From Candidatus Campbellbacteria bacterium GW2011_OD1_34_28 (lineage in GTDB: Bacteria; Patescibacteriota; Minisyncoccia; Phycocordibacterales; UBA12079), in NCBI GenBank assembly GCA_001029775.1, contig CP011215.1, forward strand, positions 1 to 32,147: a DNA stretch of 32,147 bases. The letters are read 5' to 3'. How positions within the stretch are numbered: position 1 is the first letter of the stretch; the number at the start of each line of letters is the position of its first letter. Position numbers and translations under genes: made by a program. This document shows, piece by piece, positions 1 through 32,147 of the stretch. The notes under the pieces are model-generated. The model did not search any database. It worked only from the letters and a program-made list of their open reading frames with translations, and was not told where the DNA came from.

Positions 1-46
1 AGCTTTAGCGAAGGAGGGTTTTTAAAAAGTTTCAGGGGGGAATATT

Positions 47-232
47 ATGACCGAGCAAAGTTGCTTCGAAGAAGACCGGGTTTGGGTTAAGCCGACCCCG
101 ATCTGTGCCAACGAAACATGCTCGACAACGATTCCTCAGGGCATGAAAATGATCGTGGACGATCAACGAGGAATCGTTTTTTGTTCCGAGAGGTGTCAAC
201 GCCTCTTTGAACAACGCCCTGGTCGTGTATAA
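47..232 (+). CDS. small four-cysteine (zinc-finger-like) protein
   Basis: This 61-residue protein has two cysteine pairs, CANETC near residues 20-25 and CSERC near residues 47-51. The spacing resembles a treble-clef or TRASH/MYM-type zinc-binding fold. The ATG follows a G-rich SD (AGGGGGG) at good spacing, and a strong terminator hairpin begins six bases after the stop codon, so the gene ends its own transcript. No signal peptide or membrane segment is visible, which suggests a cytoplasmic protein. It belongs to the window's SD-bearing orphan class and is visibly richer in G+C than the glycosyltransferase that follows. Metal binding is inferred from the cysteine pattern alone; no specific family is recognised and the function is unknown. 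Confidence 0.7.
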   Translation: MTEQSCFEEDRVWVKPTPICANETCSTTIPQGMKMIVDDQRGIVFCSERCQRLFEQRPGRV

Positions 233-237
233 TATTG

Positions 238-280
238 GCCCGACATTGCTTTTTGCAAAAAGCAATGTCGGGCTATTTTC
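238..280 (+). terminator. intrinsic terminator after the small cysteine protein
   Basis: A perfect hairpin with arms GCCCGACATTGCTTTTTG and its complement is followed by the T-rich stretch ATTTTCTTTC. It directly follows the stop at 232. Confidence 0.85.
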
Positions 281-294
281 TTTCTCCCTCACAC

Positions 295-303
295 TGATAT
301 AAT
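295..303 (+). promoter_or_regulatory. extended -10 promoter, leaderless start downstream
   Basis: TGATATAAT is a TGn-TATAAT extended -10. The predicted transcription start is near 310, one base before the ATG at 311, so the first ORF of the transcript would be leaderless. No good -35 is seen, which fits extended -10 promoters. Confidence 0.55.
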
Positions 304-310
304 AAAGAAC

Positions 311-405
311 ATGACAAATGAAAATAAAATCTTATTTGTAGTCACAAAATCTAATTGGGGTTTACCCCGTTAGATCTCAAATAATATTCAAAAAAACTTT
401 TTAAA
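311..405 (+). pseudogene. 5' remnant of a second glycosyltransferase gene
   Basis: An ORF of 20 codons (311-373) reads M-T-N-E-N-K-I-L-F-V-V-T-K-S-N-W-G and then stops. It matches the start of the intact glycosyltransferase at 409 (KILYVITKSNWGG). After the match, a shifted frame continues with VY and a weak resemblance to the VYDLASNI segment of the intact protein, as expected after a small deletion and frameshift. The sequence differs from the intact copy at many bases, so this is an older paralogue rather than a fresh duplication. It sits right behind the extended -10, so the promoter may originally have belonged to it. A regulatory leader peptide is possible but less likely given the homology. 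Confidence 0.6.
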
Positions 406-408
406 TTT

Positions 409-1563
409 ATGAAAAACAACGACAACAAAAAAATACTCTATGTGATCACCAAATCTAATTGGGGTGGAGCCCAAAAGTATGTTTATGATTTAGCATCTAA
501 TATTTCATCGGAATACAAACCAATCGTCGTTCACGGAGGAAACGGCTTGATGTGTGAAAAATTGGATGAAGCAAAAATAAAAAGAATTGAAATTAAGTCA
601 CTTAAAAGAGATTTTCTTTTTTGGGATGATATAAAAGTACTAAAAAATTTAATTGATACTTTCAAACTAGAAAATCCTTCTATTATTCATCTAAATAGCT
701 CAAAAATAGGTGGTTTGGGAGCATTGGCAGGTAGAATTGCAGGAACTGAAAAAATAATTTTTACTGTTCATGGATTTGCATTTAACGAAGATCGTCCTAT
801 TTGGCAAAGATTTCTAATAAAGATACTCACATATGTAACACTGTTACTTACTCATCATACGATCGTTATTTCAAAAAAAGAATTTGAGCAAATAAAAGAT
901 TGGCCTTTGTTAAAAAATAAAATATCCTTGATTTATAATGGCTCCCCAAAAATAGATTTTATTGAAAAGACAGAGGCTAGAAAGTTTTTTGTAGATAAAT
1001 TAAAAATAGAAAACAAAAATTACGAAGACCTAATTTGGGTTGGAACAATTTCAGAATTAACAAAAAATAAAGGTCTTGGGTATGCTATAAAAGGCATTCG
1101 TGATTTGAAAAAAAGCCTTCATTCACAATGGAACGGGATGTTCGTTATTGTCGGAAGCGGAGAAGAAAGAGGTTATTTAGAAAATTTAATTGAAGAATAC
1201 AGTCTAGAAGAAGATGTTTATTTGGCGGGATTTATTGACGCAAAAAAATACTTGAAAGCATTTGATATATTTTTACTTTCTTCTGTTAAAGAAGGTCTGC
1301 CTTATGTTTTACTAGAAGCGGGCCTTGCGGGAAACATAATAATATCTACTGATGTCGGAGGAACTGGTGAAATTATAGACAATCTTGATAATGGATTTTT
1401 AATTAGATCAAAAAACCCAAAAGAGATTATGAATGCAATAAGAGTATATATGGAAAATGAAGAAAAAATGTCTGTTTTTGGAAATAAAATACAAAAAAAG
1501 ATTGAGCAAGATTTTTCAATAGAAAAAATGGTATCTGAAACAATTAAACTTTACAAATTGTAA
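409..1563 (+). CDS. GT4-type glycosyltransferase
   Basis: This 384-residue cytoplasmic or membrane-associated enzyme has a GT-B fold and is predicted to transfer a sugar from a nucleotide-sugar donor to a cell-envelope glycan or lipid acceptor. The N-terminal Rossmann domain starts with the acceptor-side motif SNWGGAQKYVYDLA (residues ~15-28). The C-terminal donor domain carries WVGTISELTKNKGL and the family EX7E motif in KEGLPYVLLEAGLAG (about residues 295-309). Length is normal for the family. The ATG has no SD and is preceded by an A/T-rich stretch, as in the other conserved genes here. The stop codon lies inside a palindrome (1556-1584) that also contains the stop of the convergent RAYT gene. 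The exact sugar and acceptor cannot be read from the sequence. Confidence 0.88.
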   Translation: MKNNDNKKILYVITKSNWGGAQKYVYDLASNISSEYKPIVVHGGNGLMCEKLDEAKIKRIEIKSLKRDFLFWDDIKVLKNLIDTFKLENPSIIHLNSSKIGGLGALAGRIAGTEKIIFTVHGFAFNEDRPIWQRFLIKILTYVTLLLTHHTIVISKKEFEQIKDWPLLKNKISLIYNGSPKIDFIEKTEARKFFVDKLKIENKNYEDLIWVGTISELTKNKGLGYAIKGIRDLKKSLHSQWNGMFVIVGSGEERGYLENLIEEYSLEEDVYLAGFIDAKKYLKAFDIFLLSSVKEGLPYVLLEAGLAGNIIISTDVGGTGEIIDNLDNGFLIRSKNPKEIMNAIRVYMENEEKMSVFGNKIQKKIEQDFSIEKMVSETIKLYKL

Positions 1564-1584
1564 GACGTCGGACGTCTTACAATT
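1556..1584. repeat. REP-like palindrome, GTCGGAC core, copy 1
   Basis: Fourteen-base perfect arms (AATTGTAAGACGTC and complement) surround a single central G. It overlaps the stop codons of both the glycosyltransferase (+) and the RAYT (-). The core GACGTC-s-GACGTC is shared with the palindromes at 2050 and 2251, while the outer arm sequence differs at each site but stays self-complementary. Confidence 0.8.
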
Positions 1585-2245
1585 GATCTTCATATCTTCT
1601 TTCTCGTATCTCTTTTAACAAACTCTCGGCAAACTTTTTATAATTTTCAGCATCTTTAAACTGTTCCGAGATGATATCTTTTTTGCAGATTTTATATTTA
1701 CTATTTTTATCAGTATATTCTCCCCAGCTTGATCTATTTGGTATTAAATCCAAAAAATGTTTTCCAAATTTTTCAAATTTCGGATGAACTTTGTTATTTA
1801 ATCCAACATACACACTGTCATATAATAACTGTTCGTTTGTTTCAATAAAAACTGATTTAAATTTGCCCTGAAATAAAGCCCCGCTTCTTTCATATCTTTC
1901 ATTAAAATATTTTGTGTATCCTCCGCCTAATCTTTTCATGAATTCACTTATTCCCCCATCAACCAACTGCTCTAAAATAAAATGGTAGTGGTTTGGATTT
2001 AAACAATAACAAACAATGTTGACCAATTTTTCTGAATTATTTTCTCTTTTAGAGGACGTCCGACGTCCTCTATTTTTATTTGTGTTTATATGAAATAAGT
2101 CTCCTCTCGACTTAACACTATTAAAAATTTCTATACTTTGTAGAAATCTAAAAGCATCATATTTATCTACAAATATATTTCTCTTATCCACCCCTCTGTT
2201 AAAGACGTGATAATATTCACCTTTTTTAAATGGTACTTTTCTCAT
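1577..2245 (-). CDS. REP-associated tyrosine transposase (RAYT, Y1 HUH family)
   Basis: A predicted single-strand DNA transposase/nuclease of 222 residues related to IS200 TnpA, the type that processes REP palindromes. Visible family marks are YYHVFNRGVDKRNIF near the start, the HUH histidine pair in NPNHYHFI, and the catalytic-region segment GGGYTKYFNERYERSGALFQGKFK. I place the start at the ATG at 2245; a TTG at 2275 would only add residues encoded by the palindrome at 2251. Palindromes with the same core flank the gene on both sides, as expected for a RAYT and its substrates. A third copy lies inside the gene in frame, encoding R-G-R-R-T-S-S between the N-terminal motif and the HUH motif. 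The reading frame is intact, so the protein may tolerate the insertion. No TnpB partner is present. Confidence 0.85.
   Translation of the reverse strand: MRKVPFKKGEYYHVFNRGVDKRNIFVDKYDAFRFLQSIEIFNSVKSRGDLFHINTNKNRGRRTSSKRENNSEKLVNIVCYCLNPNHYHFILEQLVDGGISEFMKRLGGGYTKYFNERYERSGALFQGKFKSVFIETNEQLLYDSVYVGLNNKVHPKFEKFGKHFLDLIPNRSSWGEYTDKNSKYKICKKDIISEQFKDAENYKKFAESLLKEIRERRYEDQL
2050..2072. repeat. REP-like palindrome inside the RAYT coding region, copy 2
   Basis: Arms TAGAGGACGTC and GACGTCCTCTA surround a central C. The element lies fully inside the transposase gene and is translated in frame as R-G-R-R-T-S-S. Confidence 0.8.
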
Positions 2246-2250
2246 AAAAT

Positions 2251-2277
2251 AATTGAGGACGTCCGACGTCCTCAATT
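2251..2277. repeat. REP-like palindrome between RAYT and rodA, copy 3
   Basis: Arms AATTGAGGACGTC and GACGTCCTCAATT surround a central C. It lies just upstream of the RAYT ATG at 2245 and ends four bases from the rodA stop codon. Confidence 0.8.
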
Positions 2278-2280
2278 TTA

Positions 2281-3402
2281 TTAGGAACCGAGAAATTCAT
2301 TATCCATATCTTCTTTGTGGAATCTCTTTGATTTCTCCCTCATTCCCATCAATATTCCCAGCCCCATAAATTCTGTCAGCAAGTGAGATCCTCCATAACT
2401 CATAAAAGGAATTGTAACTCCTGTTACTGGTAAAAGACCGATATTCATCCCAATATGAATAATAAAATGGCTGACAAACAAAACAGCCAAACCGAGACCA
2501 AATAGTGTTTCAAAATTTGTTGCACCGTAAAGAGAAATTAAAAGTATTCTCCAAATAACAATTGCAAAAAGCGAAAACAACAAAATCACGCCCAAAAAAC
2601 CCCACTCTTCTGCAAAAGATGCAAAGATAAAGTCTGTCTCATATTCTGGTAAAAACTGCAATCTTGATTGCGTTCCAAAACCAACCCCTTTTCCCAAAAC
2701 CTGCCCCGAGCCCACTGCGATTGTAGATTGATAAGCGTTATACCCTGCCCCTTGAATATCAGCCAAAGGATCCAAAAAAGTCTTTATTCTATCCTTTTGG
2801 TAATCTTGAAAAGCAAAAAACCATAAACCGCCGAAAGACAACGCCCCAACTAGAAAAACGAGCAATAAATGTTTTTTTGAAATCCCTGATACCATAACCA
2901 TTCCAAACCAAACAAAAAAAATTATAATTGCAGAACCAAAATCGGGTTGCAACAAAACTAAAACAAAAAAGATAAAAGCATATGTTCCAGAAACAAAAAT
3001 ATGTTTAAAATTTGCGATTTCTATATGTCTCTTGGAAAAATATTTTGCTAACAAAAGTATGGTAACAAGTTTAACAGGGTCAGCTGGCTGAAAAGCAAAA
3101 AACCCAAAATTAAACCAACTTTGTGCCCCTTTAAAAACGCTCCCCGTAATAAACAAAGTTAGAAGAACAGCAACAGAAATAAAAAACAAAACTATCAACA
3201 TTCTGGATCTTCTCAAAAAACTCCAATCAATCAAACTAAATGCAAAAAAAACTGCAAAAGAAATTATCACAGAAATTAATTGTTTTTCAAAAAAATAATT
3301 TTCGCTAACAAAAGAATTCATTGTGAGAAGCCCCGCTCCCACAATTAGAGAAACTGCAAAAAACAGTATCCAATCAACACTTGAAACTATACGAGAAAAC
3401 AT
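2281..3402 (-). CDS. rodA: rod-shape SEDS glycosyltransferase RodA
   Basis: This is a polytopic membrane protein of 373 residues in the SEDS (FtsW/RodA/SpoVE) family, which polymerises lipid II into peptidoglycan together with a class B PBP. About ten hydrophobic segments are visible. The family core is present: the loop PDFGSAIIIFFVWFGMV, then GSGQVLGKGVGFGTQSRL with FLPEYETDFIFA and EEWGF, and the C-terminal VTGVTIPFMSYGGSHL. Length is typical of RodA and short for FtsW, and no division-gene neighbours are seen, so RodA is preferred. The upstream membrane protein gene ends three bases before the rodA ATG, so the two are almost certainly co-transcribed and probably translationally coupled. 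No SD precedes the start. Confidence 0.88.
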   Translation of the reverse strand: MFSRIVSSVDWILFFAVSLIVGAGLLTMNSFVSENYFFEKQLISVIISFAVFFAFSLIDWSFLRRSRMLIVLFFISVAVLLTLFITGSVFKGAQSWFNFGFFAFQPADPVKLVTILLLAKYFSKRHIEIANFKHIFVSGTYAFIFFVLVLLQPDFGSAIIIFFVWFGMVMVSGISKKHLLLVFLVGALSFGGLWFFAFQDYQKDRIKTFLDPLADIQGAGYNAYQSTIAVGSGQVLGKGVGFGTQSRLQFLPEYETDFIFASFAEEWGFLGVILLFSLFAIVIWRILLISLYGATNFETLFGLGLAVLFVSHFIIHIGMNIGLLPVTGVTIPFMSYGGSHLLTEFMGLGILMGMREKSKRFHKEDMDNEFLGS

Positions 3403-3405
3403 ATT

Positions 3406-4164
3406 TTATTTTTCAACTAAAATAATAACTTCTATCTGACTAGTTTGATCTTTCAAAAGTCCTGGCCAAGTAAACACAACATTTTCTACCGCATTTTTAG
3501 ACATTTTTTCAACAATTGTCTGAGAAACGGCTACAGCATTGCCTTCTTTGTCAGTCAAAATTCCAGTAACTTTTATTTTTTCGACGGTTCTGACCGTTTC
3601 ATTTTTTATATTTGCCTCCAATCTTGTATTTCCATCTTTTTCGGTTAATTCTTTATTTTGGACGACAATATTTGGCTGTTCATAATCTGTCTTTATCCAT
3701 TCAGGATTTTTCAAAAATTCAAATAAAGGCGAACGACCCGGTTCTCTTTCTTGAGTTATAATCGTTCTTTCAAAAATTGCTGTCACTGCCCTAGGAGGGA
3801 TATATGTTTTTCCAAGCCTCTCAGCAATTAAAATATTATCTTTGTCGTAAAGTTTGAAAGAGTAAGGAACATCATGTGCTTCTGTACTAAAATTTGGATT
3901 TTCTATCAAAGCAACTACATTATAAATTCCGTCTTTTACTTTGAAAAATCTGCTCCAAAGGATTATAGGTTCAACTGCCTGAAATTCACAAATTTTTGGA
4001 CATACACCACCACAGTCTATGTCTTGTTCATCCTGATTTTGGATTCCGTCTGTACAAGTTGGAGCTTTATAAATAAAAATATAATAGAAAGAAGATGCTA
4101 TTAACAAAAATAGCGATAAAAAAAATGAAAAATATATTGTTCTTCTTTTTGATGCCCAAGACAT
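3406..4164 (-). CDS. membrane-anchored protein with Cys-rich DCGG motif
   Basis: This 252-residue protein has a basic start (MSWASKRR) and one hydrophobic segment at about residues 10-32, so most of it is predicted to face outside the membrane. Just after the membrane segment comes CTDGIQNQDEQDIDCGGVCPKIC, a short acidic Cys-rich motif seen in many secreted bacterial proteins of environmental lineages. The remainder is rich in beta-type sequence resembling Ig-like or FxLYD-type folds (NVVALIENPNFSTEAHDVPYSFKLYD and a second related repeat, ANIKNETVRTVEKIKVTGILTD). It is directly upstream of rodA, with only three bases between them, which hints at a cell-envelope role. The function is unknown; domain assignment is by eye. 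Confidence 0.75.
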   Translation of the reverse strand: MSWASKRRTIYFSFFLSLFLLIASSFYYIFIYKAPTCTDGIQNQDEQDIDCGGVCPKICEFQAVEPIILWSRFFKVKDGIYNVVALIENPNFSTEAHDVPYSFKLYDKDNILIAERLGKTYIPPRAVTAIFERTIITQEREPGRSPLFEFLKNPEWIKTDYEQPNIVVQNKELTEKDGNTRLEANIKNETVRTVEKIKVTGILTDKEGNAVAVSQTIVEKMSKNAVENVVFTWPGLLKDQTSQIEVIILVEK

Positions 4165-4211
4165 AGTAAAAATTTAAAATTAAAAATTATAAAGATGGTT
4201 AAATGATAACA

Positions 4212-4243
4212 AAAAAACATCACTTTTGTAAGTGACGTTTTTG
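4212..4243 (-). terminator. terminator of the rRNA transcription unit
   Basis: On the minus strand the stem ACGTCACT/AGTGATGT (loop TACAAA) is followed by seven Ts. It lies just past the 5S region, and no other minus-strand unit ends here. Confidence 0.7.
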
Positions 4244-4347
4244 TCTAAAATTAAAACACTCTGTGTTGGCGCTTACCTACTTTCCCCATAAAAGACTTTG
4301 AATTTTTTGAGGAAAAATTCAAAGCAATAGAGAATCGGTTCTAGAAG

Positions 4348-4390
4348 CCTGCCTGCCGTGTCGTTGCTTTTCTTTCAGAAAAGAGGCAGG
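4348..4390. repeat. 43-bp dispersed repeat, copy A
   Basis: The unit begins CCTGCCTGCCGTGTCG, contains the hairpin CTTTTCTTTCAGAAAAG, and ends GAGGCAGG, so its ends (CCTGCCT/AGGCAGG) are inverted. It interrupts the outer 5S copy immediately after CTAGAAG. Confidence 0.75.
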
Positions 4391-4557
4391 GCTTCGAGTA
4401 AATCCCTCGCAAAGACGGATGACGCCGTGGATTGCTTCGCTTCGCTCGCAAAGACGAAGTTGGGCTTTGCCCAACTTCGTCAACGAATTTTCTGAAAGAA
4501 AATTCGTCTTCGCGAGCTTGCGAAGCGATCCAGAACGACGGACGACACCGTGGATTT
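4391..4557. repeat. repeat composite between two 43-bp copies
   Basis: The stretch contains CGTGGATTGCTTCG / CTCGCAAAGACG style words in both orientations, plus two hairpins (AAGTTGGGC/GCCCAACTT and ACGAATTTTCT/AGAAAATTCGT). The same word pair, ttgcgag with gaagcaatcc, brackets the hairpin at 24743-24829 and part of it recurs near 27421, so it looks like a mobile non-coding family. Confidence 0.6.
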
Positions 4558-4599
4558 CTGCCTGCCGTGTCGTTGCTTTTCTTTCAGAAAAGAGGCAGG
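4558..4599. repeat. 43-bp dispersed repeat, copy B
   Basis: Same unit as copy A and in direct orientation, lacking only the first C. The outer 5S sequence resumes immediately afterwards with GCTTAACTGCCGTGTG. Confidence 0.75.
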
Positions 4600-4637
4600 G
4601 CTTAACTGCCGTGTGCGGAACTTAAAAATCATCTTTA

Positions 4638-4794
4638 TTAAAAATAAAATAAGACACATTGTGTTGGCGCTTACCTACTTTCCCCATAAAAGAGTATCAT
4701 CGGTTCTAGAAGGCTTAACTGCCGTGTGCGGAATGAGAACGGGTGTACCCCTTCCGACGAAGCACCAACACAATGTGTCTTATTTTATTTTTAA
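4638..4794. repeat. 30-bp inverted repeat enclosing the intact 5S
   Basis: Arms 4638-4667 and 4765-4794 are perfectly complementary and include the first and last bases of 5S. Outside them, CTTAAAAATCA and TGATTTTTAAG (about 4621-4631 and 4805-4815) pair again, so the cassette forms one very long hairpin projecting from the outer 5S. Confidence 0.75.
4661..4771 (-). rRNA. rrf: 5S ribosomal RNA (intact copy)
   Basis: Read on the minus strand, this is a complete 5S of about 111 bases. It has terminal helix TGTTGGTGC/GCGCCAACA, helix III region ACACCCGTTC and ATTCCGCACACGG, the conserved AGTTAAGCC, and the 3' AAAGTAGGTAAGCGCC. It is enclosed by a 30-bp perfect stem (4638-4667 with 4765-4794), which would make a long RNase-processable precursor. 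It lies downstream of 23S and the tRNA in the same unit. Unusually, the whole cassette sits inside another 5S copy. Confidence 0.9.
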
Positions 4795-4838
4795 AATTTA
4801 ATGTTGATTTTTAAGAAACAGGAACGGGTGTCATATTG

Positions 4839-4894
4839 CTTTCATTTTACAAAATATTTAACCTAAACAAACTAAATATTTTGTAAAATGAAAG
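4839..4894. repeat. 22-bp perfect hairpin inserted in the outer 5S
   Basis: Arms CTTTCATTTTACAAAATA... (22 bases) enclose a 12-base loop. It separates GGAACGGGTGT from CCCTTCCGACG, which are continuous in the intact 5S. Confidence 0.75.
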
Positions 4895-4953
4895 CCCTTC
4901 CGACGAAGCACCAACATTAAATATACATTTTTTATATACTAAAAATCTAAAAA

Positions 4954-5033
4954 TTGAGAAGACTATACCAATACTGTATATACAAACTCGCGTTTGATAG
5001 TTACGACCGAGGTCGTCAGTATAGTCTTCTCAA
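4954..5033 (-). ncRNA. candidate structured spacer RNA, three-way junction
   Basis: A 15-bp perfect outer stem (TTGAGAAGACTATAC with its complement at 5019-5033) closes two inner hairpins on the minus strand: ACGAC-CTCG-GTCGT and CAAAC-GCGA-GTTTG, the second with a GNRA tetraloop. It lies between the tRNA and 5S in the rRNA transcript. It does not fit a tRNA cloverleaf. It may be a processing structure or an independent RNA. Confidence 0.45.
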
Positions 5034-5171
5034 AAATGGTCGGGGAATTTGATTAAATTCAGTTTGTCCTGTCTTTTCTCTCTTTTTGGAGAAATAAGCC
5101 AAGCTCACCCTTTGGAGATGTACTTGGTAACAAAAAGAATTTTTTTGTAATCAAAAACCCCGTTTCAAATT

Positions 5172-5252
5172 TGGAGCAAGGGGCTGGATTTGAACCAGCG
5201 ACAACATAGCCTACTTAGGTTATGAGCTCTGTCCTGACTGAGCTACCCTTGC
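5172..5252 (-). tRNA. tRNA-like gene with a non-standard anticodon arm
   Basis: On the minus strand an 81-base cloverleaf begins GCAAGGG and ends CCCTTGC-T-CCA, so CCA is encoded. The D arm (GCTC/GAGC with GG in the loop) and T arm (GCTGG-TTCAAAT-CCAGC) are standard. The anticodon arm is not: CATAA and CTATG form at best four pairs plus an A-C mismatch around a ten-base loop (CCTAAGTAGG), instead of seven bases. The anticodon therefore cannot be assigned. The canonical loop string CTCATAA occurs slightly upstream but cannot be placed in a loop without breaking the D stem. The gene lies between 23S and 5S. It may be a decayed tRNA, a tRNA with a tiny insertion, or a tRNA-like processing signal. 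Confidence 0.7.
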
Positions 5253-5524
5253 CCACTATATATGAATAACAAGAAATTGTTTTTAAAATAAGAATCGTGT
5301 CCTTTGAAATTCCTAATAAGAAATGTCTCGATGCATTAGTACTCCTCGGCTGAACACATTACTGTGCTTACACCTAGAGCCTATCACCTGATCATCTCTC
5401 AGGGATCTTAAACGATTCCTAATCTTGAAGTTGGCTTCCCTCTTAGATGCTTTCAGAGGTTATCCATTCCCAACATAGCTACCCAGCGGTGCTCCTGGCG
5501 GAACAGCTGGTACACCAGAGGTTA

Positions 5525-5555
<31 letters not shown>

Positions 5556-5607
5556 ATCTTCTCAAGAATCAACGCCTGCAGCAGATAGGAGACCAACCTG
5601 TCTCACG

Positions 5608-6054
5608 CAATATGTAGCTGATAACTCTTAGCTTGTGACTAATAGTTTTCAACACCGTTATTACTAACGGGATCGGACTATAACTTCGTCTGATTTTTTA
5701 AAAAATCAGAGGTCAACATTTAGTCTCTACGGGCAAAAGAGTTTATAAAGTTTTTAAAGTTTCTAAAGTTAAAAGTTTTTTGAAAATCGTCGTGCGATTT
5801 TTAATACTTTATAAACTTTATGAACTTTCAACTTTTAACTCAGTTTTCCCTCGGTATTGTCCTCAAAAAAATGATAGGATTCTACCGATATAAGTTGACT
5901 TTTTCTCGTGAAAATTACTTTTCACGGACCGCCGTGTGGTTGGTTTCTTTTCTTTTTCATAGACGAAAAAACTCTATGTTTTGTTTTGATTCAGACTGTC
6001 GAATCGCGAAACAAGACTTTTTACTTGTTATTTGTCGAGAAGCTTCGCTTCTCG
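5608..6054 (-). ncRNA. group I intron at E. coli 23S position ~2593
   Basis: The 447-base insert interrupts ACCGU|CGUGAGACAG of the peptidyl-transferase region, normally continuous, between U2593 and C2594 in E. coli numbering. The 5' exon ends in U and the intron ends in G, as group I splicing requires. The P7-side signatures are visible: AGAGACTAAATG and GACGAAGTTATAGTCC. No homing endonuclease ORF is present. The peripheral part contains a long hairpin built of TTTATAAAG-like stutter words (about 5740-5845). Splicing is predicted, not shown. The 2593 site is a known group I intron site in other organisms. Confidence 0.85.
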
Positions 6055-6717
6055 ACGGTCTGAACCCAGCTCGCGTAACTTTTTAATTGGCGAACAGCCA
6101 AACCCTTGGGACCTTCTCCAGCCCCAGGATAAGTTGAGCCGACATCGAGGTGCCGAACATCGCCGTCGATATGAACTCTTAGGCGATACCAGCCTGTTAT
6201 CCCCAGGGTAGCTTTTATCCGTTAATCTTCACCCGCGTCTAATGCGAGGTGTCGGTTCACTATGCTCTGCTTTCGCACTTGTTCGGCATGCACGCCTCAC
6301 AATCAAGCCAGCTTGTGCCATTACACTATCAGCACGGTTTCCATTCGCGCTTAGCTGACCTTAATAGGCTCCTCCGTTACTTTTTAGGAGGATAGCGCCC
6401 CACTAAAACTACCTGCCAGATACTGTCTCCCGCCGTTTTTTCCGTCGAGATTAGAATGTACATTTTTAAAGAGTGGTATTTCACTGTTGACTCCAGACAA
6501 TCCAAAAACTGCCCTTCAAAGTCTCCCACCTATGCTACGCATCAAAAACATACACCCAATACCAAGCTATAGTAAAGCTCCTGGGGTCTTTTCGTCTAGC
6601 TGCAGGTAACCGGCATCTTCACCGGTATTGTATTTTCACCGAGCTGTTCCCCGAGACAGTACCCCACTCGTTACGCCATTCGTGCACGTCTACAATTACT
6701 AGACAAGGAATTTCGCT

Positions 6718-7101
6718 CAAATTTGTTACTCCTTTGAAAAATCAAAGTGGACAGCTTTTTCTGTCTCTACATATCGCTATGTAGTTCGGACTATACTTTC
6801 TAAGTATTTACTTAGTCTAGCGTTTAGTCTCTGAGGATTTTAAAAACTGAGATTCAATTTTTAATCTTTCCTGCTGATTGTCCGCACTGATCGGATTTTT
6901 ACTGCTACAAAAAATGTAGCGAGTACCTTCAGATTCTCGGATTTTCCAGCATATAGCTAGATTTTTTTGACATTCATCATAATTAAATGATAAATAGGCA
7001 ACTTTAATTCCTTAAATTATTAATGCACAAACTATCTATCTTGTTTATCGTGTAAACATAACAGTCCCAGTCATCGTACCCCCTAAAAATTAAGAGATAC
7101 G
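6718..7101 (-). ncRNA. group I intron at E. coli 23S position ~1931
   Basis: The 384-base insert splits GGTCCTAAGGT|AGCGAAATTCC just after helix 69, i.e. between U1931 and A1932, close to the known I-CeuI target. The exon ends in U and the intron ends in G. Group I core strings TCAGAGACTAAACG and AAAGTATAGTCCG are present in the right order. There is no ORF for an endonuclease. Intron sequence differs from the intron at 5608-6054 outside the core, so they were probably acquired separately. Confidence 0.85.
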
Positions 7102-7136
<35 letters not shown>

Positions 7137-7162
7137 CAGGGCTTATATCAGACAGCACGCTC

Positions 7163-7290
7163 CTCGCTTCGCTCGGAGCAAGTATTAAGTAATAAGGATT
7201 AAGTAATAAGTAAAAATTTGCAAAGCAAATTTTTCGTTTCTTACTACTTACACCTTACTACTGCTTACTTGCGTTCCAAACGCAGTGAGG
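7163..7290. repeat. 23S helix expansion made of stutter repeats
   Basis: AAGTAATAAG-type words on one side face CTTACTACTT-type words on the other, around AAAAATTTGC-aaa-GCAAATTTTT, giving a long imperfect hairpin within 23S. The same words occur in intergenic gaps at 14661-14729, 22455-22480 and 30239-30299. Confidence 0.6.
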
Positions 7291-8746
7291 AACGTACCAC
7301 CAATATTTAACCTTCTGGCATTGGTCAGGCGTCACCCCCTATACATCCTCTTGCGAGTTCGCAGGGAGCTGTGTTTTTGATAAACAGTCGGCAGGGTTAC
7401 TTTCGCTGCGGCCCCTCCTTTTACAGAAGGGCAAGCCTTATTCCGAAGTTACGGCTGCTATTTTGCCGAGTTCCTTGGGGAATTATCACTCGTTCGCCTT
7501 GGTCTTCTCGACCTGACTACCTGTGTCGGTTTACGGTACGGGTTCTTTATACTTAACCTTAGAAGCTTTTCTTGGAAGGCTCTTCGTAAGAATTTTCCAA
7601 CCCGAGGGAAGAAATTTAATCTATTTACGAAATTCGACATTAAAGTCAGTTTCCCGGATTTTCCTAAGAAACAATTCTTAAAATAAAATACACAAATCCA
7701 ATAATGTGCTCTTACTTGTGTCCTCCGTCACTCCATCGAAATATAAAGAAGTTACGGAATATTAACCGTATGTCCATCAGATCCGGTTTTCACCATCTCC
7801 TTAGGCCCGACTAACCCTTCGCTGATCACCATTGCGAAGGAAACCTTAGTCTTTCGGCGTGCAGGGATCTCACCTGCATTGCGGTTACTTGTGCCAACAT
7901 TCTCGCTTCTGTACGCTCCACCATGGCTTACGCCTTTGGCTTCATTGCAGAACAGAATGCTCTCCTACCACGCCACATTAAAAATGTGACATCCTAACCT
8001 TCGGTACCATACTTAGCCCCGATTATTTGCGGCGCAATATCTCTTGATGAGTGAGCTGTTACGCTATCTTTAAAGGATGGCTGCTTCTAAGCCAACCTCC
8101 TCATTGTCTGAGAAATTTCACCTCCTTAAGTGCACTTAGTATGAATTTTGGGACCTTAGATGTAGGTCTGGGCTGTTTCCCTTTTGACCAATGGAGCTTA
8201 GCCCCCACAGTCTAACTGCCTAGAAATTGACTACTGGTATTCGGAGTTTGATAGGATTGACGAAGTTTCCCCCTATTCAATCCTTCCAGTGCTCTACCCC
8301 CAGTAGGTAATCTAGACGCTAACCCTAAAGCTATTTCGGAGAGAACCAGCTATTACCAAGTTCGATTAGCTTTTCACTACTTGCCACAAGTCATCCGATA
8401 GAGTTGAACGACTAACCGGTTCGGGCCTCCTTCCGTCTTTCGACGAAATTCACCCTGCTCATGGCAAGCTCACTTGGCTTCGGGTCCTAAACATACAACT
8501 TAATTTTTTCGCGCTATTCACACTCGCTTTCGCTGTGCCTCCTTGCTAACGCAATTAGGCAGCTGCATATTTAGACTCGTTGGCTCATTCTTCAATAGGC
8601 ACGCGGTCACCGTCGCATCTTGCTATGCAAGATGCGACGAAATTAAAAATTTATCATTTATAATTCCGTCGTTCTTACGCAGTAAGATACGACGGCTCCC
8701 ACTCCTTGTAGGCATATGGTTTCAGGTCTATTTCACTCCCCTCTCC

Positions 8747-8789
<43 letters not shown>

Positions 8790-9000
8790 ATCTCTAAAAG
8801 TATTTAGCCTTACCGGTTAGTTCCGGCAGATTCCCCCAAGCCATTCGTGTCTTGAGGTACTCAGGAACAACAATAAAAAAGATAGATTGTTTTCGTTTAC
8901 GGGACTATTACCCTCTAGGGTCCTGCTTCCCAGCAGATTCAACTAACAAAATATTTTTTGACTTTTTTCATTACAAGAATGACACTGTTGTCCTACAACC

Positions 9001-9127
9001 CCAGCACATCACATGAAATATGATGTGCGAGTTAAAAGTAAAAAGTTAAAAGTCGCAAGTTAAAAACTTTTGACTTTATAAACTTTATAAACTTTATACT
9101 CACATCACATGCCATGTGATGTGCTGG
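9001..9127. repeat. 23S helix expansion with 15-bp perfect ends
   Basis: CCAGCACATCACATG and its complement close an insert filled with GTTAAAAGT / ACTTTATAA stutter words. It extends a 23S domain I helix near AGAGCCCAAACC. Confidence 0.6.
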
Positions 9128-9593
9128 TTTGGGCTCTTTCGCTTTCGCTCGCCGCTACTTACGAAATATTATCTAAATAAATAGACATTGTTTTCTTTTC
9201 CTCTGGGTACTGAGATGTTTCACTTCCCCAGGTGCACTCCGAGTATCCTTTACAGATACAAGGTAATCTGTGTTCAACAGATTGGGTTCCCCCATTCGGA
9301 AATCTCCGGATCACAGGTTGCTAGTCACCTACCCGAAGCTTATCGCAGACATGCCACGTCCTTCATCGCCTTTTAGAGTCAAGGCATCCACCATACGCCC
9401 TTATGAATTTCTTATTAGGAAATTCAAAAAACGCAATTCTTATTTTAATACAATTTTTACCTACAGATCTATAAATTTTAAAAAATTTAAAACTTAAAGA
9501 CCCATTAATTGATTTGTCTCTGGTATAAGACAAATCACTTGTTATTCATTTTTCAACGAACATTTCATTCAGCCATTTAATCTTACAGTCTCG

Positions 9594-9623
9594 GCGAAGT
9601 TTTGGATAAATCCAAAACTTCGC
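9594..9623. repeat. hairpin next to structured element copy 1
   Basis: A 13-bp perfect stem, GCGAAGTTTTGGA and complement, has loop TAAA. It lies 17 bases beyond the structured element at 9641-9764 in the direction of rRNA transcription. A comparable hairpin abuts element copy 3 and a competing arm lies beside copy 2. Confidence 0.6.
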
Positions 9624-9640
9624 TGAAACAATAATAAATC

Positions 9641-9764
9641 GTTAAATTCTAAAATTAGATAAAGTTCGAGGAAACGAGGGAAAAATGTTTGAGCCGTATT
9701 TTGAATACGGTGAAAATATTTTTTCCGAAGTTGACGAAGAAATTTGCTAATTTTAGAATTTAAC
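9641..9764 (-). ncRNA. CCGTAT structured element, copy 1 (23S leader)
   Basis: An 18-bp perfect outer stem (GTTAAATTCTAAAATTAG and complement) encloses, on the minus strand, CTTCGTCAACTTCGG, an A/T inner stem, the hairpin CACCGTAT-tcaaa-ATACGGCTC, and CCTCGTTTCCTCG. Copies at 17167 and 20508 keep the internal words but have different outer stems that still pair. It lies in the 23S leader directly after a terminator-like hairpin. Confidence 0.6.
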
Positions 9765-9765
9765 T

Positions 9766-9868
9766 AAAAAACCGCCTTTTAAAGCGGTGTGTGTCTTGAG
9801 GCAACATCTAAAAAGACGCCTACATCACCCGCTTTTTTAAATTAGTTTTAGCTACTCTATTTAGCACG
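9766..9868 (-). ncRNA. attenuator-like leader or small RNA ahead of 23S
   Basis: About 100 bases separate the rRNA promoter from a minus-strand terminator (ACCGC-n8-GCGGT followed by TTTTTT). Upstream, GCGGGTG can pair with the CACACCGC that includes the first terminator arm, around the internal hairpin GGCGTCT-tttt-AGATGTTGCC. The two pairings exclude each other, as in an attenuator or riboswitch. If termination dominates, the product is a free ~100-nt RNA; if read-through dominates, it is the 5' leader of the 23S precursor. No known RNA family was recognised. Confidence 0.5.
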
Positions 9869-9874
9869 GTTACT

Positions 9875-9902
9875 AGTATATACAAACTAAAATTTTTGTC
9901 AA
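9875..9902 (-). promoter_or_regulatory. sigma70-type promoter of the 23S-tRNA-5S unit
   Basis: On the minus strand, consensus TTGACA (9897-9902) and TATACT (9875-9880) are 16 bases apart. This is the best promoter match in the window. The start is predicted near 9868. Confidence 0.8.
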
Positions 9903-9963
9903 ACAAACGGAGTCTATAAAGTCCATAAAGTTTATAAAGTTTGTAAAGTACGAACTAAACGGA

Positions 9964-9999
9964 ACAAAAAAACACCCTGTTCCTTCGTGGAACAGGGTG
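9964..9999 (-). terminator. terminator of the 341-residue orphan gene
   Basis: CACCCTGTTCC pairs with GGAACAGGGTG across a five-base loop; on the minus strand it is followed by TTTTTTTG. It lies eight bases past the stop codon at 10007. Confidence 0.85.
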
Positions 10000-10006
10000 A
10001 GTGAAA

Positions 10007-11032
10007 TTACGCTAACACTTGATCGTGCGTCGCATTATAGACAGAAAACATCGTGCAAAGTTGGGTGTAAAGCATCGCCCCAACCAGCAAAAGTCTCCGT
10101 TGAACATCCTCTGTATCAAGTCTTATATCATGTTTAGTAAACGATGCGTAACGACGATTACCGCAATGAGCCATCAATACAAGACGCAAGTCGTCAGCCT
10201 CACAAAAATTATAGGTTAAGGAAGTCTCGTGAACCAAACTAACATTGCCATTTCTCCACGGCTTGGTTTTTTGAAAATCATAACACCCGGTATGCACCAG
10301 CATCGCTTTAATGGGAATGTTGGCACACATCCCGACAAAAACGCCGTCTTCGGGAGTAGGGTAGTTCCAAGAAACTTCTTTGTATTGTAAAATTATCTCG
10401 TGTATCCAAGAATCAATCGATGCCCAATCAACATAAGGCAAGGCTTCGCGAAGCATCTTATGAATCTTGATGAAAGAAATGTTGCTGGAATTTTCCTCCG
10501 CATGTTCTTTAGGCAAAGGGATTGAACACTCAATTCTATGGATAAAAGGTTTTATGAGACTATCTCTCTCGTTGGTCATTTCTTCCAACGCGAGAAATCC
10601 GGTTTCGTGAACATCATTACCGTGCCCAATCTTAAATCCCAAACAATTTCCAAATCTTTTAATTGAAATGTTTGAATTGTTAATTTTGACTTCAACCCCG
10701 ACCTTATCGTCTCCTTCACAAATTTTAGAAAAAACATCCTCATGATTAAAATCTTTACGAAAATCAAAAAGATATTGAAAAATGTCTTCGTTCTTTCTCT
10801 CTATGGTATCAGAATTTTTTGAAACCCAAGTTTTTATATACTTGAGAATAAAATAATAAATATACCGCTCAAAATTTTGAAGTTTATCTGAATTAATATG
10901 TTCAAAAAAAATCTGTCTTGAAATAAATGGGAATCCCATCCTGTGAATTTTCAACCCAACCGAGTATCTGTCATTTTCTTCAGACGGAAACAGAAACGAC
11001 CTTTCCAATAAATCCAAAGCTTCTTTTTTCAT
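10007..11032 (-). CDS. orphan protein of 341 residues
   Basis: I do not recognise this protein. It is soluble in appearance, with no signal peptide or membrane segment. It has a helical N-terminal half (ERSFLFPSEENDRYSVGLKIHRMGF onward) and a C-terminal half rich in Trp, His and Cys (ASIDSWIHEIILQYKEVSW, PTPEDGVFVGMCANIPIKAML, LVLMAHCGNRRYASF). The ATG at 11032 follows GGAG. It forms its own transcription unit, with a sigma70-like promoter at 11190-11217, a ~150-base structured leader and a strong terminator at 9964. The long leader is unusual for this gene class and may carry regulation. It belongs to the SD-bearing orphan group. Confidence 0.75.
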   Translation of the reverse strand: MKKEALDLLERSFLFPSEENDRYSVGLKIHRMGFPFISRQIFFEHINSDKLQNFERYIYYFILKYIKTWVSKNSDTIERKNEDIFQYLFDFRKDFNHEDVFSKICEGDDKVGVEVKINNSNISIKRFGNCLGFKIGHGNDVHETGFLALEEMTNERDSLIKPFIHRIECSIPLPKEHAEENSSNISFIKIHKMLREALPYVDWASIDSWIHEIILQYKEVSWNYPTPEDGVFVGMCANIPIKAMLVHTGCYDFQKTKPWRNGNVSLVHETSLTYNFCEADDLRLVLMAHCGNRRYASFTKHDIRLDTEDVQRRLLLVGAMLYTQLCTMFSVYNATHDQVLA

Positions 11033-11119
11033 GATACAATCTCCGATTCAAAGGACTCTTATAACGACCTGTGAGAGTCGTCCCGTCAGTCGCCCGACAG
11101 GATAAAGCAAGACGACCTC

Positions 11120-11164
11120 GCTTTATCGTTTAAGATACATTTAATATATCTTAAACGATAAAGC
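11120..11164. repeat. 18-bp hairpin in the leader of the 341-residue orphan
   Basis: GCTTTATCGTTTAAGATA and its perfect complement enclose nine bases. The word TAAAGC recurs again just outside (near 11103), so alternative pairings are possible. Further inverted words GACTCT/AGAGTC lie nearer the start codon. Confidence 0.6.
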
Positions 11165-11189
11165 CAAATACCTCTCGCACCTCTGTTCA

Positions 11190-11217
11190 TTTATCCAAAA
11201 AACAGACAAAAAGTCAA
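11190..11217 (-). promoter_or_regulatory. promoter of the 341-residue orphan gene
   Basis: On the minus strand, TTGACT (11212-11217) is followed after 16 bases by GATAAA (11190-11195), a four-of-six -10 match. Confidence 0.5.
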
Positions 11218-11236
11218 ACAGATCAAGTTTATAAAG

Positions 11237-11279
11237 CCTGCCTGCCGTGTCGTTGCTTTTCTTTCAGAAAAGAGGCAGG
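11237..11279. repeat. 43-bp dispersed repeat, copy C
   Basis: Identical to copy A in the 5S region. It interrupts a run of TATAAAG stutter words: GTTTATAAAG precedes it and TTTGTAAAG follows. Confidence 0.75.
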
Positions 11280-11320
11280 TTTGTAAAGTTATAAAGTTCA
11301 TAAAGTACGAACAGAAAAAA

Positions 11321-11358
11321 CAAAAATCCACAGGAGTCCGATCTCCTGTGGATTTTTG
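11321..11358. terminator. bidirectional-looking terminator
   Basis: CAAAAATCCACAGGAG pairs with CTCCTGTGGATTTTTG. It lies downstream of the minus-strand gene ending at 11388. Confidence 0.8.
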
Positions 11359-11387
11359 CTATCGGCTCTATTAGCTATAAGCTCAAA

Positions 11388-11591
11388 TTATATAAGTCCT
11401 TCAAATGACCCCATATAGGAACTCATAAACATAGGGATAATAAAGGCCAGCGCAATCAACGGCAAAACAAATGTAATCAAAGTAACCCAAAAAATCAAAA
11501 GAAAATATTTTCTTATTTTTTCAACCGAGTGATAAACAGCTTCTATTTTTTTCTCTAATTCTTCTATTTTATTTTTTAGTTCTTGATCCAT
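11388..11591 (-). CDS. small coiled-coil membrane protein
   Basis: This 67-residue protein starts with a charged heptad-like segment (MDQELKNKIEELEKKIEAVYHSVEKI, residues 1-26), suited to a short coiled coil. One or two hydrophobic segments follow (about residues 30-57), ending in SSYMGSFEGLI. It is probably a small inner-membrane protein. There is no SD; instead a stutter of ACTAAAA-like words precedes the ATG, as for several ribosomal genes here. A terminator follows at 11321. It sits downstream of the superoxide dismutase gene on the same strand, about 80 bases away, so co-transcription is possible. The function is unknown. Confidence 0.7.
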   Translation of the reverse strand: MDQELKNKIEELEKKIEAVYHSVEKIRKYFLLIFWVTLITFVLPLIALAFIIPMFMSSYMGSFEGLI

Positions 11592-11645
11592 ATTTTTTCA
11601 GTTTTTAGTTGATAGTCTTTAGTTTTTAGAAAAACACGTTTTTTC

Positions 11646-11694
11646 TTACTCCTTACTCCTTACTCCTTACTCCTTACTCCTTACTCCTTACTCC
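11646..11694. repeat. seven tandem copies of TTACTCC
   Basis: Seven exact 7-bp units in a row. On the minus strand the repeat supplies the last codons and the stop codon of the superoxide dismutase gene. Confidence 0.9.
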
Positions 11695-12282
11695 TAAATC
11701 ATTATATCTCTTTTCCAAAACCTCACTGTTTATATTTTTTAAAAACGCATCAATATATTTTCCTTTTTCACTTGGCACATAATCCACCATAAATGCATGT
11801 TCCCACATATCCATCACCGCGATTATCGGAAGTCCTCCCAATTGACCCAATTCATGGTCTCCCACCCAAACAATATGAGGAGTTTTTGCTTGTGTGTCAT
11901 ATACCAACACAGCCCAACCAATTCCCCTACTTTTTCCAACCTCTGCAAAATGTTCAATTGATTTTTCCAAACTTCCATATTTTTCTGCCAAAACTTTTGC
12001 CAAATTACTTTCTTCATTTAAATCTTTTGCACCGCCTTCGAACTGCTCAAAATAATATTCATGCATTCTCATTCCGTTGAATTCAAAATTAAATCTTCTT
12101 CTCAATTCAGAAATCAAATAAGCATTGCTGTCTTTGTCCTCGGACAATTCTGCGATCTTTTCTCTGATCAAATTTGTGTGTTTAACATAGCCCGAATAAA
12201 GCTTTAAATGTTCTTCTATTTGCTTTTCAGAAATACCTTCCATCTTTGGTAAATTAAATTTTTTTTCTTCGTATTTTTGCAT
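11674..12282 (-). CDS. iron/manganese superoxide dismutase
   Basis: The enzyme converts superoxide to oxygen and hydrogen peroxide in the cytoplasm. All four metal ligands are visible in the 202-residue protein: His35 (YVKHTNLI), His74 (MRMHEYYFE), Asp158 and His162 in DMWEHAFMVDY. GIGWAVLVYD and WVGDHELGQLGG are also typical; iron versus manganese use cannot be decided by eye. The last six residues, GVRSKE, and the stop are encoded by the TTACTCC tandem repeat, so repeat growth appears to have reset the C-terminus. The start at ATG 12282 has an A/T-rich leader and no SD. The gene could be valuable to an otherwise minimal metabolism exposed to oxygen. Confidence 0.92.
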   Translation of the reverse strand: MQKYEEKKFNLPKMEGISEKQIEEHLKLYSGYVKHTNLIREKIAELSEDKDSNAYLISELRRRFNFEFNGMRMHEYYFEQFEGGAKDLNEESNLAKVLAEKYGSLEKSIEHFAEVGKSRGIGWAVLVYDTQAKTPHIVWVGDHELGQLGGLPIIAVMDMWEHAFMVDYVPSEKGKYIDAFLKNINSEVLEKRYNDLGVRSKE

Positions 12283-12406
12283 AAATTATATGTTTATTTA
12301 TAATCTAATTCTAACACTTTTATTAACAATCTTGAACAGTTTCCAAGAAAAATTATATTATGTAATAATATAACCAGACAATATTAAAAACTAATTCTAA
12401 AAAAAT

Positions 12407-12802
12407 ATGATTAAAAAATTAATTATTTTTATAGTTGTGGTTCTAATAATTTGGCTTTCTGCTGTGTATTACAACAACAAGAATAAATCAGAAGAAATCA
12501 TTATCAATGAAAATTCTGAACAATCAGAAAAAATTGGAACGACAACTCCTGAAAATATTTCAGACGCGCTTCGTCAAAAAGCTCAAACATACTGTGACAA
12601 AGAAAATACTGCTAGTGTTTATGTATCAACAAGCACAATCAAAGTTGTAGGAAGTCTCCTCGGAGCGGGAACGACTTATATAAACGCCAATGACAACACA
12701 ATGTTCTCTTGTCCTGTTGTAGCACCAAATTATGTGACACAAGAATGTAAAGATATAATGAATATTTCTGAACAATCTTGGCAAAAAATTTGCGAAAATT
12801 AA
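12407..12802 (+). CDS. small membrane-anchored extracytoplasmic protein
   Basis: This 131-residue protein begins MIKKLIIFIVVVLIIWLSAVYY, an uncleaved signal anchor or signal peptide with no lipobox. The rest is polar and carries five cysteines (YCDK, FSCPVV, QECKDI, KICEN), which could form disulphides outside the cell. A Ser/Thr-rich linker follows the membrane segment. No known domain was recognised. It has no SD. A shared terminator at 12812-12850 separates it from the convergent transporter gene. The function is unknown. Confidence 0.65.
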   Translation: MIKKLIIFIVVVLIIWLSAVYYNNKNKSEEIIINENSEQSEKIGTTTPENISDALRQKAQTYCDKENTASVYVSTSTIKVVGSLLGAGTTYINANDNTMFSCPVVAPNYVTQECKDIMNISEQSWQKICEN

Positions 12803-12811
12803 AATATCAAA

Positions 12812-12850
12812 AAAAACAAAACCTCGGACTATCCGAGGTTTTATTTTTTA
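12812..12850. terminator. bidirectional terminator between convergent genes
   Basis: AAAACCTCGG and CCGAGGTTTT surround ACTAT, with A-rich and T-rich tails on the two sides. It overlaps the stop codon region of the minus-strand transporter. Confidence 0.85.
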
Positions 12851-13749
12851 ACATATGACTTAAACGGAATAAACATGAAAGACCATGGAATAATAGCCAA
12901 AACTATCGGCAAAATTATGTTTGGATCAGAAAAGAATTTGTTTGCCAACTCTATTGCCAGTGTAAAATTCATATAGGTAATACAAACAGAAATTGTTATC
13001 CTATCTCTCTTGTCTCTCCAAGGAATCAAAAAATATCCGATTATGTGTAGAGAGAAGAAAAAAAGAAAGAGCACTCCCACAACAAACAAATTAAAATTTT
13101 CAATTAAAATATTTGATTGCTTTGCGACAATGATCATTATTAAGGTTCCTAAAAGAATTGTGGAGACGGATTTAAATATTGGAGAAATTTTGTCGATTGT
13201 TTTCTGCCAAAATCTCTTAAAAAACTGTGCTACGAAAAACGGGATATAAATAACAATTGCCAACAACTTGAACATTCCAAAAACATCAACCTCTACAGAT
13301 GTCCCTACCAAAAATTCTACAATAAAAGGAACTGTTAGGGGTGCTAGGAGAGATGTTGCAACGGCCAAAACCAAAGCAAGACTTTGCCTTCCTCCTGAAA
13401 TCTCGGTTAGCAAAGGAGTAACCATCCCAGCAGGCATAGCCGATAAAAGCAAGAAAGCGACAGCAAACGATGGAAAAAATAAATTGGCAATATAATAAAC
13501 GACAACAGGAAGAACCAGAAGAATAAAAAAAGTTATAATAAACAAAGCAGTCTTGTCTTCTAGTTGTCTCAAAACTTTTTTCAAATCAATTTTTAAAGCA
13601 CTGAGGAAAAATATTATTGCCAAGATCAGTGTTGTATAAGAAGATGCCCATAATATATTTTGCGAATAAAAAATACCAACAAAAAAAGCGAGCCCTATAA
13701 CGATATAGTGGCTCTCGGTTATATTTTTAATTAAATTCAATATTTTCAC
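12841..13749 (-). CDS. BASS-family (bile acid:sodium symporter-like) transporter
   Basis: A polytopic membrane protein of 302 residues with about nine or ten hydrophobic segments. SAMPAGMVTPLLTEISGGRQSLALVLAVATSLLAPLTVPF (about residues 103-142) matches the crossover region of the SBF/BASS fold, in which a sodium-coupled transporter moves organic anions or precursors. The second half repeats the pattern more weakly. The substrate cannot be deduced. The start is GTG (13749), giving MKILNLIKN; no SD is present. It stands alone between the secreted small protein (convergent) and mutM (upstream, 26 bases away on the same strand), with which it may be co-transcribed. Confidence 0.78.
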   Translation of the reverse strand: MKILNLIKNITESHYIVIGLAFFVGIFYSQNILWASSYTTLILAIIFFLSALKIDLKKVLRQLEDKTALFIITFFILLVLPVVVYYIANLFFPSFAVAFLLLSAMPAGMVTPLLTEISGGRQSLALVLAVATSLLAPLTVPFIVEFLVGTSVEVDVFGMFKLLAIVIYIPFFVAQFFKRFWQKTIDKISPIFKSVSTILLGTLIMIIVAKQSNILIENFNLFVVGVLFLFFFSLHIIGYFLIPWRDKRDRITISVCITYMNFTLAIELANKFFSDPNIILPIVLAIIPWSFMFIPFKSYVKK

Positions 13750-13775
13750 GATAATAATTATATTATTATATCATC

Positions 13776-14636
13776 TTATTTCTGACAAACAGGACAATAA
13801 AAAATACTTCTCTGCCCTATTTTTTCTCTAATTATTTTAGTATCACAAAGCTTGCAAAGTTTCCCTTCTCTACGGTAAACCCTCAATTCATTTTGAAATT
13901 TTCCAGACTTTCCCTCGGTGTCCCTATAATCCGAATCGGATGTCCCTCGCATTTTTACCGCTTTTTTTAAAATATTTTTTATTGAATCAAAAATTCTTTC
14001 AATCTCACTGTTTTTCAAACTAGAAACTTTTCTTTTTGGATTTACCCCAGCTGAAAACAAAATTTCACTTCTATAAATATTTCCAACTCCCGCAATCAGG
14101 CTTTGATCCAAAAGCAAAACACCTATTGTGCTTTTTTGTTTTTTATTTAAAATTTCTTTAAATTTTTTTAAAGTAAAAGAAGAACCCAGAGCGTCTATGC
14201 CTAATTTTTGAATTTCTTTTGTATTTTCGACATCCTCTGTTTTTACTACACCCAACCAGCCAAATTTTCGTAAATCTGAAAAATCTAAAATATCTCCGCT
14301 TTCAAAAACAAACTTATGCCTTATATATTGGTTTACTCTTTCCTCAAAATACTTTTTTTGGACTGGGTCGGACCCAGTCTTTTTTTGTTTAAACAAAAGG
14401 TGACCAGACATTTTTAAATGAATCAAAACAGAATTACTGTTATCCAAGTCTATAATTATCTGTTTCCCTATTCTCCTCACTCCGATTACTTTTGCACCCA
14501 CAATTTCTTTTTTAAATTTTATAAAACTAGGTCGAACATTTTTTTTCCAGATACTTTCAAAATCGGCAATTTTCTCGCCAACAATTTTTCTATTTAAATC
14601 ATTTACGATTGTTTGTACTTCGGGTAATTCGGGCAT
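13776..14636 (-). CDS. mutM: formamidopyrimidine-DNA glycosylase
   Basis: A base-excision repair enzyme that removes oxidised purines such as 8-oxoguanine and cleaves the abasic strand. The N-terminal catalytic motif MPELPEVQTI is intact, LIHLKMSGHL carries the conserved lysine, LLDQSLIAGVGNIYRSEIL is the helix-two-turn-helix, and the C-terminal zinc finger has C-x2-C and C-x2-C (CKLC, CPVC). At 286 residues it is slightly longer than usual. One cause is a palindrome inserted in frame that encodes T-G-S-D-P-V near residue 88 in a surface loop flanked by lysines. The ATG is fixed because Pro2 must follow Met. No SD is present. Confidence 0.95.
   Translation of the reverse strand: MPELPEVQTIVNDLNRKIVGEKIADFESIWKKNVRPSFIKFKKEIVGAKVIGVRRIGKQIIIDLDNSNSVLIHLKMSGHLLFKQKKTGSDPVQKKYFEERVNQYIRHKFVFESGDILDFSDLRKFGWLGVVKTEDVENTKEIQKLGIDALGSSFTLKKFKEILNKKQKSTIGVLLLDQSLIAGVGNIYRSEILFSAGVNPKRKVSSLKNSEIERIFDSIKNILKKAVKMRGTSDSDYRDTEGKSGKFQNELRVYRREGKLCKLCDTKIIREKIGQRSIFYCPVCQK
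14361..14379. repeat. GTCGGAC-core palindrome inside mutM
   Basis: GACTGGGTC and GACCCAGTC surround a central G. The odd central base and GTCsGAC core are shared with the RAYT-linked palindromes at 1556, 2050 and 2251. It is translated in frame as T-G-S-D-P-V. Confidence 0.7.
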
Positions 14637-14660
14637 AGGCGCTTCGCGGAACGCTCCGCT

Positions 14661-14729
14661 TAGTATTAAGTAATAAGTAGCAAGTAGTAAGACATAAAGT
14701 AAAACCTTATTACTTATACCTTACTACTA
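14661..14729. repeat. stutter repeat (AAGTAATAAG / CTTATTACTT words)
   Basis: Words of the type AAGTAATAAG and AAGTAGTAAG are followed by CTTATTACTT and CTTACTACT, so the two halves can fold on each other. It fills the gap upstream of mutM and downstream of the protease gene. Confidence 0.65.
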
Positions 14730-14739
14730 GTACAAAGAA

Positions 14740-15720
14740 TTAATTTTTTGTTAGAACCGTCCAAATATCCAATATACGAGCAAGAGATTCTACTTCACCC
14801 AAAGAAGCATAAGTAGGAATTCCTAATAAACAATTTTTCTTAGATAGAATCGCTGCTCCTCCGGAGTTGCCTTGTTCTACCTTTGCGGAAGTTATAAAGT
14901 AGTCTCCGTCAAAACCAGAAACGATTCCTTCTGTGGCTGTAATTGTGGTCTTTGATCCGATATCAGGATATCCCAAGACGATTACACTGTCTCCGAGAGA
15001 TGGTTTTTGTTCGCAAATATTTGGAAAAACTTCTGTAATCTTTGTCAGGTTTTCATCAGGATCTGTGATTTCTAATATTCCCCAATCATAATTATTTGCT
15101 GATACCTCTGCCCCTTCAGGAGATACGAAAAATTCTTTTGTACTTCCCTGCACCTTTACAACGCATCCATTCATACTATATAAGTACGGCGCAACCAAAA
15201 CATGTTTGTTCGTAACAATCTTTATCGGAGAATTTGGAAAAGCCAAAGCAGTTCCCGAACCACTTGTGCTGTAACTTAGATAAGAGTTCGCCAAAGAAAA
15301 ATCACAGTCAATGAGAACAATCAATTTTTCCCAGTTTTTTATAACAGAAGACAGATCACTTGATAAGCTAGTCAGAGACAATCTATTTTCAAGGCTGGAT
15401 ATTTTTTTCTGAGAAGCAAGAGACTGTTTGTCCATTTGGGTTTCTATTGATTCTCTGATTACTTTTTCCTGACTTAATTTTTGATTCAATTCATCAACTT
15501 TTCCCGTGCTTTCAAAACGCAAAAGATTTATTTCCTTTCTTATATTTTCTAATTCAGTTTGATGGTCAAACAGTTGTTTCTGTAGATCTTGATTTTCTAA
15601 AGCAATATCTTTATACCCTGTATAATTGTAAAAATAAGAAGCACCAACAACAACACCAATAACAACTATCGCAATAATAGATGTGTGCAAAGATATTTCA
15701 AAATGTTCCTCATTATTCAT
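14740..15720 (-). CDS. membrane-anchored trypsin-like serine protease
   Basis: This 326-residue protein has one membrane segment (about residues 13-33), then a long coiled coil (about 38-115, KDIALENQDLQKQLFDHQTE onward), and a chymotrypsin-fold protease domain predicted to lie outside the membrane. The catalytic triad is visible as His173 (TNKHV), Asp212 (NNYDWGIL) and Ser286 (EQGNSGGA). It resembles DegP/HtrA in the catalytic domain but has no PDZ domain; the coiled coil may oligomerise or reach a partner. A likely role is turnover of extracytoplasmic proteins. The ATG at 15720 has an A/T-rich leader without SD. Confidence 0.85.
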   Translation of the reverse strand: MNNEEHFEISLHTSIIAIVVIGVVVGASYFYNYTGYKDIALENQDLQKQLFDHQTELENIRKEINLLRFESTGKVDELNQKLSQEKVIRESIETQMDKQSLASQKKISSLENRLSLTSLSSDLSSVIKNWEKLIVLIDCDFSLANSYLSYSTSGSGTALAFPNSPIKIVTNKHVLVAPYLYSMNGCVVKVQGSTKEFFVSPEGAEVSANNYDWGILEITDPDENLTKITEVFPNICEQKPSLGDSVIVLGYPDIGSKTTITATEGIVSGFDGDYFITSAKVEQGNSGGAAILSKKNCLLGIPTYASLGEVESLARILDIWTVLTKN

Positions 15721-15744
15721 TGTAAATATAATAACACATCAAAA

Positions 15745-15774
15745 TAAAAAAGAACGGCCTAGACCGTTCTTTTA
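15745..15774 (-). terminator. terminator of the 148-residue orphan
   Basis: AAGAACGG and CCGTTCTT surround a six-base loop, and the minus strand continues with TTTTTTATTTTG. It lies about 15 bases past the stop at 15790. Confidence 0.8.
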
Positions 15775-15789
15775 ACCCCTCTATTAATA

Positions 15790-16236
15790 TTAATTTATTG
15801 TCCCGATAATTTTTATCTTTGTTTCGGCATTAATCAAAATCCGAGCAATGCAATCATCACCGTAGGACAAAACAAGGATTGTGCCCGGGTTTTCTTTTAT
15901 ATCAGACCAGTCGGGTACACCAGCCCAATAAACATACATCTTGTTAGGATCAGGCTCACCCTTGACGATTCCTCCCGAAACAGAAACTATTTTCCCGCGA
16001 AGAAATTCGTGGGCCAAATCTGCATGGGCTTCAAAATATCTTCTGTTAAAAGCTTCAAGCAAAAGTTTTTCTGTCGTGTCTCTGATATCACTTTCCGGCA
16101 AAGAATAAAGATGTTCCCAAAGCATTTGTTGGCGATATTGATAAACCTCACGAAGTAAATTATGTCCACAATAATTGCCGTCTGGGTTAACGCTAAGCCC
16201 TCTATTTTGGAAAGCAAACAGTCCGTTAAGGTCCAC
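15790..16236 (-). CDS. orphan protein of 148 residues
   Basis: I do not recognise this protein. It is soluble, with a helical centre (HNLLREVYQYRQQMLWEHLYSL, LLLEAFNRRYFEAHADLAHEFL) and a beta-rich end (GTILVLSYGDDCIARILINAETKIKIIGTIN). The start is GTG at 16236, chosen because AAGGAGGAATTCTA sits directly ahead and no ATG exists nearby. A terminator follows the gene. It belongs to the SD-bearing orphan class and lies between the protease gene and another orphan, all on the minus strand but apparently in separate units. Confidence 0.75.
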   Translation of the reverse strand: MDLNGLFAFQNRGLSVNPDGNYCGHNLLREVYQYRQQMLWEHLYSLPESDIRDTTEKLLLEAFNRRYFEAHADLAHEFLRGKIVSVSGGIVKGEPDPNKMYVYWAGVPDWSDIKENPGTILVLSYGDDCIARILINAETKIKIIGTIN

Positions 16237-16313
16237 TAGAATTCCTCCTTATAACAAAGATTAATAAAAAAAATATCTGAACCCATTAAAACACCCGTTA
16301 TTCAAAAAAGCAA

Positions 16314-16346
16314 GAAAAAAATAAAGACGAGCCGTGGCTCGTCTTT
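16314..16346 (-). terminator. terminator of the 49-residue Cys protein
   Basis: AAAGACGAGC and GCTCGTCTTT close a four-base loop; the minus strand then reads ATTTTTTTC. Confidence 0.8.
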
Positions 16347-16388
16347 CTGTTAAAAAATCCTTCTTGTTTTTGATTCTTCAGCAAGATC

Positions 16389-16538
16389 TTAAATTTTATT
16401 TTTTTTGTGACAAGGGCTTAATCTTGTCAGGCAAGGACATCCTAAACCACAATTAGTTTGCCATAACTCTATTGGACGGCCACACCGGCAATAATTAAAC
16501 CTTATTGTAACGGGCTTAATCTTTTTCTTCTTCACCAT
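16389..16538 (-). CDS. small Cys-rich basic protein (49 residues)
   Basis: The protein starts MVKKKKIKPV and carries six cysteines in the pattern CRC...C...CPC...C (YCRCGRPIE, TNCGLGCPCL, SPCHKK), which suggests a zinc-binding or nucleic-acid-binding mini-protein. I choose the ATG at 16538 because ATAAGGAG lies at correct spacing; longer in-frame versions start within the leader and add nothing family-like. A promoter candidate lies at 16582-16610 and a terminator at 16314. It is an SD-bearing orphan with no recognised family. Confidence 0.65.
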   Translation of the reverse strand: MVKKKKIKPVTIRFNYCRCGRPIELWQTNCGLGCPCLTRLSPCHKKNKI

Positions 16539-16581
16539 CTTTTTCTCCTTATGTTTTAACATAATTTCAACTCTATATTTA

Positions 16582-16610
16582 ATATTATTACAAAAAATAC
16601 TTTGGGGCAA
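16582..16610 (-). promoter_or_regulatory. promoter candidate for the 49-residue Cys protein
   Basis: On the minus strand, TTGCCC (16605-16610) and TAATAT (16582-16587) are 17 bases apart. The -35 is imperfect. Confidence 0.4.
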
Positions 16611-16650
16611 CATAGACATTCCGAACAAATTTATTTGAAACAATTCATGC

Positions 16651-16679
16651 TTGATTTAAATAAAGATATTGTTTAATAT
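16651..16679 (+). promoter_or_regulatory. promoter of the 81-residue membrane protein
   Basis: TTGATT (16651-16656) and TAATAT (16674-16679) are 17 bases apart, about 50 bases before the ATG at 16729. Confidence 0.6.
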
Positions 16680-16728
16680 CAATCCAGAGTTTTAAACAAT
16701 CATAGTAAACACAAGGAGGATTATCTGT

Positions 16729-16974
16729 ATGTTTCAAATTTTTTGGTTTTTTGTTTTTGTGATGGTAAATTCTATTGTTTATTTAGAATTTTTTGCAAGA
16801 GAAGAAACAAGGATCAGGGAGATGAGTAAATATCATCGCAAAAGATATCCCATAGAAATGCTAATATCAGGTAATTGTTTTTTGGTTTCATTTTTTGTAG
16901 TCTTTGCTATGTTGTTGTTTTTCATAGCACATGGTTTAGTAAATTTAAAAGTACATCCGAATTTTTTTATGTAA
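16729..16974 (+). CDS. small two-helix membrane protein (81 residues)
   Basis: Two hydrophobic segments (about residues 3-22 and 48-70) surround a charged loop (FAREETRIREMSKYHRKRYPIEML), so the protein is a likely membrane hairpin with the basic loop inside the cell. AAGGAGG lies ahead of the ATG at good spacing; a promoter at 16651 and a strong terminator at 16976 make it a complete single-gene unit. It is divergent from the small Cys protein and convergent with the ribosomal cluster. No family is recognised. Confidence 0.7.
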   Translation: MFQIFWFFVFVMVNSIVYLEFFAREETRIREMSKYHRKRYPIEMLISGNCFLVSFFVVFAMLLFFIAHGLVNLKVHPNFFM

Positions 16975-16975
16975 C

Positions 16976-17004
16976 AAAAACTCCCGCCTAGGCGGGAGTT
17001 TTTT
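16976..17004 (+). terminator. terminator of the 81-residue membrane protein
   Basis: CTCCCGCC and GGCGGGAG are followed by six Ts; the stop codon is three bases upstream. Confidence 0.9.
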
Positions 17005-17140
17005 AATTACTTTAAATTACGAAATGTGGATTTATTGCTCCGAATTTTTTGCCTAAAAAATCCGAAGTTTACTTCGTTCGCAAAGACGATAATAGAAGTT
17101 TTTTTCGTAGGCGACCTACCTACCTAGCAGGCAGACGAAA

Positions 17141-17192
17141 AATTTCATCCAAATTTAAATTATTTTAAATAAATCTAAATTTGGATGAAATT
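17141..17192. repeat. competing arm beside structured element copy 2
   Basis: Bases 17141-17157 are perfectly complementary over 17 bases to 17176-17192, which is also the outer left arm of the element at 17167-17291. The two pairings cannot form at the same time. Confidence 0.6.
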
Positions 17193-17291
17193 CGAGGAGC
17201 CAAGAAAAAAATCCCCGAGGCGTATTGGACATACGGTGATGGGGATTTTTTTCGTGGGCGACAAAGAATTTCGCCAAATTTAGATTTATTT
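17167..17291 (-). ncRNA. CCGTAT structured element, copy 2 (3' of rplB)
   Basis: Outer arms AAATAAATCTAAATTTGG and complement (17274-17291), extended by GAAATTC/GAATTTC, include the rplB stop codon. Inside, on the minus strand, are TTTGTCGCCCACG, an A7-TCCCC / GGGGA-T7 stem, CACCGTAT-gtcca-ATACGCCTC and GGCTCCTCG. The layout matches copies at 9641 and 20508. The inner stem with its T run also looks like an intrinsic terminator for the ribosomal operon. Confidence 0.6.
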
Positions 17292-18128
17292 TCTTTTTCC
17301 AACTTTTCGACGTCGCACCACAAACTGATTTGAGTACTTCTTTGGAGTTCTTGTTTTTTGACCAATTCCTGATGGTTTACCCCATTTAGTTTTTGCTCTT
17401 CTTGTACCACGGCCTGATCTACCTTCACCTCCTCCGTATGGGTGATCAACAGGGTTCATGGCGCTACCTCTTACCGTTGGTCTGATTCCTTTCCATCTTG
17501 ATCTTCCTGCTTTTCCATAATTTACCAATTTGTGTTCATCATTTGAAACAGATCCGATTGAGCCCCAAGCTGTATCCAAAACTTTTCTTACTTCGGTTGA
17601 AGGCATCTTCAAGTGAACATATCCAGAATCATGAGCAATAATTTCTACAAAGTTTCCAGCTGATCTTGCAATCTTTGCTCCACTTTGTGGTTTTATTTCT
17701 ACGTTGTAAACAAAAGTACCAACTGGAATATTTTTTAATAGAGTTCTATTTCCTATTTTTAATTCTGCATTTTCTGAAACAACCATTTCATCTCCTACTT
17801 TCATAGATTTTGGAGCAAGAACATATCTTCTTTCTCCGTCTTTATAACATACAAGAGCGATAAATCCTGATCTATATGGGTCATATTCAATAGTTTCAAT
17901 CTTTGCAGGGATGTTAAATTTTTCATATTTAAAATCAATATCTCTGTATTTTCTCTTGTGTCCTCCACCTTTGTGTCTAGTAGTAATTCTGCCATCTGCA
18001 TTTCTTCCTACTCCTCTTTTTCCTCCTTTAGTCAAAGACTTGTGAGGTTTTGATGAAGTCAAAAAATCTCGGTAATTGATACCGACCGTATGTCTTTGTG
18101 ATGCTGTTGTTGGTTTGTTTATCTTCAT
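17286..18128 (-). CDS. rplB: 50S ribosomal protein L2
   Basis: L2 is a primary 23S-binding protein next to the peptidyl-transferase centre. The 280-residue sequence is full length with KGGGHKRKYRDIDF, the region AGRSRWKGIRPTVRGSAMNPVDHPYGGGEGR that contains the functionally important histidine, and a basic tail ending RRRKVGKRK. The start has no SD. It is the last gene of the tuf-rpsJ-rplC-rplD-rplW-rplB run; rpsS and the rest of the usual S10 operon do not follow. Its stop codon lies within the arm of the structured element at 17167-17291. Confidence 0.97.
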   Translation of the reverse strand: MKINKPTTASQRHTVGINYRDFLTSSKPHKSLTKGGKRGVGRNADGRITTRHKGGGHKRKYRDIDFKYEKFNIPAKIETIEYDPYRSGFIALVCYKDGERRYVLAPKSMKVGDEMVVSENAELKIGNRTLLKNIPVGTFVYNVEIKPQSGAKIARSAGNFVEIIAHDSGYVHLKMPSTEVRKVLDTAWGSIGSVSNDEHKLVNYGKAGRSRWKGIRPTVRGSAMNPVDHPYGGGEGRSGRGTRRAKTKWGKPSGIGQKTRTPKKYSNQFVVRRRKVGKRK

Positions 18129-18192
18129 GATTTTATTTTAGGCAATTTGCCAACGGTAATTATCGGCTACCGTAACCTTAATTTGTAATTTG

Positions 18193-18264
18193 AGCTTATA
18201 GCCCATAGCTGATAGCTGATAGCAAAAATCTTCAAAAAAAATTTAGGAGCTATCAGATATAAGC
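18193..18264. repeat. stutter repeat hairpin between rplW and rplB
   Basis: GCTTATA / GCTGATAGC words on one side face GCTATCAG and TATAAGC on the other, giving an imperfect hairpin in the intercistronic gap. Confidence 0.6.
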
Positions 18265-18270
18265 TTCATC

Positions 18271-18576
18271 CTATATAACTTCTATCTTGTCTTCTTTTTT
18301 CAAATACACGATTGCTTTTTTCCCTCCTGATTTTACTCCTTTTCTTCCTCTTGAAAAAACCTTTTTTGATTGAATTTTACAAATATTGATTTTCAAGGCA
18401 TCAACTTTGTAAATACTTTTGACAGCTTCTCTTACTTGAGTTTTTGAAGCTCTCGGAGAAACCTCAAAAATGTAAACATTTTCTCCTGTTTTGTCTGAAG
18501 CTTTTTCTGTGATTCTTGGTCTCAAAATAACAGCATCAAGATTTTCAATATTATTTTTTGTTTCTCCTGTCTTCAT
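18271..18576 (-). CDS. rplW: 50S ribosomal protein L23
   Basis: L23 sits at the exit of the ribosomal peptide tunnel and docks trigger factor and SRP. The 101-residue sequence shows ILRPRITEKASDK at the N-terminus, VREAVKSIYKV in the middle, and the basic loop KKVFSRGRKGVKSGGKKAIVYL. The start lies two bases after the rplD stop, so the two genes are tightly coupled. No SD is present. Length and order in the S10 cluster are normal. Confidence 0.96.
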   Translation of the reverse strand: MKTGETKNNIENLDAVILRPRITEKASDKTGENVYIFEVSPRASKTQVREAVKSIYKVDALKINICKIQSKKVFSRGRKGVKSGGKKAIVYLKKEDKIEVI

Positions 18577-18578
18577 AA

Positions 18579-19247
18579 TTATTTATTTGAAATTTTACTT
18601 GTCAAAAATTCCACTGATTTTTCAGGATCTGAAATCACCAAATATTTGTATTTTAACAAATTCATAATATTTAGATTTCTCATTTCTCCTACTTCTATAT
18701 TTCCAAAGTTAGCAAAACTCTTTTGTGCATTTTCATGTTTTTCTCCCAAAGCGATGTATGTTGAGTTTTTTCTTTTTGAAACCATTTTATCAAAACCATC
18801 TACTTTTCCAAGATTTGCAAAAATATCTTTTGCATCTTTTGTTTTTGGTTCCTTTATTTCAAAATTATCCACAAAAAGAATTTCTCCATCTTTCATCTTT
18901 TGAGACAATACTGTAAACAACGCTTTTACACTCATCTTCTTGTTTATTTTTCTGTTGTAATTTATATCGTTTGTTGGTCCAAAAGAAACACCTCCGCCGA
19001 TCCAGATCGGGGAACGAGTTGATCCGTGTCTTGCTCTACCTGTTCCTTTTTGTCTCCATGGTTTTTTACCACCTCCACTAACTTCTCCTCTACCTTTTGT
19101 ATTAGCAATAGGATTTCTAGCATTAGACATCATAGAAACCATAACTTGGTGAACAAGATCGTTATTCCAAGGCAAACCAAAAACAGTTTCCGGCAAATTT
19201 ACCTTTCCTGATTCTTTTCCTTTTTGATTATAAATTTTAGCTTCCAT
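18579..19247 (-). CDS. rplD: 50S ribosomal protein L4
   Basis: L4 lines the peptide exit tunnel and, in model bacteria, can repress its own operon. The 222-residue protein has the conserved loop KGRGEVSGGGKKPWRQKGTGRARHGSTRSPIWIGGGVSFGP and the C-terminal globular domain ending FLTSKISNK. The ATG at 19247 is preceded not by an SD but by a stutter of CTAAAAA / CTAAGAA words (19255-19277 on the plus strand). It sits between rplC and rplW as usual. Confidence 0.96.
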   Translation of the reverse strand: MEAKIYNQKGKESGKVNLPETVFGLPWNNDLVHQVMVSMMSNARNPIANTKGRGEVSGGGKKPWRQKGTGRARHGSTRSPIWIGGGVSFGPTNDINYNRKINKKMSVKALFTVLSQKMKDGEILFVDNFEIKEPKTKDAKDIFANLGKVDGFDKMVSKRKNSTYIALGEKHENAQKSFANFGNIEVGEMRNLNIMNLLKYKYLVISDPEKSVEFLTSKISNK

Positions 19248-19279
19248 AATTTTATAGTTTTAGTTCTTAGTTTTTAGAA

Positions 19280-19885
19280 TTATTTTGCAACTATCTCTAC
19301 TAATGTTCCCTTTCTTCCCGGAACGGCACCCCTTACCAACAATATATTATTTTTCTTATCAACTTGTACTACTTTCAAATTCTTTACTGTTATTCTGTCA
19401 GAACCCATTCTTCCTGCCATTCTCAAACCCTTGAATACTCTTTGGATTCCTCCGGCTCCGATTGAACCAGGTTTTCTTTCACTGTGTTTTTGTCCGTGTG
19501 TTCTTGGACCTCCTTTGAAACCGTGTCTCTTAACAACGCCTTGAAATCCTTTACCTTTACTTATTGAAGAAATAGTTATTGAGTCACCTTCTGCAAAAGA
19601 AGAAACATCAATTTTGTCTCCTAGTTTTAAATCTCCAAATTTCTCAAACTCTTTTATATATTTAAAATTACCCAAATCTTTTAGATGTCCTTTCAATGGC
19701 TTGTTTATGTTCTTTGAATGTCTTTCGCCATAACCGATTTGAATAGCCTCGTATCCATCTTTGTCCAAATCTTTTATCTGAGTTACAACAATCGGACCTG
19801 CGTTGATAACTGTTACAGGATAAACAACACCTTCTTTATCAAAGGTTTGTGTCATTTTTTCTTTTGTCCCAAGTATAAATTTCAT
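19280..19885 (-). CDS. rplC: 50S ribosomal protein L3
   Basis: L3 is an early-assembly 23S-binding protein whose extension reaches the peptidyl-transferase centre. The 201-residue protein shows the usual opening MKFILGTKEKMTQTFDKEG, the central KGKGFQGVVKRHGFKGGPRTHGQKHSERKPGSIGA and the end GAVPGRKGTLVEIVAK. The start is SD-less (TTATTTTT-ATG). A hairpin that reaches the rpsJ stop codon (19980-20039) lies in the 152-base gap before it. Confidence 0.96.
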   Translation of the reverse strand: MKFILGTKEKMTQTFDKEGVVYPVTVINAGPIVVTQIKDLDKDGYEAIQIGYGERHSKNINKPLKGHLKDLGNFKYIKEFEKFGDLKLGDKIDVSSFAEGDSITISSISKGKGFQGVVKRHGFKGGPRTHGQKHSERKPGSIGAGGIQRVFKGLRMAGRMGSDRITVKNLKVVQVDKKNNILLVRGAVPGRKGTLVEIVAK

Positions 19886-19979
19886 AAAAATAAATTAAAT
19901 AAGGCTGTCGTGTTGTATATAAACTCTTGAAATTTTACACAAAAATCAGTTAAAAGCAAGTTTTTATAGTTTAAATCGC

Positions 19980-20039
19980 AAATTTAAAGCTCACTAAGAA
20001 ACTCTTTGTAATAAAAGTATCCTAGCGAGCTTTAAATTT
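19980..20039. repeat. hairpin reaching into the rpsJ stop codon
   Basis: AAATTTAAAGCTC (19980-19992) and GAGCTTTAAATTT (20027-20039) are perfectly complementary; the right arm includes two bases of the rpsJ stop codon. There is no T run, so a simple terminator is unlikely. Confidence 0.7.
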
Positions 20040-20388
20040 AAACAATCTTTACATCGATACTTACTCCTGATGGCAAACTCAAGTTTGTAAGAGATTCGAT
20101 AATCTTTGCAGAAGGATTGATAATATCAATCAATCTTCTGTGAACTCTCATCTCAAATTGTTCTCTTGCGTCCTTGTGAACGAAAGTAGATCTATTCACT
20201 GTGTACTTCTTAATTTCTGTAGGAAGCGGAATAGGTCCATTGATTTTTGCGTCATGTCTCAAAGCAGTATCTATTATCTGCTTGATTGATGTATCAAGAA
20301 TTTTGTACTCGTATGCAAAGACTCTAATCCTAAGCTTTTGGATTTCTTCTGTCTTTTTTATTTTTTTTGTACTTTCTTTTGTTGACAT
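20038..20388 (-). CDS. rpsJ: 30S ribosomal protein S10
   Basis: S10 binds the 3' domain of 16S rRNA and is also NusE, a partner in antitermination. The 116-residue sequence carries KLRIRVFAYEYKILDTSIKQI, GPIPLPTEIKKYTVNRSTFVHKDAREQFEMRVHRRLIDI and the C-terminal LSLPSGVSIDVKIV. About 14 residues at the N-terminus (MSTKESTKKIKKTE) exceed the usual length. The ATG lies after a stutter of ACTAAAA-like words without an SD. It follows tuf after a 241-base gap filled by the structured element copy 3 and a hairpin. Confidence 0.96.
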   Translation of the reverse strand: MSTKESTKKIKKTEEIQKLRIRVFAYEYKILDTSIKQIIDTALRHDAKINGPIPLPTEIKKYTVNRSTFVHKDAREQFEMRVHRRLIDIINPSAKIIESLTNLSLPSGVSIDVKIV

Positions 20389-20395
20389 AATAATT

Positions 20396-20428
20396 TTAGT
20401 TCTTAGTTTTTAGTCGTTAGTTTTTAGA
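20396..20428. repeat. TTAGTTTTTAG stutter ahead of rpsJ
   Basis: Overlapping TTTAGTT / TTTTTAG words occur directly upstream of the rpsJ ATG. The same words precede rplD (19255-19277), rpsG (28049-28082) and the gene at 11388-11591. Confidence 0.65.
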
Positions 20429-20451
20429 AGACTACAGACTAAATACTCTTC

Positions 20452-20508
20452 TAATCAATCTCACTATTGTATCGCTTTTTGCAAAGCGATACTAAGTGAG
20501 ATTGATTA
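20452..20508. repeat. hairpin abutting structured element copy 3
   Basis: TAATCAATCTCACT with AGTGAGATTGATTA and, inside, GTATCGCTTT with AAAGCGATAC form a long, nearly perfect stem. It adjoins the outer arm of the element at 20508-20628. Confidence 0.7.
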
Positions 20509-20628
20509 AATCTAAATAATTTGAATGCAGTCCGAGGCGACGAGGAAAAATTTCTTGAGCCGTATTTGACATACGGTGAAAGAAATTTTTCTGAAGTCAA
20601 CGAAGGAATGCGTCAAATTTTTTAGATT
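20508..20628 (-). ncRNA. CCGTAT structured element, copy 3 (3' of tuf)
   Basis: It starts one base after the tuf stop codon. Outer arms AATCTAAA(T)AATTTGA and complement pair with one mismatch and one indel. Inside, on the minus strand, are CTTCGTTGACTTC, the stem AAAAATTTCTT/AAGAAATTTTT, the hairpin CACCGTAT-gtcaa-ATACGGCTC and CCTCGTCGCCTCGG. The internal words match those of copies 1 and 2. Confidence 0.6.
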
Positions 20629-20629
20629 C

Positions 20630-21823
20630 TTAAGCTACAATTTTTGTAACAACTCCCGCTCCAACTGTTCTACCTCCCTCACGGATGGCAAACTTTTGTT
20701 GATCTTCAAGAGCAATTGGAGAATGCAATTTAACTTTGAATGTTGCTGTATCTCCTGGCATAACCATTTCTACACCGTCAGCCAAAGTAACTTCTCCTGT
20801 AACGTCAGTTGTTCTGATGTAGAACTGAGGTTTGTAACCTGAGAAGAATGGAGTGTGTCTTCCACCTTCCTCTTTCTTTAGAATCAAAACTTCTGCTTCA
20901 AATTCTGTATGAGGAGTAACAGATCCTGTCTTAACAAGAACTTGTCCTCTGTGGATATCTTCTTTCTTAACACCTCTCAACAAGATACCTGCGTTGTCTC
21001 CTGCCTGTCCTTCTGACAAAGATTTGTTGAACATTTCGATACCTGTAACTGTTGTTTTAACAGTGTCTTTGATACCAACTATTTCAACTTCTTCTCCAAC
21101 CTTCACAACACCTCTTTCAATTTTACCTGTAACTACTGTTCCTCTACCTTCAATTGAGAAGATGTCTTCAATAGGCATCAAGAATGGTTTTGCTGTATCT
21201 CTTTCAGGAACTGGAATATATGTGTCTAATTGATTTGCCAATTCTAGAATTGGTTTTGCCCATTCATCTTGTGCTGATGTTGCTTCAAGAGCCTTAACAG
21301 CTGAACCTTTGATGAAAGGAGTAGTTTCTCCGTCGAATCCGTATTGACTCAACATTTCTTTTACTTCTTCTTGAACAAGTTCTACCATCTCTTGATCATC
21401 AACAAGATCAATCTTGTTTAGGAAAACGATGATTTTTGGAACACCTACTTGGTAAGCCAAAAGAATGTGTTCTCTTGTTTGAGGCATTGCCCCGTCGTTA
21501 GCTGCAACTACAAGAATAGCACCGTCCATCTGAGCAGCACCTGTAATCATGTTTTTGATGTAGTCGGCGTGTCCAGGAGCGTCGATGTGAGCATAGTGAC
21601 GAGCTGCTGTTTCGTACTCGTTGTGAGAAAGAGAAATGGTAATACCTCTTTCTTTTTCTTCAGGAGCCTTGTCAATTTCGTCAATTCCTCTCAATTTAAC
21701 TTTGTTACCAGCCAAATTAAGAACATGCAAAATAGCTGCTGTAAGAGTTGTCTTTCCGTGGTCAACGTGACCAATTGTTCCCACATTTACGTGTGGTTTG
21801 TCTCTGTTAAATGCTTCTGCCAT
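20630..21823 (-). CDS. tuf: elongation factor Tu
   Basis: This GTPase delivers aminoacyl-tRNA to the ribosome. The 397-residue protein has all G motifs: GHVDHGKTT (P loop), RGITI (switch I), DAPGHADY (G3), NKIDLVDD (G4) and GSAVKAL (G5), plus domains 2 and 3 ending [15 protein letters not shown]. Length is normal. The ATG has no SD; four AGCTTAT stutter units (21837-21865) lie ahead. A promoter at 22030-22057 and a leader with three hairpins suggest that tuf starts the rpsJ-rplB transcription unit. The structured element copy 3 lies immediately downstream. Confidence 0.98.
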
Positions 21824-21836
21824 ATTTATTTAATTA

Positions 21837-21865
21837 GCTTATAGCTTATAGCTTATAGCTTATAG
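21837..21865. repeat. AGCTTAT tandem stutter ahead of tuf
   Basis: About four units of AGCTTAT in tandem lie in the tuf leader within 15-45 bases of the start codon. Confidence 0.75.
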
Positions 21866-21944
21866 AAAATTTATTCTATCAACTATTAGCTTCCGGCTGT
21901 CAGCTTTATAAATTAATTAATAATAACTTTAACACCTAGGTTTA

Positions 21945-22020
21945 TGTTACTTCTAAAAAACTCCAGAAGTGACACCAATAAACGCTTGGTGATTAAATAC
22001 GAAAAGAACGCCATTAGCGT
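21945..22020 (-). promoter_or_regulatory. tuf leader with three consecutive hairpins
   Basis: On the minus strand, AACGC-taatg-GCGTT, CACCAA-gcgttta-TTGGTG and ACTTCT-n10-AGAAGT follow each other just after the predicted transcription start. The A/T-rich remainder and the AGCTTAT stutter lead to the tuf ATG. Such a leader could control tuf-S10 expression; no known regulator site is recognised. Confidence 0.45.
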
Positions 22021-22029
22021 TACCGTACT

Positions 22030-22057
22030 ATAATAGCAAAATAGTAATAATAGTCAA
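22030..22057 (-). promoter_or_regulatory. promoter of the tuf-S10 unit
   Basis: On the minus strand, TTGACT (22052-22057) and TATTAT (22030-22035) are 16 bases apart. The predicted start leaves a ~200-base leader ahead of tuf. Confidence 0.65.
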
Positions 22058-22098
22058 ATCGTCTTTTGTGAAAAATTGGACGAGCAGAGACAGTCTCT

Positions 22099-22425
22099 CT
22101 ACTTTTTAATAAATTTTTTGAAACCAAAGGCAATTATCAAGAAACCAATGGTTGATAATAGGTGATGAAAGAAAACAATCAAGTACGCTTCGTGGTGATC
22201 TGGCAAGGTTAAAGACCAAATTTCTACAAAATATGAAATACCCATCAAAACTACTCCCCAACCAATCATCTTTAAAGATTTTCCGATCTCTCCCCCGTAC
22301 CCAGAGACAATAGAAAAAATCCAAATAACAGAAAAAAATATGGCAACAAGAAATGACATATCAATAAATGTAACCAAATTAAAATTTTGAAAAATATTTA
22401 AATCCATTACCAATAATTTTACCAT
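22099..22425 (-). CDS. small integral membrane protein (108 residues)
   Basis: Three hydrophobic segments are visible (about residues 20-42, 53-72 and 82-103), with a short basic tail KKFIKK inside. The sequence HHEAYLIVFFHHLLSTIG has adjacent histidines that could bind metal or haem, but no family is recognised. The start could be the ATG at 22425 or the one six codons later (MDLNIF); neither has an SD. It is placed between fusA and tuf, a position usually empty in bacteria, and a terminator separates it from fusA, so it is probably transcribed separately or by read-through. Confidence 0.6.
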   Translation of the reverse strand: MVKLLVMDLNIFQNFNLVTFIDMSFLVAIFFSVIWIFSIVSGYGGEIGKSLKMIGWGVVLMGISYFVEIWSLTLPDHHEAYLIVFFHHLLSTIGFLIIAFGFKKFIKK

Positions 22426-22504
22426 TAAAAAAATAAAAACAATCCACAGAGATAGTAAGTAGTAAGTAGTCGATAGTTTTTAGGAAACTTGCTACTAATT
22501 ATTA

Positions 22505-22547
22505 AAAAACAAAAATCCACGCAAGTTGCGTGGATTTTTAATTTTTT
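22505..22547 (-). terminator. terminator after fusA
   Basis: AAAAATCCACGCAA and TTGCGTGGATTTTT form a perfect stem; A/T-rich runs flank it on both sides. It lies eight bases beyond the fusA stop. Confidence 0.8.
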
Positions 22548-22554
22548 ATTTTAA

Positions 22555-24702
22555 TTATTTTCTTGCGTCAATAATTTCTTTTGCAACATTTTGAGGAACG
22601 ATAGCGTAGTTGCTAAATTCCATTGTTGATGATGCTCTACCTTCTGTCATAGATCTCAAAGCCGTTGTATATCCAAACATTTCTGACAAAGGAACCTTTG
22701 CGTTAACAACTTTCATTCCTTCTCCTCTGTCATCCATACTTTCAATTTGACCTCTCTTTGAACTTAGATTTCCAGTAATATCTCCCATAAATTGTTCTGG
22801 AGTAACTACTTCTACTTTCATTATCGGTTCCAACAAAACAGGTGTAGCTTTTCTAGCTGCTTCTTGGAAAGCCTGTGAAGCGGCGATCTTGAAGGCAATT
22901 TCTGACGAGTCCACATCGTGATAAGTACCGTCATACAAATCTGTAGAAACATCTACCATCTTGAATCCAGCTACTACTCCTCTGCTCATACCCTCTTTGA
23001 CACCTTTTTCAACAGCGGGAATAAATTCTTGTGGAATAACACCTCCTTTAATACTGTTTACGAATTCAAAACCTTCGGCTCTCTTAACATTTTTTGGAAG
23101 ACCTTTTATTTCTTCTTCTGTCAAAACATCCATTGGTTTGATTTTGATCTTTACGTGTCCATACTGACCTTTACCTCCTGATTGTTTTACATATTTTACT
23201 TCTGCATCAGATGGTTTTGTAACAGTTTCTCTATATGCTACTTGTGGTTTTCCAATATTTGCTTCTACTCCGAATTCTCTTTTCATTCTATCCACCAAAA
23301 TTTCTAGGTGAAGCTCTCCCATTCCTGAGATAATTGTTTCCATTGTTTCTTCATCTGAACTGACAACAAAAGTAGGATCTTCGTCTGACAATTTTTTCAA
23401 AGCAATACCCATTTTTTCTTGATCGGCTTTTGTCTTTGGTTCAATTCTTACAGAAACCACCGGTTTCATAAATTCAATTTTTTCCAAAATAATAGGTTTG
23501 CTTTCGTCACACAAAGTATCTGATGTTCTTGTTTCCTTCAATCCAACAGCGGCAGCAATTTCACCAGCATAAACTTTTTTCACTTCTTCTCTCTCGTTAG
23601 CATGCATTCTCAAGATTCTTCCCAGTCTTTCTTTCTTTTCTGTTGTAGAATTGTAAATATATGAACCAGATTCTACTGTTCCAGAATAAACACGAAAGAA
23701 TGTAAGTTGTCCTACGAACGGGTCTGTTTGCAATTTGAAAGCCAATGCTGAAAAAGGTTCTTCGTCTGATGCTTTTCTTTCAATTTCTGCATCAGTTTTA
23801 GGATCTATTCCCTTGATTGGGGGGATGTCCAAAGGAGACGGAAGATAATCTACAACGGCGTCCAAAACTTTTTGTACACCTTTGTTCTTCAAAGCAGAAC
23901 CTGTGAAGACAGGAATTACGTTCAAAGCAATAACTCCCTTTCTCAAAGTAGCTTTCAAAATATCCAATGAGATTTCTTTTCCTTCCAAATATTCGTTCAT
24001 CAATACTTCGTCGTTTTCAACAATTCTTTCAATCAATTCTCCTCTGTATTTTTCTGCATCGGCTTTCATATTTTCAGGGATCTCGTCTTCTCTCACATCG
24101 GTACCCATTTCTCCCTCAAAGTAATATGCTTTCATTGTCAAAAGATCTACCACTCCTTGGTGATTAGACTCTTCGCCAATTGGCAATTGCATTCTAATAG
24201 CCTTTTTTGTAAGTCTCCTCAAAATACTTTGGTATGATCTTTCAAAAGATGCTCCTGTTCTATCCAATTTGTTGATGAAACAAACTCTTGGTACTTTGTA
24301 TTTGTCAGCTTGTCTCCAAACTGTTTCTGATTGAGATTCCACTCCAGCAACACCGTCAAAAACAACCACTCCTCCGTCAAGAACTTTCAAAGATCTTTCT
24401 ACTTCGGCAGTAAAGTCCACGTGACCTGGTGTATCAATAATATTAAATCTGTGCTTTTTTGAAGCATCAGTTTTTGCATAAGTAGGAGTCCAAAAACATG
24501 TAGTAGCAGCAGAAGTAATTGTAATACCTCTTTCTCTTTCTTGTTCCATCCAGTCCATCACAGCAGCACCTTCGTGTACTTCACCAATTTTGTGTGACAC
24601 TCCTGTATAAAACAAAACTCTTTCTGATACAGTTGTTTTACCCGCATCAATGTGGGCAATAATTCCGATATTTCTAACTTTTTCTAGTGGGTAATCGCGC
24701 AT
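22555..24702 (-). CDS. fusA: elongation factor G
   Basis: EF-G drives translocation and, with RRF, ribosome recycling. The 715-residue sequence is complete: [12 protein letters not shown] (P loop), [10 protein letters not shown] (switch I), [16 protein letters not shown] (G3), NKLDRTGA (G4), then domain IV with the tip region [10 protein letters not shown] and domain V ending [11 protein letters not shown]. It belongs to the str group but here is separated from rpsG by three orphan genes (25009-27273) and has its own promoter at 24871-24899 and a terminator. The leader contains the long hairpin repeat at 24743-24829. No SD precedes the ATG. Confidence 0.98.
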
Positions 24703-24742
24703 AAAATTGTAAATTTTAAATGATAAATTTTAAATTAAACAT

Positions 24743-24829
24743 CTCCGTCTTTGCGAGTGGTTTTTTTAGTGGAATTTTTAAAAACAAAGTTTTTAAAAAT
24801 TCCACTAAAAAAATCACGAAGCAATCCAG
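24743..24829. repeat. long hairpin with conserved repeat ends in the fusA leader
   Basis: The ends CTCCGTCTTTGCGAG and GAAGCAATCCAG are the same words seen in the 5S-region composite (4391-4557) and near 27421. Between them a 29-bp stem (24757-24785 with 24789-24817, one mismatch) has a three-base loop. The element lies in the 5' leader of fusA. Confidence 0.7.
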
Positions 24830-24870
24830 AAAAATAAAATAAAGTCATTAATGACTTTTTAATAGGCATT

Positions 24871-24899
24871 ATAATATACCAAAAGTCCCGCAAAAGCAA
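24871..24899 (-). promoter_or_regulatory. promoter of fusA
   Basis: On the minus strand, TTGCTT (24894-24899) and TATTAT (24871-24876, overlapping a TATAAT) are 17 bases apart. An inverted repeat AAGTCCC/GGGACTT overlaps the -35 region, possibly an operator or an upstream terminator stem. Confidence 0.5.
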
Positions 24900-24961
24900 T
24901 TCATAATTGATTTTGTGGGACTTAAATTTTAAATTTTTGAGTTTTTAATTTCTAAACAAAA

Positions 24962-25002
24962 AATCCCCACAAACCTTGCCGAAGCGAAAGTTTGTGGGGA
25001 TT
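24962..25002 (-). terminator. terminator of the 224-residue orphan
   Basis: AATCCCCACAAAC and GTTTGTGGGGATT close a 15-base loop; the minus strand ends in TTTTTTG. It starts seven bases after the stop at 25009. Confidence 0.8.
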
Positions 25003-25008
25003 CAGTTT

Positions 25009-25683
25009 TTAGTTTGTTTTTTTGGGACGACTCCAATAATTCTGGTTTATGTGGTCCCTCAAGCACAGGTCCGAACGTGGAATGCCATTCAAATCTGCGA
25101 CAAACGAAATAAACATTCCGAGAACTACCATGGTCTTTTCAAGACCATAGCGATCAACACACTTACGGTTCCTCGCATCCGTAGCAAATCGTCGTGCTTC
25201 ATCAATGTAACAAGGCTGTGAATTGGCCACCATATTGTCGTGAAAAATCCTTGCATGGTCACCTTGAAGTCCGTCGATGCCGGCAACAAGCTGTTCGACG
25301 ACGAGAAGATAAGGTTCATCCATTTCCGAGAAAGAAAACCTCTCACTGAATTCCTTTCCGAGGCTATTACCCAGCTCCAGAAGATAATGGAATCTCTGAA
25401 TTGTCTGCTCGAAAGGCTTTAAGTTAAGAAGTACCCCTTCTTTGCGAGATTTTCCTTCAATCTCCTGGACAAAATTATCAAACAACATTTCGCCGAAGTC
25501 CCGTTTGATCATGGACAGATATCGGCAGGCTTTGGCGAGATCCTCTCTGCCATTACACTTAGCCATAGACAGCTCATAGGCCGTCGTCGGACTCTTTGAA
25601 CTTCTGGCTATTTCTAACAATGCGGGATAATGCCCACAAATAGCCGACCGTGCTTCCAGTTCTTGCAAACTGAATTTTTCCAT
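25009..25683 (-). CDS. orphan protein of 224 residues
   Basis: I do not recognise this protein. It is predicted to be soluble and mostly helical (SLQELEARSAICGHYPALLEIA, KPFEQTIQRFHYLLELGNSL, EARRFATDARNRKCVDRYGLEK) and has a conserved-looking FISFVADLNGIPRSDLCLRDH near the end. The ATG at 25683 is chosen over the longer version because AGGGGG lies directly ahead and because the promoter at 25764-25792 would start the transcript close to or inside the longer reading. The G+C content is visibly higher than in fusA. It forms a single-gene unit with its own terminator. The promoter block is identical to that of the next orphan gene upstream. Confidence 0.75.
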   Translation of the reverse strand: MEKFSLQELEARSAICGHYPALLEIARSSKSPTTAYELSMAKCNGREDLAKACRYLSMIKRDFGEMLFDNFVQEIEGKSRKEGVLLNLKPFEQTIQRFHYLLELGNSLGKEFSERFSFSEMDEPYLLVVEQLVAGIDGLQGDHARIFHDNMVANSQPCYIDEARRFATDARNRKCVDRYGLEKTMVVLGMFISFVADLNGIPRSDLCLRDHINQNYWSRPKKTN

Positions 25684-25743
25684 AGCGTGGTCCCCCTTAA
25701 AAAATAAGGTTTTCGTATTTGAACGACTTTTTGCCGTCCTGTT

Positions 25744-25800
25744 AAGGTACAAATTACACAATTAATATACACATCTCGTCAAACAAAGTCAAGAAATTTT
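25744..25800 (-). promoter_or_regulatory. 57-bp duplicated promoter block, copy 1
   Basis: The block carries, on the minus strand, TTGACT (25787-25792), a 17-base spacer and TATATT (25764-25769). It is identical over 57 bases to 26559-26615, although the genes it drives are unrelated. Confidence 0.8.
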
Positions 25801-25827
25801 TCCTAGCAAAATTTCCCTAAACAAAAA

Positions 25828-25863
25828 ACAACCGATTTTTTCCGCAAGGAAAAAATCGGTTGA
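25828..25863 (-). terminator. terminator of the 201-residue orphan
   Basis: AACCGATTTTTTCC and GGAAAAAATCGGTT close a GCAA loop; the minus strand continues with TGTTTTTTG. Confidence 0.8.
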
Positions 25864-25881
25864 TAAGATTGAAAACAAAGC

Positions 25882-26487
25882 TTAGGATTTACGGACACCG
25901 AGGAAACGGCACCCATCACCCCAAACATAGCCAAACCAAACCAGACTCAGACTACGCCCACCAGCACCCTCGCGCAGAACCGCCACATCACTGTCACCGT
26001 CCAGCAGGCAGACAGAACCGAGGGCGATAATTGGGAATTCCCTCTGCAGATCTGGCTGGACAATACCCAGAGCAAGAAGTTCATGGATAATCCCCGGACG
26101 GTATCCAGCTTTGTCCATCTCGGCAATGACCTGTTCCGAAGTCATCTCTTTTCCGAAATGGAACAGGACGATTACTCGCTCTTTCGTTTTCGGGTTAGCG
26201 GGCTGAGGGAAATTACTGGAAGTAACATTGCTATTACTCCAATCATATTTTCCTTCCGTCACCAGCTCTTCTACCGTCTTGGTCTCGTCGACCGTGAACA
26301 AAATAGTGTCAAAAGGACGACGAAGCGTTAAGCCACAAACCTCTCGAAATTTATCGCGCTTAATCTGCGAGATATTTGCATCTCGCAAATCGGTGAGGAA
26401 CCCAGAACCGAGAATGCTTTGCATCTGCTCGGTTGGGGTTTCTTCGAAAAGTTGTATCAGTTTTCTCATCTGTTTCGGGGTTGCCAT
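25882..26487 (-). CDS. orphan protein of 201 residues with C-terminal FLGVRK motif
   Basis: The N-terminus (MATPKQMRKLIQLFEETPTEQMQSILGSGFLTDLRDA) is helical and the C-terminus ends in SLSLVWFGYVWGDGCRFLGVRKS. From memory, ends with a Trp/Phe-rich strand followed by FLavRk recur in hypothetical proteins of Patescibacteria; no biochemical role is known to me. The ATG at 26487 is chosen because AAAGGAGGACTTGCT precedes it. G+C content is distinctly higher than in neighbouring housekeeping genes. It is a single-gene unit: 57-bp promoter block upstream, terminator downstream. Confidence 0.75.
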   Translation of the reverse strand: MATPKQMRKLIQLFEETPTEQMQSILGSGFLTDLRDANISQIKRDKFREVCGLTLRRPFDTILFTVDETKTVEELVTEGKYDWSNSNVTSSNFPQPANPKTKERVIVLFHFGKEMTSEQVIAEMDKAGYRPGIIHELLALGIVQPDLQREFPIIALGSVCLLDGDSDVAVLREGAGGRSLSLVWFGYVWGDGCRFLGVRKS

Positions 26488-26558
26488 AGCAAGTCCTCCT
26501 TTTGCGGTCGTTTTCACGGCGCATTTTTTGTTTTGAGCAATTTAAATTGCTCTGTTGA

Positions 26559-26615
26559 AAGGTACAAATTACACAATTAATATACACATCTCGTCAAACA
26601 AAGTCAAGAAATTTT
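26559..26615 (-). promoter_or_regulatory. 57-bp duplicated promoter block, copy 2
   Basis: Same 57 bases as 25744-25800, with TTGACT at 26602-26607 and TATATT at 26579-26584, 17 bases apart. It lies about 70 bases ahead of the start at 26487. Confidence 0.8.
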
Positions 26616-26688
26616 GCAAGGCAAAATTTCTAGGTTTAAGGATTAAGGGGTAAGATGTAAGTAAATTGGCACAATTAACATAAACAAA

Positions 26689-26724
26689 AAGAAGCGCAAA
26701 TTTCTTCGGAAATTTGCGCTTCTT
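26689..26724 (-). terminator. terminator of the 180-residue orphan
   Basis: AAGAAGCGCAAATTT and AAATTTGCGCTTCTT close a six-base loop; the minus strand then has TTTTTGTTT. Confidence 0.85.
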
Positions 26725-26730
26725 ATTAAC

Positions 26731-27273
26731 TTACGCTCCCTCATCAGAGCAGGAGACATAGGGGTCATCGTGTTTAGCATAAGGATGTTGAAAACCATTA
26801 TCTTTTTTAACAACTATCTCTTTTTTATCTTCATTCAATTCAAGCGGGATACCCGCACGAAAAAGTTCCATCAAGACGATGTTTCTGGGGGACCTATGAA
26901 AATCACCTCCCGAAAGATAATTACGAAGACAGCGCAAATCATCATGAAGAATTATCCCAAACTGATTAAAACACCTTCCCCCAAAATGATTTATAAAAAT
27001 TTGAAATTTGGATAATGCTTGCCAAACAGAATTCAGCAAGTCGTCAGAAGAATAAATTTTAAATTCATCTTCATTCAGAAGTCTAATTATATATCCCTCG
27101 TTTTCATATTTTTGTCCCAACAACAAGATGAAGAAAAGACTATCTGTAAAAATTTCTTCACCAGTGTATCCCAACAGAAAGTTATTCGGGATATTCTCTT
27201 TCGCCAAAATTATACCCATTCTGTTAGAAGTTTTTACCGTGACAAGCTTGCCTGGTTTAATATCTTCTTTCAC
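26731..27273 (-). CDS. orphan protein of 180 residues
   Basis: I do not recognise this protein. The opening MKEDIKPGKLVTVKTSNRMGIILAKENI is beta-rich and could be a small barrel. The middle is helical (SVWQALSKFQIFINHFGGRCF) and is followed by HDDLRCLRNYLSGGDFHRSPRNIVLMELFRAGIPLEL. The start is taken as GTG at 27273, preceded by AAGGGGTGAAATA; a longer GTG start at 27312 would be almost leaderless from the promoter at 27327-27356. It is a single-gene unit with its own terminator. Member of the SD-bearing orphan class. Confidence 0.68.
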   Translation of the reverse strand: MKEDIKPGKLVTVKTSNRMGIILAKENIPNNFLLGYTGEEIFTDSLFFILLLGQKYENEGYIIRLLNEDEFKIYSSDDLLNSVWQALSKFQIFINHFGGRCFNQFGIILHDDLRCLRNYLSGGDFHRSPRNIVLMELFRAGIPLELNEDKKEIVVKKDNGFQHPYAKHDDPYVSCSDEGA

Positions 27274-27326
27274 TATTTCACCCCTTAGTTGAATTTGAAA
27301 GATCAAAGACACCTATTCCGTGATTG

Positions 27327-27356
27327 AATATAACAAAACTAAATGAAAGAAGTCAA
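27327..27356 (-). promoter_or_regulatory. promoter of the 180-residue orphan
   Basis: On the minus strand, TTGACT (27351-27356) and TATATT (27327-27332) are 18 bases apart. Confidence 0.65.
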
Positions 27357-27420
27357 ACTAATTGAATAATTAAATAATTAGATAAAAAAAATAATCTTAA
27401 AATTCTTTTAATAATAAATT

Positions 27421-27511
27421 CTGGATTGCTTCGAAAATTATTTTCCGAGCGCTTTGCTCCCCAAGGAAAGACCTCCGTCAAGATGAAGTTTTGCTTTAGC
27501 AAAACTTCATC
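27421..27511. repeat. partial repeat end plus 14-bp hairpin downstream of rpsG
   Basis: CTGGATTGCTTCG, the same end word as in the fusA-leader repeat, is followed by CTCCGTCA. Further on, GATGAAGTTTTGCT pairs perfectly with AGCAAAACTTCATC (27482-27495, 27498-27511). Confidence 0.55.
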
Positions 27512-27535
27512 ACTTATTACTTACACCTTATTACT

Positions 27536-27590
27536 CGCATGGTAAAAATAAAAAAACGCCTTTCGGCGTTTTTTTTATTTTTACCATGCG
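27536..27590 (-). terminator. rpsG terminator whose stem contains the rpsG stop codon
   Basis: About 25 bp of near-perfect stem (CGCATGGTAAAAATA... with its complement, loop TTTC) carries the GGCG core and T run of an intrinsic terminator. The upstream arm on the minus strand is the last Trp codon and stop codon of rpsG; the other arm is their inverted copy. Confidence 0.85.
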
Positions 27591-28048
27591 AAGTGTGCAA
27601 AAGCTTTATTAGCATCCGCCATCTTATGAACATTCTCTTTCTTCTTGATGACCTCACCTTCATTTTTACTTGCGTCCAACAATTCTTTTGCAAGTCTTTC
27701 ACTCATTGGAGAACCTTTCTTTGATCTTGATGCGTCAATCAACCATCTCATTGCAAGAGCCATTCTTCTATTAGCTGGCACTTCGATAGGAACCTGATAG
27801 TTAGCACCTCCGATTCTTCTTGATTTAACTTCCATCAAAGGTCCTGAGTTTTTTATTGCTCCGTTGAAAACTTCCATTGGATCACCTTTTGTTTTTTCTT
27901 TTATATTTTCCAAAGCATCATAAACAACCTTTCTGGCAGTACTCTTTTTGCCGTCGTGCATAATATAATTTATAAATCTCTCCAAAACGATTGAATTATA
28001 AACTCTATCTGGTTGAATATTTCTTTTGTCTTTAATTGGTCTTCTCAT
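27581..28048 (-). CDS. rpsG: 30S ribosomal protein S7
   Basis: S7 nucleates assembly of the 16S 3' domain and contacts tRNA at the E site. The 155-residue protein has VYNSIVLERFINYIMHDGKKSTA, KGDPMEVFNGAIKNSGPLMEVKSRRIGGANYQVPIEV and the end KMADANKAFAHFAW. The ATG has no SD and follows a stutter of ACTAAAA words. It is 36 bases downstream of rpsL, forming an rpsL-rpsG pair. fusA does not follow directly; three orphan genes intervene. Confidence 0.97.
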   Translation of the reverse strand: MRRPIKDKRNIQPDRVYNSIVLERFINYIMHDGKKSTARKVVYDALENIKEKTKGDPMEVFNGAIKNSGPLMEVKSRRIGGANYQVPIEVPANRRMALAMRWLIDASRSKKGSPMSERLAKELLDASKNEGEVIKKKENVHKMADANKAFAHFAW

Positions 28049-28084
28049 TTTTAGTTTTTAGTTTTTAGCAACTAGTTTTTAGAA

Positions 28085-28495
28085 TTAAGCTTTTGGTCTC
28101 TTTGTTCCATAACGACTTCTTCCCTTTCTTCTCTTGTCTACTCCCGAGGTATCAATCTTTCCTCTAACGATTGTATATCTAATACCAACGTCTTTTACTC
28201 TACCTCCTCTAAGCAAAACAACTGAGTGTTCTTGCAAATTGTGTCCCATACCTGGGATGTAAGCAGTTACTTCCAATCCGTTTGTTAGACGCACTCTGGC
28301 AATCTTTCTAATAGCAGAGTTTGGCTTTTTAGGAGTCTTTGTTGTAACTTTTGTACAAACACCTCTTTTAAAAGGAGCTGGGTAATAGTTTGGCTTGTTT
28401 TTTTCATTATTAAAACCACGACGAAGAGCGATAGCTTTTGGCTTCTTTACAACTTTTTTTCTGTTTTTCTTAACAAGCTGATTAACTGTTGACAT
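28085..28495 (-). CDS. rpsL: 30S ribosomal protein S12
   Basis: S12 sits at the decoding centre and controls accuracy. The 136-residue sequence contains [21 protein letters not shown] with the lysine altered in streptomycin resistance of other bacteria, and [24 protein letters not shown]. The N-terminal KALRRGFNN-type segment is slightly divergent ([31 protein letters not shown]). There is no SD. It is the first gene of the shortened str operon. Confidence 0.97.
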
Positions 28496-28567
28496 ATTTT
28501 AAATTAAAATTATTTCAAGTGGATATAAATCTACTATATTATTGAATAAAATGCAAATTTATACTTA

Positions 28568-29173
28568 CTAAAAGTTTAAACCAGTTAGTAAATAGAAAAT
28601 TGCCCCAACTATTGGAGTAACAAATTTCCATAAAAAGAATATAAATACTAGCAAAATCCAAAACCAATGAGTTTCTAGAAAATATTTAACCCCTCTCAAC
28701 TGATATGGCAAAATTCCAAAAAGAACTTTTGAACCGTCTAACGGAGGAATAGGTATCATATTGAAAACACCCAAAATTATGTTGATCAAAACAATCAATC
28801 CTGCCGCTGGAATAAGACTATCTGAAAAAACATCAAATCTGATCAAAAGACCGAATACTGTTGCAACGAAAAAGTTGGACAGCGGACCAGCAAAAGCAAC
28901 TAGCGGTTCGGCATAACGAGCATTTTTAAGGTTGTAAGGATTATAAGGGACTGGTTTTGCCCAACCAAAAATAAACCCTGTTGTTATAAAAGCAATAGTA
29001 GGAACAACAATAGAACCCATCATATCTAGATGTTTAAGGGGGTTTAATGTAAGTCTTCTGGCAAGCTTTGCTGTAGAGTCACCAAAAGCATAAGCCATAT
29101 ATCCGTGTGATACTTCGTGTATCACAACAGACATTATTAGTATTATTATTGAGAAAATAAAATCTAATTCCAT
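28568..29173 (-). CDS. M50-family site-2-protease-like membrane metalloprotease
   Basis: A 201-residue integral membrane zinc protease of the S2P type that cleaves substrates within the membrane. HEVSH (residues 18-22) is the HExxH zinc motif, and NMIPIPPLDGSKVL, about residues 138-151, supplies the third-ligand motif. Four to five further hydrophobic segments are visible. It lacks a PDZ domain, so it resembles the short 'non-standard' M50 group rather than RseP. It lies upstream of rpsL on the same strand with a gap of about 70 bases, and is divergent from rpmB. Substrate unknown. Confidence 0.85.
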   Translation of the reverse strand: MELDFIFSIIILIMSVVIHEVSHGYMAYAFGDSTAKLARRLTLNPLKHLDMMGSIVVPTIAFITTGFIFGWAKPVPYNPYNLKNARYAEPLVAFAGPLSNFFVATVFGLLIRFDVFSDSLIPAAGLIVLINIILGVFNMIPIPPLDGSKVLFGILPYQLRGVKYFLETHWFWILLVFIFFLWKFVTPIVGAIFYLLTGLNF

Positions 29174-29203
29174 AAAAAAGTTTAATTTATTAAAATACTT
29201 ACT

Positions 29204-29232
29204 TGCTAAATATTAAAACTAATGATAACATA
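29204..29232 (+). promoter_or_regulatory. promoter of rpmB
   Basis: TTGCTA (29204-29209) and TAACAT (29227-29232) are 17 bases apart, only ten bases ahead of the ATG, so the leader would be absent or a few bases long. Confidence 0.45.
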
Positions 29233-29242
29233 ACCCACAATT

Positions 29243-29488
29243 ATGGCAAAAGAATGTCCAATCACAAAAAAGAGTTCCAAAGTTGCTGGCGGATACAGCA
29301 ACCGTGTTCGTGCTACAAAATTTAACCCAACAGGAAACAAAAGAAAGAAAGCAAATTTGCAAAAGAAAAAAGTATTCATTCCAGAATTAGGAAAAAGCAT
29401 GAAGCTGACACTTTCTACAAAAGGTATCAAAACAATCAATAAAAACGGAGCATACGACACACTAAAGAAAGCAGGAATAATCAAATAA
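29243..29488 (+). CDS. rpmB: 50S ribosomal protein L28
   Basis: L28 is a small late-assembly protein of the large subunit. The 81-residue sequence MAKECPITKKSSKVAGGYSN... RVRATKFNPTGNKRKKANLQKKKVFIPELGKSMKLTLSTKGIKTINKNG matches the family end to end. The first cysteine is retained, but the usual zinc-type CxxC pairs are absent, as in many L28 proteins. There is no SD and almost no leader. It is monocistronic and ends in a perfect terminator at 29493-29520. Confidence 0.95.
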   Translation: MAKECPITKKSSKVAGGYSNRVRATKFNPTGNKRKKANLQKKKVFIPELGKSMKLTLSTKGIKTINKNGAYDTLKKAGIIK

Positions 29489-29492
29489 AACA

Positions 29493-29523
29493 AAAAATCT
29501 CGATGTACATCGAGATTTTTTAT
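29493..29523 (+). terminator. terminator of rpmB
   Basis: AAAAATCTCGATGT and ACATCGAGATTTTT form a perfect palindrome followed by more Ts. Confidence 0.85.
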
Positions 29524-29535
29524 TTCCGACATCTA

Positions 29536-29564
29536 TTGACAAAATAGAAAAATATTATTATTAT
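29536..29564 (+). promoter_or_regulatory. promoter of the 99-residue orphan
   Basis: Consensus TTGACA (29536-29541) and TATTAT (29559-29564) are 17 bases apart. Confidence 0.75.
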
Positions 29565-29612
29565 TTTGCACAGAAATTAACATAAATATCTTTCATCATA
29601 AAGGAGGATCCC

Positions 29613-29912
29613 ATGACCAAAAAGTGGTTGAACACATCAAGAGAAGACGGGTTCTGTCATCTCACTCTAAGAGCGTGGCTGGTAAAAAAACCCGGGTGCG
29701 GAACATTCTTCCGTATTGCGGTCGCCATCAAGGAGGAGATGACCGTCAACACCGCAGTAAAAACAGCGGAAAAGTTCATCTCCGAATATTTGCAAGAGCG
29801 AGGTCTCGTAACTGCCCGCAAAAAAATACGGATTGATTTGACGGCAGAAACAACGATCTTCCCTCGAAAGAAAAAGCTATTTGTGACACCCAACGGGTGT
29901 TACACACAGTGA
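29613..29912 (+). CDS. small basic orphan protein of 99 residues
   Basis: The protein begins MTKKWLNTSREDGFCHLTLRAWLVKKPGCGTFF and continues with a helix (TVNTAVKTAEKFISEYLQERGLV) and a basic beta-rich end (RKKIRIDLTAETTIFPRKKKLFVTPNG). It has three cysteines without a clear metal motif. AAAGGAGGATCCC precedes the ATG; a consensus promoter and a terminator (29920-29951) make it a complete single-gene unit. No family recognised. Confidence 0.7.
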   Translation: MTKKWLNTSREDGFCHLTLRAWLVKKPGCGTFFRIAVAIKEEMTVNTAVKTAEKFISEYLQERGLVTARKKIRIDLTAETTIFPRKKKLFVTPNGCYTQ

Positions 29913-29919
29913 AAGAAAC

Positions 29920-29951
29920 GCGCCGAGCTTTTGTTCGGCGCATTTTATTTT
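29920..29951 (+). terminator. terminator of the 99-residue orphan
   Basis: GCGCCGA and TCGGCGC close an eight-base loop and are followed by ATTTTATTTT. Confidence 0.8.
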
Positions 29952-29953
29952 AC

Positions 29954-29983
29954 TTGCTATTTCTTTAAATGTATTTATATAAT
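29954..29983 (+). promoter_or_regulatory. promoter of the 56-residue Cys protein
   Basis: TTGCTA (29954-29959) and consensus TATAAT (29978-29983) are 18 bases apart. Confidence 0.6.
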
Positions 29984-30024
29984 TAAAAAAGAAGTTCATA
30001 TAAACCTCAGACGGAGGAAGCGGG

Positions 30025-30195
30025 ATGAAAGAAGGAGTTACAACATCAAGAATTGCTGTGGGGAAAAAGCGAGACAAAAATTATTTCAATTCATGTGCAG
30101 AAAACGAGCCTCGGCTTGACCTGTGCAAAAACTGCACACTACTGGACGAATGTCCTGTCAGAAAAGCAGCCCTTCAAGTAAAATCACGCAATTGA
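30025..30195 (+). CDS. small four-cysteine protein (56 residues)
   Basis: A short ORF beginning M-K-E-G-V-T-T-S-R-I and ending V-K-S-R-N. Its cysteines are spaced C-x9-C-x2-C-x5-C (S-C-A-E, L-C-K-N-C-T, E-C-P-V), a pattern suited to zinc or an iron-sulphur cluster. The start is supported by ACGGAGGAAGCGGG just ahead, the gene by a TATAAT promoter and a 17-bp terminator stem beginning three bases after the stop. It is too short for many gene callers. No family is recognised; it belongs to the SD-bearing orphan class. Confidence 0.65.
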   Translation: MKEGVTTSRIAVGKKRDKNYFNSCAENEPRLDLCKNCTLLDECPVRKAALQVKSRN

Positions 30196-30197
30196 AC

Positions 30198-30240
30198 AAA
30201 GGCGTACTTGGAAACCTCAGTTTCCAAGTACGCCTTTTAC
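30198..30240 (+). terminator. terminator of the 56-residue Cys protein
   Basis: AAAGGCGTACTTGGAAA and its perfect complement close a six-base loop, followed by TTTTAC. Confidence 0.85.
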
Positions 30241-30299
30241 TTACTGCTTTATACTCGCTACTTGTTACTTGCTACTTGCTACTCGATACTTGGTACTCC
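30239..30299. repeat. ACTTGCT stutter at the end of the ComEC-like gene
   Basis: Words such as TTACTTGC, CTACTTGC and CTACTCG repeat with a 7-10 base period. On the minus strand they provide the last residues (QVSSSK) and the stop codon of the gene at 30272. Confidence 0.65.
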
Positions 30300-31141
30300 G
30301 TTCCCCCATCACTCTCAAAAACAATCATTCCACTTTCATCCGTCCTCAACAAATCCAAATTTAATTTTTCCAACAAATCCAAAACTTCTTTGTGTGGATG
30401 ACCATAGCGATTATCTTTCTCTACCGAAGCCACAACATATTCGGGACTGGTGATTCCAAGAAACAATTCTGAATTGGATGTCTTTGACCCGTGATGTCCC
30501 AATTTTAAAACATCTATGTCTAATTCGTTTCCAAAAAATCCTGCCAAATATTTCTCTATTACCTGAGGAGAATCTCCTGTGAAAAGAAAAGAACTTTCCC
30601 CATAAACCAATTTCAAAATAACAGAGGCGGTATTTGTTTCAAAGTCGCTTGTGTCACTAACAGGAAATAAAACAGAGAGATAAGCATCATTACCCAAATT
30701 TATCGTTTGCCCTTGTCGAGCCAAAATACTTTTAATTCCCTTTTCTTCCACGATTCTTTTATACTCTAAATAAATTTCACTGTCGGTCTCTACTCCAGAC
30801 TCCATTACGAGATCAACATCGTAATCTTTTAGAACCGGCAACAATCCTCCGAGGTGATCAGCATCTGGATGAGTCATGATGACAATATCAATGGAACGAT
30901 CGTAAAAAGGCATTACTCGTCCCAAATTTCTCATTACAGCCCTATTGCTCCCGCCATCAATCAATACTTGCTTTCCATTAGGAGATTTAATAAAGATTGC
31001 GTCTCCTTGTCCCACGTCAAAAAAAGCAACTTTCAAAGTATTATCCTGCTCGTCAAAGACGGCTGACCAAATAAATAAATTGAGAATCAACAAAACACTC
31101 AAAACATATAATTTAAAGTTTTCTTTAAAATTTTGCATCAA
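30272..31141 (-). CDS. ComEC-like secreted metallo-beta-lactamase-fold hydrolase
   Basis: This 289-residue protein matches the C-terminal MBL domain of the DNA-uptake protein ComEC, with one N-terminal membrane anchor (about residues 11-28) and no competence channel. FFDVGQGDAIFIKSPNG opens the domain; THPDADHLGG gives the metal motif with His91, Asp93, Asp95 and His96; LFTGDSP and KLGHHGSKTSNSELF follow. The active site is predicted to face outside the membrane, where it may degrade DNA or another phosphodiester. Many CPR bacteria have such proteins, which fits nucleotide scavenging. The C-terminal residues come from the stutter repeat. No SD is seen. Confidence 0.88.
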   Translation of the reverse strand: MMQNFKENFKLYVLSVLLILNLFIWSAVFDEQDNTLKVAFFDVGQGDAIFIKSPNGKQVLIDGGSNRAVMRNLGRVMPFYDRSIDIVIMTHPDADHLGGLLPVLKDYDVDLVMESGVETDSEIYLEYKRIVEEKGIKSILARQGQTINLGNDAYLSVLFPVSDTSDFETNTASVILKLVYGESSFLFTGDSPQVIEKYLAGFFGNELDIDVLKLGHHGSKTSNSELFLGITSPEYVVASVEKDNRYGHPHKEVLDLLEKLNLDLLRTDESGMIVFESDGGTEYQVSSSK

Positions 31142-31156
31142 GAATATTTTAACAAA

Positions 31157-31190
31157 TAAAAACAGCCCTGTGTGAACACAAGACTGTTAA
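31157..31190 (-). terminator. terminator of the 66-residue orphan
   Basis: On the minus strand, AACAG-n-TTGTGT and ACACA-n-CTGTT form a slightly imperfect stem followed by TTTTTATTTG. Confidence 0.7.
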
Positions 31191-31198
31191 TGATTTGC

Positions 31199-31399
31199 TT
31201 AATTTGCAATTTTTACCCAACAATCAAAACCAAGAACTTTTTCAAACATCGCGACAGGCTTACCTTGCTCGAGTAACTCACAAACATCATTTCTAACCAA
31301 ACTCTCAAAACTTTCGCCTATTAACTTTTCCTGTTTTTTGTTTGGGACAAACCATCCGCCATACCAACGAAATTTTATTTTATACTTTCTGTATGACAT
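31199..31399 (-). CDS. small orphan protein of 66 residues
   Basis: The protein runs from MSYRKYKIKFRWYGGWFVPN to AMFEKVLGFDCWVKIAN. It is soluble, basic at the start, and rich in aromatic residues; a helix around ESFESLVRNDVCELLEQG is likely. The ATG at 31399 is chosen because GGAGGTTCTCG precedes it and the promoter at 31436-31463 fits. A terminator follows. No family is recognised; it is one of the SD-bearing orphans. Confidence 0.68.
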   Translation of the reverse strand: MSYRKYKIKFRWYGGWFVPNKKQEKLIGESFESLVRNDVCELLEQGKPVAMFEKVLGFDCWVKIAN

Positions 31400-31435
31400 C
31401 GAGAACCTCCACAATAAAATTATATTTCTCAAGAA

Positions 31436-31463
31436 AGTATACTCTGGATCAAACTTAAATCAA
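31436..31463 (-). promoter_or_regulatory. promoter of the 66-residue orphan
   Basis: On the minus strand, TTGATT (31458-31463) and TATACT (31436-31441) are 16 bases apart. Confidence 0.6.
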
Positions 31464-31478
31464 ATATTCTTCAAAACC

Positions 31479-32147
31479 TTAAAATATTCTTGCTTGATCA
31501 TTACCATCTCTGTCATCAATAGAATACCAATCAACTTTTCGTGAAAGATACATTATTGTTGAAAGGATAAAGAACAAACCAACGCTACCTATAAACAACG
31601 CGTAATCTTCTAGTTGAAGCAAGATGTAAATAAACAAATACAAAAATATCAAAATGCCTCCTTCTATAAGAACGAGTTTCTTTTCGTTTAAAATTGTATA
31701 TGAATATAACAAGATAAGTCCCACAGTAGAAACCCCCGCTATTCCATAAGCAATATTAAATCCCAATATTTCTGAAATTGATACCAACAAAGAATAGAAA
31801 AGTACCAAAGCGAGGCCGACAAGAATATATTGAATTGGGTGGACTCTTCTTCTATTAAATATTTCAAAAGATAAAAATACTAAAAATGTAAGCGCTATTA
31901 TCAAGAGTGCGTATTTAGCAGAACGATTTGATTTCTGATAATCGTCAACCGGTTTTATCAAACTCACACCAAATACAGAATCATAAATACCATAGGTACT
32001 ACCTATCCATGATTGTGGGTAATTTCTGTTTAAATCCAAGATGTGCCAATCACTCTTAAATCCTTTTTCGTCGATCTCTCTATTATCTGGCAAAAAAGAA
32101 CCGTCAAAACTTGGAGCTATCCATGTTGAAGATATTTTTACATCAGT
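31479..32147 (-). CDS. creD: CreD-like inner membrane protein, 5' end outside the window
   Basis: The C-terminal part of a CreD/Cet-family membrane protein. The frame stays open to the window edge (W-I-A-P-S-F-D-G-S-F-L-P), so the TTG at 32093 is not the start. Family marks are FGVSLIKPVDDYQKSNRSAKYALL, HPIQYILVGLALVLFYSLL, a run of five to six hydrophobic segments, LLQLEDYALFIGSVGLFFIL and the end MYLSRKVDWYS. CreD in other bacteria is an envelope-stress protein controlled by CreBC; no such regulator is visible here. About 223 codons are in the window; full-length CreD is usually 400-450 residues. Confidence 0.85.
   Translation of the reverse strand, partial: TDVKISSTWIAPSFDGSFLPDNREIDEKGFKSDWHILDLNRNYPQSWIGSTYGIYDSVFGVSLIKPVDDYQKSNRSAKYALLIIALTFLVFLSFEIFNRRRVHPIQYILVGLALVLFYSLLVSISEILGFNIAYGIAGVSTVGLILLYSYTILNEKKLVLIEGGILIFLYLFIYILLQLEDYALFIGSVGLFFILSTIMYLSRKVDWYSIDDRDGNDQARIF

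Follow-up and report, generated by a model that had tools for sequence, protein, structure and literature searches.

Intervening sequences in bacterial 23S rRNA are removed by RNase III. The 5S rRNAs of bacteria and archaea are known to carry expansion segments, for which loop C (nucleotides 34-37) is a little-obstructed site, and 5S pseudogenes with inserts have been reported as well (Stepanov and Fox 2021, PMC7812874). The 5S rRNA of Halococcus morrhuae holds an insert of 108 nt (PMC7530397). A survey of insertions in CPR rRNA genes, based on Rfam hits and a 100-bp cut-off, found none in 645 5S genes (PMC11270868).

Here, we describe a window of 32,147 nt (the whole stretch of DNA that was analysed) from Candidatus Campbellbacteria bacterium GW2011_OD1_34_28, in which one 5S rRNA gene is nested inside another. 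According to the original prediction, an intact 5S gene sits in loop C of a second, split 5S copy whose pieces flank it in the right order, and this is borne out by sequence comparison and Rfam. The locus is akin to the CPR rRNA insertions (PMC11270868) in that the same kind of organism, with insert-rich rRNA genes, is involved; the 23S rRNA gene of the window holds a group I intron. It resembles 23S intervening sequences in that a hairpin-based insert occupies an rRNA loop and might be excised at its stem. Unlike in those, however, the insert is itself an rRNA gene and its host, in this genome, is probably a dead copy. In contrast to 5S expansion segments, the insert is a complete 5S gene and the only intact one in the genome, the host copy is the older of the two and is usually broken, and layers stack. 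Known tandem and partial 5S duplications have their counterpart in extra full or partial copies beside the gene in this order (L014, L081, L088, L105), from which the locus is set apart by nested order, by split points that coincide and by outer flanks complementary to each other. PMC7812874 contains neither the word 'nested' nor 'Patescibacteria'. Literature searches, with most subscription papers outside their reach, found no published nested 5S or 5S-in-5S arrangement, in agreement with the original prediction, nor any earlier description of an rRNA gene being replaced by a nested 5S.

Anatomy of the nested locus and its operon

On the minus strand, the rRNA operon runs from the 23S rRNA gene (5315-9414; Rfam RF02541) through a tRNA-like sequence and the 5S region to a terminator-like hairpin. 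Rfam places a group I intron only in the 23S gene (7001-6767) and gives no group I or group II intron match in the 5S region. The tRNA-like sequence (5172-5252, minus strand) has no readable anticodon (ARAGORN, 'aagt') and can be read as having an anticodon stem of 7 bp and a loop of 6 nt. Four differences separate it from its counterpart in the congener G004 (JAQTWD010000001.1), all of them in that arm, and those in the stem maintain or improve pairing. Because the differences are confined in this way and pairing is kept, the sequence, instead of being a tRNA, may serve as a processing element. Between it and the 5S lies a 15-bp perfect stem, TTGAGAAGACTATAC/GTATAGTCTTCTCAA (4954-5033, minus strand); G004 has another, different hairpin at the matching position.

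The inner 5S gene (4661-4771, minus strand) matches RF00001 over the full length of the model (4769-4662, model positions 1-120) with 66.2 bits against a gathering score of 38. RF00001 has no other match in the genome, a single contig of 752,630 bp that begins with the window. It is enclosed by a long inverted repeat, a putative processing stem, with arms at 4638-4672 and 4760-4794. A stem of 30 bp had been predicted; it is present and proves a little longer, with 35-nt arms that are 97% complementary. Inner gene and repeat together (4638-4794, minus strand) fold into a single hairpin of -69.5 kcal/mol. Sequence and folding further reveal a short inverted repeat, CTTAAAAATCA/TGATTTTTAAG, that extends to the split point of the outer 5S, and the unit with this additional stem makes up the 201 nt inserted into the outer copy at loop C (4621-4821, minus strand).

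The outer copy as a whole spans 4262-4916 on the same strand and consists of five pieces, all in 5S order: nt 2-23 (4895-4916, 22/22 identical to the inner copy), nt 26-35 (4822-4831, 10/10), nt 39-60 (4599-4620, 22/22), nt 61-73 (4334-4346, 13/13) and nt 79-112 (4262-4295, 34/34). Over the 101 nt compared, there is not a single substitution relative to the inner 5S; ten nucleotides (nt 24-25, 36-38 and 74-78) are absent at the breaks. Three more inserts, all on the minus strand, interrupt the outer copy. The first is a hairpin with a 23-bp perfect stem, which was expected and found, although at 63 nt (4832-4894) rather than 56. The other two, a composite of dispersed repeats and a small hairpin, are present as predicted: the former comprises 252 nt in the 3' strand of helix II (4347-4598) and the latter 38 nt (4296-4333) in place of the loop E nucleotides 74-78 (GAUAC). 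The loop C insert folds on a stem of its own, but core bases are taken away by other inserts.

The larger outer pieces are recovered in a search of the whole genome with E values of 4e-5 to 1e-11, which, together with the strand bias of 5S fragments across the order (32 loci with same-strand versus 3 with opposite-strand fragments, see below), excludes chance matches. The same search detects neither 5S pieces nor a 5S unit anywhere else in the genome. Rfam gives no RF00001 match to the outer copy of the window even at an E value of 10, and the gathering score is not reached. The nesting of a 5S gene inside a second 5S copy is real. Just past the outer 3' end lies the terminator-like hairpin (4213-4242, minus strand), by which the outer copy is placed within the rRNA transcription unit; G004 has a similar hairpin downstream of its 5S locus.

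Matches to the 252-nt insert number 62 in this genome and 61 in G004, making it a dispersed repeat. The family is palindromic, is built on a 46-nt CTGCCTGCCGTGTCGTTGC... unit and has a further copy near 11241 in the window. The 63-nt hairpin, on the other hand, is restricted to this locus and G004 among the four genomes searched, with 54/63 identical positions, so that on sequence grounds its insertion was most likely inherited by both genomes from a common ancestor.

Congeners and the relative age of the copies

Public MAGs of Ca. Campbellbacteria and Paceibacterota contain exact matches to the 5S of the window, which places the genome among the Patescibacteria (CPR). Plain tandem 5S genes in relatives would have spoken against nesting; instead, relatives show the same nesting. 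In G004, too, the inner 5S lies at this position in loop C and the 63-nt hairpin insert is present, while the 3' half of the outer copy is gone. The outer 5' flank of G004 is complementary to the outer 3' flank of the window at 18/19 positions, indicating that these are the two sides of one old 5S unit. The nesting is older than the split between G000 and G004, and the common 63-nt hairpin has since changed at 9 of 63 sites. Another congener, Ca. Campbellbacteria RIFOXYC2_FULL_35_25 (G002), has a single plain 5S.

In G003, there are three 5S layers. The outermost has lost its 3' half; the middle layer is a complete 5S, split in loop C only, which holds an insert homologous to that at 4621-4821 of the window. 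The flanks of this insert resemble those of the inner unit in the window (34/45), and the flanks of the innermost copy resemble those of the inner unit in G004 (43/54 and 38/44). These likenesses show that layers have been shared and lost within the genus. Over the 5' half, the split middle copy of G003 is closer to the genus consensus (34/34) than the intact innermost copy (29/34), a point that argues against decay of the enclosing copy.

Congeners in other families give the order of the layers. The single 5S of G288 corresponds to the outer copy of G266 (34/34 in the 5' half, 19/21, and 11/11 at the 3' end) at the orthologous place; flanks and downstream DNA match, and the 23S 3' ends are 98.5% identical. 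The G266 outer copy carries changes relative to G288, one of them in helix III, and the differences of its inner copy lie mainly in helix I. Likewise, helix I of the G228 outer copy has the unusual CTCC/GGAG pairs of its congener G015. The outer copy of G057 corresponds to the intact inner 5S of G197 (35/36, 29/31 and 23/25) and has similar flanks, pointing to one layer that is whole in G197 and that in G057 has been interrupted by another 5S; remains of a still older layer are found in both. When the outer halves were joined, solely for pairing and folding, the 5' and 3' pieces of G057 were 12/12 paired with each other in helix I, versus 9 and 8 with the inner copy, and those of G266 and G228 showed 11/11 mutual pairing, versus 8 and 9. 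In the latter two genomes it is the inner copy that has changed, which would help both copies to fold apart and may have been the purpose of the change.

As congeners without the insertion carry a 5S of the outer type, the outer copy is the original one, and in G266, G228 and G057 sequence comparison identifies the inner copy as a newcomer to this older, native gene. This lends support to the predicted role of a relic 5S as a landing pad for repeats and a 5S unit: every test that congeners allow shows the outer copy to be the older, native one, and the 252-nt insert belongs to a dispersed family. With regard to the source of the newcomers, nearest neighbours of the 5S and of the 23S 3' end group the inner copies of G000, G004 and G266 with their own genus. 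A horizontal origin is not supported for these three, and for other inner copies the neighbours are too distant to judge.

Split 5S copies across the order

A total of 141 5S loci from this order of Patescibacteria was surveyed for additional 5S fragments, with 600 nt scanned to either side. Since outer copies are missed by Rfam even at a relaxed threshold, the scan used a profile together with the 5S of the respective locus. Extra fragments are found on the same strand at 32 of the 141 loci and on the opposite strand at 3, two of which are hairpin self-matches. All 20 loci with upstream fragments hold 5' parts only (nt 1-60), and 16 of the 18 with downstream fragments hold only 3' parts, from nt 34 onward, two of these (L078 and L126) being expansions of a sole 5S rather than outer copies. 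That 20 of 20 fragments end by nt 60 has a probability of about 9e-8 under a uniform spread over nt 20-110, with loci treated as independent although the genomes are related. Elsewhere in the phylum, fragments are present at 3 of 68 loci, at least one of which is nested (L167, split near nt 57/59).

Two-sided nesting, as read by eye, occurs in this genus and in about ten further families, represented by the genomes G057, G266, G046, G228, G197, G084, G177 and G055 and, less completely, by G219, G063 and G251. Split coordinates of relatives were likewise read by eye from printed sequence. The split lies at nt 36/39 in this genus, at 43/44 in G057, G266, G046 and G084, at 41/44 in G197, at 48/50 in G228, and at about 57-60 in G177 and G359. 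Loop C, helix III and loop B account for all these sites; helix I and the IV-V arm have none. Stacking is found in G003, with three layers, in G057, with two layers and an older relic, and probably in G055, with three layers.

Other departures from a plain 5S were noted as well. Partial tandem copies lie 3' of the intact gene at L085, L088 and L105; they contain related inserts near nt 25 (the GGTCACAC site) and nt 55, positions that look like preferred sites of a repeat family across genera. At L126 (G187, 250-402), L078 (G033, 1177-1304) and L137 (G089), the helix IV arm of the sole 5S is expanded by a hairpin, a feature for which there seems to be no earlier report from Patescibacteria.

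As the outer copies score below the Rfam threshold, the CPR survey would have missed split 5S copies. This serves as a warning for Rfam-based surveys in general.

Origin and fate of the nested copies

We consider it likely that these 'Russian-doll' loci arose by recurrent local nested duplication, with the outer copy as the former native 5S of the operon. A local event would place a complete 5S unit of more recent origin, processing stem included, in the tip of arm II/III of the resident 5S; in the window, the newer unit would have come to sit in loop C of the outer copy. Transcribed from the same operon, the inner 5S would fold by itself on its long stem, be freed by the usual processing and become the working 5S. 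With an intact 5S in the same transcript, the outer copy would be under less constraint, take up dispersed repeats and hairpins, and erode. The process would be repeated when the next 5S unit enters an arm of the current one, each nesting presumably being a single local duplication or insertion event, and generations would stack until layers are removed by deletion or by recombination between repeats. The bias in split sites could arise if only these sites, which are known to tolerate expansion (PMC7812874), let the old 5S work until the new one takes over; alternatively, the generating event may act on exposed loops.

The arrangement of 5' half, whole gene and 3' half could also result from two separate partial tandem duplications, of the flank with the 5' half and of the 3' half with its flank, in which case no insertion would have taken place. 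Since partial tandem duplication yields the same polarity, fragment polarity was dropped as proof of insertion. Moreover, 3' partial tandem copies that break at other points are present in this order (L088 from about nt 16, L105, L085), and at some loci there is a 5' half alone (L038, L068). However, at about ten loci the 5' piece ends approximately where the 3' piece begins (36/39, 43/44, 41/44, 48/50 and 57/59), which independent events would not yield. Furthermore, the outer flanks pair with each other and are different in sequence from the inner flanks, and comparison of G266 with G288 puts the outer copy, together with its own flanks, at the orthologous native place. The coincidence of the split points speaks for a single insertion, and an origin by two duplications is unlikely.

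Another question is whether the outer copy is still alive. It might still function as a 5S composed of two or more pieces, from which the inner 5S is cut out by RNase III at the long stem in the manner of a 23S-type intervening sequence; the nicked outer 5S would be held together by helices I-III, giving two kinds of 5S. The locus has the long base stem of such a sequence (the 35-nt inverted repeat) and the genome has an RNase III gene. In addition, the outer halves pair coherently, the outer pieces of the window are free of substitutions, the split middle copy of G003 is complete and well conserved, the outer copy of G228 is complete, and nested inserts spare the rest of the molecule, at sites that tolerate expansion in working 5S RNAs (PMC7812874). 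On the other hand, coherent pairing may be older than the insertion, the 3' half is gone in G004 and in the outermost layer of G003, and the G266 outer copy is altered relative to G288, including the change in helix III. The outer copy of the window has lost nt 74-78 of loop E and is broken in helix II by the 252-nt repeat, for which reason it is probably a relic. The suggestion that the window might contain a fragmented rRNA with expansion segments is therefore not supported in this genome, where loop E is partly lost and an intact 5S exists; it may still apply to relatives with complete outer copies. The absence of changes over 101 nt is surprising for a dead copy as old as the split between G000 and G004, and could be due to gene conversion from the inner copy or to selection. 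Taken as a whole, a working split 5S seems improbable. There is similarly a slim chance that, in some species, RNase III-type cutting frees the inner 5S while a nicked outer 5S also enters ribosomes, the diverged helices I and II of the inner copy then preventing mispairing between the two.

It is very unlikely that a transposase (e.g., Y1/IS200-like) has moved the inner unit as a mobile 5S cassette bounded by terminal inverted repeats, with 5S loops as its target. An IS200/REP-type Y1 transposase gene does lie near the locus (1577-2275, minus strand), as one of three in the genome, and the inverted repeat extends to the split point. Several two-sided loci (the window locus, L033, L034, L047, L008 and L110) have long stems, with 45-60 flank bp compared to a median of 22 in plain loci, and a GCCCCG...CGGGG base stem is common to the split sites of several families. 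Nevertheless, of the features of a transposable element or MITE, the 5S unit displays the terminal inverted repeats but neither dispersed copies, as there is no 5S copy outside the locus, nor a target-site duplication, none being seen by eye at the junctions inspected. Moreover, lineages differ in split site, and the own-genus affinity of the inner copies in G000, G004 and G266 gives no support to arrival from elsewhere. Finally, although the genomes are of metagenome type, an assembly or binning artefact is excluded in practice, as two independently assembled congeners share the nested layers with diverged flanks and inserts, one of them with three layers, and nesting recurs in many families.

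If recurrent nested duplication is indeed at work, an essential, usually single-copy RNA gene would have been replaced from inside, repeatedly, in one bacterial order. Should outer copies still work, the locus would be an rRNA gene with two products. Under recurrent nested duplication, it would represent a fossil record of gene generations and a natural test of which parts of the 5S rRNA tolerate large inserts.
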